Shown: positions 1 through 64,000 of the stretch, one piece after another
How positions within the stretch are numbered: position 1 is the stretch's first letter
How the letters are laid out: each line of letters opens with the position of its first letter
DNA from: an uncultured Verrucomicrobia subdivision 3 bacterium
Lineage (GTDB): Bacteria > Verrucomicrobiota > Verrucomicrobiia > Limisphaerales > UBA11358
NCBI GenBank assembly: GCA_903875465.1
Contig: CAIQWB010000038.1
Location: 1-64,000, forward strand
Direction of reading: 5' to 3'
DNA length: 64,000 bases
Program-made: the position numbers and the translations under genes
The notes under the pieces: generated by a model
Told to the model about the DNA's origin: nothing
The model's database searches: none
The model's input: only the letters and a program-made list of their open reading frames with translations

Positions 1-40
1 AGCGCAACCACTTGCCTTTCGATTGCATGGATCCGGCTAA

Positions 41-148
41 GGCCTGACCCCTTCTACCATGCCGCTGGCCTGGATTGCCCGGCGGCTGGTCATGGGCAGT
101 CGCGGTTATCTGACCTGGTTGCTGCAGCGGAAAGATAAAACCCCCTAA
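41..148 (+). pseudogene. Possible C-terminal remnant of a REP-associated (Y1-type) transposase
   Basis: An open stretch between a stop at 38-40 and a TAA at 146-148 encodes about 35 residues, with the core WIARRLVMGSRGYLTWLLQR from an ATG at 59. From memory, this helix-turn-helix-like ending resembles the tails of REP-associated tyrosine transposases in Verrucomicrobia and Planctomycetes. No catalytic HUH or Tyr region is visible because the window starts here and the frame is closed just upstream. It is therefore a truncated or frameshifted remnant at best. A short unrelated ORF is the alternative. REP-like palindromes lie about 1 kb downstream, which fits the idea. Confidence 0.35.
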
Positions 149-247
149 AATATGCCAATCCCATTAACTGACCCTTTTGCGGCGAATTTGACAATAAAAT
201 GGCTTATTTGTTCAGGTTTTTCCGGGGTGGCAGGCGTCAAAATCCAC

Positions 248-275
248 TTGAATTTTTTCCCTGCCACACTATAGT
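248..275 (+). promoter_or_regulatory. Candidate promoter of the Bax-inhibitor-1 gene
   Basis: TTGAAT at 248-253 and TATAGT at 270-275 are separated by 16 bp and match the sigma-70 consensus well. The predicted transcription start (about 282) falls almost on the ATG at 284, so the transcript would be nearly leaderless. No Shine-Dalgarno sequence precedes the ATG, in keeping with this. It is a motif match only. Confidence 0.35.
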
Positions 276-283
276 TTGCCCAC

Positions 284-1000
284 ATGGAAACATCTAATCC
301 ACTTTTACAACGCGACATTGATTTTTCAGCCACGGAAGCCACTGGGGCCATGACTTTGAATGGGACCACGAACAAGGCCGGGATTCTGCTGCTGTTATGC
401 ATCATTTCCTCCTTTTTTTCGTGGACGCATCCGCAGTGGCAAATGCCCTTGATTGTGGTGGGGGTGCTGGGTGGTCTGGTGGCCTGTCTGGCCGGCACGT
501 TCGCCCCGAAAACCTCACCGATTGCCGCCCCGGCTTATGCGGTGCTGGAAGGTCTGGCCCTGGGGGCTTTGTCGTCCATTTTTGAACTGCGCTTCCCGGG
601 CATCGTGGCGAATGCGATGCTGCTTACCTTCAGTGTCTTGGGCTTGATGCTGTTTCTTTATACCACCCGGATCATCCGGGTGACGGACCGGATGGTCATG
701 GGGATTGTGATGGCCACGGGCGCCATTGCGCTGGTTTACCTGCTGGACATGGTGCTGGGCTTTTTCGGGGTGCACATCCCCGGACTGAACTCCTCTGGTC
801 CCCTGGGCATTGGCATCAGCCTGGTCATCGTTGGGGTGGCAGCCTTCAACCTGCTGCTGGATTTTGCGGTCATTGAGTCCAACGTGCAACAAGGCGCGCC
901 GAAGTACATGGAGTGGTATTGCGGGATGGCCCTGCTGGTGACGCTGGTCTGGCTGTATTTGGAAATTCTCCGCCTGCTGTCAAAGATGCAGAAGCGCTGA
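284..1000 (+). CDS. Bax inhibitor-1/YccA family integral membrane protein
   Basis: The 238-residue protein has about seven hydrophobic helices after a polar N-terminus of roughly 30 residues. This is the size and topology of bacterial BI-1/YccA proteins (TMBIM-like). Recognisable family segments are the helix start following 'NKAGILLLL', the central region around residues 85-110 and the C-terminal 'YMEWYCGMALLVTLVWLYLE' helix. Family members sit in the inner membrane; some act as pH-sensitive calcium leak channels and E. coli YccA modulates FtsH. The specific role here is unknown. The ATG at 284 is chosen because it follows a promoter-like sequence and begins a family-like N-terminus. The gene stands alone. 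Confidence 0.85.
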   Translation: METSNPLLQRDIDFSATEATGAMTLNGTTNKAGILLLLCIISSFFSWTHPQWQMPLIVVGVLGGLVACLAGTFAPKTSPIAAPAYAVLEGLALGALSSIFELRFPGIVANAMLLTFSVLGLMLFLYTTRIIRVTDRMVMGIVMATGAIALVYLLDMVLGFFGVHIPGLNSSGPLGIGISLVIVGVAAFNLLLDFAVIESNVQQGAPKYMEWYCGMALLVTLVWLYLEILRLLSKMQKR

Positions 1001-1632
1001 TAGGAAAAGTCGTGGCAGGGGCCGGTGGGCAAACTTGGATTTGCTGGCCGGCCCCTTTTTGGTTGATGGCGGCTGGTAACCTGCGGTGACCCTCCGCGTG
1101 GGGGGGCAAGGGCGAGCGAAACACCACTGTTAAGACAGGCCACCGGGGCGGGCGGTTTGGCCAGGCATTGGTGACCGGACCTTGAGGCGGGCTGAAGCCC
1201 GCGCTCCGGGAAGGAAAGGTGCGCTTTGCAACAGGACTGAGCTTATAAATTAACAGTTCGAGCGGCGGGTTGGGGTGGCTGACCAAAACACTGTGGAGAC
1301 AGGCGACCGGGGTGGGCGGTTTGGCCGGGTACTGGAGGGCGGGCGTTGAGGCGGGCTGAAGCCCGCGCTCCGGGAAAGATATGTGCGCTTTGCAACAGGA
1401 CTGAGCTTATAAATTAACAGTTCGAGTACCCGGTTGGGGTGGCGGAACAAAACACTGTGGAGACAGGCAACGGGGGGGGCGGTTTGGCCGGGTACTAGAG
1501 GGCGGACGTTGAGGCGGGCTGAAGCCCGCGCTCCGGGAAAGAAAGGTGTGCGTTTCAACCGGCCGGACCTGAAAAATTACCATTTCGAGCTTGCCTTTTG
1601 GTGTGCCTGACCAAAAGATTGTTGGTTCATAT
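1001..1632. other. Gene-free spacer dominated by tandem repeats
   Basis: This 632-bp stretch holds no ORF with coding character. Its first 110 bases show no feature I recognise. The rest, from about 1120, is the tandem repeat block described separately, running up to the start of the TPR gene. Confidence 0.7.
1120..1620. repeat. Three tandem copies of a ~164-bp unit containing a REP-like palindrome
   Basis: Anchor sequences recur with a spacing of 163-164 bp: the palindrome-containing GAGGCGGGCTGAAGCCCGCG begins at 1184, 1348 and 1511, and the 'AGACAGGC' anchor ends at 1140, 1304 and 1468. Each unit contains the perfect inverted repeat GCGGGCT-GA-AGCCCGC. Copies two and three are nearly identical; the first and the trailing end, which runs into the start region of the next gene, are diverged. 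A related, degenerate single palindrome sits at 12513-12538. This looks like a REP-derived tandem array produced by local duplication. Confidence 0.85.
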
Positions 1633-2343
1633 ATGGAATCACAAGACACCGAATCATTGGTCTATTTTAAAATCGTGCCGGCCATCGTGGCCAATAAAAA
1701 CCGGATTATCGGTGGCGTGGCGGCGATCGTGGTGGTGGTTTTGCTCGTTTTATTTTTGTCGTGGCAAAAGGAGCAAAAGGAAGTGAGTGCCGGCCAGGCT
1801 TTTTCCCAATTATGGGTTTCGGCCCAGGCCAGTACGAGCCCCAGCCAGTTGTCCGGTGAGTATTTGAAAATTGCCGGTGATTATGCGAATACGCACACGG
1901 GTGAGCGGGCCCAGTTGCAGGCGGCGACGGTGTTGTTTTCGGCCGGCAATTATGCGGAGGCCCAGACGCAATTTCAAAAATTCGTGGATACTTATCCCAA
2001 CAGTGCCTTGATTGCCACCGCTTTTCTGGGCGTGGCTTCGGCCTTGGAAGCGCAAGGCAAAGCGGATGCGGCCCTGGAGTCCTACAAAAAAATATTGGAT
2101 GCTTTCAACAATCCGGCCACCCAGTTCCCGGCCAAATTTGCCGCTGCCCGCATTGATGAGCAGCAGGGCAAGGTGGCCGAGGCCCTGCGGTATTACCAAG
2201 AAGTCGCCCGCTCGGCCCCGAACACGGCCTTGGGCCAGCAAGCGAATCTCAAGGCGGTGGAACTGGCGGCCACGCTGCCCGCCAAGGCTCCCGCTCCGGC
2301 GGCCGTTCCGATGAGCGCTCCGGCGGTACCGGCGAGTAAATAA
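1633..2343 (+). CDS. Membrane-anchored TPR protein, YfgM-like
   Basis: The protein has 236 residues from the ATG at 1633. An in-frame ATG at 1591 lies inside the repeat block and is rejected. A cytoplasmic N-terminus of about 24 residues is followed by one strong transmembrane helix (about residues 25-42). A tetratricopeptide region then spans about 65-215, with two or more helix pairs such as 'NYAEAQTQFQKFVDTYPNSA' and 'GKVAEALRYYQEVARSAPNT'. The tail is rich in Ala and Pro. The architecture matches YfgM/TPR_21 proteins, which in E. coli associate with SecYEG and the periplasmic chaperone network. No partner gene is nearby, so function is inferred from architecture alone. The mutT-like gene starts 37 bp downstream. 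Confidence 0.75.
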   Translation: MESQDTESLVYFKIVPAIVANKNRIIGGVAAIVVVVLLVLFLSWQKEQKEVSAGQAFSQLWVSAQASTSPSQLSGEYLKIAGDYANTHTGERAQLQAATVLFSAGNYAEAQTQFQKFVDTYPNSALIATAFLGVASALEAQGKADAALESYKKILDAFNNPATQFPAKFAAARIDEQQGKVAEALRYYQEVARSAPNTALGQQANLKAVELAATLPAKAPAPAAVPMSAPAVPASK

Positions 2344-2380
2344 CAGCTCAGGACGCCCTTTTCACCTGGCCGCCGCCATT

Positions 2381-2791
2381 ATGATTGCCCCGGGAGCGAT
2401 TGAAGTGGCGGCGGCTTTGATTTTTCGGGACGGGAAATTACTCATTACCCAGCGTCACCGGCACGCGCACCTGGGTGGCTTGTGGGAATTTCCCGGCGGC
2501 AAGCGGGAACCCGGGGAAACTTGGGAAGTTTGCGTTATTCGCGAAATTCAGGAGGAATTGGGGGTTACCATGGTGGTGAACAGCCAGTTCGCAGAAATCA
2601 CCCACGCCTACCCGGAAAAAACGGTCCACCTCAAATTCTTCACGGGAACCCTGCTTGCCGGTGAACCCCGGCCCCTGGGCTGCGCGGCCTGCCGCTGGGT
2701 CAACCAGTCCGAGTTGGCTGACTTTCCCTTCCCCGCAGCGGACGCGCAATTGCTGGAAAAACTAAAAAGCCCACACAGTGTGTGGGCTTGA
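2381..2791 (+). CDS. Nudix hydrolase, MutT-like (8-oxo-dGTP diphosphatase type)
   Basis: The 136-residue protein carries a perfect Nudix box from G40 to V62 (G-x5-E-x7-REIQEELGV, with E46, R54, E55, E58 and E59). The preceding 'LGGLWEFPGGK' is typical of the MutT subgroup, which hydrolyses oxidised dGTP to the monophosphate to prevent AT-to-CG transversions. Length and the 'ITQR' strand near residue 22 also fit MutT. The substrate is inferred; other Nudix enzymes share the box. The last ~25 bases of the gene form a perfect hairpin that appears to serve as terminator for the convergent gene on the other strand. Confidence 0.85.
   Translation: MIAPGAIEVAAALIFRDGKLLITQRHRHAHLGGLWEFPGGKREPGETWEVCVIREIQEELGVTMVVNSQFAEITHAYPEKTVHLKFFTGTLLAGEPRPLGCAACRWVNQSELADFPFPAADAQLLEKLKSPHSVWA
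2764..2789 (-). terminator. Intrinsic terminator of the NDK-like gene, inside the end of the Nudix gene
   Basis: AAGCCCACAC (2767-2776) pairs perfectly with GTGTGGGCTT (2780-2789) around a 3-nt loop. Read on the minus strand, the stem is followed directly by a run of T (complement of A64-A68), as in a rho-independent terminator. It lies 30 bp beyond the stop of the minus-strand gene ending at 2822 and overlaps codons of the plus-strand gene. Confidence 0.7.
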
Positions 2792-2821
2792 AAACGAAGA
2801 TTTGGTGATGCAGCGTGCGGA

Positions 2822-3997
2822 TTAAACCACGCCGTAAAATTCCCGGATGATTTCGCGGAAATTGTTGTCGCCAACCTGGACAATGCCCATTTCCCGAACG
2901 GCATTTTCCGGGGCATCGCTGGCGTGGGCGGCATTGACCATGATGGTGGAACCAAACTCGCGGCGGATGGATCCGGGCGGGGCCTTGGAGGGATCGGTCG
3001 GTCCGAGGACGTCGCGAATCTTGTTCACGGCATTGACGCCTTCATAAACCAGGGCGATGCACTTCTCGGTGCCGGGCTCATTGAATTCCTTTTCCGTGGG
3101 ACATTCGCCAGGGGACCGGCCGGACATGAACCGGACGATGTTGTCGAACTGGTTGTCGCCAAACAATGGTCCAAGGACTTCACCGAGGGCTTTTTGATCG
3201 CCGGGCGGAATCTTGAAACCGAGTTCTTTTTCGAGAATTCCGGCGGCTTTGCCGGCAATGGCGTCCTTCAATTTGGCGCGCAGGACTTCGCGCACCGGGC
3301 CGTAAAACTCGCTGGCTTGGGCGGTGCTCATGCGCAGAATCTTGATGCCAACGATATAAAGCCCCGTGCGGGAGAAGAAATCGATGACATTTCCGGGACG
3401 GCCAGTGGGAAAACGGAAGTTGTCCGGCTTGATCAGCACCAGGGTGCGTTCGCCTTTTTCACCGGGCTGATATTGGATGACGTTATTCAGAATTCCGCCA
3501 TCGGCATCGGAATACCTGGCCCACATTTTCAACTTGGTGTCGGCTTCCTCGGTATTGGGGGCGGCAAACACGGCCGGCTCAAAGTAGCGCACCTGGCCGT
3601 TTTCCTCGAGAATGAGATCGCCGTAGGTGTCGCGAATGGACTCACCCACCCGGCGTTCGGGATTCAGGTTGCCGACGACGGAACGCACTTTGCGCACGGC
3701 CTCATCGCCACGGAACAACAACATCATCACCCGCTTGCGAATGCCGGTTTTGGGATCGGGGGAGAGGTTTTTCAGGGTGTAATCCCGGAGCATTTCCTGG
3801 ATTTTGCGGTCCTGGGTGTCATGCGCGGACACGATGGTGGAGGCATATTCCTGCACGAGTTCGGCGCTGGGCGCAAACATGCGCATGGCCACGAGGTCAA
3901 GTCCGGTGCGGGTGATCAAACGGCTAAGAATGCCGCCCGTACGGGATTTGTGTAATGAATAGGGGGTTAGAATGACGTAAGCGAGCTGCTGTGACAT
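2822..3997 (-). CDS. Two-domain nucleoside-diphosphate-kinase-like protein
   Basis: The 391-residue protein is about 2.5 times the usual NDK length (about 140). The C-terminal half (residues 185-390) has NDK features: 'LIKPD' with K190, the segment 'IALVYEGVNAVNKIRDVLGP', 'PGSIRREFG', and 'NAAHASDAPENA' carrying the expected phospho-histidine H358. It also has an insertion of about 40 residues (about 235-290). The N-terminal half (residues 5-160) repeats the fold in weaker form ('YVILTPYSL', 'MMLLFRGDEAVRKVRSVVGN', 'ESIRDTYG'), but Lys is lost and F144 stands where His is expected. The C-terminal domain is thus probably the active NTP:NDP phosphotransferase, the N-terminal one regulatory or structural. 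It lies 11 bp downstream of a DUF5679 gene on the same strand. Confidence 0.8.
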   Translation of the reverse strand: MSQQLAYVILTPYSLHKSRTGGILSRLITRTGLDLVAMRMFAPSAELVQEYASTIVSAHDTQDRKIQEMLRDYTLKNLSPDPKTGIRKRVMMLLFRGDEAVRKVRSVVGNLNPERRVGESIRDTYGDLILEENGQVRYFEPAVFAAPNTEEADTKLKMWARYSDADGGILNNVIQYQPGEKGERTLVLIKPDNFRFPTGRPGNVIDFFSRTGLYIVGIKILRMSTAQASEFYGPVREVLRAKLKDAIAGKAAGILEKELGFKIPPGDQKALGEVLGPLFGDNQFDNIVRFMSGRSPGECPTEKEFNEPGTEKCIALVYEGVNAVNKIRDVLGPTDPSKAPPGSIRREFGSTIMVNAAHASDAPENAVREMGIVQVGDNNFREIIREFYGVV

Positions 3998-4008
3998 AAA
4001 TTGATGAT

Positions 4009-4203
4009 TTAAACGGAGTCGGGATTGGGATTGGTCGATGAAGCCGGCGCGACAGCCGCCTTGCCACCCAGGATTTTAAACATAACGGTGCCGCAGGTGG
4101 GGCACTTGCCCTTGATGGCTTTGCGCCCATTCTTCATGGTTTCTTCCACGCCATTGGCAATTTCCTTTTTGGCTTTGCACTTAACGCAATATCCTTCAGG
4201 CAT
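4009..4203 (-). CDS. DUF5679 small zinc-binding protein
   Basis: From the ATG at 4203 the product has 64 residues; an in-frame ATG eight codons upstream (4227) is possible. It begins 'MPEGYCVKCKAKKEI' and continues 'GKCPTCGTVMFKI', giving two CxxC pairs that must bind one zinc ion. This is the DUF5679 pattern, a family of tiny zinc ribbons found widely in bacteria and archaea with no proven function. The last ~17 residues are a disordered Ala/Ser/Pro/Asn tail. It is the first gene of a probable two-gene transcript with the NDK-like gene, 11 bp apart. Confidence 0.75.
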   Translation of the reverse strand: MPEGYCVKCKAKKEIANGVEETMKNGRKAIKGKCPTCGTVMFKILGGKAAVAPASSTNPNPDSV

Positions 4204-4361
4204 AAATAGTCTGACTGCTGGCTTCATGCTTCACAATCAGGCGGACAGCCTAGCCGACCCCCCGGCCCCGCGCAACTTCAAACGCGGGCAACCGGCGACG
4301 CGGGGGACGTCCAACGGCGGCCAAGGGCGCCGGCGAATCGCCTAAAAGGGGGTCGCCGAAG

Positions 4362-4393
4362 CAAAAAAACGCCCGGCGGTGGTCCGCCGGGCG
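4362..4393 (-). terminator. Rho-independent terminator of the mre-rod-rng operon
   Basis: CGCCCGGCGG (4370-4379) and CCGCCGGGCG (4384-4393) form a perfect 10-bp GC stem with a 4-nt loop. On the minus strand it is followed by seven T residues (complement of A4363-A4369). It lies 20 bp after the rng stop, so it closes the long minus-strand operon. Confidence 0.9.
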
Positions 4394-4412
4394 TTGAGGT
4401 TTTAAGGGAGGT

Positions 4413-6368
4413 TCACTGGCCGACGCTGGCCAGTTCTTCGTTGTTTTCCACGTTGACGATTTTGAACTGCTCGGCATGCATGCCGGTGTCGGCACGGAAG
4501 GACAGTTTGCCGAAGTAGCGTTTTTCCATCTCGATGAGATGCTTTTCGTCTTCCGTGCGCAAGCGTTCCAGCACGGTGGGGTGAACCACAATGCGGAGTT
4601 GGAAGTCGGACTCGTCCCGGGTGCGTTTTTTGAGGATTTCCTGGAGTTTGCGCTGGATTTCCACGCTCATGGTGACGGTGCTCTTGACCTTGCCGCGGCC
4701 CTTGCAATAGGGGCAGTCGTCGTACACAGCGGCGCGGACGCTCTCGGTATGGCGCTGCCGGGTCATTTCCATGAGGCCGAGCTGGGAAATGGGCAGGATG
4801 TGGGTCTTGGCCTTGTCGCGGCGCAGACCGTCCTTGACGCGCTGGTAGACGGACTGGCGATCGCGGCCGGATTTCATATCGATGAAGTCCAGGACGATCA
4901 GACCGCCCATGTTGCGCAAGCGGAGCTGCCGGGTGATTTCCTCGGCGGCCTCGAGGTTGACCTTGAGGATGGTGGCTTCCTGATCCTTGCTGCCTTTATG
5001 GCGGCCGGTGTTTACGTCGATGGCCACGAGCGCCTCGGTTTCATCGATGACAATGTAGCCGCCGCTGCGCAGATGCACCTGGCGGGAGAAGGTGTTCTCG
5101 AGTTGTTTGCTGATGTTGAACCGGTCAAAGATCGGCTGGGCATCGGAGTAGAGCTTGATTTTGCCAGCCGAGCGCTTGGAGATTTTGGAAATCATGGTGC
5201 GCATGGCGTCGTAGGCCTTGGGGCTGTCGACCACAATGCGTTCGACGTCCTCGGTCAGGAAATCGCGCACGGTGCGCTCGATCAAATCCGGCTCCTGGAA
5301 CACGCAGGTGGCCATGGGCTGTTTCTTGATGTGCTCTTCCACGCTGTGCCATTCCTCCAGCAGGAGGGCGAGGTCGCGGACGAAATAACGTTTCTGCTGG
5401 CCTTCGCCCGCCGTGCGCATGATGACGCCCATGCCGTCCGGAATGGCGAGTTCCCGCAGAATCTTCTTGAGGCGCTTGCGCTCCTCGGGATTTTCAATTT
5501 TACGGGAAATACCCGACTGATCGGAATTGGGGAGCAGGACGAGGTAACGGCCGGGCAACACCAGGTTGGTGGTAACCCGCGGTCCCTTGGTGCTGATGGG
5601 CCCCTTGGTGACCTGGACGATGATTTCGCTGCCGGGCGGATAGAGCCGCGGGATGTCTTTCTGGGTGATTTTGGGTTTGTCCCGCTTGCGGACACCTTCG
5701 CGCTCAACGATTTCCACACCGCTGTCGAACTGGTTGGGGACGATATCCCAGTAATGAAGAAAGGCATTCTTTTCGAAACCAATGTCCACGAAGGCGGCTT
5801 TCAGGCCATCCTCGAGATTGCGCACCTTGCCTTTGAAAATGCTGCCCACGAGGCGTTCCTCGGTGGTGCGTTCGATGTTGAACTCCTCGAGTTTGCCGTC
5901 TTCCGTGACGGCGACCCGGGTTTCGAGGGTTTCGGCATTGATGACCACTTCTTTGTGGACGCGCTTCTCCGGGCGGATCAAGCGCTGGACTTTGCGCACC
6001 AGGTTGGTGGCGACGGTCTTGATGGTCTCCAGCAAGCCTTTGGGCTGTTCGGGCACGGCGACCGGGGCGAACGGTTTTTCCTCAACCACCTCGGCGGGGG
6101 TTTCCAGGTTGGGTTCGCGGAAGCCACCGGTCTCGGTTTCGGGCGCGGTTTCGGTGGTTTCCGGCACCCCGGCGGCGATATTTTCGGCCCGCTCAATTTC
6201 CTGGCTGTGCCGTTTTTCAAACAGGCGCTCATTTCCGCCCTGCTCGCTCACGACCTCGGCGCGGGCCTGGACGGCCTCGCGATCGGTCTTTTGCGGCGCC
6301 TGCCCGAGGCCTCCCTTGGGGCGGAAACGCATTCCGCGGCGGCGCCGCGAGAATTTTTGGTCACTCAT
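4413..6368 (-). CDS. rng: Ribonuclease E/G family endoribonuclease
   Basis: This 651-residue enzyme cleaves single-stranded AU-rich RNA in rRNA and mRNA processing. Residues 1-130 are a low-complexity, charged extension with a very basic start ('FSRRRRGMRFRPKGG') absent from E. coli RNase G. The catalytic core follows: an S1-like domain (about 174-265), the RNase-H-like/DNase-I-like region with 'AIDVNTGRHKG' (D451) and 'GGLIVLDFIDM' (D494), and the zinc-link 'DCPYCKGRG' (C552, C555). The C-terminus ends soon after the core, so there is no RNase E-type degradosome scaffold. It is the last gene of the cell-shape operon, 2 bp after rodA, a placement also seen for rng in E. coli (mreBCD-yhdE-rng). 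Confidence 0.92.
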   Translation of the reverse strand: MSDQKFSRRRRGMRFRPKGGLGQAPQKTDREAVQARAEVVSEQGGNERLFEKRHSQEIERAENIAAGVPETTETAPETETGGFREPNLETPAEVVEEKPFAPVAVPEQPKGLLETIKTVATNLVRKVQRLIRPEKRVHKEVVINAETLETRVAVTEDGKLEEFNIERTTEERLVGSIFKGKVRNLEDGLKAAFVDIGFEKNAFLHYWDIVPNQFDSGVEIVEREGVRKRDKPKITQKDIPRLYPPGSEIIVQVTKGPISTKGPRVTTNLVLPGRYLVLLPNSDQSGISRKIENPEERKRLKKILRELAIPDGMGVIMRTAGEGQQKRYFVRDLALLLEEWHSVEEHIKKQPMATCVFQEPDLIERTVRDFLTEDVERIVVDSPKAYDAMRTMISKISKRSAGKIKLYSDAQPIFDRFNISKQLENTFSRQVHLRSGGYIVIDETEALVAIDVNTGRHKGSKDQEATILKVNLEAAEEITRQLRLRNMGGLIVLDFIDMKSGRDRQSVYQRVKDGLRRDKAKTHILPISQLGLMEMTRQRHTESVRAAVYDDCPYCKGRGKVKSTVTMSVEIQRKLQEILKKRTRDESDFQLRIVVHPTVLERLRTEDEKHLIEMEKRYFGKLSFRADTGMHAEQFKIVNVENNEELASVGQ

Positions 6369-6370
6369 AA

Positions 6371-7591
6371 TCAGTATCCCTTTCGATGGATGTATATGTT
6401 TTGCATCAAACCCAGTGCGATCAACGAGACGAGCACTGAAGATCCGCCGTAAGACAACAGCGGCAGTGGCACTCCCGTAACGGGCATGATGCGAATATTC
6501 ATGCCGATATTGATAAACACATGGCTGAACAGGAGTGTCACCACCCCGACGGCCACTAATTTACCCAGGCGATCACGTGCCTGGCCGGCGGTTCTCAAGC
6601 CAGTGAAGAGAACCACCGCATACAGCGCGAGCACCGTCACGCTGCCAACGAATCCCTCCTCCTCGGCAATGACAGAGAAGATGAAATCGTTGTGTGCCAC
6701 GGCCCGCGGCAAATAGCCCAGAGCATTCTGGGTTCCCTGCCGCCAGCCTTTCCCCGTGAGCCCCCCCGAGCCGACGGAAATCAACGCCTGCCGAACGTTA
6801 TAAGCATCGTTCAACTCTTTTTGCCGCAAGCGCTGCAACTCCGCGGGCGTGGCATTCCGCGGAGCAAAATGGGTGTAATCGCAGCCAAAATAAATGGCGA
6901 GCCGGTCGCGCTGGTAAGGCTGCATGGGCACCGTCCACCAGCCCACCGGCAGGTAGAAAATGTCCGCGACAAAAAGCGTGGCGAGGATGCCCACCAGGCC
7001 CACCAACCGGACCAGATAACGCCGGGGGGTGCCGGCCACCAACATCATGACCAGTCCCGTGGGGAGCAAAACCAGGGCCGAGCCCAGATCGGGTTCTTTG
7101 AGGATTAACACAAAGGGCAGAAACAACAGGCCCATGCCTTTCCAGAAAATGCGGGGTTGCCGGAGTTCTTCCAGCGGGCGGCTCAGAAAATTGGCGGCGG
7201 CCATAATAAAGGCCAGTTTCGCAAACTCGCTGGGTTGAAATTGAAAAAATTTCAGGTCAATCCAGCGACGTGCCCCCCAACCGTGGGTGCTGCCGATATG
7301 CGGGATCAAGACGGCCACCAGACTGAGGATGGTCACCCAATAGGCCACATAGGACCAGCGGGCGAGCGCCATATAATCCACCAGACACAGGACGCCGGCG
7401 GCGGCCAGGCCCATGAGGTACCAGAGCACCTGGTGCACCCAGCTTTGATTGTACCACGGCAAGGCCACGGCGGAGGGCGTGACCATGGTGGCACTGTAAA
7501 CAAAGGCCACGCTCACGAGCAGCAAGCCGCCGAGCGCCAGCAATTGCAGGCGGTCGATCCGGGAAGGATGGTCGTGAGATTGAAACAGCAT
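6371..7591 (-). CDS. rodA: RodA, peptidoglycan glycosyltransferase of the elongasome
   Basis: The 406-residue SEDS-family polytopic membrane protein polymerises lipid II into glycan strands together with PBP2 during lateral growth. About ten hydrophobic helices are visible. Family hallmarks are 'KEPDLGSALVLLPTG', 'WRQGTQNALGYLPRAVAHNDFIFSVIAEE' (a split motif read across about 270-300) and the end 'PLPLLSYGGSSVLVSLIALG'. The region 'GWGARRWIDLKFFQFQPSEFAKLA' (in two parts) distinguishes RodA/FtsW. It follows mrdA by 7 bp on the same strand, the classic mrdA-rodA pair, which favours RodA over FtsW. Confidence 0.95.
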   Translation of the reverse strand: MLFQSHDHPSRIDRLQLLALGGLLLVSVAFVYSATMVTPSAVALPWYNQSWVHQVLWYLMGLAAAGVLCLVDYMALARWSYVAYWVTILSLVAVLIPHIGSTHGWGARRWIDLKFFQFQPSEFAKLAFIMAAANFLSRPLEELRQPRIFWKGMGLLFLPFVLILKEPDLGSALVLLPTGLVMMLVAGTPRRYLVRLVGLVGILATLFVADIFYLPVGWWTVPMQPYQRDRLAIYFGCDYTHFAPRNATPAELQRLRQKELNDAYNVRQALISVGSGGLTGKGWRQGTQNALGYLPRAVAHNDFIFSVIAEEEGFVGSVTVLALYAVVLFTGLRTAGQARDRLGKLVAVGVVTLLFSHVFINIGMNIRIMPVTGVPLPLLSYGGSSVLVSLIALGLMQNIYIHRKGY

Positions 7592-7598
7592 GATTTAT

Positions 7599-9617
7599 TT
7601 AATTGCGGGTGGCCAGCGCGCGGCCCGGCAGCGCGGTTTCTTTTTTTACAATTGCCTGGTAAATATCGTGGGCGATTGGCGCACAAATGGTGCCCCCAAA
7701 GCCGCCCGTGCTGGATTCAACCATGACCACCACAGAATAACGGGGGGATTCATAGGGGGCGTAGGAGGCGAACCACAAATTGCGTCCGGTCTCGTGACCG
7801 CTCGAATCCTGCACCTGGGCCGTGCCGGTTTTGCCGCACACTTTCATACCGGGGACCGCAGACGCGGTGCCGGTGCCATCTTTTTCCTCCACATCGGCCA
7901 GCATGGCGGCGCGGAGCAGATTCAAATTCCGGGCGCCCACGGTTAAACGATCGCGAACCAGCCCGGCGGGGAAATTGGTACCCCCCTGCCCCGTGACCGG
8001 ATCCAGTGGCTCGATGCGCTGCACCAGCCGGGGCCAGAGGACGCAGCCACCGTTGGCAATGGCCGCCACCATGACGGCCATTTGCATGGGGGTCACGTCA
8101 ATCTCCCCCTGGCCAATGCACAAATTCGCCGTTTCGCCCGCGCGCCATTGGGAGTTGCGGACTTCTTCCAGCGTGGGAAAATTCCCGCGCGTTTCCTGGT
8201 TGGCGAACAAGCCGGTGCGTTCACCCAGATGGAACTCCTTGCCCACGTGCACGATGCTTTCCGCCCCGGCCCGCAGCCCATAGTTCACGAAGTAGGAATT
8301 GCTGGAGTGGATGAAGGCTTTCTTAAAGTTATAATCCCCGGGCGGCGCCTCGTCCCGAATGACGCGACCGCCCAGCAGGTAGCACCCATGGTTGGGAATG
8401 CGGGGGTTGGCCTCCACGTGGAAGGTGGTGTTCGGGTTCAAGCCGTTTTCCAAGGTCGCAATGGCCACGACCGTTTTGAAGATGGATCCCGGGGCCAGAT
8501 TCTCCTGCATGGCCCGGTTGATTTCCGGGCGCAGGATGGGGTCATTCATGCGGGTGGGATTGTTCTGGGAATAATCGGGGTTGATGGCGGGGGAGGAAAC
8601 CATGGCCAGCACATCGCCACTGCGGACATCCATGACCACGATGGCCCCGCGGGCGTTGGGGCCCTGGTGTTGCAGGAGGGCCGCCTCGGCGGCCCGCTGA
8701 ATATCGAGGTCAATGGTTAGCACCACGTTCCGGCCCGGTTCGGGCTGCGTCCAGATGGTTTCGGATTGTTTGTAGCCGAGATTATTGACCAGCACGGATT
8801 CCATCCCGGCGGTACCGCGCAGCACATCGTTGTATTTTCCTTCCACCCCGGAAATGCCCCCGTAATCGGGCAAACGATAGGAGAAAAAGGATTCCTCACC
8901 GGCGTCCGAACTATCATCCCGTTTGACATACCCGAGCACATGGGCCGCCGTGGTTCCCTGCGGATAATCGCGTTCGGATTGCAAGTCCAGGTCGGCCCCG
9001 AGACCGTTGGTGAAATTTTCTTCAAACCGGGCAATTTGAACCGGCGTGAGGTCGGTCAAAATCGGATAGGGCATGGCCAGCCGGGTGGCGTAAGCGCGCT
9101 CCAGTTTGACCGGGTCGAGCACAATCGGTTCGCCCAGGCGGCGGCTGGTGTCCGTCACCACCCCGTTCGCCACCTGCCAGCGAGCCTGGGCGCGCAGCAT
9201 TTGGGTTTGTTCGGAATTGATGACAAATTGTTTTCGTTCGGCTTTGCTCAACGACCGGCCCAGGGTTTTCTCGGCACTGGCGATGCGGTTGCTTTGAACG
9301 GCGAGAGCTTGTTTGCGGGCGCGGCCAAAGGCGGTGTCGAATTGACCGCGCAGCACGTCCCAATTCAGGCACAAATTGTAGCGGGGCCGGTTTTCGGCCA
9401 GGACATTGGTGCCGGTGCGGTCCAGGATTTTACCGCGCACGGCGGGCATGCGGATGGACCGGTAGGACTGGGTTTCCAGGTGGTTTTGAAACGTCCGTGC
9501 AGAAACCACCTGCACCCACCACAAACCGGCCAGCAAAACGAGCAACCCCACCGTGAGCAAGACCGCCAACAGGCGGAGTTGCGGGTCGTTCTTTTTAAAC
9601 TGGTCGAAAAAAAGCAT
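7599..9617 (-). CDS. mrdA: Penicillin-binding protein 2 (transpeptidase of the elongasome)
   Basis: The 672-residue class B PBP has a short cytoplasmic start, one transmembrane helix (about 15-38) and a periplasmic dimerisation/pedestal domain beginning near 'RGKILDRTGTNVLAENRPRY'. The transpeptidase domain carries all three active-site motifs: SIFK with S378, SSN with S438-N440, and KTGTA with K596. It crosslinks peptidoglycan stems with RodA as its glycosyltransferase partner. Compared with E. coli PBP2 (633 aa) it has an extra helical, Lys/Ala/Gln-rich segment at about 95-160 in the pedestal. It is flanked by mreD (16 bp) and rodA (7 bp). Confidence 0.95.
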   Translation of the reverse strand: MLFFDQFKKNDPQLRLLAVLLTVGLLVLLAGLWWVQVVSARTFQNHLETQSYRSIRMPAVRGKILDRTGTNVLAENRPRYNLCLNWDVLRGQFDTAFGRARKQALAVQSNRIASAEKTLGRSLSKAERKQFVINSEQTQMLRAQARWQVANGVVTDTSRRLGEPIVLDPVKLERAYATRLAMPYPILTDLTPVQIARFEENFTNGLGADLDLQSERDYPQGTTAAHVLGYVKRDDSSDAGEESFFSYRLPDYGGISGVEGKYNDVLRGTAGMESVLVNNLGYKQSETIWTQPEPGRNVVLTIDLDIQRAAEAALLQHQGPNARGAIVVMDVRSGDVLAMVSSPAINPDYSQNNPTRMNDPILRPEINRAMQENLAPGSIFKTVVAIATLENGLNPNTTFHVEANPRIPNHGCYLLGGRVIRDEAPPGDYNFKKAFIHSSNSYFVNYGLRAGAESIVHVGKEFHLGERTGLFANQETRGNFPTLEEVRNSQWRAGETANLCIGQGEIDVTPMQMAVMVAAIANGGCVLWPRLVQRIEPLDPVTGQGGTNFPAGLVRDRLTVGARNLNLLRAAMLADVEEKDGTGTASAVPGMKVCGKTGTAQVQDSSGHETGRNLWFASYAPYESPRYSVVVMVESSTGGFGGTICAPIAHDIYQAIVKKETALPGRALATRN

Positions 9618-9633
9618 GGTTTAAAATTGTTGG

Positions 9634-10182
9634 TCAGCGTCCCCGGCGTATTTCGCGGTCAGGCCGGAAGCTGGATTCCGTGCGGATTTTGTAACCAAAG
9701 GCGTGATCAAACCAGTTGAACAGCGCAAAAAACACAGGGGTGGCCACCGCTCCGCCCGCGATCATCACCAGCCACTGCCAGAGCGAACCCCAATCCAGCA
9801 AGAGTTGGCGGCCGGTGCTGAGCAATAGCAAAACGGTGATGAACGGCACCACGGCACTGGTTGCCGCCCCCAAAATGATTTGGGCGAAGGCTAAATCGCG
9901 CAAAATCAGGTCGCGCTGGGTAAAGATGGCCAGGCCGACCAAAAACAGGGGCAGGATCGAGATGCCCAGGGGATTGGCGGAAAGCGAATCAAACCACAGG
10001 CCGCCCAGCAGGGCCAGCCCCGCGAGGTTGAGCAGGCTGGCGTACATGGCCGTGTAAACCATCAGGGCGGGCAGCAGGTCCACTTGCGCCCCGAACCAGT
10101 CGCGCAAACCGGGGAGCTTGGCCTGGCCAAAGACAGTCAAATAGGCCGCCGCATAGATCATGAACGTATTTTGGTTGCTCAT
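9634..10182 (-). CDS. mreD: MreD, rod-shape-determining membrane protein
   Basis: The 182-residue protein is highly hydrophobic, with five to six predicted helices, the size and character of MreD, which links MreC to the elongation machinery. MreD diverges strongly in sequence, so the call rests largely on position: its ATG overlaps the stop of mreC by 4 bp (10179-10182), indicating translational coupling, and mrdA follows. Confidence 0.85.
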   Translation of the reverse strand: MSNQNTFMIYAAAYLTVFGQAKLPGLRDWFGAQVDLLPALMVYTAMYASLLNLAGLALLGGLWFDSLSANPLGISILPLFLVGLAIFTQRDLILRDLAFAQIILGAATSAVVPFITVLLLLSTGRQLLLDWGSLWQWLVMIAGGAVATPVFFALFNWFDHAFGYKIRTESSFRPDREIRRGR

Positions 10183-10982
10183 CGGAATAATACCGAGACT
10201 TGTTCCAAGGTGCCGAGATTCACCCCGAGCTTGACGCGCGCTTCGGTGTAGAGGCCAAATTCCTCCTCCCGGGAATCCACGATCCGGCCGATGGGGATGC
10301 CCTTGGGAAATACACCCCCCAAACCACTGGTGACGACGGCTTGGCCAGGTTTCAAGACCGCGGTGCCGGAAAGATAGGTGAGGTTCGCGAGGGTATTGTC
10401 CAGGGTACTGGCGGCATTGACCACGCCGACGTCGTGGGCGGGGTTGTCAATCAAGGCGGAAACCCGGCAGTTTGGGTCCCCGATCAGGACCACTTGGGAG
10501 TGGGTGGGCCAAACGGCGGCGATGCGGCCCACCAGGCCATCGGCGGTCAGCACGGGCAGGTTGTTGGTGACGCCCTGGTTGCTGCCCAAATCAATTTCCA
10601 CCGTCCGCCACCAGTTGGCGGGATCGCGCATGACGACGTTGGCGAGCTTGATTTTCCAGCCCACCTGCCGTTGCCAGCGCAGTTGGTCGCGCAATTGCGC
10701 ATTCTCGGTCACCATGGAGGCAGTCTGCAAGGCCCGGACCTTGAGCTCTTGATTTTCCCGCTGCAACCGGGCGATTTCCTGGAGTAACTCACGCCGGGGG
10801 AGGAGGTTGTCCGCCACATCCGCTGGTAATTGTTCGGCCGTGGTGGCGAGGCTGGAGAGGGGGAGAAACAGACTTCCGAGGGCTAGTTTTAGACGGGCAA
10901 TAACGCGCGGGGGCAGGCTCAATAAGAGCAATGCCGCCAGCGTTACAGCGCCAAGCGCGAGAAAATGTTTTTGTTTAAACAT
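10179..10982 (-). CDS. mreC: MreC, periplasmic rod-shape scaffold
   Basis: The 267-residue protein has an N-terminal transmembrane helix (about 8-26), a coiled coil (about 60-90, 'LLQEIARLQRENQELKVRAL') and the double beta-barrel MreC domain. The latter shows 'NWWRTVEIDLGSNQGVTNNL', 'GLVGRIAAVWPTHSQVVLIG', 'GQAVVTSGLGGVFPKGIPIG' and 'IVDSREEEFGLYTEARVKLG'. MreC assembles in the periplasm, binding PBP2 and activating RodA-PBP2. The gene begins 64 bp after mreB and overlaps mreD. Confidence 0.95.
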   Translation of the reverse strand: MFKQKHFLALGAVTLAALLLLSLPPRVIARLKLALGSLFLPLSSLATTAEQLPADVADNLLPRRELLQEIARLQRENQELKVRALQTASMVTENAQLRDQLRWQRQVGWKIKLANVVMRDPANWWRTVEIDLGSNQGVTNNLPVLTADGLVGRIAAVWPTHSQVVLIGDPNCRVSALIDNPAHDVGVVNAASTLDNTLANLTYLSGTAVLKPGQAVVTSGLGGVFPKGIPIGRIVDSREEEFGLYTEARVKLGVNLGTLEQVSVLFR

Positions 10983-11046
10983 CCTGCTACCGTCGCGGTC
11001 GGAACGAGTCCGGCCGCCGTGCAGGCGAACCCAGGCAAGAAATCAA

Positions 11047-12075
11047 TTAATATTTGGCATTCGTGGCCACCCGTTTGAGGAATTCTATTTCCTGCAAGAC
11101 TCGGCCGGTGCCTTCAGCCACGGCGCTCATCGGGTCGTCAGCCAGATGGACGGGGAGTTCAGTCTCCGCGGCCACCAGCCGGTCTATGCCTCTAATCAAA
11201 GAACCGCCGCCGGCCATTACCAGGCCGCGATCAACGAGATCGGAGGCCAGTTCTGGCGGACAACGTTCCAGGGTCAGTCGGATAGATTCCAGAATGCTCG
11301 AAAGCGGTTCCTGCAAGGCTTCGCGGATCTCCTCGGAACGGATGGTCTGGGTTTTGGGCAGGCCGCTGCTTAAATCGCGGCCTTTCACATCCATGGTCAT
11401 TTCCTGTTCGAGGGGAGAGGCGGAGCCGATGCGTATTTTGATTTCTTCCGCAGTGCGTTCACCTATCATCATGTTGTAGGCACGTTTCATGTGCGCAACG
11501 ATCGTGTCGTCAAATTCGTCCCCGCCCACCCGCAGGCTGCGGCTGAAGACGATGCCGGCGAGCGAGATGATGGCGATTTCGCAAGTCCCCCCGCCGATGT
11601 CCACGATCATGTTGCCGGCCGGTTCATGCACGGGAAGTCCCACCCCGATGGCGGAGGCCATGGGTTGTTCGATCAAATAGACTTCGCGGGCACCGGCATG
11701 CGTTGCTGAATCCTTGACGGCCCGTTTCTCCACTTCGGTAATACCTGAGGGCACCGCCACCACGACCCGCGGGGCGATTAATTTCCGATGATGAACCTTC
11801 TGGATGAAGTGGCGCAGCATGGCCTCGGTGATTTCGAAGTCGGCGATCACGCCGTCTTTCATCGGGCGAATGGCCACGATGTTGCCGGGCGTGCGGCCCA
11901 GCATGCGTTTTGCTTCGTCACCCACGGCCAAAACATTGGTCGTGCCCGCTTGAATGGCCACCACCGAAGGTTCGCGCAGGACGATTCCACGGTCCCGCAC
12001 ATAAACAAGGGAGTTGGCAGTGCCCAGGTCTATCCCAATATCGTTGGAGAACAGGCTTTTGAATTGCGCAAACAT
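11047..12075 (-). CDS. mreB: MreB, actin-like cell-shape protein
   Basis: The 342-residue actin homologue shows the phosphate-1 motif 'DIGIDLGTANSLVYV', 'EPSVVAIQ', the connector 'VVVAVPSGITEVEKRA', phosphate-2 'NMIVDIGGGTCEIAIISL' and the adenosine motif 'LVMAGGGSLIRGIDRL'. The N-terminus 'MFAQFKSLFSNDIG' includes an amphipathic stretch likely used for membrane binding. MreB filaments orient the elongasome. It is the first gene of the six-gene minus-strand operon; the promoter must lie in the 75 bp between it and the tRNA gene, or transcription may run through from the tRNA. Confidence 0.97.
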   Translation of the reverse strand: MFAQFKSLFSNDIGIDLGTANSLVYVRDRGIVLREPSVVAIQAGTTNVLAVGDEAKRMLGRTPGNIVAIRPMKDGVIADFEITEAMLRHFIQKVHHRKLIAPRVVVAVPSGITEVEKRAVKDSATHAGAREVYLIEQPMASAIGVGLPVHEPAGNMIVDIGGGTCEIAIISLAGIVFSRSLRVGGDEFDDTIVAHMKRAYNMMIGERTAEEIKIRIGSASPLEQEMTMDVKGRDLSSGLPKTQTIRSEEIREALQEPLSSILESIRLTLERCPPELASDLVDRGLVMAGGGSLIRGIDRLVAAETELPVHLADDPMSAVAEGTGRVLQEIEFLKRVATNAKY

Positions 12076-12150
12076 GAATTATACCTAACGCGGACAGTTA
12101 AGCTGGTGCCCGCATAATGTCAAGCGATGATTAAAATTATGCCGGAAATT

Positions 12151-12225
<75 letters not shown>

Positions 12226-12597
12226 GACCGAATCTTGAAGCCCCGGCCGGCCGCACCATCCCCGGAGGCCGGAGAGCGTGACGCGGCGAAGCGACGTCCT
12301 ATCATATGCCAGGTTCCCCGCCAGTGGCAAGTAGTAGTTCATTTTTCGCGGATGGTTGTGGAATCGCCTCCAGAGTGGCGAAGCTTTCCCCGGCGGAAAC
12401 GTACGGTTCCGCATTGGTGGGGCGACGCCGACCGGAGCGCGCCATTTATGGAGCCTCAACGCAGGCAGGCCATGAGATTCCAATAAACCAGTCACTTTCC
12501 GCGCACCCACCTTGAGGCGGACTGAATCCCGCGCTCCCGCCCCCCGCGTTTTACGCTTTAGCTTTCGGTCCAACCGGCTTAAATTCGGCGTCTGACA
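12226..12597. other. Gene-free spacer with one degenerate REP-like palindrome
   Basis: This 372-bp stretch separates the divergent tRNA gene and cysS. I see no credible coding frame. At 12513-12538 lies a single diverged copy (GAGGCGGACTGAATCCCGCG) of the palindrome that is tandemly repeated at 1120-1620. The last 50 bases, AT-richer and with TTAAAT at 12579, probably carry the cysS promoter. Confidence 0.5.
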
Positions 12598-14001
12598 ATG
12601 GCACTCAACCTGTTCAACACCCTGTCGCGCTCGGTCCAGACCTTTGCGCCGCTCGATCCCCATGGCCTCAAAGTCGGGATGTATTGCTGCGGCCCGACGG
12701 TTTACGACTACGCCCACATCGGCAACTGGCGCACGTTTGTTTTCGCCGACCTCGTCCGTCGTCTGCTGGAATTCAACGGCTACCAGGTCACCCACGTCAT
12801 GAACATTACCGACGTGGAGGACAAGATCATCAAGCGCGTCCGCGAACAGGCCACCACCCTGCCGCTATTCACCGGCCAGTACGAAACCGCCTTCCTGGAC
12901 GATTTGCGGGCCCTGGGCTGCCGCGAACCCCACCAAAAACCGCGCGCCACCGAACACATTCCGCAAATCATTGCGCTGATTGAAAAACTGCTTGCCCGCG
13001 GCATTGCCTATCAGGCACCGGACGGCTCGGTCTATTTCAGCATCGATAAATATCGCGGCTGCGGCTATCTGTACGGCCAGTTGCTCAAATTGAATTTCGA
13101 CGAAATGCGCGCTGGCGAACGGGTGAAGAGCGACGAATACGCCAAGGAATCCATCGCCGACTTTGCCTTGTGGAAGACGCGGGTGCCCGAGGATGGCTCG
13201 GTTTACTGGCCCAGCCCCTTCGGCGATGGCCGCCCTGGCTGGCACATTGAATGCAGCGCCATGAGCACCAGCATTTTGGGAGATACCTTTGACCTCCACT
13301 TGGGCGGCGAGGACTTGGTCTTCCCCCATCACGAGGATGAAATTGCCCAGAGCGAAGGTGCCACCGGCAAACCTTTCGTGAAATTCTGGCTCCACGGTGC
13401 GCACTTGCTGGTGGAGGGCAAGAAAATGAGCAAGTCGCTCGGCAATTACTTTACCTTGCGCGATTTGCAGGCCAAAGGCTATACCGGGCGCGAAGTGCGC
13501 TACCTGCTCCTCAGCGCCCACTACCGCGAAACCTTCAATTTCACCCTCGAAGGACTCGCCGGTGCAAAGAGTGCGCTGGCACGGATTGATGAGTGCGTGG
13601 CCAAACTCCGCGAACTCGCCGCCGGCACGGTTGCCTCGCCCGACGCCGAACTGGTAACCGCCTTCCAAGCCGCCCTGAACGAAGACCTGAACATCTCCGC
13701 CGCCTGGGGCACCGTCTTTGAATGGGTTCGAAGGACGAACCGCGCATTGGCCGAAAATTCATTACTTGTAGCCGAAGCGGCATCGGCCCTAGCTGCTTGG
13801 GAGAAGATCAATGCCGTGCTGGGCATTGGCCTAGCGGCGGAAGCCGAGGCACCCCCAGAACTTACCGCACTCATTATCGAACGTCAGAATGCCCGCAAGA
13901 ACAAGGATTTTAAACGGTCGGATGAAATTCGCGACCAACTCAAGGCTCAGGGCTGGGTGATTGAAGATTCACCCAAGGGGCAACGGCTGAAAAAATTGTG
14001 A
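12598..14001 (+). CDS. cysS: Cysteinyl-tRNA synthetase
   Basis: The 467-residue class I synthetase attaches cysteine to tRNA-Cys. Visible are the HIGH-type signature '[11 protein letters not shown]' (HIGN 40-43), zinc ligands near C31, C219 (in 'HIECSAMST'), H244 and E248 ('HHEDE'), and the KMSKS loop 'KKMSKSLGN' at 276-280. The C-terminal helical DALR/anticodon region ends '[20 protein letters not shown]', standard for CysRS. Length matches the E. coli enzyme (461 aa). No Shine-Dalgarno precedes the ATG. Confidence 0.97.
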
Positions 14002-14058
14002 GACACGGAACATACATTACTTCGGGTTGGGGGCAGAAAAGTGGGGCGGCGAGTGGAC

Positions 14059-14154
14059 GCAACCCCCTTGGGGTTGGGGGGCGTTGGGCGCGGTTACCCA
14101 GGGTAGTCGCTGCGCTCCAACCCTGGGCTAGCGGGCACAATCCCGTTGGGATTG
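14059..14154. repeat. Composite REP-like element of three hairpins
   Basis: Three successive palindromes are packed together: CAACCCCC/TTGGGGTTG-type (about 14060-14077), CCCAGGGT...ACCCTGGG (about 14097-14127) and CAATCCCGTTGGGATTG (14138-14154). The order CAACCCC..., CCAGGGTT..., CAATCCC... is one I associate, from memory, with dispersed intergenic elements of Verrucomicrobia and related phyla. Confidence 0.6.
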
Positions 14155-14255
14155 AGAGTTCGGTTTTACCGCAGACTTCCCAGTTTGCAGTATCGCCGGT
14201 TGTCACACGGGTGGGGCGTGGTTGGGCCGAACTGGGCAAGGTGGTTGTACAAACT

Positions 14256-14297
14256 GCGGGTTGGGAAACCCGCGATACAGCAGGTTTGGAAACCTGC
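14256..14297 (+). repeat. Two adjacent hairpins just before the tmk start
   Basis: GCGGGTT-GGGA-AACCCGC (14256-14273) and GCAGGTTT-GG-AAACCTGC (14280-14297) are homologous palindromes separated by CGATACA-like spacers. The second ends only 10 nt before the tmk ATG at 14308, so in mRNA it would sit in or next to the ribosome-binding region. Confidence 0.65.
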
Positions 14298-14307
14298 AGT
14301 ACCTGAA

Positions 14308-14979
14308 ATGACTATGTCCCACGGAACATTCATCAGCTTCGAAGGCACGGAAGGCTGCGGCAAATCCACGCAAGTAAAATTGCTCGCCGAGCGCCTGACC
14401 CAGGCTGGTCACCGGGTCCGGGTGCTGCGCGAACCCGGCGGCACGCCCATTGGCGAGGAAATCCGGCACACGCTCAAGCACAGCGAACACAACGCCGCCA
14501 TGACCCCCGAGGCCGAACTGCTGCTCATGAATGCCAGCCGCGCCCAACTCGTCCGCGAAGTCATCCGGCCCGCCCTGGCCGCTGGCGAGATCGTCGTCTG
14601 CGACCGCTTTTACGACTCCACCATTGCCTATCAAGGCTACGGCCGGGGACTGGACCTCGCCCAAGTGCGCGCCATCATCGACTTTGCCGTCGGTGACACC
14701 CGCCCCGACTTGACGCTGCTGCTGCAAGTGTCCCCCGAAGTCAGCGCTGCCCGCCTGCACTCCCGGTACGCCGGCCAGGCGGCGGTCCGCGACCGTTTTG
14801 AGGAGGCGGACCGGGCGTTTTTCAAACGCGCTGAACAAGGCTTTGAGGCCATTGCCGCTGCCGAGCCGGGCCGGCTTAGGGTGATTGATGGGGGGGCGGC
14901 GGTGGAGGTGGTGGCCGAGCGGATTTGGGGATTGGTAGGGCGGTTAAATTGGCCTGCCTTGCAATCCAAAAAACCATAA
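14308..14979 (+). CDS. tmk: Thymidylate kinase
   Basis: The 223-residue enzyme phosphorylates dTMP to dTDP. The P-loop 'FEGTEGCGKSTQ' sits near the start, followed by 'REPGGTPIGEEIR' (dTMP-binding Arg-Glu-Pro), 'CDRFYDSTIAYQGYGRG' (DRF/Y motif) and a LID region near 'RFEEADRAFFKRAEQGFEAI'. A longer in-frame ORF from 14146 is composed of repeat sequence, so the ATG at 14308 (or 14314, two codons on) is preferred. No Shine-Dalgarno; a hairpin abuts the start. Confidence 0.95.
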   Translation: MTMSHGTFISFEGTEGCGKSTQVKLLAERLTQAGHRVRVLREPGGTPIGEEIRHTLKHSEHNAAMTPEAELLLMNASRAQLVREVIRPALAAGEIVVCDRFYDSTIAYQGYGRGLDLAQVRAIIDFAVGDTRPDLTLLLQVSPEVSAARLHSRYAGQAAVRDRFEEADRAFFKRAEQGFEAIAAAEPGRLRVIDGGAAVEVVAERIWGLVGRLNWPALQSKKP

Positions 14980-15451
14980 GGATATGGAATTGCTTAAGCC
15001 AATCAACCAAGTGGCCGAGCCTGATATTCGGCAAAAGTTTTTCGCTGCAATTGATTTCAAAACTGGCGCGACTCGGCCACTAATCCTGGAAGACTTCTGC
15101 TTCCCTCCACTAAACGTTTGCCCGGCGAAAAAAGGCGGTTCAGATCGTTACCCGCAACCCGTTCCATTTTCACCATGTGGCCCCGGACATTGAAATTTTG
15201 ACGCCATGAGCCGGCTTTCATAGTTCAAATTACCCGCCCCATTTGCTCCGATCATTTCCTGATTCATCCCTCCATTGTTCCGCTCTGCCCGTTGTCGCGT
15301 GCGGCGGCGAGGCAATAAACTCTGTTAACTCTTGCAAATCCAGTGCCCTGGGATAAATATACAAACAGGGACGACGCTCGGCGTCGTTCTACTTGTAACA
15401 GGGAATCAATCAACCAGCCCATCCGGCTTGCAAGCGGAGGGTGATTAGCTA
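14980..15451. other. Spacer between tmk and the Ste24-like gene
   Basis: This 472-bp stretch has no gene I can support. A 69-codon frame at 14984-15193 opens 4 bp after the tmk stop with 'MELLKPINQVAEPDI', but its second half looks non-coding and I recognise no family; it may be a decayed gene start. A short palindrome, ACGACGC-TCG-GCGTCGT, lies at 15371-15387 and resembles another PVC intergenic REP type. The final AT-rich part should hold the promoter of the next gene. Confidence 0.4.
15371..15387. repeat. Short REP-like palindrome
   Basis: A perfect 7-bp inverted repeat with a 3-nt loop (ACGACGC/GCGTCGT), flanked by AGGG and TCTACTTG. It has no T-run and stands in a gene-free spacer, so a dispersed REP-type element is more likely than a terminator. 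Confidence 0.45.
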
Positions 15452-16804
15452 ATGGCACATGAATTTATGGGCGGCCGGGCCCAGGCAATCCGGCTGTATA
15501 ACGCACTGGCGACCGAAGGTGGCCGGCAGATTAAACTGGCGGGGGTGCTATTTTATCTCTTTTGTGCCTGTCTGGCCCCGTTGCCGGCGGGCGCCGCCGC
15601 GACGAACGCTCCGGCGGCATTTAATGTGGAGGCAGCCACCCGCGCCTATCTCGACCAGTTGACGCCCGCGCAAAAGGCCCGGAGTGATGCGTATTTTGAG
15701 GGCGGCTACTGGCTGCAACTCTGGGATTTCCTGTGGAGCACGGCCGTGCTGCTGCTGCTCCTTGAGTCGGGTGCATCCCGGCGGCTGCGAGACATGGCGG
15801 CGCGGTGGACCCGGTTTCCGTCCCTGCAAACGGCGATTTACGCCCTCGGCTTCGTGCTGGCGCTGACGGTGCTGACGTTTCCCCTGACGATTTACGAAAG
15901 TTTCTATCGGGAAAAGCAATATGGGATGGCCAACCAGACCTTGGGCGGCTGGCTGGGTGAGCAGCTTACCTCGCTGCTGGTCAGCGAGATCATGGGCGCG
16001 GTGGCCTTGGTGGTGCTGTTTGCCATCGTGCGCCGCCTGCGCCGGACCTGGCACATTTGGGGGGCGGTTACGGCCCTGGGACTGTTCATTTTATTGGCCG
16101 CCCTGGGTCCGGTATACATTGCCCCACTTTTCAACAAATACACCGTATTGTCCGATCCCAAGGTTTTGCAGCCGATTTTGAGTCTGGCACGGGCCAATGG
16201 CATCCCGGCGGACAAAGTGTATGTGATGGACGCCTCCCGCCAGACCAAGCGGATCAGTGCCAACGTGAGCGGCATGCTGGGAACCACGCGCATTACCCTG
16301 AATGACAATCTATTGAACCGCAGCTCGCTGCCGGAGATCCAGGCGATCATGGGGCACGAAATGGGCCACTACGTCATGCACCATATCTACAAGGACATCC
16401 TGTTCACGGGCATCATCATCGTGATTGGCTTTGCCCGGTTGCGGGCGGCCCTTGACTGGTCGCTGGCCCGCCGGGGCGGCCGCTGGGGCATCACGGACAT
16501 TGGCGACCCCGCCGTTCTGCCGCTGGCGATTTTACTATTTTCCACTTATCTCTTTTTGCTGACCCCGGTGCTGAATACGAGTACCCGCACCCAGGAAATG
16601 GAGGCGGACCGGTTCGGCCTGAATGCGGCGCGCCAGCCGGATGGCTTTGCCCGGGCGGCCCTGAAGCTCTCGGAATATCGCAAGATGGAACCCACACCGT
16701 TTGAGGAATGGTTCTTTTATGACCATCCCAGCGGGGCCACGCGCATCCGCACGGCCATGCAATGGAAAGCGGAAAACCTGGGCACGACCAATCCCCTGCC
16801 CTGA
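15452..16804 (+). CDS. M48 family zinc metalloprotease, Ste24/CAAX protease 1-like
   Basis: The 450-residue membrane protease has a hydrophobic segment at about 30-48, helices near 90-105, 127-150, 170-193, 205-222, 315-330 and 352-375, and the zinc motif HEMGH (302-306). The third ligand is E384 in 'TRTQEMEADRFGL'. The segment 'ISANVSGMLGTTRITLND' upstream of HExxH and 'DHPSGATRIRTAM' at the end are family-typical. In eukaryotes Ste24 processes prenylated proteins; bacterial homologues are thought to act in membrane protein quality control, so the substrate is unknown. The start may lie downstream of 15452, as the first ~28 residues are polar and not obviously conserved. Confidence 0.9.
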   Translation: MAHEFMGGRAQAIRLYNALATEGGRQIKLAGVLFYLFCACLAPLPAGAAATNAPAAFNVEAATRAYLDQLTPAQKARSDAYFEGGYWLQLWDFLWSTAVLLLLLESGASRRLRDMAARWTRFPSLQTAIYALGFVLALTVLTFPLTIYESFYREKQYGMANQTLGGWLGEQLTSLLVSEIMGAVALVVLFAIVRRLRRTWHIWGAVTALGLFILLAALGPVYIAPLFNKYTVLSDPKVLQPILSLARANGIPADKVYVMDASRQTKRISANVSGMLGTTRITLNDNLLNRSSLPEIQAIMGHEMGHYVMHHIYKDILFTGIIIVIGFARLRAALDWSLARRGGRWGITDIGDPAVLPLAILLFSTYLFLLTPVLNTSTRTQEMEADRFGLNAARQPDGFARAALKLSEYRKMEPTPFEEWFFYDHPSGATRIRTAMQWKAENLGTTNPLP

Positions 16805-16871
16805 TTCCTGAACCAGGAATTACTCAGGCAAAGCCGGCCGGGGAGGCCAGCCGGCGGCCCGGGCATGGTCA

Positions 16872-17960
16872 TCAAGCGGCCAGGACGGTTTTTAAGACGG
16901 TCAGGCAGCGGTTGTTTTCGGCCGGGGTGCCAACGGAAATGCGGATCCATTCCGGCAGGCCGTACCCGCCCATGGGCCGGGTGATCACCCCGAGCTTTTG
17001 CATGGCTTCAAACACCCGCTGTCCGGCCTGAACCCGAACGAGAATGAAATTGGCGGCGGAGGGCACATATTCCAACCCCATTTCCCGGAAGGCGCGGGCG
17101 TAAAATTCCAGCCCGCCGAAGTTGTTGGAGCGGGTCTTGCGGACATGGTCCTCATCATCCAGCGCCGCCAGGGCGGCGATTTGCGCGGGCAGGTTAAGGT
17201 TGAAAGGTTGCCGGATTTTTTCCAAGGCGCTCACTAATTCCGGGTGGGCGATGCCATAGCCCACGCGCAAGCCAGCCAGGCCATAGATCTTGGAGAAGGT
17301 GCGCATGAGGATCAGGTTCTTGCGCGCGCCCGAGCGCACAAGCGGCGCGAGGTCCAGCGGGTCTTCCAGAAATTCAAGGTACGCCTCATCCATGACCAGC
17401 AGCACATGGTCGGGCACCAGGTTGACAAACTGGATGACTTCTTCCCGGCTGGCGAAGGTGCCGGTGGGGTTGTTGGGGTTGGCCACAAACAACAAGGCCG
17501 TTTCCGGGGTGATGGCCCCGAGCATGGCGGCCAGGTCATGGCCGTAATCCCGGGCGGGCACGGTAATCAAGTTTGCCCCGAACAATTTGGTGATGATGGG
17601 ATAAATGGCGAAACAATACTGGGATACGACCACGTCCACGCCGGGCCGCAAAAAGGCGTGGCCGAGAAATTCAATAATTTCATTTGAGCCATTGCCCAGC
17701 ACCAAATAATTGGGCTCCAACCCGAGTTTGGCGGCCAGTTTGTTTTTCAGGTAAAAGGCGTTGCCATCCGGATACAGACTCAGCCCGGCCAGGCTCTTTT
17801 GCAAAGCGGCGATGGCCAGGGGCGAGGGGCCAAAGGGGTTTTCGTTGGAAGCCAGTTTAATGATGCTATCGGCCGGGAGATTGAGCTCGCGGGCGACTTC
17901 CTCGATGGGGCGGCCGGGCTGGTAGACCGGCAACTGTTTAAGCGCGGGATTGATATTCAA
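16872..17960 (-). CDS. hisC: Histidinol-phosphate aminotransferase
   Basis: The 362-residue fold-type I PLP enzyme converts imidazole-acetol phosphate and glutamate to histidinol phosphate. 'LASNENPFGPSP' near residue 37, 'NPNNPTGTF' (N161), 'DEAYLEF' (D191, Y194) and the PLP lysine in 'RTFSKIYGLAGLRVGYG' (K224) match HisC. No other his gene is nearby. It follows the BioD/DRTGG gene by 3 bp, so histidine synthesis and acetyl-phosphate metabolism share a transcript here. A broad-specificity aromatic aminotransferase is an alternative but less likely. Confidence 0.9.
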   Translation of the reverse strand: MNINPALKQLPVYQPGRPIEEVARELNLPADSIIKLASNENPFGPSPLAIAALQKSLAGLSLYPDGNAFYLKNKLAAKLGLEPNYLVLGNGSNEIIEFLGHAFLRPGVDVVVSQYCFAIYPIITKLFGANLITVPARDYGHDLAAMLGAITPETALLFVANPNNPTGTFASREEVIQFVNLVPDHVLLVMDEAYLEFLEDPLDLAPLVRSGARKNLILMRTFSKIYGLAGLRVGYGIAHPELVSALEKIRQPFNLNLPAQIAALAALDDEDHVRKTRSNNFGGLEFYARAFREMGLEYVPSAANFILVRVQAGQRVFEAMQKLGVITRPMGGYGLPEWIRISVGTPAENNRCLTVLKTVLAA

Positions 17961-17963
17961 GGG

Positions 17964-19058
17964 TTAGAGGGATTGGATGATTTTCTTGACGTTCACGTGC
18001 CGGGCCACGAGGTCGCGGATCAGCGATATTTTCGCCGCGTCGTTCGGCCGGGTTTTGACGGTCAGATTATGGACTTTGGAGGCAACTTTATAACTGTCGG
18101 CCTGGGCCAGCAGCACGGGGATGGGCATGTTTTGAATGACTTTCAGCACACTGGAGCTGGGACGCAAACCGCCGGTCAGGACAATGCCCGCCAGGCGATC
18201 TTGCGCCTGGCTATCGATGCAGGTGCAGGCAGCGAGCACAATGTCCTCGCGGTCTCCCGGCGTAATGAGCAGGACGCCCGGCTTGAAAAATTGCACGGCG
18301 TTCTGCGCCCCCATGGCCCCAACCACAACGTCGTTGACCAGCGCGTTCAGGGGCATGGGGGGGTTGAGCAATTCGGCGCGCAATTCGTCACGGATCAATT
18401 CCACGGTGGGATTGGACAGCAACTTCTCGTGCGGCAGCACCCCAAGCAATTCGAGGCCCTTGCGCTTGAGGCCACTCCGGACATATTTGGTAATTTCGGG
18501 AATTTTGTCCTCGGTGACTTTATTAACAATGACCCCGATAATTTCAACGCCCTCCTTCTCAAACAACGCCTGGTTGAGGCACACCTCGTCGATGGGGCGC
18601 CCGATGCCGCCCTGGGTGACGATGATGACCTTGCACCCCAGGAGCCGCGCAACCTGGGCATTGGAGAGGTCAAACACGGAGCCAACACCGGCATGCCCGG
18701 AGCCTTCACACAGGACAAAATCCTTTTCCCAGGCCACACGGTTAAAGGCCTCCTGAATACGGGTGACTAGTTCGGCGTTATTGGCAGTCTGGAGGTATTT
18801 GCGGGTAAATGCCGGTTCCACGGCGATGGGGCTCATGTCCACCAACGGACAGTTGAGGCGATAAACGGCATCCATGAGGACGGTGTCCTCATCGATTTTC
18901 TGCTCCTCAATCTCCACAAAGCGCTGGCCGACGGGCTTGATATAACCGATGCCCGGGAAATGCGCCTGCAACGCGGCGATCAGGCCCAGCGAGGTCGTGG
19001 TTTTGCCATCATTCTGCCGGGTGGCGGCAATGAAAACGCGCGGGGTGGTGGTATTCAT
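17964..19058 (-). CDS. BioD-like P-loop plus DRTGG-domain protein (Pta N-terminal equivalent)
   Basis: The 364-residue protein corresponds to the N-terminal half of long phosphate acetyltransferases such as E. coli Pta. Residues 1-210 are a dethiobiotin-synthetase-like P-loop domain (Walker A 'AATRQNDGKTTTSLGL', later 'LCEGSGHAGVGSVFDLSNA' and 'GVIVNKVTEDKIPE'). Residues about 225-330 form a DRTGG domain ('GAMGAQNAVQFF', 'LLITPGDREDIVLAA', 'GIVLTGGLRPSSSVL'). In E. coli this half is regulatory and binds effectors. It is encoded separately, 14 bp downstream of the pta catalytic gene, so it may act in trans. It lacks BioD pathway context. Confidence 0.85.
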   Translation of the reverse strand: MNTTTPRVFIAATRQNDGKTTTSLGLIAALQAHFPGIGYIKPVGQRFVEIEEQKIDEDTVLMDAVYRLNCPLVDMSPIAVEPAFTRKYLQTANNAELVTRIQEAFNRVAWEKDFVLCEGSGHAGVGSVFDLSNAQVARLLGCKVIIVTQGGIGRPIDEVCLNQALFEKEGVEIIGVIVNKVTEDKIPEITKYVRSGLKRKGLELLGVLPHEKLLSNPTVELIRDELRAELLNPPMPLNALVNDVVVGAMGAQNAVQFFKPGVLLITPGDREDIVLAACTCIDSQAQDRLAGIVLTGGLRPSSSVLKVIQNMPIPVLLAQADSYKVASKVHNLTVKTRPNDAAKISLIRDLVARHVNVKKIIQSL

Positions 19059-19072
19059 GACATTGGCCCGGC

Positions 19073-20134
19073 TCAGCTCCAGGAATCGAGCACGAAATTG
19101 GTCTCACTGCCAGGGTACAGCTTCTGGTAATCAGTGGCCTGGACGGCAATAATGGAGGCGACCCCCAGAATGTCGTGCGCGGTGGAGCCCCGCGACACGT
19201 CGGCGGCCGGCCGGTTCAAACCCAGCAGGATCTGGCCATAGGCCCGGGCGTGGCTGGTGACCTGCACAAGTTTGCTGGCGATGTTACCGGAATTGAGGTC
19301 GGGAAACACGAGTACATTGGCGCGCCCGGCCACCTGGCTCTCGTGCAATTTGCGCGAGGCGATTTCCGGTACGAGGGCGGCGTCCACTTGCATTTCACCG
19401 TCAAACTCCGCTTCCAAAAACAAAGTCTCGGCCTTGCGGCGGGCCTGGGCGGTGGCGGCCTGCACCTTGCCCACGGAAGGGTGGGAGGCGCTGCCCTTGG
19501 TTGAAAACGAGAGCAGGGCGACGCGTGGCTTCACGCCGAGCATATGCCGCGCCAAACGGGCGGTGGAGACGGCAATGTCAGCGAGTTGGTCCACCGTGGG
19601 GTCCGGCACCACCCCGCAATCGGCCATGAAGAGCACGCCCTGTTCCCCAATGCGGGTGTCCTCCACTTCCATAACCATGCAACTGGAGGCGGTGGGGAAA
19701 TCGGGGGCCATCTTGATGATTTGAAACAAGGGGCGCAGCACGCTGCCCGTGATATGGGAGGCGCCAGAAATCAAGCCATCGGCCTGGTGCATGGCGAGCA
19801 TCATGCTGCCATAATAATTGGGCTGGCGCATAGCCTCGCGGGCCTCGGTGGCGCGCAGACCTTTTTCGCGGCGCAAGGAATGAAAGCGATGGGCAAAGGC
19901 CTCCAAATCCTCGCTGGTAACCGGGTCAATCACGCGGATGCCCTCCATGGTGATGTTTAGTTCCGCGGCGACCTGGCGAATCTCTTCTTTGTTGCCCAGG
20001 ACGATGGGCGCGCCCAGGCGCAGGGCATGAAATTGCCGGGCGGCCTGCAGAATTCTAGGCTCCGCGCCTTCCGGGAAAACCACCCGTTTGGGATGACGCT
20101 GCAGTTTTTCGATAACATTGCCGATGAAACGCAT
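19073..20134 (-). CDS. pta: Phosphate acetyltransferase (catalytic domain only)
   Basis: The 353-residue protein is the PTA_PTB catalytic domain interconverting acetyl-CoA and acetyl phosphate. Family features are 'KRVVFPEGAEPRILQAA', 'ADGLISGASHITGSVLRPLF', 'FMADCGVVPDPTVDQLADIA', 'RVALLSFSTKGSASHPSV' and 'VFPDLNSGNIASKLVQ'. It is the size of short-form Pta and lacks the regulatory N-terminus, which is encoded by the next gene downstream. No ackA is visible in the window. First gene of the pta-BioD/DRTGG-hisC operon. Confidence 0.93.
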   Translation of the reverse strand: MRFIGNVIEKLQRHPKRVVFPEGAEPRILQAARQFHALRLGAPIVLGNKEEIRQVAAELNITMEGIRVIDPVTSEDLEAFAHRFHSLRREKGLRATEAREAMRQPNYYGSMMLAMHQADGLISGASHITGSVLRPLFQIIKMAPDFPTASSCMVMEVEDTRIGEQGVLFMADCGVVPDPTVDQLADIAVSTARLARHMLGVKPRVALLSFSTKGSASHPSVGKVQAATAQARRKAETLFLEAEFDGEMQVDAALVPEIASRKLHESQVAGRANVLVFPDLNSGNIASKLVQVTSHARAYGQILLGLNRPAADVSRGSTAHDILGVASIIAVQATDYQKLYPGSETNFVLDSWS

Positions 20135-20229
20135 GACTTAAAGGTAGCGGGCGGCGGCCAAACTGCAACTGTTTGCATGCCATTAGGGTCAACTTGTGAA
20201 AAATTTATGGTTTCGCCGGGGACTCCGCA

Positions 20230-20258
20230 TTGACTTGGGCGTGAAGCCTAGTTACGCT
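20230..20258 (+). promoter_or_regulatory. Candidate promoter of the zinc-ribbon gene
   Basis: TTGACT (20230-20235) and TACGCT (20253-20258) are spaced by 17 bp. The ATG is at 20269, so the untranslated leader would be only a few bases. Motif match only; it resembles the near-leaderless arrangement at 248-284. Confidence 0.35.
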
Positions 20259-20268
20259 CCCTTTTCCA

Positions 20269-20997
20269 ATGCTCGAAACCATTGAGAAGCTGCTCATATT
20301 ACAGGACCGGGACCGGAAACTGCACCGGGTTAAAGACGAACTGGCCCACGTCGGTCCTGAGCGCGACTCGTTAACGTCCAAAGCCTCCACCACCCAAGCC
20401 CAACTCGACGCGGCGAAACTGCGCGTCAAACAAATCGAGTCCGAGCGGAAACGCCTGGAACTGGATATCGAGGCCAAAAAGGCGCAAATCGAGAAATACG
20501 CGAATCAGCAGCTGCAAACCCGCAAAAACGAGGAGTATCGCGCCCTCGCTCATGAAATTGAAATGGCGAAAGAGGCCATCTTTAAGATCGAGGATGTGGA
20601 AATTGGGTTGATGGAACAAGCCGAGGCCGCCCAGCAAGCCGTGGTCCGGGCCACGCAAGAGGCGGCGGCCGCAAAAAAACTTGTGGACGACCAGGTTAAG
20701 CTGATCGACGAACGCGAAATCAATTTAAAAAAGGAGCAGGCCCAGTTGCAGGCCGGACGCAACGATTTGGCGGCGGCTGTGGAAGAAAGCGTTAGGAACC
20801 GTTACGAACGCCTGCTCAAGGGCAAGGGCGACAATGTGGTGGTGGGCATTAACCACGGCGTCTGTGGCGGCTGCCATATGAAGCTCCCCGCCCAGTCGCT
20901 GGTGACTTGCAAAACGGCCCAGGAAGTGGCGTCCTGCCCGAATTGCGGGCGGCTGCTCTATTTCACGTCGGACATGGACATGACTATCGGGGATTAA
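20269..20997 (+). CDS. Coiled-coil protein with C-terminal C4 zinc ribbon (CT398-like)
   Basis: The 242-residue protein has a long charged coiled coil (about 5-185, rich in Glu, Lys, Ala and Gln, including 'RKNEEYRALAHEIEMAKE') and a C-terminal zinc ribbon with 'CGGCHMKLPAQ' and 'CPNCGRLLY'. This is the zf-RING_7/C4-type family typified by Chlamydia CT398, which forms a hairpin coiled coil. CT398 was reported to contact sigma-54 and secretion components; whether that holds here is unknown. It diverges from the pta operon across 134 bp and stands alone. Confidence 0.85.
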   Translation: MLETIEKLLILQDRDRKLHRVKDELAHVGPERDSLTSKASTTQAQLDAAKLRVKQIESERKRLELDIEAKKAQIEKYANQQLQTRKNEEYRALAHEIEMAKEAIFKIEDVEIGLMEQAEAAQQAVVRATQEAAAAKKLVDDQVKLIDEREINLKKEQAQLQAGRNDLAAAVEESVRNRYERLLKGKGDNVVVGINHGVCGGCHMKLPAQSLVTCKTAQEVASCPNCGRLLYFTSDMDMTIGD

Positions 20998-21010
20998 GCG
21001 CGCCCTTTAA

Positions 21011-21457
21011 CTAGTGGGATGCCAAGTCATGGGGCATGATTCGGAAGACGTAATAGGTCGCCGGATTGGTCCCAATATTGCGCAAGCCGTGGAGTTCGTT
21101 GGAAGCCTCGAAAATGATGCCGCCGGTGGTGACCACATTGGTGTGATCCCCCTGCCAGGCCTCCAAGGTGCCTTCCTTGATGACCATGAGTTCCTCATCC
21201 ACATGCCGGTGTGGCGGATGCGGGGATTCACCGGGATTGAGCGTGGTAATGTGACCTTCAAAATTGGCCAAGGCAGGCGTGGGGTTGTCAAAGACCGTCC
21301 GCCGTCCGCCGATTTTTGTGGGTGTCACTTGGAGGTTGTCCCAATTGAAGATGCAGGAATGCATCACGGGTTTGGCTGTGACCGCTGCCAGGGCCAAACC
21401 AGCGCCGGTGATGAAACTAAGGCTGACAGCAGCGATCAACTCGCGACGGGTAATCAT
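21011..21457 (-). CDS. Exported cupin-domain protein
   Basis: From the ATG at 21457 the product has 148 residues (a start at 21475 adds six). 'MITRRELIAAVSLSFITGAG' is a signal peptide with a twin-Arg-like 'TRRELI' start, so Tat export is possible. The rest is one cupin barrel: 'GESPHPPHRHVDEELMVIKEG' (read in two parts) gives His, His and Glu metal ligands, and 'ELHGLRNIG' the fourth His. Function unknown; sugar-binding or small-molecule roles are common for such proteins. It lies 62 bp downstream of the GH32 gene on the same strand and may be cotranscribed. Confidence 0.8.
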   Translation of the reverse strand: MITRRELIAAVSLSFITGAGLALAAVTAKPVMHSCIFNWDNLQVTPTKIGGRRTVFDNPTPALANFEGHITTLNPGESPHPPHRHVDEELMVIKEGTLEAWQGDHTNVVTTGGIIFEASNELHGLRNIGTNPATYYVFRIMPHDLASH

Positions 21458-21519
21458 GCGCAAGGGATAGCACATTCAAAAATGAGGTGCGAGCCAAACT
21501 GCGCTTGCTGCCAAGGAGA

Positions 21520-23700
21520 CTATGGCCAGGCGGATTTTAACTCATAAACCGTTAAGGCACTGAATTCCACCCGGTCCCCGTGGACTTGCACACTAAGAGC
21601 CAAATCCTGGGGGTTGGCTTGATCGGGAAACGGCACGTAGGTCAGTCCATCACTGGCATAAATTTCCAGTGCGGTGCGGTCGCAATAAAGGATGAGGCGC
21701 TGTTTTCCCCCGCGCAACGGGGCGGGCACGTGGAGATCCGCCACGGAGAGTTCTTGTTTTCCCGGGTCATAGCTAATGGTGATGCCGCGCACCTGAAAAA
21801 CGGTGGTGGCGGTGCCGGGTGCAAAATCGGCCCGCAGCTCCACCAATTCGGACTTCACGTGCGCCAATGGATTGGCATCACCGGCCCGGAGGGTCAGGGC
21901 TCCAGCCTCATGCGCGTGGGTGCGCAGGGATTGGATTTCTTTCACCGGGGTCCAGGTCAGCCGCGGGCCTTCCGGGGTTTGGGTCAGGCGTAATTCGTTG
22001 GGCAGACTCATGGCTTGATTAAAGGGCATGCCCGGGGTGGCGGTTTGCAGCCAGCCGATCTGTATTCGCCGACCATCGCGGGCGGGCAGATCACTAAAGG
22101 TTTGGGCGGCATAGAAACCGCGGCCGCGGTGACCGGGCAGTTTCGGGGTTTGCGGCGTAAAGGTGGTGCCATCAAACGTGCCCACGAAATATTCACTACT
22201 GGCGGCGGTTAACACCCATTGGCGGCTGGCCGGATTTCCATCCACAGGCAATTCAAAAAAATCCGGGCACTCAAACAAACCGTCCACATGGCTCATCACC
22301 GTCCAGTGCTTCAAGTCCGGAGAACTCAGGAAATAGATCGCGTTCACATGGTTGTGCCCCGCATAGAGGCACATGATCCATTTCTTTGCCGGCGCATACC
22401 AGCGCACCTTGGGATCGCGATTGCCATCACTGATCTGCGGCACGACGGGATTCCCGCTGAACTTGGTAAAAACCCGACCATCAGTGCTGGCGGCGAGACA
22501 TTGCACGGAAGGCTGGCCAGCGGCCGTGTAAACCAGCACCAGCGGCGGTTTCCCGGCCGTCCCGAAGCCGCTGGTATTCTGCCAGTCCACGACCGCGCTG
22601 CCGCTAAACATGGGACCAAATTGATCCGGCGCGAGGACATCGCCCCATTCCCGCCAGTGAACCATGTCCGGGCTCGTCGCATGGCCCCAATGCATGTTGC
22701 CCCAATTCCAGCCATAAGGATTGTGCTGATAAAACAGGTGGTATTCACCCTGGTAATAGCACAGGCCGTTGGGATCATTATTCCAGCCACGCCGGGAGGA
22801 GAAATGCAACTGCCCGCGCAAGGATTCATGGTATAAATTATCCGCGTCCTGGAGGTCATTGCCAGGTTCGATGGCACGCAATGCCGCTGAAGCCACTGGC
22901 AGTTTATCCACTTGGAGGGAGACGGTTTGGCCCGGCCACCGGCGCACATCCATAAAGGCCCACCAATCCGGCTTGCCATCGGCCAGTTCCAGGTCATTGA
23001 CCACCACGGCCACTCCATCCACCAACAAGGTGACCTGGCGAGCGGCCGCACCATTTTTGATGGGAATACGCAAATAACTCCGGCCCGCCGGAAAATCACG
23101 CCGGGCTTCGGTCAACATCCCGGGATGCTGGATGTCCGTTTGCACAATCTGATCCGCGTTAATGTGTCCCCAGCCGCCGTTGGCGTTGTCGACGATGCGG
23201 AGCACCGCGGTTTTTCCGGCAAGTTCACTTACTTCCCAGCCTTGCCAGCTCAATTGTTCACTGCCTCCGGGCTGGGTATTGGACCCGCAAGCCGTTCTCA
23301 CCGATTTACCATCCACGAGCAATTCCATGAACGTCCGGTCCGCGAAACCGCCGCCCCCCATGAGGAACTCGAGGTAATGGCGTTGAAGGATGAAGGGCGG
23401 CGACGTGAGCGTGCCAGTGCCAGCGTCACCGCCGTTGAATGAATTTACCAATCCATGGCCTTGGTAACCCGCCACCACCATTTGGCCGGACAGGGTTCCG
23501 TGGGCTGGCCCGGCACCAAAGGCGGTGCCGGTCACGGTCCAACTACCACCCGGGAGCCAGGCGTAGTTGGTTTGCTCAAAATCGGAGAGTACAATGTCCT
23601 GGGCGCGTAACCCGCAGCACGCGGTCACCCAAACTGCCAGGAACCAGCTTATCCGCAGCCGGCCTTGCCGACTACCGACCAGGTTAACATGTTTCGTCAT
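21520..23700 (-). CDS. Secreted GH32 fructan hydrolase (levanase/inulinase/invertase type)
   Basis: From the ATG at 23700 the product has 726 residues (an ATG at 23721 adds seven). A signal peptide covers about 1-33. An N-terminal jelly-roll-like domain follows (about 38-190, 'GWGHINADQIV'), often seen in levanases, then a linker. The five-bladed propeller carries the three GH32 acidic residues: nucleophile D309 in 'WNNDPNG', D429 in 'NRDPKVRW' and acid/base E477 in 'FECPDF'. A C-terminal beta-sandwich (about 600-726) completes it. It cleaves beta-fructosidic bonds; exo or endo mode and inulin or levan preference cannot be read. Divergent from araA. Confidence 0.93.
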   Translation of the reverse strand: MTKHVNLVGSRQGRLRISWFLAVWVTACCGLRAQDIVLSDFEQTNYAWLPGGSWTVTGTAFGAGPAHGTLSGQMVVAGYQGHGLVNSFNGGDAGTGTLTSPPFILQRHYLEFLMGGGGFADRTFMELLVDGKSVRTACGSNTQPGGSEQLSWQGWEVSELAGKTAVLRIVDNANGGWGHINADQIVQTDIQHPGMLTEARRDFPAGRSYLRIPIKNGAAARQVTLLVDGVAVVVNDLELADGKPDWWAFMDVRRWPGQTVSLQVDKLPVASAALRAIEPGNDLQDADNLYHESLRGQLHFSSRRGWNNDPNGLCYYQGEYHLFYQHNPYGWNWGNMHWGHATSPDMVHWREWGDVLAPDQFGPMFSGSAVVDWQNTSGFGTAGKPPLVLVYTAAGQPSVQCLAASTDGRVFTKFSGNPVVPQISDGNRDPKVRWYAPAKKWIMCLYAGHNHVNAIYFLSSPDLKHWTVMSHVDGLFECPDFFELPVDGNPASRQWVLTAASSEYFVGTFDGTTFTPQTPKLPGHRGRGFYAAQTFSDLPARDGRRIQIGWLQTATPGMPFNQAMSLPNELRLTQTPEGPRLTWTPVKEIQSLRTHAHEAGALTLRAGDANPLAHVKSELVELRADFAPGTATTVFQVRGITISYDPGKQELSVADLHVPAPLRGGKQRLILYCDRTALEIYASDGLTYVPFPDQANPQDLALSVQVHGDRVEFSALTVYELKSAWP

Positions 23701-23950
23701 AAAAATTGCCAGCCAGCTCACTGTTTCAGGCCATTGGGGTTACCGCCAGCACATTGTGCCAGCTTTCGTCATAAATCCCGGGGAGATGCGGCGGGACACT
23801 TGCTCCCATAAGGGATGGAGGCGTTTAAAAATGTCCCGTTTGGTGATTAAAACCTTGCGGCCGGCCGGCTGGATTTCCTGCTCAAAAAAAAACACCCATT
23901 TCATTGGCCCTTGAAACTTGGCGGTGAATCCCCCAAAATCGAAAAATCAT

Positions 23951-25462
23951 ATGATTAAATTAAAGCAACTCGAAGTGTGGTTCGTTACCGGCAGCCAGCA
24001 TCTTTATGGACCGGAAACCCTGGCGAAAGTCGCGGAACATTCCCGGGAAATCGCCAAGGCGCTCAATGTGGCGCCGGCCATTCCGGTGAAAGTGGTCTTT
24101 AAACCGGTCATGGTGTCACCGGATGCCATCACCGAAATCTGCCAGGCCGCCAACAACGCGGCCAAGTGCATTGGCCTGATCACCTGGTGCCACACGTTCT
24201 CCCCCTCCAAGATGTGGATCAACGGTCTGAAACAGCTCCGCAAGCCGGTGGCGCATTTGCACACGCAATATAACCGCGACATTCCCTGGGGAACGATTGA
24301 CATGGATTTCATGAACATGAACCAGGCGGCCCACGGCGATCGTGAGCACGGGTTCATTTGGAGCCGTTTGCGGCTGGCCCGCAAAGTGATCGTGGGCTTC
24401 TGGCAGGAAGCTGCCACCCAGGAAAAGCTGGGGGCCTGGGCGCGGGCCGCAGCGGCCTGGAATGACTGGCAAACCGCCAAATTCTGCCGCTTTGGCGATA
24501 ACATGCGCGAAGTAGCCGTGACGGAGGGCGACAAGGTCTCGGCCCAAATCAAATTTGGCTTTTCAGTCAATACTTATGGCGTGGGTGATTTGGTGAAAGT
24601 CATCAATGAAGTTTCCGACAAGGAAGTGGAAGCGCTCATCCATACCTACGAGGCCACTTACGACCTCGCCGCCGATTTGCAAACCGGTGGCAAGCGGCAC
24701 AAATCCATCCGGGAAGCCGCACGGATTGAACTGGGCCTGCGGGCATTTTTGACGGCCGGTGATTTCAAGGGTTTCACGACTACGTTTGAAGATCTCCACG
24801 GCCTGGTACAATTGCCGGGCCTGGCACCGCAACGGTTGATGGCGGATGGTTACGGGTTTGCCGGTGAAGGCGATTGGAAGACGGCCGCCTTGGTGCGGGC
24901 CATGAAGGTCATGGCCAGTGGCCTGACCGGTGGCACTTCCTTCATGGAAGATTATACCTATCATTTGGCCCCGGGCAACCAGCTCGTCCTGGGGGCGCAC
25001 ATGCTGGAAATTTGCCCCAGCATCGCCGCGGGCAAAGCCTCGTTGCAGGTGCATCCCTTGGGGATTGGCGGCAAAGCCGACCCGGCGCGGCTCGTCTTCA
25101 ACACCCCGGCCGGCCCCGCGCTCAACGCCTCGCTGATGGACTTTGGCAACCGCTTCCGCCTGCTGATCAACGAAGTAGATGTGGTTAACCCCGAACACCC
25201 CATGCCCCGCCTGCCGGTGGCCCAAGCCGTCTGGAAATGCCGGCCGAACTTTGCCGACGCGTGTGCCGCGTGGATTTATGCCGGCGGGGCGCACCATACT
25301 GGATTCAGCCAGGCGGTCACCACGGAAATGCTGGAAGATTTCGCGGCCATAGCCGGTATCGAAGTCGTGGTCATCGACGCCGACACCAAGCTCCGCCAAT
25401 TCAAGCAGGAACTGCTTTGGAATGAAACTGCCTACGGTTTGAAGAGCGGCTGGGTTTCCTAA
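23951..25462 (+). CDS. araA: L-arabinose isomerase
   Basis: The 503-residue enzyme converts L-arabinose to L-ribulose, the first step of arabinose use. Family segments: '[16 protein letters not shown]' at the N-terminus, '[11 protein letters not shown]'-like '[17 protein letters not shown]', 'QYNRDIPW', '[12 protein letters not shown]' and '[11 protein letters not shown]'. Metal ligands are expected in the 'SFMEDYTYH' and '[12 protein letters not shown]' regions. The ATG at 23951 is chosen over 23918 because the family N-terminus begins there. No araB or araD is in the window. An arabinanase (GH43) gene at 42786 could supply its substrate. Confidence 0.95.
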
Positions 25463-25477
25463 TTTATGGAGGCAACA

Positions 25478-25512
25478 AACGTGGGCCTGGCGTCAGGCCC
25501 ACGTTTTTTTTG
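25478..25512 (+). terminator. Rho-independent terminator of araA
   Basis: AACGTGGGCCTG (25478-25489) and CAGGCCCACGTT (25494-25505) form a perfect 12-bp stem with a 4-nt loop, followed by a run of T to 25512. It lies 16 bp after the araA stop. Confidence 0.93.
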
Positions 25513-25554
25513 CCGGCCATGGGCGCGGCGGGCGTCCGGTGGATTTAATCGCCA

Positions 25555-26073
25555 ATGAAAAACATCCTGTTCACTTTGCTCAGCGCCATCTTGCTGGTCG
25601 GTTGCACCAGGCCCAAGCCGGCTGTGGATATCTGGACTGCGGCGGCCAAAGGCGACATGCCGCATATCAAACAAAATCTCGACGCGGGTACGGACATCAA
25701 TGCCCGGGATGCTGCCGGCGGGAGCACCCCATTGATGGTCGCCGCCCTATTTGGCCAAACGGAAGCGGCCCAACTGCTGATTCAGAAGGGTGCCAAGCTG
25801 GATGCCAGGAACAATGATGGGGCCACCGCATTGCATCTGGCGGCGTTCTTTTGCCAGCGCGAGACGGCCGAGTTCCTATTGGCAAAAGGAGCCGATGTCA
25901 CGGCCAAGAATCATCGTGGCGAAACGCCACTGGATACAGTCGCCGCGCCTTGGAGCCCGGATTTGCAGAACATCTATGTTTATATCGCGGGTTATTTGCA
26001 CATAACGCTGGATATTCAAAAAATTAAAAACAGCCGACCGGACATGGCTGATTTACTTCGCAAAGCCGGATAA
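25555..26073 (+). CDS. Ankyrin-repeat lipoprotein
   Basis: The 172-residue protein starts with a lipoprotein signal peptide ending in the lipobox LLVGC (C17). About three ankyrin repeats follow (about residues 25-125), including 'GGSTPLMVAALFGQTEAAQL', 'GATALHLAAFFCQRETAEFL' and 'RGETPLDTVA'. It is expected to be anchored in the periplasmic leaflet and bind a protein partner, which I cannot identify. It follows the araA terminator and is probably transcribed on its own. Confidence 0.85.
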   Translation: MKNILFTLLSAILLVGCTRPKPAVDIWTAAAKGDMPHIKQNLDAGTDINARDAAGGSTPLMVAALFGQTEAAQLLIQKGAKLDARNNDGATALHLAAFFCQRETAEFLLAKGADVTAKNHRGETPLDTVAAPWSPDLQNIYVYIAGYLHITLDIQKIKNSRPDMADLLRKAG

Positions 26074-26102
26074 AACCCGTCTTTTGGTGGTTACCTTGCC
26101 TA

Positions 26103-26885
26103 CTAAATCACCACTTTGAGGCCGTCATAGGCCAGGGTCACGCCAGAGGGGAGTTCAGCCTGGGCGCGGTCGTGGTCGTAATCGTGGGTCAAATGGGTGA
26201 AATAGGTCTGCCCGGCACCGATGCGGCGGGCGGCCGTGAGGGCCTCATCCAGACACATGTGGGTGGGATGCGGTTTGTAACGCAGGGCGTCCAGCACCAC
26301 CACCTCCACGCCACGAATACGTTCGATGGCGCCCTCAGGGACTTCCTTGCAATCGCTCAGGTAAGCCAGGCGTTTGCGACCATTTTGCTCAAACAAATAG
26401 CCATTGGTATTGATGCGACCGTGCGGGAGGATCAGTGGGGTAACCGTCAGGTCGCCAAGCGTGAAAGGTCCGTCGACCACGCGGGGTTCGGGAATAAAAT
26501 AACCACGGGGCCAGGGGCCGTTGTGAAACGCGTAGTTGAACACCCGGCGCAAGTCGTTCATGGTACCCTCGTTGGCGTAGATGGGGAGGGCCTTTTCCCC
26601 GCGCAAATCGCAAAACCGCCGGCAATCGTCCAGGCCCATGATGTGGTCGGCGTGGGAATGGGTGAAAATCACGGCGTCCAGCCAGCGGATATGCTCACGC
26701 AGGCATTGCATGCGAAAGTCCGGGGGGGTGTCGATGACAAATTTAACCTGCTCAGTGGCCACATAAACGGCCGGGCGGGTGCGCCAATTTTTGGAATTGG
26801 CCAGGAATTCCGGCGGATAATCCACCCCGATCAGCGGCACCCCTTGGGAGGTGCCAGACCCCAGAAATGTAAGCGAAAGCGACAT
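26103..26885 (-). CDS. MBL-fold metallo-hydrolase (PhnP-like)
   Basis: From the ATG at 26885 the product has 260 residues. It opens '[20 protein letters not shown]', the typical first strand and glycine turn, followed by '[14 protein letters not shown]', the metal motif HSHADH ('[16 protein letters not shown]'), a further His in '[12 protein letters not shown]', 'YLSDCKEVP' and '[16 protein letters not shown]' near the end. PhnP-type proteins are phosphodiesterases acting on cyclic phosphates; without phn genes the substrate stays open. A longer in-frame reading to 27155 would run through the start of recN and is rejected. Confidence 0.85.
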
Positions 26886-26949
26886 GATTGAAATTTTCTT
26901 TTGCCGAATGCGGTTCCAACCGCCAAATTCAAGCGACGAGATTTTAACG

Positions 26950-28605
26950 ATGTTAACCACGTTACGCATTAAAAACCTTGCCCTGGTGGCGGACCTCACC
27001 CTGGAGCTCCAGCCGGGCTGCAATGTGATCACCGGCGAAACCGGCGCGGGCAAGTCCATCATCATCGGCGCGCTTAACCTCGTGCTGGGTGAACGTGCCG
27101 ACCGGGCGCTCATCCGTAATGGCAGCGACAGTTGCTCGGTGGAAGCGGTGCTCAATGTGAACGGCTTGCGCGCCCCCCTGCCCGGCTTTCTGGAGGAAAA
27201 CGGGCTGGAACCTTGCGAGGACCATCAATTGGTGTTGAAGCGAACCTTCACGCTGACCGGGACCAACCGCCAGTTTGTGAATGGTTCGGCGACCACGCTC
27301 GCCACGCTGGCCGAACTGGGCAAGTGGTTGGTGGATATGCACGGGCCGCACGATCATCAGTCGCTGCTCCACCCTGCCCGGCAACTGGCGATTCTGGATG
27401 CCTACGGCAACCTGGCCGGCGAACGGGCGGCTTTTGCCGAATTGCTGCGGCAGCGAGCCGCCTTGGAGGCCGAGAAAGCCGCGCTGGTGGTGGATGAAAA
27501 AACTTACGCGCAACAACTGGATCTGCTGCGGTTCCAAGTCCGGGAAATTGAAGCGGCACGCTTGCAGCCGGAGGAGGAAGCCACGGTTGAAGCGGAATTT
27601 AACCGCGCGAGCAATGCCGCCCGGCTGCTGCAATTAAGCCAAAGCGTGCTGGATGGCCTGAGCGAAGGCGACAACCCCTTGCTCACCCAGGCGGGCATCA
27701 TTGGCCGGGCCTTGCAGGAGTTGCAACGCGTAGACCCCGGGGCGGTGCCCTTGCTGGAATTGCATGCCAGTGCGCTGGCCACCTATCGCGAGTTACAGTC
27801 CGAACTGTCGCATTACGCCGACAAGGTGGACGTGGACCCGGCCCGACTGGCGGAGGTGGAGGAACGACTCAACCTCATCCACACCCTCAAACGCAAGTAT
27901 GGGGCGAGCCTGGCCGATGTGCTGGCCTTCGGTGCCGAAGCGAAACGCCAATTGCTGGCGCTGGAGTCCCGCGATGTCGAGCTGGAACGACTCAATGCGG
28001 CACTCGCCAAGCTGCATGCCGAATTAGTTCGGACCGGTCGCGACCTGACCGCCCGGCGGCGCAAAATCATTCCGCAACTGGCGCGGGCCGCCAGCCAGCA
28101 ATTGGAGGATTTGGGCTTCAAACAAAGTAAATTTGAGATCACGCTCACCGCCGCTGCCCAACCGCTGGCCACCGGTTGGGATGAATTGGAATTTCAATTC
28201 GCGCCCAACCCTGGTGAACCGGCCAAGCCCTTGCGTGGCATCGCCTCCTCCGGGGAAATGGCCCGCGTGATGCTCGCACTCAAAACCGTGCTCGCCGCCG
28301 AGGACGAAATTCCGGTGCTGGTGTTCGATGAAGTGGACGCCAATGTGGGCGGGGAAACCGCGCATACGGTGGGCAAAAAGATGCGGCAAATCGGCCAAAA
28401 CCGCCAGGTCCTGTGCATCACGCACCTGCCCCAGGTGGCAGCGCCGGCGGATGCGCATTACGTCGTCACGAAGCAAGTCCGCGAAGGCCGGACGACTTCA
28501 GAAATTGCGTTGCTCGGGCCGGCGGAGCGGGTCACCGAACTGGCGCGGATGCTGGGCGGGCAGAGCCAGGCCGCGCGGCGGCATGCGGAAGAGCTGTTGG
28601 GTTGA
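26950..28605 (+). CDS. recN: DNA repair protein RecN
   Basis: The 551-residue SMC-like ATPase acts early in double-strand-break repair. The N-terminus '[20 protein letters not shown]' and Walker A '[17 protein letters not shown]' (about 29-45) are diagnostic. A long coiled-coil centre follows (about 160-390), then the ABC signature region '[19 protein letters not shown]' and Walker B '[20 protein letters not shown]', with '[12 protein letters not shown]' as the switch His. The ATG at 26950 is chosen over an upstream in-frame ATG at 26851, because the family starts there and the upstream part overlaps the divergent gene's start. Confidence 0.96.
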
Positions 28606-28691
28606 CAGGGGCAAACCAAGGACTGCCGGAACCGGCTTTGGCTGCCGACCGGCCTGGAATCGCCGCATTTGACTGCGGGACGAGGCGGCCC

Positions 28692-29465
28692 TTAGGGCAG
28701 CCACCCACCCACCGCTTGGGCCGGTTGCGCCTGGCCATTCGGCACCACCCAGACGGCCAGCGCCAGCCGGCCAGTGGTGGGCTTTAAGCCTGGATCGATG
28801 CGAAAACTACCGCGGAAGTCGTTGGTTTTACCGACCAGGGGCTGCTCGTTATGGATGAGGGCCACGAAATCATGCGACAAATGTCGTCCGGCATTTTCCC
28901 CGGCAGTGACCTCCGACCCCACCCCGCTTACCAAGAGCGCGGAATGCAATTCATAAACCCGCGGACTGCCGGCCGGTGCCGAGTATGTGACCTGCCATTG
29001 CCATCCGTCGGCAGAACTGGCTTTTAACACGCCGGCATCCTTCAGTCCGGTTTCCGGGAGGGAATGACTCCATACCGGGCGCTGCCATTCCGCGCCATTG
29101 AGCACCAATTCCGGAGTGTAAATATTGGCGCTGCCCCACTGGCGGGCATATTCCCGCTGGCGATCAGCAGCAGCCTCCTGGGACCAAGGATCCCGCCAGC
29201 CCAGATAATTCCAGTAATCCACATGAAACGCCACGGGCACGAAATCACGCCACAAACCGGCGCTATCCTTTAATTTACTGAGCCAGTTTTCCGCCGGGGG
29301 ACAACTGCTGCAACCCTCAGAGGTGTAGAGTTCCAAGAGGGAGGTCTGGTGCCGGGAACTCCCCAATTCCACCGGGGCGGCGGTCAGCGCCCGGGGGAAC
29401 CAAGACAGCGCCGCCAAAGTCATTCCGCCAGCCAGCATGGGCGTGGTCAGACGATGCCAGTTCAT
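28692..29465 (-). CDS. Secreted DUF1223 thioredoxin-like protein
   Basis: The 257-residue protein has a signal peptide (about 1-30) and the DUF1223 signature 'LLELYTSEGCSSCPPAENWL' with a CxxC pair (C52, C55), followed by 'VAFHVDYWNYLGWRDPWS' and 'YTPELVLNGAEW'. Members have a thioredoxin-like fold and are predicted periplasmic; no activity is established. It lies 95 bp downstream of the MsrB-MsrA fusion on the same strand, a context compatible with a redox role. Confidence 0.88.
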   Translation of the reverse strand: MNWHRLTTPMLAGGMTLAALSWFPRALTAAPVELGSSRHQTSLLELYTSEGCSSCPPAENWLSKLKDSAGLWRDFVPVAFHVDYWNYLGWRDPWSQEAAADRQREYARQWGSANIYTPELVLNGAEWQRPVWSHSLPETGLKDAGVLKASSADGWQWQVTYSAPAGSPRVYELHSALLVSGVGSEVTAGENAGRHLSHDFVALIHNEQPLVGKTNDFRGSFRIDPGLKPTTGRLALAVWVVPNGQAQPAQAVGGWLP

Positions 29466-29560
29466 AAGTATTTTACTATGTATTAAACCGTTGGGTAGAG
29501 GGGCAAGGCTGGTCCCTACCCCCGAATTAGACTATTGGAAATGGAGGCGGTGGTTCCGCG

Positions 29561-30628
29561 TTAGGGCCGCAAATAATGGCACATATAACCACCGGGATTT
29601 TTCTGCAAGTAATCCTGGTGATACTCCTCGGCCGAATAAAAAGTTCCAGCCTTGGTGATTTCTGTCACCACGGGGCGTTTCCATTTGCCGGATTTGTCGA
29701 CTTCGGCCTTCACCTTTTCGGCGGACACCCGCTGGGCTTCACTGGTGTAAAATATTCCCGAACGATATTGGTCGCCAATGTCGTTTTCCTGGCGGTTCAA
29801 GGTGGTGGGATCGTGCATGCGGAAGAAAAACCCCAGAAACTGCTCGTAACTAAGAATGGTGGGATCAAAGACCACCTCCACGGCTTCCGCATGACCGGTG
29901 GTATGGGTGCACACCTGTTCATAAGTGGGGTTGGGCACCGTGCCGCCGGTGTAACCCACTGAGGATTTTACCACGCCAGGGAGTTTGCGAATGATTTCCT
30001 GCATACCCCAGAAACAGCCGCCGGAAACGATGGCCGTCTCCCGCTGGGTGGAGGGCTTGACGAGACCGGCCTTGACAAAGGGTTCCAGGAGGGCGCCATA
30101 ACCCGCCGCGGCCATTTGCTCCACCGGAATGAACCTGAGCGAGGCGGAGTTGATGCAATAGCGCAGATGGGTGGGCCCGGGGCCGTCATCAAACACATGG
30201 CCCAAATGGGAATCAGCCGAGGCCGAGCGCACCTCAGTGCGTACCATGCCATAGGTATGGTCACTTTTTTCCACGACTTCCGTCGGATTGACGGGCTGGG
30301 TAAAACTGGGCCACCCACAGCCGGAATCAAATTTATCCAGCGAACTGAATAGCGGCTTGCCGGAGACCACGTCCACATAAATGCCCGGCTGGTGATTATC
30401 CCAAAACTCATTATGAAACGCCGGTTCGGTGGCGGCTTTTTGCGTCACGGCATATTGGAGGGCGGTTAACTTCTGTTTGCGTTCCTCGGGTGGTATGGGT
30501 TTGAAATTATTCATGGCGATATTTTCAATTAAATTGGATTCGGTTTGGCCTGCCTTGCCCGCCCCGCAACCCACCAGGGTCAGGGCCAGGAGCAAAGCGG
30601 TGCAACTCATTAGAAGCTCGTGTTTCAT
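29561..30628 (-). CDS. MsrB-MsrA fusion: methionine sulfoxide reductase lipoprotein
   Basis: From the ATG at 30628 the product has 355 residues. A lipoprotein signal peptide ends at LVGC (C21). The MsrB domain (about 45-170) reduces Met-R-sulfoxide; it has 'SGCGWPSF' (C104) and the catalytic Cys in '[12 protein letters not shown]' (C158), but the two CxxC zinc pairs of many MsrBs are absent. The MsrA domain (about 195-350) reduces the S isomer; its catalytic Cys is C205 in 'GGCFWGMQ', with 'GYTGG' and '[10 protein letters not shown]' following. The order B then A is the reverse of PilB-type fusions. The lipid anchor implies envelope repair of oxidised proteins. Upstream in-frame codons to 30868 are rejected. 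Confidence 0.93.
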
Positions 30629-30707
30629 TCTACCTATGAGAGCGCCCGGCCAAACGTTTATTCCCAGATAATTTGACAATACTACAAACTGATAGAGACT
30701 TAAAGCC

Positions 30708-31073
30708 ATGAAAGTGAAGCTCCGTGCTTTTTGGTTGCTGGCGGCAAGTCTGACGGTCTCCGGGATGGCCCGGGCACAGGACCCATCCGCACTGATCCGG
30801 CCGGGCATGCTCACTAATTCTGCCCCCGCCATTTTAACCGTCACCAAATCGGAACCCCGGCTGACCATGGGAGCTCACACAGTGGTCACCGGTCTGGCGG
30901 TCGATTTGATCCAGCCCAAGCAAACGCTGGCGCTATTCCATTCGGCCGGACCAACGGTGGCGGTGCCGAAATCGGCAATCACCATGCCCCCGCCGGTAGC
31001 CGCCCCGTCAGCAATCAGCGGTCCGGCATTTCATGGCCCCAATTTCGCGGTGCTGCGGTTTAGCTTTCATTGA
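30708..31073 (+). CDS. Small secreted protein of unknown function
   Basis: The 121-residue product starts with a clear signal peptide (about 1-23, '[20 protein letters not shown]' then ARA). The mature part is rich in Ala, Pro, Thr and Val and contains '[20 protein letters not shown]'. I recognise no domain. The gene is divergent from msrB-msrA with 79 bp between starts. Codon use looks coding for most of its length; the Pro/Ala-rich tail is the least convincing part. Confidence 0.55.
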
Positions 31074-31324
31074 GGGTGGCGGGTTGCCCCGGCAGGCAAT
31101 CAATACCGTGGTTTAATATAGTGCCAGGCAAAAATTCCCGGACCGCTCGCCGGGCCTTACCGGCGCATTCGTTCAGGCATTCGCAACCGAAAATAACCGT
31201 CAAAAGGCCGACCCCGCCGCGGTTTGCTGCGAATTCAACTTTCTTATGACAAAATAAGTCTCGCAAAAGGATCGGCCATGTATTCCACTTCATTATTCTA
31301 ACCAAACGCCACCCCAGCCTGGCC
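31074..31324. other. Spacer upstream of the GH63-like gene
   Basis: About 250 bp without a gene. It is AT-richer towards the 3' end (31240-31310), which may hold the promoter, but no clear -35/-10 pair or terminator stands out. Confidence 0.4.
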
Positions 31325-34069
31325 ATGCTCAAACCCAGCCCCAACTCCACAGCCGCGCCAACGCCACCCGTGGCAGCCGAACAACAGCGGATGGCCGAAG
31401 ACCGGGCGGGAACCCAAAACTGGCGGCGGTGGGGGCCTTACCTGGCCGAGCGGCAATGGGGTACAGTGCGCGAGGATTACAGCACGGGCGGGACCGCTTG
31501 GGAATATCTGCCCCACGATCATGCGCGGAGCCGGGCGTATCGCTGGGGCGAGGACGGCATTGCCGGTTTTAGTGACGACTGGCAGCACCTTTGTCTCTCC
31601 CTGGGGATGTGGAACGGCCGGGATCCCATATTAAAAGAACGGCTTTTTGGCCTCACGAATTCGGAAGGCAACCACGGTGAAGACGTCAAGGAATTGTACT
31701 ATTATCTGGATGGCACCCCCAGCCATTCCTACCTGAAAATGCTGTACAAGTATCCACAGGGGGCCTTCCCCTACACGCAACTCGTGGAGGAAAACCGGCG
31801 TCGCGGGCCCACCCAGCCGGAATTTGAGTTGCTGGACACCGGCCTGTTCGATGAGGACCGCTATTTTGATGTGTTTGTGGAATACGCCAAGGCCGCGCCC
31901 GAGGATATTCTCATGCTGGTTACCGTCCATAATCGGGGACCGCAAACGGCTCGTTTGGTGCTGCTGCCGCAACTCTGCTGCCGAAACACCTGGACTTGGT
32001 ATCGCAAACCAACCAGGCCCAGGTTATCGGCCGTGTCCGGGGGTATAAAAATTGAGCATCCCAAGCAGGGAAATTTCCAACTCCACTGTGAAGGCACGCC
32101 AGACTTGCTCTTTTGTGAAAATGAAACCAATGGGCGGCGGCTATTCGGACAGTCAGAGGCCAAAGGATATTTCAAGGATGCTTTCCATGAATATTTAATT
32201 CAAGACCGCCGGGAGGCGGTGAACCCGCAACAAACCGGCACCAAGGCGGGTGCCAGCTATGATTGCTCGATCCCGGCCGGTGGGCAGATCCGCATTCGCT
32301 TGCGCCTGGCCCCGGCAGCGGCGCTGGCGGAAGTTTCGCCGTGGACGGATTTTGATGCCGTTTTCGAGCAACGCCGCCGCGAGGCTGATGAGTTTTATGC
32401 TGGAATCCAAAAGGCCGTGTCCGATGCCGATGCCCGCCTGGTGCAGCGCCAGGCGTTTGCCGGCCTGATCTGGAGCAAGCAATTCTTTCACTACAACGTC
32501 AGCCGCTGGCTGGCCGGTGACACCACCCAACCGCCGCCACCGCCGGAACGGCTTCAGGGCCGCAACTCGGGGTGGAAACACCTCAACAACGCCGAAGTCA
32601 TTTCCATGCCGGACAAGTGGGAATATCCCTGGTACGCCGCTTGGGATCTTTCCTTTCATTGCGTGGCGCTGGCCGAAATCGACCCGGAATTTGCCAAGTC
32701 GCAGCTCATCCTGCTGCTGCGCGAATGGTATATGCACCCCAATGGCCAGTTGCCCGCTTATGAGTGGGCCTTGGGGGATGTGAACCCACCGGTGCAGGCT
32801 TGGGCGGCCTTCCGGGTGTTTCAAATTGACCGCCGGCAGCGCCAGGAAACCGATCCCGGCTACCCGGGCGACTGGGATTTTTTGGAACGCAATTTTCAAA
32901 AGCTGCTCATCAATTTCACCTGGTGGGTCAACCGCAAGGACGAGCAGGGCCGCAACATTTTCCAAGGTGGTTTCCTCGGGCTCGATAATATCGGGGTGTT
33001 CGACCGCAGCAAACCGCTGCCCACCGGCGGCTTGATCAACCAGGCGGATGGCACGAGTTGGATGGCGATGTATGGCTTGAACTTGCTGCGGATTTCCCTT
33101 GAACTGGCGGCCTGGCACAATCCCGTGTACGAAGACATCGCCACCAAGTTTTTCGAGCACTTCCTGGCCATTGCCGCCGCCATTAACGGGGTGGCGGAGG
33201 ACACCCTGAAATTGTGGGACGAAGCGGATCAATTTTATTATGACCACATCATTCTGCCGGACAACACGAGTTTGCCGGTAAAAATCCAGTCGGCGGTGGG
33301 CTTGCTCCCCTTGCTGGTCGTGGAGGTGTTGGAGCCGGAATTACTGAAACAACTGCCGGCATTTACTGCGCGGATGGAATGGTATCTGCAATACCGGCCG
33401 GAATTGGCCGGTTTGATTTCCAACTGGCGAGTCTGCGGCATCGGCGACCGCAAACTGCTTTCCTTGCTCCGCGGTCATCGCATGAATGCCCTGCTCCGGC
33501 GCATGCTTGATGAAACCCAGTTTCTTTCCGACCAGGGTGTGCGTTCCCTTTCCAAACGTCATGAACAACAGCCCTTCGTCTTTGTCGCGAGCGGGGCAAG
33601 GTATGAAGTGGGTTATTGGCCAGCCGAATCGAAAAGCGGCATGTTCGGCGGCAATTCCAACTGGCGCGGCCCCATTTGGATGCCCATCAATTATCTCATC
33701 ATCGAGGCCTTGCAAAAATTCCATCACTATTACGGGGATGAATTCAAGGTTGAGTGTCCGGCCGGCTCGGGTAAATGGGTAACCATTCAAGCGGTCGCGG
33801 ATGAATTAGTGCACCGGCTGGCCAAATTGTTTCTCGTGGGCAAGGACGGCCAGCGACCGGTATTAAAAACCCATCCCAAGCAGGCCGCTGATCCGCAATT
33901 CAAGGATTATGTACTATTTCATGAATACTTTCATGGGGATACGGGCATCGGCCTTGGCGCCTCGCATCAGACCGGCTGGACTGGGCTGATTGCCAAACTT
34001 CTACGTCCACCGCGGCAGGGGTCATCCCGGCAACAAAACGTTGCTGGAGCAAACAATTCGGCCAGTTAA
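31325..34069 (+). CDS. GH63-like glucosidase (MGH1-type clan GH-G)
   Basis: The 914-residue protein belongs to the large bacterial 'glucosidase' group related to family GH63. Near the N-terminus is 'RWGPYLAERQWGTVREDYS', then 'LCLSLGMWNGRDPILKERLF' and 'LYYYLDGTPSHSYLKMLYKY'. The (alpha/alpha)6 catalytic barrel (about 430-890) includes 'EYPWYAAWDLSFHCVALAEI', 'NGQLPAYEWALGDVNPPVQA' and 'FGGNSNWRGPIWMPINYLII', where the catalytic acids are expected. There is no signal peptide, so it is probably cytoplasmic and acts on imported or stored alpha-glucosides. The first 20 residues are Pro/Ala-rich and the true start may be later. An SDR gene follows 44 bp downstream. Confidence 0.85.
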   Translation: MLKPSPNSTAAPTPPVAAEQQRMAEDRAGTQNWRRWGPYLAERQWGTVREDYSTGGTAWEYLPHDHARSRAYRWGEDGIAGFSDDWQHLCLSLGMWNGRDPILKERLFGLTNSEGNHGEDVKELYYYLDGTPSHSYLKMLYKYPQGAFPYTQLVEENRRRGPTQPEFELLDTGLFDEDRYFDVFVEYAKAAPEDILMLVTVHNRGPQTARLVLLPQLCCRNTWTWYRKPTRPRLSAVSGGIKIEHPKQGNFQLHCEGTPDLLFCENETNGRRLFGQSEAKGYFKDAFHEYLIQDRREAVNPQQTGTKAGASYDCSIPAGGQIRIRLRLAPAAALAEVSPWTDFDAVFEQRRREADEFYAGIQKAVSDADARLVQRQAFAGLIWSKQFFHYNVSRWLAGDTTQPPPPPERLQGRNSGWKHLNNAEVISMPDKWEYPWYAAWDLSFHCVALAEIDPEFAKSQLILLLREWYMHPNGQLPAYEWALGDVNPPVQAWAAFRVFQIDRRQRQETDPGYPGDWDFLERNFQKLLINFTWWVNRKDEQGRNIFQGGFLGLDNIGVFDRSKPLPTGGLINQADGTSWMAMYGLNLLRISLELAAWHNPVYEDIATKFFEHFLAIAAAINGVAEDTLKLWDEADQFYYDHIILPDNTSLPVKIQSAVGLLPLLVVEVLEPELLKQLPAFTARMEWYLQYRPELAGLISNWRVCGIGDRKLLSLLRGHRMNALLRRMLDETQFLSDQGVRSLSKRHEQQPFVFVASGARYEVGYWPAESKSGMFGGNSNWRGPIWMPINYLIIEALQKFHHYYGDEFKVECPAGSGKWVTIQAVADELVHRLAKLFLVGKDGQRPVLKTHPKQAADPQFKDYVLFHEYFHGDTGIGLGASHQTGWTGLIAKLLRPPRQGSSRQQNVAGANNSAS

Positions 34070-34100
34070 AAATTAATCTCGTGAATAACATCTATTAAAC

Positions 34101-34106
34101 AAGGAG
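34101..34106 (+). promoter_or_regulatory. Canonical ribosome-binding site of the SDR gene
   Basis: AAGGAG lies 7 nt before the ATG at 34114. It is notable because most genes in this window have no recognisable Shine-Dalgarno sequence, and it fixes the start. Confidence 0.75.
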
Positions 34107-34113
34107 CATAACC

Positions 34114-34881
34114 ATGAATCTAAAAGGCAAGGTGGCGATTGTCACCGGCGGTAATAGCGGCATCGGCATGGCCATCGTCTTGGAACTGGCCAAACAAGGG
34201 GCCAACATCGTTATTGATTACGTCGTCCACCCCGAGGCCACGGAGGCGCTGGCCCAACAGGTGCGGGCCCTGGGCGACTGCGCGATTGGCGTAAAAGCGG
34301 ATGTCAGCCAGGTGGCGGAGCTGGCAACCTTGATTGCCACTGCGGTGCAGGAATTCGGCCGCATCGACATCATGGTCAACAATGCCGGGGTGGAAACCCG
34401 CACTTCGATTCTGGACACCACCGAGGCGCAATATGAGAAAGTGCTCAACATCAATCTCAAGAGTGCGTTCTTCGGCACCCAGCTCGCCGCGCAACAAATG
34501 ATCAAACAAGGCGGCGGCGGACGCATCATCAATATTACTTCCGTCCACGAGGACTGGCCCATGCCCGGCAATACCGCCTACTGCCTCGCCAAGGGCGGCA
34601 TGCGCATGCTCACCCGGACTGCGGGCGTGGAACTCGCGCCCCACAACATCCTGGTGGTCGGTGTGGGCCCGGGCGCGGTGGCCACGCCGATCAACACGGC
34701 GACCATGGCGGATCCCTCGCTGCTACAAAAACTCAACAACGCGATCCCATTGGGCCGCCTGGGGCGCCCGGAAGAAATCGCCCGTTTGGTGGCTTTTTTG
34801 GCCGGCGACGGCGCCAGCTATATGACCGCCACCACCATCTTCGCCGATGGCGGCATCATGCAAAGCAGTCCAGGTTTGTAA
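34114..34881 (+). CDS. Short-chain dehydrogenase/reductase (glucose 1-dehydrogenase-like)
   Basis: The 255-residue classical SDR has the cofactor motif 'VTGGNSGIGMA' (from residue 10), 'NNAG' at 89-92, and the catalytic residues S143, Y156 and K160 ('YCLAK'). The start of the dinucleotide fold and 'IDYVVHPEATEAL' suggest NAD(P) use similar to glucose 1-dehydrogenases, and the ending 'ASYMTATTIFADGGIMQSSP' is standard. The substrate is not determined by sequence; placement behind a glucosidase gene makes a sugar plausible. Confidence 0.88.
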   Translation: MNLKGKVAIVTGGNSGIGMAIVLELAKQGANIVIDYVVHPEATEALAQQVRALGDCAIGVKADVSQVAELATLIATAVQEFGRIDIMVNNAGVETRTSILDTTEAQYEKVLNINLKSAFFGTQLAAQQMIKQGGGGRIINITSVHEDWPMPGNTAYCLAKGGMRMLTRTAGVELAPHNILVVGVGPGAVATPINTATMADPSLLQKLNNAIPLGRLGRPEEIARLVAFLAGDGASYMTATTIFADGGIMQSSPGL

Positions 34882-34933
34882 TTATCGCCATATGCGGCTT
34901 GGTTTTAGGTCCCGTAAAGGTTAGATTACCGGG

Positions 34934-36055
34934 GTGGTAACCGACATTAAAACCCTGACCCGCGAAGAATTGGAAACGCAATTTGCCAGCTGGCAGCAGC
35001 CGGCCTATCGCGTGGCCCAATTGCTGGAATGGCTCTATACCCGCCGGGCGGCAAGCTGGGACGAAATGACCAACCTGCCCAAGGCGCTGCGGGAGTTGCT
35101 CCGCCAGAATTATTCCCTGCACACCCACGAACTCGTGCGCAAGCAGGGCTCGGCGGACACGACCCAGAAATTTTTGTGGAAGCTCGCCGATGGTTCCCTG
35201 GTGGAAAGCGTGCTCATCCCGGCCAACCCGGCTCTTTATGGTGAGGCCAGTGACCGGCATACCCTCTGCGTTTCCACGCAGGTAGGATGCGCTTATGGGT
35301 GCAAGTTCTGTGCCAGTGGGTTGGATGGCTGGAAACGCAACCTCAATGCCAGTGAAATCATCGAACAGGTGTTCTCGGTGGAACGCTGGCATGCCGCGCA
35401 GCCCAAAACCGAGACCACCCCCAAAACGGGCGGCCGGCTGGTGGATAACCTGGTGATCATGGGCATGGGTGAACCGCTGGCCAATTACGACAACTTGCTT
35501 ACGGCTCTGCGCATCCTGAACGCGCCCTGGGGGGGCGGCATCGGGGCTCGCAAAATCACTATTTCCACTAGCGGCCTCGCGCCGCAAATCCGCCGACTCG
35601 CCGCGGAACCGTTGCAATTTCGCCTGGCGATCTCGCTGCACGGCGCCACCGACGCCGTCCGCGACCGAATCATGCCCGTCAATCGCAAGTACCCCTTGCG
35701 TGAGCTCGTCGCTGCCTGCGAAGATTACCAATCCGTGAAGGGCCGGATGATTACCTTCGAGTATATCTTGATCGCGGGAGTCAATGATGCGGTGGACCAA
35801 GCCAAACCGCTGGCCACCCTCACGAAAAAACTGTTCGCCAAGGTCAATCTGATCCCTTACAACAAGGTCGAGGGACTGCCTTGGGAACGACCGGCAGAAG
35901 CTGCCCAGGAAGCGTTTTTAGCGGCCTTGGAAAAGGAGGATGCCATCGCAACGCTTCGCCGGGAAAAAGGTCACGACATTGACGCCGCCTGCGGCCAGTT
36001 GCGCTTGCAAACGGAAAAGCAATTGCGTGAGGCGAATGCGGCGGCCGGGAATTAG
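34934..36055 (+). CDS. rlmN: 23S rRNA/tRNA adenine-C2 methyltransferase RlmN
   Basis: The 373-residue radical SAM enzyme methylates A2503 of 23S rRNA and A37 of some tRNAs. The cluster motif C119-x3-C123-x2-C126 lies in 'STQVGCAYGCKFCASG'. The two mechanistic cysteines are C112 ('LCVSTQ') and C353 ('AACGQLR'). Other signatures are 'NLVIMGMGEPLANYDNLLTA', 'STSGLAPQIRRLA' and 'EYILIAGVNDAVDQA'. A GTG at 34934 is the start; the N-terminal helix-hairpin 'LLEWLYTRRAASWDEMTNLP' is complete from there. Confidence 0.95.
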   Translation: MVTDIKTLTREELETQFASWQQPAYRVAQLLEWLYTRRAASWDEMTNLPKALRELLRQNYSLHTHELVRKQGSADTTQKFLWKLADGSLVESVLIPANPALYGEASDRHTLCVSTQVGCAYGCKFCASGLDGWKRNLNASEIIEQVFSVERWHAAQPKTETTPKTGGRLVDNLVIMGMGEPLANYDNLLTALRILNAPWGGGIGARKITISTSGLAPQIRRLAAEPLQFRLAISLHGATDAVRDRIMPVNRKYPLRELVAACEDYQSVKGRMITFEYILIAGVNDAVDQAKPLATLTKKLFAKVNLIPYNKVEGLPWERPAEAAQEAFLAALEKEDAIATLRREKGHDIDAACGQLRLQTEKQLREANAAAGN

Positions 36056-36154
36056 GGAGGGCGGGCATCGGCTGGTGGAAGGGACAGAGACGGCCATGGG
36101 TGCATGGTCCATGATTGCAATTTGCTCCCAATTCCCTTATCCCCTCTTTCATCA

Positions 36155-37594
36155 ATGAAAATCATATCGATGCCGTGGCTGGCGTTGCTGGCCATTATTC
36201 ATTCCATCTGGCTATCCCCCGTTGGGGCCGAGGCGCAAACGCAAACCGTCACGGTGACTGTATCCAATGACAATCTCAGCGCCGACCTGGCACCGGGTTT
36301 TTTGGGCTTGAGCTACGAGTCCTCCATGCTGCTGCCCAAGGAGGGTCGTTACTATTTCGACGCGAAGGACCAAGCCCTGGTCAAGCTGTTCCATACACTA
36401 GGCATCAAAAGCCTGCGGGTGGGGGCCAACGCGGTGGATGATCCCCGCATCCCGGTGCCCCAAGAACCGGATATCGACCAATTGTTCAACTTTGCCCGGG
36501 CCGCCGAAGTCAAAGTGATTTATTCTTTTCGCTTGAAAAATGGTGACCCTGCCGAAGCGGCGCGGCTGGCCAGATATATTTATGAGCAGGATGCGGACCG
36601 GTTGGATTGCTTTGCCGTGGGCAACGAACCCAATTTCTTCGCGGTTAAAAGCTACGAATCCTTTTACGCCCAATGGCGGCCGGAATATGACGCCATTCTC
36701 AAAGCCGTGCCCCAGGCGATGTTCGACGGGCCCAGCGCCAATCCCGACTACGCCCTCCACCTGGCCCGGGATATCTTTGGTGATGGGCACCTGGCCATGG
36801 CCAGCGATCATTATTATTTCCTCGGCTCGGGCCGGGCTGCCGAGACCAATGCCCCGGCCAGCCGGGTCCGCTTTCTTTCCAACCGGCTCCATGCCGACTA
36901 CGAAAAGCAATATGCCACCCTGGGGGTCAAACTGGCTGCCCAAAAAGTGCCTTATCGCATTGACGAAATGAACAGTTGTTACAATGGGGGTGCGTTTGGT
37001 TCGAGTGATACTTTCGCGGCCGCCTTATGGGCGCTGGATTGCACCCATTGGTGGGCCGCACACCACATTTTGGGAGTGAATTATCACACCGGCGAATTGG
37101 TCGGGCGGGACGGCAGGTTTGGCCCGCCCAATTACGCCGCCTTTCTCCGCCAGGCGGATGGCCAGGGTTTTGCGATGCGACCCCAAGGTTACGCTTATCT
37201 GGCCTTCACCCAGGGTGCCCACGGCAAATCCCTGCCCGTGGCCATTCAGTCGGCCACCAACTTCAATTTTAATGCCTACGCCTACCAGGATGCCGACCAT
37301 TCCTATTACCTGACCTTGATTAATAAATGCCAGGGTGAAACGTCCGCCGCCGCCAACGTTTCCCTGCAATTGCCTCCGGACAGCGGCAGCGGCACCTGGC
37401 AACGAATGGATCTCGGTCAGGAAAACGCCGACATCGCCGCCAAAACTGGCATCCACCTCGGCGGTGTGGAAGTGGACTCCCAGGGCAACTGGGCGGGACA
37501 CTGGCGGGACCTCGCTCCTGGGGGTGCGGCATCGCTCGCGGTCCAGGTGGCCGCAGGCTCGGCTGCCATTCTCCACTTTACCCCGGCCAAATGA
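36155..37594 (+). CDS. Secreted clan GH-A glycoside hydrolase, GH79-like
   Basis: From the ATG at 36155 the product has 479 residues with a signal peptide (about 1-27). A TIM barrel follows with acid/base E158 in 'FAVGNEPNFF' and nucleophile E271 in 'YRIDEMNSCYNGG', the NEP/E pair of clan GH-A. 'LAPGFLGLSYESSML' near the start and a C-terminal beta-sandwich (about 390-479) resemble GH79 (beta-glucuronidase/heparanase) proteins. The exact family and substrate are inferred; a 4-O-methyl-glucuronidase or other uronidase is plausible, supported by the alginate-lyase-family gene 37 bp downstream. An upstream in-frame ATG at 36104 is rejected. Confidence 0.8.
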   Translation: MKIISMPWLALLAIIHSIWLSPVGAEAQTQTVTVTVSNDNLSADLAPGFLGLSYESSMLLPKEGRYYFDAKDQALVKLFHTLGIKSLRVGANAVDDPRIPVPQEPDIDQLFNFARAAEVKVIYSFRLKNGDPAEAARLARYIYEQDADRLDCFAVGNEPNFFAVKSYESFYAQWRPEYDAILKAVPQAMFDGPSANPDYALHLARDIFGDGHLAMASDHYYFLGSGRAAETNAPASRVRFLSNRLHADYEKQYATLGVKLAAQKVPYRIDEMNSCYNGGAFGSSDTFAAALWALDCTHWWAAHHILGVNYHTGELVGRDGRFGPPNYAAFLRQADGQGFAMRPQGYAYLAFTQGAHGKSLPVAIQSATNFNFNAYAYQDADHSYYLTLINKCQGETSAAANVSLQLPPDSGSGTWQRMDLGQENADIAAKTGIHLGGVEVDSQGNWAGHWRDLAPGGAASLAVQVAAGSAAILHFTPAK

Positions 37595-37631
37595 AGCGTT
37601 GACCTGAGGGCATGGCACGATTCCAGCATCC

Positions 37632-38885
37632 ATGAAAGCATCCAGGTTTCGGCAGTGGGCGGTTGGCTTGGTTTGGTTATTGATTATTGGCCGGGCGTGG
37701 GCCCAGACGCCGCAACCCGCTTGGCCGCCAAGTACCGTTGCGCATCAAGTCGCCAAAATAGATCGGGCACGCATTTTCCACATGGCGGCGCTGGCACTGG
37801 CCGTGCACCCACCCGCCATCACGGATTCGCGCGCCACCAACAGCCCCGGCGGCCTGCATGATTTTTATTCCCAAGCCGACTATTCCTGGCCCAACCCCAA
37901 TAGCACCTCCGGCCTGCCCTATGTGGAACGCGACGGGCAGTCCTTTCCCGACGTCTTCACCGATCATCGTCTGGCCATGCGCCATATGAAGGATGCCGTC
38001 GCCGCCCTAACCGCCGCCTATCTGCTCAGTGGGGACGACAAATATGCGACCAAGGCCGATCGATTACTGCGCGTATTTTTTCTGGACGAGGCTACGCGGA
38101 TGAACCCCGACCTGCAATATGCCCAAGTAGTCTTGGGCAACCGCATGGGCCGGCAATATGGGATTATCGATACCCTGCACCTGGCCGAATTGACGGTCGC
38201 CCTACCCTTTCTCGAAAAATCCCCGGCCTTCCCCGCCGCCACGACCCAAGGATTAAAACAGTGGTTTGCGGATTATACCCGCTGGATTATGACCTCCACG
38301 AATGGGGTCAAGGAAATGCAGGGCGTGAACAATCACAGTATTGCCTGCTTCGTGCAGCTCGCCAGTTTTGCGCGATTTACCGGGAATGAATCGGTTCTGG
38401 CCCTGGCGCGGAAACAATTCAAGGAAGTCTTGTTTCCCCGCCAAATGACCAATGACGGCAGTTTTCCGCGCGAACTCGCCCGTACCAAGCCCTACGGCTA
38501 CTCGATTTTTCAGGCCGATAATTTGCTGATTCTGGGGCGCTTGCTCGCGACCCCGCAGGAGGATTTTTGCCGGCTCACCCTGCCGGATGGCCGCACCCCG
38601 CGGCAGGCCGTGGATTTTATATATCCCTATTTGGCTGATAAAAACCAATGGCTCGCCCAAGGCCGGCCCAAGGATATTATGCACTGGGATGGCTGGCCGG
38701 TACGCCAGGCCTGCCTGCTGCTGGCCTATGCCGAATTTGGCGATCCCAAATATTTCCAGCTCTGGAAATCGCTGGAAGCCGACCCCGCCGACTTGGAAAT
38801 TCGCCGAAACATGGCGATGACCCAGCCCTTGCTCTGGGTCGCTCAACCGGCGGAAGTGCCCCTGCTGAAAACAGTTGAGGAATAG
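37632..38885 (+). CDS. Secreted alginate-lyase-family polysaccharide lyase
   Basis: The 417-residue protein has a signal peptide (about 1-24, ending AWA) and an (alpha/alpha) toroid of the Alginate_lyase (PF05426, PL5-related) family. Diagnostic is 'GVNNHSIACF' (NNHS 233-236, with the catalytic Asn/His), preceded by 'RMGRQYGIIDTLHLAEL' and followed by 'DGSFPRELARTKPYGYSIFQ'. The family cleaves uronate polymers by beta-elimination, but many members from Verrucomicrobia and Bacteroidetes have no tested substrate. It lies 37 bp after the GH79-like gene and is probably cotranscribed, suggesting joint attack on a uronic-acid polymer. Confidence 0.85.
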   Translation: MKASRFRQWAVGLVWLLIIGRAWAQTPQPAWPPSTVAHQVAKIDRARIFHMAALALAVHPPAITDSRATNSPGGLHDFYSQADYSWPNPNSTSGLPYVERDGQSFPDVFTDHRLAMRHMKDAVAALTAAYLLSGDDKYATKADRLLRVFFLDEATRMNPDLQYAQVVLGNRMGRQYGIIDTLHLAELTVALPFLEKSPAFPAATTQGLKQWFADYTRWIMTSTNGVKEMQGVNNHSIACFVQLASFARFTGNESVLALARKQFKEVLFPRQMTNDGSFPRELARTKPYGYSIFQADNLLILGRLLATPQEDFCRLTLPDGRTPRQAVDFIYPYLADKNQWLAQGRPKDIMHWDGWPVRQACLLLAYAEFGDPKYFQLWKSLEADPADLEIRRNMAMTQPLLWVAQPAEVPLLKTVEE

Positions 38886-38987
38886 CCTGGTGACCGGCGG
38901 GCCGGCGGGCGCACCGCAAAATAATTACCCCGGGGGGCCAGCTATGTTTTGCCATTGGCCGCCCAAACATTTATAAAAAGACCAAGC

Positions 38988-41900
38988 ATGATTTCAACGA
39001 CGCATCAAAACCGATCCACGGCAAAATCCCAGCCCGGCGCACGCCGTTCTTTTCATAAATTGCTGGCCGCCAACCGCAGTGAAATTGCCATCCGCATCTT
39101 CCGCGCCGGCACCGAGTTGAATTTACGGACCGTCGCCATGTACGCCCAGGAGGACCGCTTCTGCCTGCATCGTTTCAAGGCCGACGAAGCCTATATCATC
39201 GGCCAGGGCAAGGGTCCGGTGGCGGCTTATCTGGACATCGAAAGCATCATTACGATGGCGAAGGAAAAGGGCGTGGACGCCATTCATCCCGGCTATGGCT
39301 TTCTTTCGGAAAACGCCCACTTTGCCCGCGCCTGTGCCGCCGCTGGAATTGCGTTTGTGGGCCCCCGTCCGGAATTGCTGGAGATGATGGGGGATAAAAC
39401 TGCGGCCCGCGCCCTGGCCCAGCGCATCAATGTCCCCACCCTGCCCGGCAACGAGGACCCCATTTCCGACCGTGACGAGGCCATGAAGGCGGCGAAACAA
39501 ATCGGTTTTCCGCTGATCATCAAGGCGGCCTTTGGCGGGGGCGGCCGCGGCATGCGAGTGGTGCAAAAAGCAGCCGACCTATCCGGTTTGCTGGATGAGG
39601 CCCAGTCCGAGGCGGAGCGGGCCTTCGGCAATCCCGCGGTTTTCCTGGAAAAATACATCCCCCGGGCCAAGCATATTGAAGTGCAAATCCTGGGTGACCA
39701 GCACGGCAATGTGATTCATTTGCACGAGCGCGATTGCTCGGTGCAGCGCCGGCATCAAAAGGTCATTGAAGTCGCCCCCAGTTTCGGCCTGCCCGAGCAC
39801 ATCATTCAGGAGTTGTGTGATGCGGCCGCCCGCATGGCCCGAGAAATCCGGTATGACAATGCCGGCACCATCGAGTTTCTTTACGATCTCGACAAGCACG
39901 AATGGTTTTTTATCGAGATGAACCCGCGCATCCAGGTGGAACATACGGTCACCGAGGTGATCACCGGCCTTGACTTGGTGCGGGCGCAGATCTTGATTGC
40001 CCAGGGACACGAATTACACGGACCGGAGGTGGGGATGCCCCCGCAGGACCAGATTCCGCGCAATGGCTATGCCATCCAATGCCGGGTGACGACCGAGGAT
40101 CCGGAGAACAAATTCATGCCCGATTATGGCAAGATTCTGGCCTACCGCTCACCGGGCGGGTTTGGCATCCGACTGGACGGCGGCATGGGTTATGATGGCT
40201 CCATCATCACGCCGTTTTACGATTCCCTGCTGGTCAAGGCCATCGCCAGTGCGCAGACCTATGAAATCGCCATGCACCGCATGCACCGCGCGCTTTCGGA
40301 ATTCCGGATTCGCGGGGTGAAGACGAACATTCCCTTTCTGGAAAACGTCATTCACCACGAGAAATTTCGCACCGGCCAGGCCACCACCACCCTGATTGAC
40401 ACCTCCCCGGAGCTGTTCCATTTCAAACCCCGCCGGGACCGGGCCACCAAACTGCTCAATTTCCTGGGCAATGTGATCGTGAATGGCAATCCCCACGCCA
40501 AGGGTTACAAGCCGGAGAAAGCGCTGATCATGGCCCGCCCGGTGGCCTTCGATCACAAGCTGACACCACCGCCCGGCACCCGTGATTTGCTGCTCAAGCT
40601 CGGTCCAACCAAATTTGCCGAGTGGACCCGCAAACAAAAGCGCCTGCTCGTCACTGACACCACCCTGCGCGATGCCCATCAATCGTTGATGGCCACCCGC
40701 GTGCGCAGCTATGACATGCTCGCCGTGGCGGATGCCCTGGCGCGGCGTTCTTCGGGCCTGTTTTCCCTGGAACTCTGGGGCGGGGCGACTTTCGACACGG
40801 CCATGCGGTTTTTGCATGAGGATCCGTGGGACCGCCTCCGCCAGTTGCGCGCGCGCATTCCGAACATCTGTTTTCAAATGCTCTTCCGCGGTTCCAACGC
40901 CGTGGGCTATTCCAATTACCCGGAAAATGTGGTGGCTGGTTTTGTCAAACACGCCGCCGCCTCGGGCATTGATATCTTCCGGATTTTCGACTCGTTGAAT
41001 TATACGCCCAACCTGCGTGTGGCGATGAACGCCGTCCAGGAAACCCATGCCATTTGCGAGGCGGCGCTCTGTTATACCGGAGATATTCTGGATCCGAAAC
41101 GCGACAAGTATTCCCTGAAATATTATGTCAAACTGGCCCAAGAACTGGAAAAGATGGGCGCCCATATGCTGGCCATCAAGGACATGGCCGGCCTCTGCCG
41201 GCCGCCGGCCGCCAAGGTGCTCGTCAAAGCCCTGCGCGAAGCCGTCGGCATCCCGGTGCATTTCCATACCCACGACACCGCCGGCACCCAATCCGCTGCC
41301 ATTTTGCAGGCGAGCGAAGCCGGTGTGGATGTGGTCGACCTCGCGCTCTCCAGCATGAGCGGCAGCACCAGCCAGCCGAACTTGAATTCCATCGTTGCCG
41401 CCCTGCAGCATACCCCGCGCGATACCGGCCTGGACTTGGACGCGCTGAATGAGTTTGGTGATTACTGGGAACGGGTGCGGGAGTATTATCATCCCTTCGA
41501 CACCGCGCCCAAAACAGGCAGTGCGGAAGTCTACCTGCACGAAATGCCCGGCGGCCAGTATACCAACCTCAAGGAACAGGCCGCGAGCATGGGCGTGTCC
41601 CATCGCTGGCCCGAAATTGCGCGCACCTACGCCGAGGTCAACCAATTGTTTGGGGACATCGTGAAAGTCACCCCGTCCAGCAAAGTGGTTGGGGACATGG
41701 CCCTGTTCCTCTTCAGCCGGGGCGTGAAGCCGGCCGATGTGGTCAATCTCGAACCCGGCGGACAGGGGTTTCCGGATTCGGTGGTGGACATGATGAGCGG
41801 TGGGCTCGGTTGGCCGGAAAATGGCTGGCCAACGGAAGTGCAGAAAGTGGTGCTCGGCCAGGAACGGGCCGCCCAGGCCCGCAAGGATTATGCCAAAGGC

Positions 41901-42518
41901 GTGATCCCTGGCGCCGTGGCCACCCCGGCGGACCTGGACAAATTGCGCGCGGATCTCAGCGCCACCCTCAAACGCGTCTGCACCGAAGACGACCTGTATT
42001 CCTACCTGATGTACCCGCAAGTCTTCACGGATTTCACCAAAGTACAGAAAGAATACAGCGATGTCAGCGTGCTGCCCACCCACGCCTTCTTTTATGGGCT
42101 GCGCCGGGGCGAGGAAATCAATGTCGCCATTGAGGAGGGTAAATCCCTCATTATCAAATTGGTCAATGTGAGCGAGCCCGACAAAGACGGCCGGCGCACC
42201 ATCTCTTACGAGCTCAACGGCATGACCCGAGAAGCGATGATTGCCGACAAGAAAATCGCCCCCTCGGCCAAAACCCGGCCGAAGGCGGACATCAACGATC
42301 CCAATCAGATCGCCGCCCCGATCCCCGGCTTGATCGCGTCCATTTCGGTCAGCGTAGGGCACAAAGTCGCCAAGGGCGAAAAACTCCTGATGATGGAGGC
42401 CATGAAAATGCAAACGACCGTCTACGCCACCACCGACGGCGTGGTTGATGCCATCAATGCCTCAGTGGGCGAAACCGTGGAAAGCAAGGATCTGCTGATC
42501 AAAATTCGCCCGACCTAA
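38988..42518 (+). CDS. pyc: Pyruvate carboxylase
   Basis: The 1176-residue multidomain enzyme makes oxaloacetate from pyruvate, bicarbonate and ATP. Biotin carboxylase domain: residues about 20-470 ('KLLAANRSEIAIRIFRAG', 'AAFGGGGRGMRVV', 'EMNPRIQVEHTVTEVITG'). Carboxyltransferase domain: about 550-820 ('DTTLRDAHQSLMATRVRSYD', 'LWGGATFDTAMRF', with the catalytic Lys in 'LAIKDMAGL'). A PYC_OADA region follows, then the biotinyl domain with 'MMEAMKMQT' (K1140). All in one chain, as in alpha4-type Pyc. The ATG at 38988 is preferred to a TTG at 38949. A stem-loop follows the stop. Confidence 0.96.
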   Translation: MISTTHQNRSTAKSQPGARRSFHKLLAANRSEIAIRIFRAGTELNLRTVAMYAQEDRFCLHRFKADEAYIIGQGKGPVAAYLDIESIITMAKEKGVDAIHPGYGFLSENAHFARACAAAGIAFVGPRPELLEMMGDKTAARALAQRINVPTLPGNEDPISDRDEAMKAAKQIGFPLIIKAAFGGGGRGMRVVQKAADLSGLLDEAQSEAERAFGNPAVFLEKYIPRAKHIEVQILGDQHGNVIHLHERDCSVQRRHQKVIEVAPSFGLPEHIIQELCDAAARMAREIRYDNAGTIEFLYDLDKHEWFFIEMNPRIQVEHTVTEVITGLDLVRAQILIAQGHELHGPEVGMPPQDQIPRNGYAIQCRVTTEDPENKFMPDYGKILAYRSPGGFGIRLDGGMGYDGSIITPFYDSLLVKAIASAQTYEIAMHRMHRALSEFRIRGVKTNIPFLENVIHHEKFRTGQATTTLIDTSPELFHFKPRRDRATKLLNFLGNVIVNGNPHAKGYKPEKALIMARPVAFDHKLTPPPGTRDLLLKLGPTKFAEWTRKQKRLLVTDTTLRDAHQSLMATRVRSYDMLAVADALARRSSGLFSLELWGGATFDTAMRFLHEDPWDRLRQLRARIPNICFQMLFRGSNAVGYSNYPENVVAGFVKHAAASGIDIFRIFDSLNYTPNLRVAMNAVQETHAICEAALCYTGDILDPKRDKYSLKYYVKLAQELEKMGAHMLAIKDMAGLCRPPAAKVLVKALREAVGIPVHFHTHDTAGTQSAAILQASEAGVDVVDLALSSMSGSTSQPNLNSIVAALQHTPRDTGLDLDALNEFGDYWERVREYYHPFDTAPKTGSAEVYLHEMPGGQYTNLKEQAASMGVSHRWPEIARTYAEVNQLFGDIVKVTPSSKVVGDMALFLFSRGVKPADVVNLEPGGQGFPDSVVDMMSGGLGWPENGWPTEVQKVVLGQERAAQARKDYAKGVIPGAVATPADLDKLRADLSATLKRVCTEDDLYSYLMYPQVFTDFTKVQKEYSDVSVLPTHAFFYGLRRGEEINVAIEEGKSLIIKLVNVSEPDKDGRRTISYELNGMTREAMIADKKIAPSAKTRPKADINDPNQIAAPIPGLIASISVSVGHKVAKGEKLLMMEAMKMQTTVYATTDGVVDAINASVGETVESKDLLIKIRPT

Positions 42519-42535
42519 ACTGATAATCATGGGCC

Positions 42536-42557
42536 AGAGACTCCGTAAGGAGTCTCT
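42536..42557 (+). terminator. Stem-loop after pyc, possible terminator
   Basis: AGAGACTCC (42536-42544) pairs with GGAGTCTCT (42549-42557) around GTAA, 17 bp after the pyc stop. The stem is perfect but the following AATTATTA is not a T-run, so termination by this element alone is uncertain. Confidence 0.5.
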
Positions 42558-42676
42558 AATTATTAGGCACGGTGTTGAAGCGATTAAATGTTAACATCTA
42601 AATTCAGTATACCCGCCCGTGACCGCGCGGGTTGGCCCAACCTTGCCAAAGCCGTCACCACGGATGGCGTGAGCGT

Positions 42677-42710
42677 TTTTGGACTGGGCGACAGGTCGCC
42701 CAGTCCAAAA
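42677..42710. repeat. Perfect 16-bp inverted repeat (REP-like)
   Basis: TTTTGGACTGGGCGAC (42677-42692) and GTCGCCCAGTCCAAAA (42695-42710) are exact complements with a 2-nt loop. It lies between pyc and the GH43 gene, and its presence shows that the reading frame from 42588 is not the true start of the GH43 gene. The T-rich and A-rich ends would let it terminate transcription in either direction. Confidence 0.85.
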
Positions 42711-42785
42711 GGCTGGCATGTCTGCCCGATTGTCCCGCCACCGGATCCCGGCACTTATAGCTGGCAATTCGCTCAGCCTATTACC

Positions 42786-43763
42786 ATGTGGCTTTGGATT
42801 ATCATTGGCTTGTTCTGCTTTATTACCCTGGCTGGTCAGGCCCAACCCGACCCGCTGAGCGGACAATATTTCATTCACGACCCCTCCACCATCGTCCCCG
42901 ATCACGACCGTTACTACGTTTTCGGCACCCGCCCCGGCATCGCCGTGCGTTCCTCGGCCGATTTGCTCGCCTGGCGGGTGGAACCCTCGGTATTTCCCGT
43001 GACTCCCAACTGGACCCGTTCCGTCGCCCCGGGATTTGACGGCTACCTCTGGGCGCCCGACATCATCCATCTCCACGACAAATTTTATCTCTACTATGCC
43101 GTCTCCGCCTGGGGCAAAAAAACCTCGGCCATCGGTTTGGCCACCTCGCCCACCCTGGACCACACGGCTACCAATTACGCCTGGACCGACCTCGGCATGG
43201 TGATCAGTTCGACCAACAGTAGCGATTTCAACACCATCGACCCCAGCGTAATGCAGGATCGGGATGGTTCCCTTTGGCTGGCGTTCGGTTCCTATTGGAA
43301 AGGCATTTACCTCACGGCCCTGGACCCGGCCACCGGGTTGCGTCCCGGCACCAATTCTCCCCTATACCATCTGGCGTGGAATGAATCCATCGAAGCCGCC
43401 TGCCTGATACAACACGGCCGATTCTATTACCTCTTCGTCAACTGGGGCCAATGCTGTCGCGGCACCAACAGCACCTATGAGGTCCGCGTCGGTCGCGCGG
43501 ACAAGATCATCGGCCCCTACCTCGACCAAACCGGCAGCGACCTCGCCGCCGGTGGCGGCAGTAAATTTCTCGGCAACGAAGGCCGTTACATCGGCCCCGG
43601 CCATATCGGCTTGGTAACGGCCCGCAACCGCCAATGGATCAGTTATCACACCTATGATGCTGACTTCAAAGGCCGTTCACGGCTGTTCCTCCGCCAACTC
43701 GACTGGAGTCCCGACGACTGGCCCCGGCCCGGCCAAGCCATCGCCCCGCCGAATTCATTTTGA
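42786..43763 (+). CDS. Secreted GH43 arabinan-degrading hydrolase
   Basis: From the ATG at 42786 the product has 325 residues, starting with a signal peptide (about 1-20). The five-bladed GH43 propeller shows the catalytic triad: base D32 in 'FIHDPSTI', pKa modulator D152 in 'NTIDPSVM' and acid E203 in 'ESIEAACLI'. 'GFDGYLWAPDIIHLHDKFYL' and 'FGSYWKGIYL' match endo-1,5-alpha-L-arabinanases. The likely product is arabino-oligosaccharide feeding the arabinose isomerase encoded at 23951. The in-frame extension to 42588 crosses a perfect palindrome and is rejected. The histidine kinase gene begins 51 bp downstream. Confidence 0.9.
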   Translation: MWLWIIIGLFCFITLAGQAQPDPLSGQYFIHDPSTIVPDHDRYYVFGTRPGIAVRSSADLLAWRVEPSVFPVTPNWTRSVAPGFDGYLWAPDIIHLHDKFYLYYAVSAWGKKTSAIGLATSPTLDHTATNYAWTDLGMVISSTNSSDFNTIDPSVMQDRDGSLWLAFGSYWKGIYLTALDPATGLRPGTNSPLYHLAWNESIEAACLIQHGRFYYLFVNWGQCCRGTNSTYEVRVGRADKIIGPYLDQTGSDLAAGGGSKFLGNEGRYIGPGHIGLVTARNRQWISYHTYDADFKGRSRLFLRQLDWSPDDWPRPGQAIAPPNSF

Positions 43764-43814
43764 TGCTTACAGACAACCGGCCGTGGGGTGGTATAAACTG
43801 GGCGACGTCATCAC

Positions 43815-46800
43815 ATGCCGACTTCCATTATCAGCGGACCGGCGGGCACCCTAAAATTTGCCCGGAGACTGGGCAGGACCGGGCTTGTGCTGGTCTGGCT
43901 GGTGTGGCTGGCCCCGTTGGCCGGGGCAGCGCCGGATGATTTTTTAATTCAAACGTGGGACACTTCCAGCGGCCTGCCTCACAACACCGTCCGCAGTATT
44001 GCGCAAACCCCGGACGGTTACTTGTGGATTGGCACGGAGAACGGTCTGGCCCGTTTCGACGGGGTGCGGTTTGAAAACTTTGACCGGGAAAACACCCCGG
44101 CGCTCCAAAATCCCAACATTGAATACTTGCAGGTGGACGCCACGGGCATACTCTGGATTAGTTCCAAGGATCAGGTGGCGACTTGGGATGGACGCCGCAT
44201 TACCAGCCCGGGTTTGCATTTACTCCCGGGCGACCAAGTTGACCAGTTGCTGGTTTCCCAAACGAACGAAATTTATTTTTCCACCATTCAAGGCTGCCTG
44301 ATTCACGGCCGCCTCGTGGAGCCGGGAAACTGGCGGTGGACAACCTCGTCTCCGGGGGGACCCAGTATGTTTGCCCGGGAGGCGGGGGGTGACATTTGGC
44401 GGCTCTCGCTGGGTGGCCGACTTTGGCATATGTCTGGACCCAATCCTTACTTGGTCCGCACCCCGCCGACAGCCGGGCGGGTCAATCGACTGGCCGCCAC
44501 GGAAAACGGGGAAGTACTGCTCGCGGCCGACCATCAATTATTGCGAATGGCAGGGGACGGATTCCAGCCACTGCCATTACCACCGGGTGAAACCAACGGG
44601 AACGTCACCGAGATTTTCCCGATGAATAATCAGTCCTTTTGGGCCGTGGTTAACGGAACGCTCTGGCACTGGCAGCAGGGGGCCTGGAGCACGCAAGGGG
44701 ATTCCTGGCGCTTCCGCTCCCCACCCATGCGCAAGGTTATGGAGGACCGCAGCGGCAGTGCCTGGTTTACCCGCTTTGGCCAGGGTTTAGTCCGGCTGTC
44801 ACCGGCAGGGCATTTATGGAATCTCCCCGCCACGGGGAACCTGCCGGTGGACCGGGTGCGCTGTGTGTTTCAAGACCGGGAGGGCAACCTGTGGGCGGGG
44901 ATTGACCGGGGCGGGCTGGTGCGCTTGCGGAAACGGCAATTTGAATCGCTGGGCACGGCTGAGGGGCTTTCGGACCCAGTGGTTTTAGGGGTGTGCCAGG
45001 ACGCCACGGGGGCCATCTGGGCCAGCACTTATGGGGGGGGCTTGAATCGCTGGGCGCAAGGTACGGCCACCGTGTACAATCTGGGCCCTGAGGGTTCGCC
45101 GGGCTATGTCTTTACGACTTTCCCGGATCAGGCGGGGCGGATTTGGGCGGGCACCCGGGATTGTGGTGTGTTTATGAAGGAAAGGGAAACCTTCCGTTGT
45201 GTGGTTCCCACCAATGTTTTGGCCTTCCCCACCCGGGCCATTTTTCAAGATAAGGCCGGAAGCATTTGGCTAGGTTCGGGGGCCGGGGTGTATCGCTGGG
45301 ACGATGAAAAATTGGAGCATTTCGCCACGGACACCGAACTGGCGCGAGCCGATATACGGGGGTTTGCCGCGGATCCGGCAGGCGGATTGTGGATTGCCAC
45401 GCACGGCAATGGCTTGCACCGGTTTCAGGGGCTTCAGCACCTGGCACTGCATGTGGGGGACGGCCTGCCGAACGAATATGTGCGCTCCTTGTTTGCCGAC
45501 CCGGACGGCACGGTGTGGGTGGGGATGTATGGCGGCGGACTGCTGCGCTGGCGGGACGGGCGGCTGGCACGGGCGGCCGCGCTGCGGGATTTACCGGATG
45601 ATGTGATCTGCCATTTTGAGGATGATGGCAAAGGGCAGTTTTGGATCAGCACGCATCATGGTCTGTTCCGGGTGGCAAAGGCCGAATTAAACACTTATGC
45701 CGATGGCCGAAGCAAAAGGGTGGCCTGCATTGTCTATGGCAAATATGACGGGCTGCCCACCGTGGAATTTTCCGGAGGCATCCAGCCTGCCGGCTGGCAC
45801 GCCCGGGATGGCCGCTTGTGGTTTGCCACGGATAGCGGCCTGGTCGCGGTTCAACCTGCGGGCGTGACCATTAATCCTTTCGCGCCCCCGGTGGTGGTAG
45901 AAAGCCTGCTGGTGGACGGCGATCTCTTCGCCTCGTCGCTGGACAAAGGCCCGGCAGTGCGGAAACTAGAGAAAAAAATAGCGATCCCGCCAGGCCGGAC
46001 CCAATTGGAATTCCATTTCACCGCGTTGAGTTACACCGCCCCGGAAAATGTGCGGTTTCAGTACCGACTCGCTGGTTTACAGGAGGAATGGATGGACGCC
46101 GGGCCGAACCGGATGGCAACATATAATTATCTGCCGCCGGGCGATTATACGTTTCAAGTCCGGGCGGCAAATAATGATGGCGTGTGGAATGAGGCCGGCG
46201 CGCGAGTCACATTTGAATTGCGGCCGCATTTCTGGCAGCGCGGCTGGTTTCGGACGATACTTGCGCTGGCCATCATTGGCCTGGCCTGGCTGGCTTATTA
46301 CGTCCGCATGGCCCGGCTGGCGGAATTGGAACGGCTGCGTTTGCGCATCGCGCGCGACCTGCACGACGATGTCGGGGCCAACCTGGCCAGCATGGCCCTG
46401 ATCGCCGAGGCCATGCAAAGGCAGCCGGCTTACGGTGATGCGGCAGATTTGCGGCACATCGCGTTACATACCATCGATTCCCTGCGGGACATTGTCTGGT
46501 TCATTGATCCGGCGCGCGACCGGCTGGACGACCTCGTCACCCGCATGCGGGACACTGCCCCCTTACTGCTCACCGGGTTGCCGTCTGATTTCGAGGTCAT
46601 GGTGCCAAACCCCGACCTGCATTTGCCACCCGCCTTTCGCCGCAATGTATTCCCCATCTTCAAAGAGGCCCTGCACAACGCCGCCAGCCACGCGCGAGCC
46701 AAACGGGTCCAGATCCGGCTGGACACCCGGGAGGGCTGGTTCCGTTTGGAAGTGCGGGACGATGGCCAGGGATTCGAGGAGGCGAAAATCATCCCGGGCA

Positions 46801-46955
46801 ATGGCCTGCGGAATTTGCGCCGCCGGACCTTGGAGTTGCACGGCACGATCCTTTTTTACTCCCAGCCCGGCCAGGGCACCCGGGTGGAGTTTGCGGCCCC
46901 CTTCCCGCAAATGCGGGGGTTTCGTTTCCCCACGCGCCGGTTACCCTCCCCATGA
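43815..46955 (+). CDS. Propeller-type sensor histidine kinase
   Basis: The 1046-residue protein has a signal peptide or anchor (about 1-37), then about 14 two-component-regulator propeller repeats forming a periplasmic sensor (for example 'IAQTPDGYLWIGTENGLARF', 'DREGNLWAGIDRGGLVRL'). A Y_Y_Y domain (about 735-800), one transmembrane helix (about 815-835), a HisKA_3 domain with phospho-accepting H850 in 'RDLHDDVGANLAS' and a HATPase domain ('IFKEALHNAASHARA', 'DDGQGFEEAKIIPGNGLRNL') follow. Unlike Bacteroides hybrid systems it has no fused receiver or AraC domain; the partner regulator overlaps it by 4 bp. In related systems such sensors detect oligosaccharides; the adjacent GH43 gene makes arabinan fragments a candidate ligand. 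Confidence 0.93.
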   Translation: MPTSIISGPAGTLKFARRLGRTGLVLVWLVWLAPLAGAAPDDFLIQTWDTSSGLPHNTVRSIAQTPDGYLWIGTENGLARFDGVRFENFDRENTPALQNPNIEYLQVDATGILWISSKDQVATWDGRRITSPGLHLLPGDQVDQLLVSQTNEIYFSTIQGCLIHGRLVEPGNWRWTTSSPGGPSMFAREAGGDIWRLSLGGRLWHMSGPNPYLVRTPPTAGRVNRLAATENGEVLLAADHQLLRMAGDGFQPLPLPPGETNGNVTEIFPMNNQSFWAVVNGTLWHWQQGAWSTQGDSWRFRSPPMRKVMEDRSGSAWFTRFGQGLVRLSPAGHLWNLPATGNLPVDRVRCVFQDREGNLWAGIDRGGLVRLRKRQFESLGTAEGLSDPVVLGVCQDATGAIWASTYGGGLNRWAQGTATVYNLGPEGSPGYVFTTFPDQAGRIWAGTRDCGVFMKERETFRCVVPTNVLAFPTRAIFQDKAGSIWLGSGAGVYRWDDEKLEHFATDTELARADIRGFAADPAGGLWIATHGNGLHRFQGLQHLALHVGDGLPNEYVRSLFADPDGTVWVGMYGGGLLRWRDGRLARAAALRDLPDDVICHFEDDGKGQFWISTHHGLFRVAKAELNTYADGRSKRVACIVYGKYDGLPTVEFSGGIQPAGWHARDGRLWFATDSGLVAVQPAGVTINPFAPPVVVESLLVDGDLFASSLDKGPAVRKLEKKIAIPPGRTQLEFHFTALSYTAPENVRFQYRLAGLQEEWMDAGPNRMATYNYLPPGDYTFQVRAANNDGVWNEAGARVTFELRPHFWQRGWFRTILALAIIGLAWLAYYVRMARLAELERLRLRIARDLHDDVGANLASMALIAEAMQRQPAYGDAADLRHIALHTIDSLRDIVWFIDPARDRLDDLVTRMRDTAPLLLTGLPSDFEVMVPNPDLHLPPAFRRNVFPIFKEALHNAASHARAKRVQIRLDTREGWFRLEVRDDGQGFEEAKIIPGNGLRNLRRRTLELHGTILFYSQPGQGTRVEFAAPFPQMRGFRFPTRRLPSP

Positions 46956-47650
46956 AACCGTCGCCCAAAAAATTGCCAAGCCCATTTGTGAGAATACCCG
47001 AGGAAAAGGGAAAACGCCCGGTGGAGGTGTGGATGATTGAGGATAATCATGCCTTCCGCCAAACGGTGGCCCGCCTGCTCAATCAGACCCAGGACATTCG
47101 CTGCACCCAGTCATTTCCTGCATGCGAAGATGCCCTGGCCTTGCTGCAAACGGGCGCGACCATGGATGTCATCCTGATGGATGTGGAGTTATCCGGCATG
47201 AATGGCATCGAAGGACTGCGGAAAATCAAAGCCCTCCGCCCGGCGGTGCGGGTGGTCATGCTCACTGTATTCGAGGATCATGAACGGGTGTTCCGGGCCA
47301 TTTGCGCCGGCGCCTCGGGCTATTTGCTGAAGGCCTCACCTTTCGACCGCATCGTGGAGTCGGTGCATCAAGTAGTGGCCGGGGGCTCGCCGATGTCGCC
47401 CCGCGTAGCCACGTCAGTGTTGGAAATGTTCACGCGCATGGCAGGACCCAAAACGGATTTCGGCCTGACCGAACGGGAACGCGAGGTCCTGGAGTTGATG
47501 AAGGAGGGGCTGACCAAGAAAGAAATTGCTGCGCGCCTGGCGTTGAGCTTTCACACGGTGGACGATTACCTGCGCAATATTTATGCGAAATTGCACGTCC
47601 ACAGCCAGGCAGGGGCGGTCGCCAAGGCCATGCGCCACGACCTTTTTTAA
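46952..47650 (+). CDS. NarL/FixJ-family response regulator
   Basis: The 232-residue regulator has a receiver domain (about 25-140) with the acidic pair at 'IEDN', phosphorylation site D77 in 'VILMDVELSGMNGIEGL', Thr in 'VVMLTVFEDHERV' and Lys in 'GYLLKASPFD'. The LuxR-type HTH (about 168-228) shows 'LTEREREVLELMKEGLTKKE' and 'HTVDDYLRNIYAKLHVHSQA'. Its ATG overlaps the kinase TGA (ATGA, 46952-46955), so the two are translationally coupled and almost certainly a cognate pair. Targets are unknown; GH43 upstream and the large surface protein downstream are candidates. Confidence 0.95.
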   Translation: MKPSPKKLPSPFVRIPEEKGKRPVEVWMIEDNHAFRQTVARLLNQTQDIRCTQSFPACEDALALLQTGATMDVILMDVELSGMNGIEGLRKIKALRPAVRVVMLTVFEDHERVFRAICAGASGYLLKASPFDRIVESVHQVVAGGSPMSPRVATSVLEMFTRMAGPKTDFGLTEREREVLELMKEGLTKKEIAARLALSFHTVDDYLRNIYAKLHVHSQAGAVAKAMRHDLF

Positions 47651-47824
47651 TTCCGGCGCACCGTCCGCCCGGCCCCCGTATCTGCGGGGATTCCCATCCG
47701 GGGCAAATTCTGCCATGCTGACGACGAATCCATGAACGCTGCAACCCTGATTGGCCCAAGCTAATTATTTAATGAGGCAGTGTCTCCACCGCAAATGCAA
47801 TCCCCAAACCGCAGTCAGTTACCC

Positions 47825-50800
47825 ATGAAAATTATTCACAACCTTCTTAACCGACTGGCCGTGGCCACCACGGTCTTTGCCGTGGCGGCCAGTGCGCACG
47901 CCGGCATCTTCACCTGGTCCGCGCCAGTTCCCATCACCACGGCCGATGCCACGCTGGGTCTCGCCGGCACGGTGGTGGGCTCAGCCAGCTTCGGCAATAA
48001 CAATCTCCTCGTGGTGCTCAGCAACGGCGCGTTGTTTGATTTCAAGGCGGATGGCTCCGTTGCCACCGCCTCCGGCGTGGGCACGGATTACGGGGCCTAC
48101 ACCAATGATACAGGGAATGCCACCTTCAACCAGGTGCTGACCGGGTTTAATTATGATGGCGGTCCCAAAACGATCACTTTAAACAACCTGGTCCTCGGGC
48201 ACCAATACTCGGTCCAGCTCTTTGCCGTGGACCGCCGGGATGGTGTGGCGGCCACCCACGCGGCAAATTACCAGGATCCGAATGACGCGACCGATGTCTC
48301 GGCTAATTTCCAAATGGGGGACAATGTTTACATCGTCGGCACATTCACCGCAAATGACACCACCGTGAGCATCCAGGAAAATCTCCTGAACAGCAATGGC
48401 GGGAACATCAACGCCCTGGTGGTCAGGGCCATTGGCAATCCGGTGGCTCCGCAAATTACCACCGAACCCCAGCCGGCCATCCTTTATCACGGGTTAACCG
48501 CGAATTTGACCGGCCCGGCCATTGGCTCCAGTCCCGTGACCTACCACTGGCAGAAAAGCAGTGTCGGGGGCACTTTGTTTACCAATGTCGTCAATAATTC
48601 ACGCGTGTCCGGCGCGAATACTTACTCGCTGACGATCGCCGGCCTGACTGCAGGTGACGCGGGCGATTATCAAGTGGTGGCGGGCAATTCCTCCGGCGCG
48701 GTCACCAGCACGCCGCCCGCCACGCTGACGGTGCTCGCGGGCACCCCGCAGTTTGCCTGGTCCACGCCGGTGACCATCGCCACCGCCGATGCCGCGCTCA
48801 ATCAAACCGGCACCATTGTCGGCGCGGAGGTCTTTGGCAATTCCGAAACCATCGTCACCCTCACCAACCACGCCACGGTGGACTTCAAGTCGGACGGCTC
48901 GGTGGCCTCGGTCAGCGGTGGCAACGGCAGCACCACCGGTGCCTGGCTGGGGACCACGGGCAATGCGAACTTCGACGCCGTGCTGAATCAATTCACCTTT
49001 GATGGCGGTCCCGACACGATCACCTTGAACAATCTATTTGTGGGCCAACAATATTCTGTGCAAATTTTTGCCGTTGACCAGCGCCCGGGTGCCGCCCGCT
49101 ACCGCCAGGCCAATTTCTCCGACCCGAATGACCAGTACAACGTTTCTCCCACCTTCCAGATGGGCGAGAGTGTTTATACCATTGGCACCTTTACCGCCGG
49201 CAGCACGTCGGTGAGCCTTCAGGAAAACTTCCTGACCGGCGGCTACGGCAACCTTAATGCCCTGGTGATCCGTGCCCTGGGCGTGATTGTGGCCCCGCAG
49301 ATCATCACCCAACCCCAGCCCATCACCATTGACCAGGGGTTGACGACGAGCTTCGCGGTGACCGCTTCCGGCACTGCGCCGCTGACCTATCGCTGGCAGC
49401 GTGGTCCGGTGGGGAGTGGCACCTTTACGAATGTTCCGCCCAGTGGACGCTATGCTGGCCTGAACAGCTCCACTTTGACCCTCAACAACCTGGCCGCCGG
49501 CGATACCGCCGATTATCAGGTGATTGTGGCCAACGCCTCTGGCTCGGTTACCAGCACACCTCCGGCCACGTTGTCCGTGCAGGCTGGCACTCCCCTGTTT
49601 GTTTGGTCGGTGCCCGCGCCCATCACCACGGCGGATGCGACCCTGAACCAAGCGGGTGCCATCGTGGGTGCCGCTGTCTTCGGCCCGACGCCGGCCATTG
49701 TGGTGCTAACCAATGGCTCGTCGGTGGATTTCCGCACAAACAGTTCCGTGGCAACGGCAACGGGCGCGGGCACCACAACCGGGGCCTTTGCGGGCAATAC
49801 CGGCAATGCGGATTTCAATAACGTGTTGAACCAGTTCAATTATGACAACGGCCCAAAAACCATCACGGTGGGCGGGCTGGTGGCTGGCCAGCAATACTCG
49901 GTGCAGTTATTTGCCCTGGACGATCGCGCGGGTTCGAACACCCGTTCGGCGAATTTCCAAGACCCGGCGGATGGGTATGATTTCTCCGCCACGTTCGCCA
50001 TGCCGGATAATGTTTATACCCTCGGCACTTTCACTGCCACCAGCAGCTCCGCCAGTATCCAGGAGAACCTGTTTAACACTGGGGGCAATATTAACGCCCT
50101 GGTCGTCCGCCGTTTGACCGGCCTGCCGCTTGCGCCCCAAATCACCACGGCCCCGAAGTCTGCCGCGATCTTTGCCGGCGCTACGGCGCTATTGACTGTC
50201 GGTGCCACCGGCACGGCGCTGACGTATCAGTGGCAGAGTGCTCCCACAGGCAGCGGCAATTATGCCAACGTCAGCAACGGCGGCACAGTTGCCGGCGCGA
50301 CCACGGCCCAATTGAGCATCGCCAATGCCGCGTCCGCCAACGCGGCGGATTATCGCGTCATCGTCAGTAACGCTTCTGGCTCGGTGACGAGCAGTCCGGC
50401 GGCGACACTCACCGTTCGCCCGACAGCAGCAACCCTGATCCATCGCTGGAACTTCAATGAAACCAGTGGCACGATTGCCCACGACACGGTCGGCACCGCC
50501 AACGGCACCCTCGTCAGCGGCACGGGCACCAGCGCCAGCTTTAATGGCACGGGCAAATTGGTGCTGAACAATCCGGGCCTGCAAACGACCGGCGCGGGCA
50601 GCTATGTCGCCCTGCCTGGCGGCTTGGTGACCAGCTTGAGCGCGGTGACGTTTGAATTCTGGTATGACAACACCGGTCTAAATAATGGCAATCCGTGGAT
50701 TTCGTTTGGCGGGCCCATGGATGGCACGACGCTGCACGGCACCAACTTCATCAATTTCTTCGCACGCTGGTCGGGCAGCACGACAGCATTTGAAATTCAA

Positions 50801-51403
50801 ACCACCGCAGGAGATTCCGGCGTGGTTACGCTCGGTGCACGGCAGCAGAGCGGGACGTTCCATTGGGTGGCGATTTACGACCCGATCGCCGGAAAAGTTA
50901 GTGTCTATTTGAACGGCATTCTCCAGGCCTCCGCCGCGGGCATCAACATTCCTTTGAGCACCGTGGGCAGCAGTGTGGGTTACATCGGCTATTCCGCGTG
51001 GAACCAGGTTGGTGGCAACAGTGATCCCAACCTGCCGAACGGAAGCTTCAGTGGTCAATATGGTTTCAATGGCAACGGGAATTATCCATATTTGAATGCC
51101 AATATCGATGAGATGCGGATCTATGACGGCGCACTCAACACCAACGCAATCGCCGCCACGCAATTGCTCGGACCGAACCAAGTGCTGTCGAATGTGGCCA
51201 CCTTGAGCGGCTTCAGCAACGCTGGGAACCTGGTGCTCGCCTGGCCAATTGTCAACGGCGGCTTCACCCTGGAATCCAGTCCGGTACTCGGCAAAAACGC
51301 CATTTGGACACCCGTACCCGGCACCAAAGCCGTGGTGGGCACCAATTACCAATTGTCGGTATCCGGCACCAACGCAGCTGCCTTCTATCGACTCCGCCAA
51401 TAG
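47825..51403 (+). CDS. Large secreted surface protein with triplicated units and a LamG domain
   Basis: From the ATG at 47825 the product has 1192 residues with a signal peptide (about 1-28, ending AHA). Three homologous units of about 281 residues begin with 'FTWSAPVPITTADATL', 'FAWSTPVTIATADAAL' and 'FVWSVPAPITTADATL' (Trp codons at 47915, 48758, 49604). Each has a beta-rich part ('GQQYSVQLFAVDDR', 'SIQENL', 'GNINALVVR') and an Ig-like part ('ADYQVIVSNASGSVTSSPAA'). A LamG/concanavalin-like domain follows (about 870-1105, 'LIHRWNFNETSGTIAHDTVG'). The C-terminal module has 'GGFTLESSPVLGKNAIW' and ends 'AAAFYRLRQ'. No catalytic site is visible; adhesion or glycan binding is inferred. A strong terminator follows. 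Confidence 0.85.
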   Translation: MKIIHNLLNRLAVATTVFAVAASAHAGIFTWSAPVPITTADATLGLAGTVVGSASFGNNNLLVVLSNGALFDFKADGSVATASGVGTDYGAYTNDTGNATFNQVLTGFNYDGGPKTITLNNLVLGHQYSVQLFAVDRRDGVAATHAANYQDPNDATDVSANFQMGDNVYIVGTFTANDTTVSIQENLLNSNGGNINALVVRAIGNPVAPQITTEPQPAILYHGLTANLTGPAIGSSPVTYHWQKSSVGGTLFTNVVNNSRVSGANTYSLTIAGLTAGDAGDYQVVAGNSSGAVTSTPPATLTVLAGTPQFAWSTPVTIATADAALNQTGTIVGAEVFGNSETIVTLTNHATVDFKSDGSVASVSGGNGSTTGAWLGTTGNANFDAVLNQFTFDGGPDTITLNNLFVGQQYSVQIFAVDQRPGAARYRQANFSDPNDQYNVSPTFQMGESVYTIGTFTAGSTSVSLQENFLTGGYGNLNALVIRALGVIVAPQIITQPQPITIDQGLTTSFAVTASGTAPLTYRWQRGPVGSGTFTNVPPSGRYAGLNSSTLTLNNLAAGDTADYQVIVANASGSVTSTPPATLSVQAGTPLFVWSVPAPITTADATLNQAGAIVGAAVFGPTPAIVVLTNGSSVDFRTNSSVATATGAGTTTGAFAGNTGNADFNNVLNQFNYDNGPKTITVGGLVAGQQYSVQLFALDDRAGSNTRSANFQDPADGYDFSATFAMPDNVYTLGTFTATSSSASIQENLFNTGGNINALVVRRLTGLPLAPQITTAPKSAAIFAGATALLTVGATGTALTYQWQSAPTGSGNYANVSNGGTVAGATTAQLSIANAASANAADYRVIVSNASGSVTSSPAATLTVRPTAATLIHRWNFNETSGTIAHDTVGTANGTLVSGTGTSASFNGTGKLVLNNPGLQTTGAGSYVALPGGLVTSLSAVTFEFWYDNTGLNNGNPWISFGGPMDGTTLHGTNFINFFARWSGSTTAFEIQTTAGDSGVVTLGARQQSGTFHWVAIYDPIAGKVSVYLNGILQASAAGINIPLSTVGSSVGYIGYSAWNQVGGNSDPNLPNGSFSGQYGFNGNGNYPYLNANIDEMRIYDGALNTNAIAATQLLGPNQVLSNVATLSGFSNAGNLVLAWPIVNGGFTLESSPVLGKNAIWTPVPGTKAVVGTNYQLSVSGTNAAAFYRLRQ

Positions 51404-51438
51404 CGGCGGACTTGCCAACCTTAACGAACATTAAACCC

Positions 51439-51472
51439 AACGGCGGCAGGTCCACCTGCCGCCGTTTTTATT
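51439..51472 (+). terminator. Rho-independent terminator of the surface-protein gene
   Basis: AACGGCGGCAGG (51439-51450) and CCTGCCGCCGTT (51455-51466) form a perfect 12-bp stem around TCCA, followed by TTTATTTT. It lies 35 bp beyond the stop at 51403. Confidence 0.92.
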
Positions 51473-51622
51473 TTGCAGTTCAGAATCAATTGCGTCCAAT
51501 GGGGCCCGCTGCATACATCCGCCCCAACCGGTGAATTATCATACTTCCAGCCAGACTGTAGACTTGACGCCTCGCCGGGAATTTTTTATTACTACGCGGC
51601 AAAGGCTCAACCAAAGCAACTC

Positions 51623-52279
51623 ATGAAAATCAACCGAAAATCCCTATCTTCCACCCTTGCGCTCGCCGCCATCGCCGCCCTGCTGGCGGGCTGCGCCTCT
51701 TCCGGCTATGAGAAAGGCGAAAAAACGGCCTCCCATCTTGAGAGTACCGCCTCGGAAATTGAACTGGGCAAGGCGCAGGTGCAAACCACGCTGGACACCC
51801 TGAATGACCTCGTGCAGAAACCCTCGGAAGATTTGCGCCCGCAGTACAAAGCCTTTGCCAAGGACGTCAGCAAAGTGGTGGCCACCGCCAAACGGGTGAA
51901 TGCAAAAACAGAAAAACTGGCGGCGGCCAGCCAGGCTTACGCTGACCAATGGGATGAACAATCGGCCACCATTGCAAATGCCGACATCCGGGCTCGCAGT
52001 GAAGCCCGCAAGGCCAAAGTACTGGCAAGCCTCGCCCAGGTACAGGCCCAGTACCAGGAAACCAAGGCCAATTTCTCCCCCTTTCTCTCGGATTTGCAGG
52101 ATCTTGACAAAGCCCTCAGCCTAGATTTGACACCGGCGGGCGTGGACAGCTTGAAAAGTGTGGTGGCGCAGGCCAACAAGCATGGTGCCGAGCTAGCCAA
52201 GTCCCTGGATAGCCTGACCACGGGCTTCCGCGATTTGGGGGCGAAATTATCCCCTTTGCTCCCCAAGCCCGCCAACTAA
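51623..52279 (+). CDS. DUF2959-family lipoprotein
   Basis: From the ATG at 51623 the product has 218 residues: lipoprotein signal peptide with lipobox LLAGC (C24) and then an almost entirely helical, charged protein with coiled-coil character ('YEKGEKTASHLESTASEIEL', 'KAKVLASLAQVQAQYQETKA'). This matches DUF2959, predicted envelope lipoproteins of unknown function. It precedes the RND efflux operon by 111 bp on the same strand. An upstream in-frame start at 51473 is rejected because it precedes the signal peptide by 50 codons. Confidence 0.78.
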   Translation: MKINRKSLSSTLALAAIAALLAGCASSGYEKGEKTASHLESTASEIELGKAQVQTTLDTLNDLVQKPSEDLRPQYKAFAKDVSKVVATAKRVNAKTEKLAAASQAYADQWDEQSATIANADIRARSEARKAKVLASLAQVQAQYQETKANFSPFLSDLQDLDKALSLDLTPAGVDSLKSVVAQANKHGAELAKSLDSLTTGFRDLGAKLSPLLPKPAN

Positions 52280-52390
52280 GTCCATCCGGCGTGGGGCTAA
52301 CGCTGCCGGCCGGGTTATATTTAACCATTCAAGGTTTGTTATCGTCTTAATCTCCCCGCTGGGTTTACCCGTGGCGGGCTTTATTAAAAT

Positions 52391-53572
52391 ATGGGCAAAA
52401 TGAGGAGCGTCGCCGGGGCCAAGTCTGTGCTGGCAGGTTGCATGGCCATCGCGTTGGGATGCCTGACCGGTTGCAAACCCGCCGCGCCACCGGCGGCCAG
52501 TCTGCCGCCCCTCCCGGTGGTGGCCGCCGAGGTGCTTGTTCGCGACCAGCCCCTCTACGAAGAATTCATCGGCCAGACCTTTGGGGTCCAAGATGTTACT
52601 GTGCGGGCCCGCGTGGAGGGTTTTCTGCGGGAGGTAAATTTCTCCCCCGGCCAGACCGTGCAACGCGGCGACCTGCTTTACACGATTGATGACCAGCCGT
52701 TCAAAGCTGCGCTGGCTCAGGCGCAGGGACAACTCGCCCAAGGCCAGGCGGCTTGGACCAAAACCCAACGCGACACGAACCGTCTGGGACCGCTCTGGCT
52801 GCAAAATGCCATTTCCCGGCAGCAATTTGACGACGCCCGGTCGGCCGAGGAAAATGCAGCCGCCGTCTGCCAGTCGGCCCAGGCCAGTGTGGCCTCCGCG
52901 GCAATCCAACTGGGATACACAAAAATCTATTCCCCACTCACTGGTCTGGCCGGGGAAAACAAGGTCTCGGCAGGCAATCTGGTCGGGCGTGGCGAAAGCA
53001 CCTTGCTGACCACCATTTCGACCATTGATCCCATTCGGGTTAAGTTCAGTGTGAGCGAGCAACAGTATCTGGATTGGAAACGCAAGCTGGGCCCGGAGGC
53101 AGAAAGCCATGCCACCGACACGGGTCTGCTGCAACTCATTCTGGCGGATGGCACGGTCAGCCCCCGGCGGGGCGACGTAACCTTTGCCGACCGGCAGGTG
53201 GATCCCCGGACTGGCACCCTTCAGGTGGAGGCCAGTTTTCCGAATCCCGATCAGCTCATCCGCCCGGGGCAGTTTGGCCGGGTGCGCCTCCCGCTGGAGG
53301 TCATTACCAACGCGGTACTGGTGCCCCAGCGCGCCCTCACCGAAGTGCAGGCCACCTATTCCGTATTTCTGTTGGGTGTCGATAACACGGCCCAGTTTCG
53401 CAAAGTCACCCCCGGCCCCCGCGTGGGCACATTTTATGTGATCAGCAGCGGTTTGCAGGCCGGCGACAAAGTGATTCTGGACGGCATCCAAAAATTGCAA
53501 AACAATATGCCGGTCGCACCCGCGCTCACCAACCTGGTCATCGGCGCTGACGCCACCACCATCACCGAGTAA
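52391..53572 (+). CDS. RND efflux periplasmic adaptor (membrane fusion protein)
   Basis: The 393-residue adaptor of the AcrA/MexA type links the inner-membrane pump to the outer-membrane channel. A lipoprotein signal ends at LTGC (C28). The lipoyl half-motif '[20 protein letters not shown]' and its partner '[20 protein letters not shown]' flank an alpha-helical hairpin (about 110-165), followed by a beta-barrel and 'PQRALTEVQ'. First gene of a three- or four-gene operon; the pump gene starts 2 bp after its stop. An ATG three codons on is an alternative start. Confidence 0.93.
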
Positions 53573-53574
53573 CC

Positions 53575-56500
53575 ATGGCCAGTTTCTTCATCCGCCGGCC
53601 CATTGTGGCCATGGTGATTTCCATCCTCATCGTGCTGGTGGGCCTGGTGGCGATGCTGAACCTGCCGGTAGAGCAGTATCCGCAGCTCTCCCCGCCCAAC
53701 ATCCAGGTGAGCGCCACGTATCCCGGCGCCAATGCCGAGGTGGTGGAACAATCCCTGGCCACTCCCATTGAACAACAGGTCAATGGCGTAGACAACATGC
53801 TGTATATGAAGTCGCTCAATTCGAGCGATGGCCGGATGCAGCTCAATGTCACCTTCAAGGTGGGCACCGACCGGGATGTGGACAATACACTCACTCAGAA
53901 CCGCGTATCCCAAGCCCAGTCACGACTGCCGCAGGATGTGATCCAGCAGGGTATCACCGTCAAAAAGGTCAATCCCTCCGTCCTGCTAATTGTCTCGCTT
54001 TATTCGCCCGATAACACCTATGACGACTTGTTCCTGAACAACTATTCCGTGCTCAACGTGAAGGACGCACTCCTGCGCGTTCCGGGGGTTTCCCAAGTGG
54101 ATCTCGCCGGGGGTTCCGAGTACGGCATGCGCATCTGGCTCCAGCCAGACAAGCTCACCAAGTTGGGCCTGACCCCGGCCGATGTCATCAACGCCATCCG
54201 ACAGCAAAACATCCAGGCACCGGCGGGCCAGATCGGCGCCGCCCCCTCCAGCCCCGACCAGCAATTCACCTATACGGTGCGCACCACGGGGAAATTCAGC
54301 ACCCCGGAAGAATTTGGTAAAATCATCGTGCGCGCCACCGAGGATGGCCGCCAGGTGCGCGTCAAGGATGTGGCCCGCGTGGAACTCGGCGGTGAATCCT
54401 ACCGGGCGTTTGGCACTTACCAGGGCAAACCGGCCGGGGTGCTGCTCACCTATATGCTGCCGGGAGCCAACCAGATTCAAACCGCCCAGGGCATTTACAA
54501 GACGATGGCCGACTTGAAAAAATTCTTCCCGGCGGGCATTGACTATAGCATCAGTTATGACACCACGCCCGCCGTGTCCGCCTCGATTGAGGGCATCGTC
54601 CACACCTTGCTGGAGGCCGTGGTGCTGGTGGTGGTGGTGGTGTTTGTTTTCCTCCAAAACGCCCGGGCAACGTTCATTCCGCTCCTGACCATTCCCGTTT
54701 CACTACTGGGGACCTTCGCCGTTTTTCCGCTGCTGGGTTTTTCTATTAACACCCTTTCCCTGTTCGGCATGGTGCTGGCCATCGGCATTGTGGTGGATGA
54801 TGCCATTGTGGTGGTGGAGGCAGTGATGCATCACCTCGAACATGGCAAGACTCCGCGCGACGCCACCATTCAAGCCATGCAGGAGGTGTCCGGCCCGGTG
54901 ATCGGCATTGCCCTCATTTTATCCGCCGTATTCATTCCTGTGGCCTTCATCGGCGGGTTGGTGGGACAGTTGTACCAGCAATTTGCCCTGACCATCGCCA
55001 TTGCGGTGCTCATCTCCGCCTTCAATGCCCTTTCGCTCAGTCCCGCGCTCGCCTGCCTGTTGCTCAAACCGCACGCCCCCCATCAGGGCTGGCTGGGGAA
55101 ATGCTTTGGCGGCTTTAACCGCGCCTTTGACGTCACGACCAACGGCTACGTGCGAGTGGCTGGCGGCCTGGCCCGCAAAGCGGTCTTCAGTCTGGTTATT
55201 GTCGCCGTCATCCTGCTGGGGGCCGGCGGCCTGGCAACAGTGATTCCGGGCGGATTTGTGCCGGACGAGGACCAGGGCATTTTCCTGATCAATGTGCAGT
55301 TGCCCAATGCCGCCTCGCTGGAACGGACCCGGCAGGTTTGCACCAAAATTGATAAAATTATTGCCGCCACCCCCGGCGTGGAAGCGTTTAACGGGGTGGG
55401 TGGCATGTCTTTCCTCAGCGGCACCTTTACCCCCTACTCCGCCTCCTATTTTGTGCGACTGAAGGACTGGAAGGATCGCAAAACCCCTGAGACAAGCCTG
55501 CGGGGCATCATGCGCAGGGTGGCGGTCGCTTTGCGCGGGGTTCCGGATGCCCTGGCTTTTCCTTTTGCTCCCCCGCCCCTGCCCGGGTTTGGCAATGCCG
55601 GTGGCTTCACAATGCTCCTACAGGATCGCAGCGGCACATTGACCGTGCCTCAAATGGGCGAAAATTCGGCCCGTTTCCTGGCCGCAGCCCGCCAGCGCCC
55701 GGAATTGACGGCGTTGTTTACCGCGTTTGACCCACGCGTCCCGCAAATCGACGTTGCGGTGGACCGGGATAAAGTCAGCAAATTCGGAGTGCCGATCAAC
55801 GATGTCTTTGCCACCTTGCAAACGTTTCTGGGTGGAGCATATGTGAACGATTTTAATCGCTTCGGCCGGCTCTACCGTGTGTTCGTCCAAGCTGAGTCCA
55901 ATTACCGGCAGCAACCCCAGGACATCAACCACTTCTATGTGCGCAGCGCGACCACTGGAGCCATGATCCCCCTGTCCACCCTGGTAACCCTGAAGCCCGT
56001 CGGCGGAACAGAGCTGACGGTGCGTTATAATCTGTTCCGCTCGGTGGAAATTTCCGGGCGCGCCGCCCCGGGTTACAGTTCCGCCCAGGCCATGACGGCC
56101 CTGGAAGAAGTCGCCGCCCAGGCGCTGCCCCGCGAGATGGGTTATGCGTATACCGGCCTGTCTTACGAAGAAAAAAACGCCCCTAATCCACTGCCCACTT
56201 TTCTCTTCGCCGTACTCCTCGTGTTTCTCCTCCTAGCCGCCCTATATGAAAGCTGGTCGCTGCCGTGGAGCGTCCTCCTGGGCACGCCACTCGTGGCCTT
56301 GGGCGCTTTCTTTGGGGTTTGGGCGCGCGGCATGGCCAATGACGTCTATGTTCAGGTCGGGCTGGTTATGCTCATTGGCCTGGCAGCTAAAAACGCCATT
56401 CTCATCGTCGAATTTGCGAAACTCACCCGGGAACAGGGCAAACCGATTTTGGAAGCCGCACTCGAATCTGCCCGGCTGCGTTTTCGTCCCATTCTCATGA

Positions 56501-56814
56501 CTGCTTTTGCCTTTATATTGGGGGTTGTCCCCCTGATGCTGGCGCATGGTTCAGGTGCGCAATCCCGCCAGGTCATGGGCACGGCGGTTTTCTTTGGCAT
56601 GCTGGTCGCCACGGTCTTGGGAGTTTTCATTATTCCCGCCCTCTACGTAATTGTCGAGCGGATCAGCGGAAACGCCGGCCAGGTTCCCGGCCCGGCGAAC
56701 CTTCCCGCCCCGTCCACCGTGCCATCGCCCACCTCACCCGCGCCCACCTCACCCGCGCCCACCTCACCCGCGCCCACCTCACCCGCGCCCGGCAACCATG
56801 GAGGTGCCGCGTGA
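53575..56814 (+). CDS. RND efflux pump, inner-membrane permease (AcrB/HAE1 type)
   Basis: The 1079-residue permease has the AcrB layout: N-terminal helix after '[17 protein letters not shown]', large periplasmic loops and twelve membrane helices. Proton-relay acids D408 and D409 are in '[14 protein letters not shown]' (helix 4); '[17 protein letters not shown]' and '[16 protein letters not shown]' are further signatures. It exports hydrophobic compounds, antibiotics or lipids using the proton gradient; substrate range cannot be read. The C-terminus is extended by a Pro/Thr/Ser/Ala tail encoded by a 15-bp tandem repeat (about 56728-56790). Its TGA overlaps the next gene's GTG. Confidence 0.95.
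56728..56790 (+). repeat. 15-bp minisatellite within the RND permease tail
   Basis: Four consecutive copies of ACCTCACCCGCGCCC encode (TSPAP)n at the C-terminus of the permease, after a diverged leading copy. As 15 is a multiple of three, changes in copy number would alter tail length without a frameshift. Confidence 0.9.
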
Positions 56815-58232
56815 ATCGTCTCGCCGCACTTTTTATGGCGGTCGCCTTGGGTGGCTCCCTCTTGGTGGGTTGCGCCCTGGGTCCGGATTATCACCGGCCG
56901 GCAGTGACCGCTCCGGAAAGCTGGCGCACCACGGCTGCGGACTCCCATTCACTCGCTCAAATTGCCTGGTGGAATTACTACCACGACCCGGTGCTAACCA
57001 ATCTTATCACCATCGCGCTTACCAATAATTTGGACCTCCGCCTCGCCGTGGGCCGTCTGGCGGAGGCCGCTGGCAGTTTGCAGGGCCAGCGTTCCTACTT
57101 TCTGCCCACGGTGAACGGCAATGGCACCTATACCCGCAGCGAAGTGGGGAATGCGCCGGCGGTGAATCAATATTCCCTGCTGGGCTCCCTCGCGTATGAA
57201 GTGGACGTCTGGGGCCGCCTCCGCCGGCTGAGCGAAGCGGCCCAAGCGCAATATCTGGCCGCCGCCTCCACGCGTAACGCGGTGCAAATCAGCCTCATCG
57301 CGTCGGTGGCCAGCACCTATTTCAATCTCCGGGGATTGGACCAACAATTGGAAATCGCCCGGAACACCGCCAAATCCCGGACGAATATTCTGGCCCTGGC
57401 TAAAATCAAATATGACGGGCAGGCGGACGGCCACGGCTATGGCATTGTTTCCGAAATCGATGTGCGCCAGGCCGAAACCCAGGTTTTTACGGCCAATTCG
57501 ACCATCGCCAGTTTGGAACAGGCCATCGCCATCGCGGAAAATTCCCTGCGCTATTTGCTGGGCCTTAATCCCGGCCCCATCCCCCGTGGCCAGCCCCTGA
57601 CGGGCCAGTGGCAGCCCGATGCCATTCCGGCCGGTTTGCCGTCAGACTTGTTACTGCGCCGGCCGGACATTCAAGCAGCGGAGGAAAAGCTCGTGGCGGC
57701 CAACGCCAATATCGGCGCCGCCCGGGCGGCTTTTTTTCCCACCATTTCCCTGACCGCCGCGCTGGGCGTGCAGAGCCTGCAACTCAACGACCTGTTCAGC
57801 CTGGGCACCTCCCGCATGTGGTCGTTTTCACCGCAGATCGCGGCCCCTATTTTTAATGCCGGCCGGATCGCGGCCGGCGTGGCCATAGCCCGGGCCCAGA
57901 AGGACGAGGCGGTGGCCAGCTATCAACAGGCGATTCAAAACGCCTTCCAGGAAGTGGACAACGCCCTGGCCTCGGTCACGGATTTACGCGCCAAGCTGGT
58001 GGCGGATGAGGGCTATGTGCAGGCCGAACAGCGCCTGTTTGAACTCGCCCAACTGCGCTACACCGAAGGTATCGCGAGTTATTCCGACCTCCTGGATGCC
58101 CAGCGCTATCTCTTTGCCGCCCAGTTGCAAGCGGTGCAAACCCGGGCCAGCCTGCTCGTGGCGGTGGCCCAGCTTTACCAGGCTTTGGGCGGCGGCTGGA
58201 CGGATCAATCAAGTTCAACTCATTCCCATTAA
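56811..58232 (+). CDS. RND efflux outer-membrane channel (NodT/OprM type lipoprotein)
   Basis: The 473-residue TolC-like lipoprotein has a lipobox LLVGC (C21) followed by '[11 protein letters not shown]', the standard start of the NodT family. Two repeats of the OEP fold are visible; '[15 protein letters not shown]', '[20 protein letters not shown]' and '[18 protein letters not shown]' are typical. It forms the trimeric outer-membrane duct of the pump encoded upstream. The start is a GTG overlapping the permease stop (GTGA), so translation is coupled. Confidence 0.95.
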
Positions 58233-58237
58233 ATCCT

Positions 58238-58789
58238 ATGAAAAACTTCCCCTGCCTAACCCGCCCGATCGACCGCTTGCCGCTTTGCATACTACTCTGC
58301 AGTCTGGTCTGCCTGCTCGGGCGGCCAGCCGCCAGCCGTGCCGAGGATACGAATCTCCTACAACAAACCAAGATGGCCCTGGTCAACGCCGGGGATGCGA
58401 CCAAAACCGCCCTCGCGAATGCCGGTAGCGAGGCGAAAGCCGGCCTCGATGACTTGAAAGACCGGGCCGTGGATAGCAGTCCCAATAATTACACGGCGGG
58501 CGAAATCACCGCGCTCGTGGTCATCGGCCTGGCCGTCAGTGCCATCGCCGGTATTTTTACCAACCTCAAGCCAACGTGGACGGGCAATCTGGGACGTTTA
58601 TTACTTGGCCTCGCGGGCGCTTTCATCGGGGGATTCCTGCTGCGCTTTACCGGCTTAAAATTGGGCTTGGGAAAAATTGTGCTGAATTATGATGAGATCG
58701 CTTTTGCTCTCGCTGGAGCCATAATCCTGCTCGGCTTGGGCCGGCTTTTCAGCAAGAAATCCAAAAAGAAAGTCGGCAGTTCGTCTTAA
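58238..58789 (+). CDS. Small exported/membrane protein behind the efflux operon
   Basis: The 183-residue protein begins 5 bp after the channel gene. It has a signal-like hydrophobic segment (about 15-32), a hydrophilic helical part with repeated 'ALVNAG'/'ALANAGSEAKAGLDDLKD' (about 45-75), and three hydrophobic helices (about 88-106, 116-138, 153-173) rich in Gly, ending in a Lys/Ser tail. The Gly-rich helices recall GlsB/YeaQ/YmgE (transglycosylase-associated) membrane proteins, but I would not assign it. Tight spacing suggests cotranscription with, and a possible accessory role for, the RND pump. Confidence 0.7.
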   Translation: MKNFPCLTRPIDRLPLCILLCSLVCLLGRPAASRAEDTNLLQQTKMALVNAGDATKTALANAGSEAKAGLDDLKDRAVDSSPNNYTAGEITALVVIGLAVSAIAGIFTNLKPTWTGNLGRLLLGLAGAFIGGFLLRFTGLKLGLGKIVLNYDEIAFALAGAIILLGLGRLFSKKSKKKVGSSS

Positions 58790-59143
58790 AAGAGGTTGGG
58801 AATGGTTTTGACCTTCGCCGCCAAGCAACGATGAAAGGCGGCCAAAACTCCTGACAGGTGCGGCTTGGCTATTAGCCGCCCCGTCGTGGTGTACCCATCA
58901 TTTCTGCCCTGCAAGCCTGGCTGACTGGCCAGGATTTTTTGCGATTTTACAACCCACCCGGCCCGCAATTCAGCCCTGCCTGATCCCGCGGGCAGGGCTG
59001 GCAATTGGCAAAATATGTCCAGCCGTAACTAATTGATAATAATTAGTTTGTACATGTCCAACACGGCGGCTTATGCTGCCGGGAGTTGGTACCATGAGAA
59101 ACATCTTTGATGCGCAAGTGAGGTCCTGCGCTGGTGGCAACCA
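58790..59143. other. Spacer with two inverted repeats
   Basis: This 354-bp stretch has no credible gene. A stem-loop AGCCCTGCC...GGCAGGGCT lies at about 58972-59000 without a T-run. At 59027-59048, AACTAATT-GATAAT-AATTAGTT is an AT-rich 8-bp inverted repeat around a -10-like GATAAT, about 100 bp before the next gene, a possible operator. Confidence 0.5.
59027..59048. promoter_or_regulatory. AT-rich palindrome, possible operator
   Basis: AACTAATT (59027-59034) and AATTAGTT (59041-59048) are exact inverted repeats separated by GATAAT. An AT-rich dyad stands out in this GC-rich genome. It is upstream of the putative NlpC/P60-like gene; no regulator is identified. Confidence 0.4.
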
Positions 59144-60418
59144 GTGTCCAAAGCCATGAGCAAATCCCCCAAATTGGCGGCCGCAACGGCCAGCAATATT
59201 TTCCAATTCACGCTGTCTGGCTTGCTGTTGTTCAGTCTGACCTTGATTGGGAGTGCCGCCTTTATCACCCATCTGGTGGGGGAAAAGCCGCGCCGATCTT
59301 TGGAATCGAGCTTTGCGGTGAATCCCAACGACAAGTCCCAGACCGTCCACGCCGGCCCTTGGGGTGATTTAGTGGTTCGCAATATTCAGTTGGAGCGACC
59401 GGCCGAGTATTTGAATGATGAGGTCAAAGCGCCTGAACCAGAAACCTGGACCTTTGCCGGCCAAACGACCGAAAGCCTCAAAACCCTCCTGCTGCAAGGT
59501 GGCCTCACCGCCGATCAGGCCGCCAACGCCATGGCCCAAGCCAGGCTGGCCGGGACCAAACGAATTGTCTTAATGCCTTCCGCCGCCTTTTTGACCGGCT
59601 TGGATGCGCCAGTAAGGTCCAAACTATACCGTTCGTTGGCAGGGCACGGGGTGAATTTGTATGTGGATTACCCCTATATCTTCCCTGGCAACAGTTTGGA
59701 ATCCATTTATGCTTCGCCACGCCTCCCATCTGATGATGTGGCCTTGCTCAAAACGCTCGTCTACGCCAATGGTAGTGCCCGGCAGTTATCCGATTATCAA
59801 CTGCTGCTGTGCCAAATTCCCACCTATGAACGCCGGGTAGCTTTGGCTCAAGTTTTATCCCGCCAATCGGCGGTATTGGCCGCTCTATCCATCAAACCCG
59901 AAACTGATATCGATAAAATTGCGGCGTATTGGGGTTCGGTGCCTTATGTGCGTTTTACCGATATCCGCCCCTTGCTGGAATCGCTCAAGGCGTTGCCGGA
60001 AGGCGGCACTCTGAGCCTGTTTTACCTGTTGCCCAAGTTTGCCCGCGACCGGCTATACACCTTTCCCCTGCCGCCCCAATCCGGCGAACCCACCATGGAC
60101 TGCCACTGGACAACCTTTAATTTCAGCAATGAAACGCCCAACAACCGTTTCAATGACGCGACCTACGCGGTGCAATACATCCGCCAAAATTTCTACCAGA
60201 TCGCCGCGCCCTCACAGTATGGCGACATCCTGCTGCTCATGAACGACCAGCAGGAAATCAAACATTCCGCCGTGTTTCTGGCCGACGATCTGGTATTCAC
60301 GAAAAACGGCAATAATTACCGGCAACCATGGATGATCATGCATATCCCTGATTTGATTGCCACCTACCCGGCTGAACCGTCAATGCATGCGGTTTATCTC
60401 CGGGGAAAACAGAATTAA
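59144..60418 (+). CDS. Membrane-anchored protein with a putative NlpC/P60-like C-terminal domain
   Basis: The 424-residue protein has one transmembrane helix (about 22-45), a predicted extracytoplasmic region of unknown fold (about 60-300) and a C-terminal domain. The latter has 'TMDCHWTTFNF' (D319, C320), then 'SQYGDILLLMND' and 'IKHSAVFLADDLVFTKNG' (H374). The order Asp-Cys, Gly-Asp-hydrophobic strand, His-strand matches NlpC/P60 cysteine hydrolases (DCSGF ... GDLVFF ... HVGIYLG). From memory similar 'DCHW' proteins recur as hypotheticals in Verrucomicrobia. The fold assignment is an inference from motif order; substrate unknown. The start could also be the second Met at residue 5. Confidence 0.65.
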   Translation: MSKAMSKSPKLAAATASNIFQFTLSGLLLFSLTLIGSAAFITHLVGEKPRRSLESSFAVNPNDKSQTVHAGPWGDLVVRNIQLERPAEYLNDEVKAPEPETWTFAGQTTESLKTLLLQGGLTADQAANAMAQARLAGTKRIVLMPSAAFLTGLDAPVRSKLYRSLAGHGVNLYVDYPYIFPGNSLESIYASPRLPSDDVALLKTLVYANGSARQLSDYQLLLCQIPTYERRVALAQVLSRQSAVLAALSIKPETDIDKIAAYWGSVPYVRFTDIRPLLESLKALPEGGTLSLFYLLPKFARDRLYTFPLPPQSGEPTMDCHWTTFNFSNETPNNRFNDATYAVQYIRQNFYQIAAPSQYGDILLLMNDQQEIKHSAVFLADDLVFTKNGNNYRQPWMIMHIPDLIATYPAEPSMHAVYLRGKQN

Positions 60419-60550
60419 TTGGCCAGTGTTGCGACCTAATGAATTGTCAAGGATGGCCGACACCATGGTGGTGACGGTGGAGGGTTTGCCAATGACTGGG
60501 CTGGCATCTTTGCGCTTTGGTCGCGGGCGGCGGCGAGGTAAGCTGTCCCG

Positions 60551-60994
60551 GTGAGTCACAAAAGCGCGCGCATTGCCGCCATGATCGAGTCCTTTCAGGG
60601 ACAGGCCTACGAGGCCCATTATCTGGGCTTTTTCGACTGTTTTAACCGGCAGGTATTTTATGAGGCGCATGAGGTGCTGGAGGATCTATGGCTGGCGGAT
60701 AAAAAAGGTCCGAACGGGGATTTTTACAAAGGGTTGATTCAACTCGCCGGCGCCTTTGTGCATCTCCAGAAAAACCGCCTGCGTCCCGCAGCGGCGCTGT
60801 TCAAGCTCACCCGGGCTAATTTATTGAAATATCCCGCCCAGCATAAGGGACTGGTTCTGCCAGAAATCCTCCAAATGATTTCCGTCTGGCTGACTGCTTT
60901 GGAAAAGGGGGAGTACACGCTAAACCCCCTGGCTACCCAGACCGCGCCCCAAATCAACCCCGACGTTGCGGTCGCATCCCCGCCCAACCAATAA
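60551..60994 (+). CDS. DUF309 domain protein
   Basis: From a GTG at 60551 the protein has 147 residues and is all-helical. The DUF309 signature is clear: 'FNRQVFYEAHEVLEDLWLAD' and 'GDFYKGLIQLAGAFVHLQKN'. The conserved acidic and His residues (EAHE) suggest a metal or ligand site; function is unknown. Its stop is followed after 1 bp by the epimerase gene, so the two are cotranscribed. Confidence 0.88.
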   Translation: MSHKSARIAAMIESFQGQAYEAHYLGFFDCFNRQVFYEAHEVLEDLWLADKKGPNGDFYKGLIQLAGAFVHLQKNRLRPAAALFKLTRANLLKYPAQHKGLVLPEILQMISVWLTALEKGEYTLNPLATQTAPQINPDVAVASPPNQ

Positions 60995-60995
60995 T

Positions 60996-61907
60996 ATGAG
61001 TCAAAAACGAATTGTCCTTGCCGGCGGCAGCGGCTTCCTTGGCCAGGCGCTCGCCCGCGACTTGCGCCAGCGTGATTATCAAGTAACCATCCTCACCCGC
61101 ACTCCTCGCGAACGGCCGGATGGGATTACGGAACTCGCTTGGGACGGAGTCCATCCGGGGCCTTGGACCAGTGCCCTGGAGGGGGCCGAAGCCGTGGTTA
61201 ATCTGGCCGGTCGCAATATTAATTGCCCGCACACGGCGGCCAATTTGGTGGAACTGACCGCTTCCCGGGTGAATTCGGTACACGCTCTGGCGACCGCCCT
61301 GCCAGGGCTCAAGCAACCGCCAAAAGCCTGGGTGCAGGCCAGCGCCGTGGGTTTTTATGGCGACACGGCGGACCGCATTTGCGTGGAAACCACCCCCGGG
61401 GGCACGGGCCACCTGGCGGACATTTGCCGGGATTGGGAACACGCCTTGCACTCCGTGCCCCTGCCCCGTCCCCGCACCATCATCCTGCGGATTGGGTTCG
61501 TGCTGGGCCGCGAAGGCGGGGCCTTGCCGGTGTTGAGCAAAATCACCAAACTGTTTCTGGGCGGCGCGGTGGGAAATGGCCGGCAGTATATCAGTTGGAT
61601 TCACCTCACAGATGTCACCCGCATTTTTCGGGTGGCCATTGAAGAGAATTTGTCCGGCATTTACAATGCGGTGGGTCCGACACCCGTAACCAACGCGGAC
61701 TTTATGAAACACCTGCGTTCGGCCTGGCACCGGCCCTGGAGTCCACCCGCGCCCGCTTTCGCAGTGCGCCTGGGTTCGCGCCTGCTGCAGAGCGAAGCCA
61801 GCCTGGCCTTGATGAGCTGCCGCGCGCTGCCGAAACGGCTAGAGGAGCATGGTTTCAGGTTTGAATTCAACCATTTGGAGCAGGCTTTGCGGGATTTGTG
61901 CCGGTAG
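60996..61907 (+). CDS. TIGR01777-family NAD-dependent epimerase-like protein
   Basis: From the ATG at 60996 the product has 303 residues. It is an extended SDR with cofactor loop 'VLAGGSGFLGQALARDL', then 'AVVNLAGRNIN', 'QASAVGFYGDTADRICVETT' (with the Tyr of the family) and 'RIGFVLGREGGALPVLSKIT'. This is the SDR39U1/TIGR01777 family (E. coli YfcH). The DUF1731 tail is present ('PKRLEEHGFRFEFNHLEQAL'). No reaction is established. An in-frame start at 60966 overlaps the previous gene and is less likely. Confidence 0.9.
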   Translation: MSQKRIVLAGGSGFLGQALARDLRQRDYQVTILTRTPRERPDGITELAWDGVHPGPWTSALEGAEAVVNLAGRNINCPHTAANLVELTASRVNSVHALATALPGLKQPPKAWVQASAVGFYGDTADRICVETTPGGTGHLADICRDWEHALHSVPLPRPRTIILRIGFVLGREGGALPVLSKITKLFLGGAVGNGRQYISWIHLTDVTRIFRVAIEENLSGIYNAVGPTPVTNADFMKHLRSAWHRPWSPPAPAFAVRLGSRLLQSEASLALMSCRALPKRLEEHGFRFEFNHLEQALRDLCR

Positions 61908-61961
61908 CAAGCCGGGTTTTACCCCATGGTGGCTTGTCTAACCAAAGATTAAAATGGTGGC

Positions 61962-62912
61962 ATGAAATACTCCATGGGTTCACGGGGCAAAAGGGCGGGT
62001 GCTTTCACATTAGCGGGGCTGGCATTGCTTGCCAGTTGCTGATTGCCGCCAGCGGCCACGGCAGCCGGACCGGTGGCGATTGACTTGCGCTCGGCAGCCC
62101 CCTTCACGATTCTGGCAGGTTCCACAACGACCACGACCGGCGGGGGCATCATTAATGGGAATGTGGGGTTGTCACCCTTGGGTTCCCAAGGCATCCCGCC
62201 GGGCCAGATCAACGGGACTAGTTATAATGGCGGCCCGATTGCCGCCCAGGCCCAGCTTGATTTGAACTCGGCGATCATCGCCTCCAGTCCGGCGCAATTG
62301 CCGGGGGGAATGAATGTGGGGGCAGAACTCGGTGCGCAAAACCTGGCGGGCGGGGTTTATGCCTCACCCTCCGGAGCGTTTGGCATCACAGCGGCGGACT
62401 TGACGCTACACGGCGGACCGAAAGATGTCTGGGTATTCCAAATGGCGAGCACACTCACGGTGGGGGTGGGTCGCCGGGTAGTCCTGACCGGGGGGGCGCA
62501 GTCTCGCAATGTGTTTTGGCAAGTGGGCAGTTCGGCGACGCTGGAAACCTCCTGCGTGTTTGTGGGCACAGTCATGGCCTATGCCTCCATCACGATCAAT
62601 GCGAGTTCCACGCTGGATGGCCGGGCGCTGGCCCAGAATGGTGCGGTGACTTATAATGGCTCGGTCGGTACGCTGCCCCTACCGGCAGCCCCGCTATTCA
62701 CCCAGATCATCCAAGCAGGAACGAATACCGCAACCCTGACGATCGCCAGTTCACCTTATTTCCCGCTGACGCTGCAGAGCAGCCCGGATTTACTGACTTG
62801 GGCGGACATTGCCTCTAACACTCCGGTGGCCACGCCCAGCAGGTTCACCAATACCGCTGCCACCGTTGGGACCAAGCGGTTCTACCGGGCCTTTCTAACC
62901 CCGTATCCTTGA
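61962..62912 (+). pseudogene. Ice-binding-like (DUF3494) lipoprotein gene interrupted by an in-frame TGA
   Basis: An ATG at 61962 opens 26 codons forming a lipoprotein signal peptide (start MKYSMGSRGKRAGAF, ending LALLASC). The next codon is TGA (62040-62042). The same frame then continues uninterrupted for 289 codons (from a TTG at 62043) as a DUF3494 beta-helix: 'FTILAGSTTTTTGGGIINGN', 'VFQMASTLTVGVG', 'NVFWQVGSSATLETSCVFVG'. A C-terminal module 'FPLTLQSSPDLLTWADIAS' with 'KRFYRAFL' follows. DUF3494 proteins bind ice or mediate adhesion. Either a point mutation inactivated export, the stop is read through, or this is a sequencing error. Translation from TTG would give an unexported protein and has no Shine-Dalgarno. 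Confidence 0.75.
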
Positions 62913-62919
62913 ACTCTGA

Positions 62920-63897
62920 TCAATGAGCGGATGTTTGCGGCCGCCAGTCATCCGCCCCGCCCAAAACCCGGTTAAGCGTAATGGCTGAGGCTTGTTGGGG
63001 GGTCAGTTGTTTGGCCCAGGCCACGCGGTTGGCGGGGCTGGCACCGGGTCCGGTGCTGTTATACTCAGCGTAGCGAGCGGTCTGGTGGGTCTCGGGCTTT
63101 TTCCAATCGTTCCAGCCTTCGGGCCGTACGACTTCGGACATTTCGGAATTCAGGAAAATGGTGCCGGCATAAATCCGCCAGGGCCGGCCCAAATAGGTCC
63201 GGGTGGCGGGGGTTTCACCGATGATCTGGCAATGGGAAAATACATAGCCATAAGGAACATCGTTGGGCGTGGAGGCCGCTGTCAGATAGCCTCCGGCACC
63301 ACGCGAGCAGATCAGGCATTTTTCAAACCAGGACGTGGCTGCGCCAAAAATAAAATCCACATGGCCGCAAATATAACAGTGGTCGAAATACTGGCGTCCG
63401 CGATTCACCAGAATGGTGTCCTGCCACCCGATGAACCGGCAATCGGAAAAAATGGCCCGGTCGCCATCCACCCGGATGGCCAGAGCCTGCCCGACGGGCC
63501 CAGCGGAGTTTTCAAAGGTCAGGTGCTCAGCGGTGAAATCATCGGCATCAATGGTGGCGGTGGGGGTGTGGAACGTGCCAATGGGTTTGCCATCCAAATT
63601 GGTCATGCTGGCATAAAGGCCAAAGACGACTACGGTGTTGGTGGCATTCTCCCCCACAAGGTGAAAGAACCTCTTCTCCCGCTGCACATAGATGAGTTCG
63701 CGGTAGGTGCCGGGTTTGAGATGGATGATGACGGGATTGCCAGCGGTGCCCGAAGGAACGGACATGATGGCCTCTTGAACCGTTTTAAAGGAACCAGTTC
63801 CATCGGCCGCGACGGTTATATGAGTTTGGGCGACTGCTATTTGAGTCAGCAAGAACAGTCCCAGTAAACAGCAGCGACAACAGTTGGCAAGGTTCAT
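62920..63897 (-). CDS. Secreted pectinesterase (CE8)
   Basis: The 325-residue protein has a signal peptide (about 1-23, with a Cys-rich n-region 'NCCRCC') and a right-handed beta-helix. Active-site motifs of pectin methylesterases are intact: Q137 in 'GPVGQALAIRVDGDRA', Q159-D160 in 'GWQDTIL', D181 in 'GHVDFIFGAA', and R238/W240 in 'YLGRPW'. It removes methyl esters from homogalacturonan, preparing pectin for lyases or polygalacturonases, none of which is in the window. It is convergent with the ice-binding-like gene, 7 bp apart. Confidence 0.93.
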   Translation of the reverse strand: MNLANCCRCCLLGLFLLTQIAVAQTHITVAADGTGSFKTVQEAIMSVPSGTAGNPVIIHLKPGTYRELIYVQREKRFFHLVGENATNTVVVFGLYASMTNLDGKPIGTFHTPTATIDADDFTAEHLTFENSAGPVGQALAIRVDGDRAIFSDCRFIGWQDTILVNRGRQYFDHCYICGHVDFIFGAATSWFEKCLICSRGAGGYLTAASTPNDVPYGYVFSHCQIIGETPATRTYLGRPWRIYAGTIFLNSEMSEVVRPEGWNDWKKPETHQTARYAEYNSTGPGASPANRVAWAKQLTPQQASAITLNRVLGGADDWRPQTSAH

Positions 63898-64000
63898 GCC
63901 GGAGAGCTTAAGCTACAAACCGGTTGAGTTTGAATCAAAATCGGCGGGCGATGATTTAAGGTTTTAAGGCAAAGCAGCACGCGGCGGGTGGCCGGCGGCA

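Follow-up and report, generated by a model that had tools for sequence, protein, structure and literature searches.

The closest described systems are the NlpC/P60 endopeptidases (PF00877, MEROPS C40), which include Spr/MepS, YkfC and 4xcm. In YkfC, gamma-D-Glu is held with Asp237, Ser239 and Tyr226 (PMC2954226). Across the cluster of NlpC/P60, CHAP and amidase domains, the aspartate of the strand-1 'GD' signature meets an arginine of strand 5 (PMC10318531). The superfamily also includes acyltransferases and lipid-related enzymes, and LRAT and the YiiX relatives are circularly permuted (PMC3142127). Little literature was found on NlpC/P60 enzymes in Verrucomicrobiota, and no published description of the family reported here, which carries a DCHW motif, was found in the literature searched.

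The gene is located on contig CAIQWB010000038.1 of assembly GCA_903875465.1, from an uncultured Verrucomicrobia subdivision 3 bacterium; the stretch of 64,000 nt that was analysed is referred to as the window. An open reading frame at 59144-60418 on the + strand encodes 424 amino acids from a GTG, and the reverse strand of the same interval is broken by stops in the frame read. In alignments, homologues start at the position matching the ATG at 59156, and the protein therefore probably has 420 amino acids. Residues are numbered from this ATG, and C316 and H370 correspond to C320 and H374 of the original prediction, which had read the frame as a membrane-anchored NlpC/P60-like protein. The elements it had pointed out, DCHW (D319-C320-H321-W322 in its numbering), a GDILLL strand and H374 in KHSAVFLADDLVF, are all present in the translation, and they follow one another in the claimed NlpC/P60 order of Cys, GD strand and His. 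The following features were assigned:

59156..60418, + strand: DCHW-family NlpC/P60-like gene, 420 aa (open reading frame and alignment of homologue N-termini)
59213..59281, + strand: predicted N-terminal transmembrane helix or uncleaved signal anchor, residues 20-42 of 420 (helix in the model; hydropathy of this protein and most homologues)
59324..59887, + strand: conserved N-terminal region, residues 57-244, matching no family (alignments)
59888..60415, + strand: predicted C-terminal NlpC/P60-like (papain-like) domain, residues 245-420 (AlphaFold2 domain model and fold searches)
60098..60109, + strand: DCHW motif with the predicted nucleophile C316 (Cys invariant in 46/46 homologues)
60221..60226, + strand: GD motif of the first core strand, D357 invariant (alignments; 'GD' signature of PMC10318531)
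60263..60265, + strand: predicted general base H370 in the second core strand (invariant in 46/46; model)
60299..60307, + strand: T382-K383-N384 at the end of the third strand (alignment and model; position 382 is Thr in 45 and Ser in 1)
60401..60403, + strand: R416 in the last strand, invariant, the expected partner of the GD aspartate (alignments and model; Asp-Arg pair of PMC10318531)

The membrane anchor that had been proposed was recovered as the hydrophobic helix at residues 20-42, and hydropathy analysis found such a helix, or a signal-peptide-like start, in most family members, which suggests that the domain probably lies outside the cytoplasm. On the basis of this anchor or signal sequence, an extracytoplasmic location may also be expected for the protein as a whole, and the region at residues 57-244 is probably extracytoplasmic as well. 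In this region GxWG (67-70) is invariant and W98 nearly invariant, and it has no match to a known family, as had been noted at the outset.

About 60 homologues were gathered, from Verrucomicrobiota genomes and one phage contig. Fifteen close homologues (51-68% identity) belong to Limisphaerales / Verrucomicrobia subdivision 3 genomes, and a diverse set aligned in 42 rows is 23-36% identical. Whole-genome searches found a match in 33 of the 387 genomes of the phylum, and the family is present in 22 of the 49 genomes of the window's own genus, with two or more copies in some genomes. The family is widespread but patchy, an accessory one in the phylum. One genome carries tandem gene duplicates (L005:5001-6266 and 6498-7016), the second of which is truncated by the contig end, and other genomes likewise carry 2-4 matches to the family. 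The member on the phage contig (L066:2896-4191, with L067:11636-12928 from that one contig; IMG/VR 3300035701_008955; 31% identical) adjoins a portal protein gene and is encoded on the other strand from its neighbours. It resembles cargo carried in the head module of a phage or prophage. No homologue was found in an annotated phage collection with this phage-contig protein as query, or in a plasmid collection with the window protein as query.

Conservation was counted in the 46 homologues of the first set that cover the sites, together with the 42-row diverse alignment. Ten residues were invariant in 46/46: C316, N322, F323, D357, H370, A376, G385, P391, W392 and R416; D315, H317, W318, T382 and K383 were nearly invariant. 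The invariance of C316 and H370 holds down to 23-30% identity, which is more than expected by chance, so the Cys and His named in the original prediction pass the comparison of homologues. Position 317 is occupied by His or Asn alone and position 382 by Thr or Ser alone in the 46 homologues; among the 42 diverse members, Asp precedes the Cys in 40, and the residue after the Cys is His in 39 and Asn in 3. An upstream Tyr301 is kept in 33 of the 42, its equivalence to the classical Tyr being unproven. The motifs of the family can be written as DCHWTxxNF, GD, HSxVYxADDIVFTKNG, PW and R. D357 lies just before the modelled strand 358-362 and R416 in the modelled last strand, 411-417; in the model, these two residues would fit the structural pair of the GD aspartate and its arginine. 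T382 is the best candidate for a third, polar catalytic residue.

Searches of Pfam, NCBIfam, PHROGs, PADLOC and PDB sequences with the window protein gave nothing significant, and its relatives and a profile, run against Pfam, NCBIfam and PDB, did no better. Pfam NLPC_P60 was matched by 4 of the 42 members (best E 0.0097) and was the only family matched by more than one of them. Since this family had been named in advance by the original prediction, a best E of 0.0097 across 24736 models would be far less chance-like than it looks. The best of the members scanned individually (L023) reached 16 bits, below the 23-bit gathering threshold of PF00877, which the window protein does not match; this match starts at the residue before or at DCHW, at profile position 14, and spans GD and H in the correct register. 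When the family was compared by hhalign with 16 NlpC/P60 domains from this phylum, the GD and H positions of the two profiles were paired with each other; the score, 22.4, is above that of every one of 60 column shuffles (maximum 20.3) and still weak.

The fold was modelled with AlphaFold2 from shallow alignments, for the whole protein (16 sequences, mean pLDDT 73.8) and for residues 245-420 (17 sequences, mean pLDDT 78.3). In both models a short helix lies at the Cys or directly behind it. A longer helix comes next, then the strands that carry GD, His and T-K, one more helix and a final strand bearing the Arg; within the domain, both models are least confident in the loop immediately ahead of the Cys. 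In Foldseek searches against the PDB, the top match was the NlpC/P60 peptidase 4xcm_B, for the whole model (E 6.2e-3, probability 0.99) as well as for the domain (E 3.4e-3, probability 0.93), and most later matches were NlpC/P60, DUF1460 or related peptidoglycan enzymes. The top match in the viral set BFVD was also an NlpC/P60 protein (E 3.1e-3). The best VIA matches had Z 6.6 for the whole model (8tw1, rmsd 3.6, 124 aligned) and Z 6.3 for the domain (8er5_B, rmsd 3.5, 94 aligned), and the 50 rows of the domain list were papain-like as far as names tell, and mostly NlpC/P60-like; NlpC/P60, CHAP, DUF1460 and C39-type enzymes filled the lists of both models. These scores are modest, with Foldseek E above 1e-3 and VIA Z below 8, where the tool warns of a possible common arrangement. 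Taken alone they would not persuade; their agreement with the sequence evidence does. The fold search that the original prediction had proposed as a check did not contradict it.

All similarity scores, of sequence and of fold, lie below conventional thresholds, and the protein itself matches no family, so it could be argued that the order of motifs is coincidental and that the domain is not papain-like. We consider this very unlikely, because the dyad is invariant, both residues of the Asp-Arg pair are kept, the Pfam matches are in register and the fold searches with two models agree. The C-terminal domain is very probably papain-like and of NlpC/P60 type, as judged from models and sequence, and the fold class and the dyad are highly probable, though not proven. 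These results support that the proteins form a new divergent family within the NlpC/P60 superfamily, outside PF00877 proper. This superfamily of enzymes of the cell wall thereby gains a family that is absent from Pfam, NCBIfam, PHROGs and PADLOC.

The only departures from Cys and His conservation were found in three paralogous partner copies. In three genera, a divergent copy is placed in tandem with an active one (frames from 503 and 1570 in L088, and from 554 and 1668 in L089) or is fused to it in a single 885-aa frame (from 515 in L090). Alignment of the divergent copies shows Phe or Ile at the Cys position and Tyr or Phe at the His position, with GD and the last Arg retained, while the copies adjoining or fused to them keep Cys and His. 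The joint loss of the two residues supports that they form a catalytic dyad. The same copies, together with the existence of non-catalytic NlpC/P60 domains such as RipD, which is among the fold matches, could also be taken to mean that the domain is a papain-like binding module recognising peptidoglycan or a partner protein; this is very unlikely, since the window protein and 46/46 of the first-set homologues keep both residues, which pure binding would not need. The catalytic prediction is testable by one point mutant. More speculatively, and rather improbably, the family may represent an envelope enzyme centred on Verrucomicrobiota whose bond specificity is unlike that of other NlpC/P60 enzymes and which, in some lineages, is paired with a tandem or fused pseudoenzyme (L088, L089, L090) that regulates the active copy or shapes its substrate site. 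Such natural active and inactive pairs could show how these enzymes are controlled.

In the mechanism that we propose, the protein would be an exported, membrane-anchored cysteine hydrolase made up of an N-terminal helix, a conserved region and an NlpC/P60-superfamily domain. The nucleophile would be C316, where a helix begins, and the base H370, in the second strand, with T382 in the third strand as the probable orienting residue and D357 and R416 as the structural pair typical of NlpC/P60-like domains. While tethered to the membrane, the enzyme would hydrolyse, by a papain-like mechanism, a stem-peptide amide of peptidoglycan or another envelope amide much like it. A membrane-anchored NlpC/P60-type cysteine hydrolase, most likely of such an amide, is the likely overall explanation; peptidoglycan as the substrate, proposed by analogy with the superfamily, is moderately probable. 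The residues of classical specificity are only partly kept, so the bond that would be cut may not be the classical gamma-D-Glu-diamino acid bond.

The main competitor, clearly less likely, keeps the same fold and dyad and assigns them to a non-peptidoglycan substrate, such as a protein side chain, a lipid or lipoamino acid, or an exported glycopeptide, with the protein acting as hydrolase or acyltransferase. It is suggested by the change of the S1 Ser to His or Asn, by the family-specific Trp and NF pair and by the acyl and lipid enzymes of the superfamily (PMC3142127). However, the lipid and acyl members LRAT and YiiX are permuted, with His before Cys, whereas here the Cys precedes the His, which makes an acyltransferase less likely. 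Of the two activities offered by the original prediction, the hydrolase is therefore retained and the acyltransferase disfavoured; its interpretation as an NlpC/P60-like hydrolase is supported, and the description of a lineage-specific envelope hydrolase is fitting.

Across the 30 chromosomal loci and the phage contig whose surroundings were compared, no gene neighbour is shared throughout the phylum that would link the family to peptidoglycan. Genes resembling asd and ExbB/ExbD, named by eye, reappear among close relatives only. The neighbours in the window encode an AcrB-type pump, an outer-membrane efflux protein, a Transgly_assoc membrane protein, and DUF309, epimerase-like, Ice_binding-like and pectinesterase proteins. 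The pump has a C-terminal tail of repeated Pro-Thr-Ser-Pro-Ala, encoded by a short tandem repeat at 56740-56800, and the Ice_binding-like gene (62043-62912) adjoins the pectinesterase gene (62920-63897).

Comparison with the NlpC/P60 endopeptidases showed a common order of Cys, GD strand and His strand, the Asp before the Cys, the Asp-Arg pair, the predicted fold and a probable export to the envelope. The family differs from them in having DCHW or DCNW instead of DCSG, in lacking a Y-x-x-GG or Y-x-W-GG segment ahead of the Cys, in a candidate third residue that is Thr and not His, and in about 240 extra N-terminal residues with no known domain match. At the classical S1 site, the Ser after the Cys is replaced by His or Asn, and conservation of the next residue, Trp, and of the NF pair is peculiar to this family. 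With respect to YkfC, the Asp is kept, Ser239 corresponds to His or Asn, and the counterpart of Tyr226 is not confidently assignable. DUF1460 amidases (4q5k, 4h4j, 2im9) are among the best fold matches of the domain (4q5k, Foldseek E 1.4e-2, VIA Z 6.1), with no Pfam or NCBIfam match to DUF1460 in any of the 42 members. LRAT, YaeF and YiiX share the superfamily and a possible acyl or lipid chemistry, but they are permuted, and a permuted LRAT/YiiX type was rejected because C316 precedes H370 in the sequence. CHAP and Tae/Tse-type amidases (8tw1, 4hz9, 4f4m) share the fold class predicted here, without a sequence match; in Tae3 the third residue is a hydroxyl residue, Ser (PMC10318531), as Thr382 might be here.
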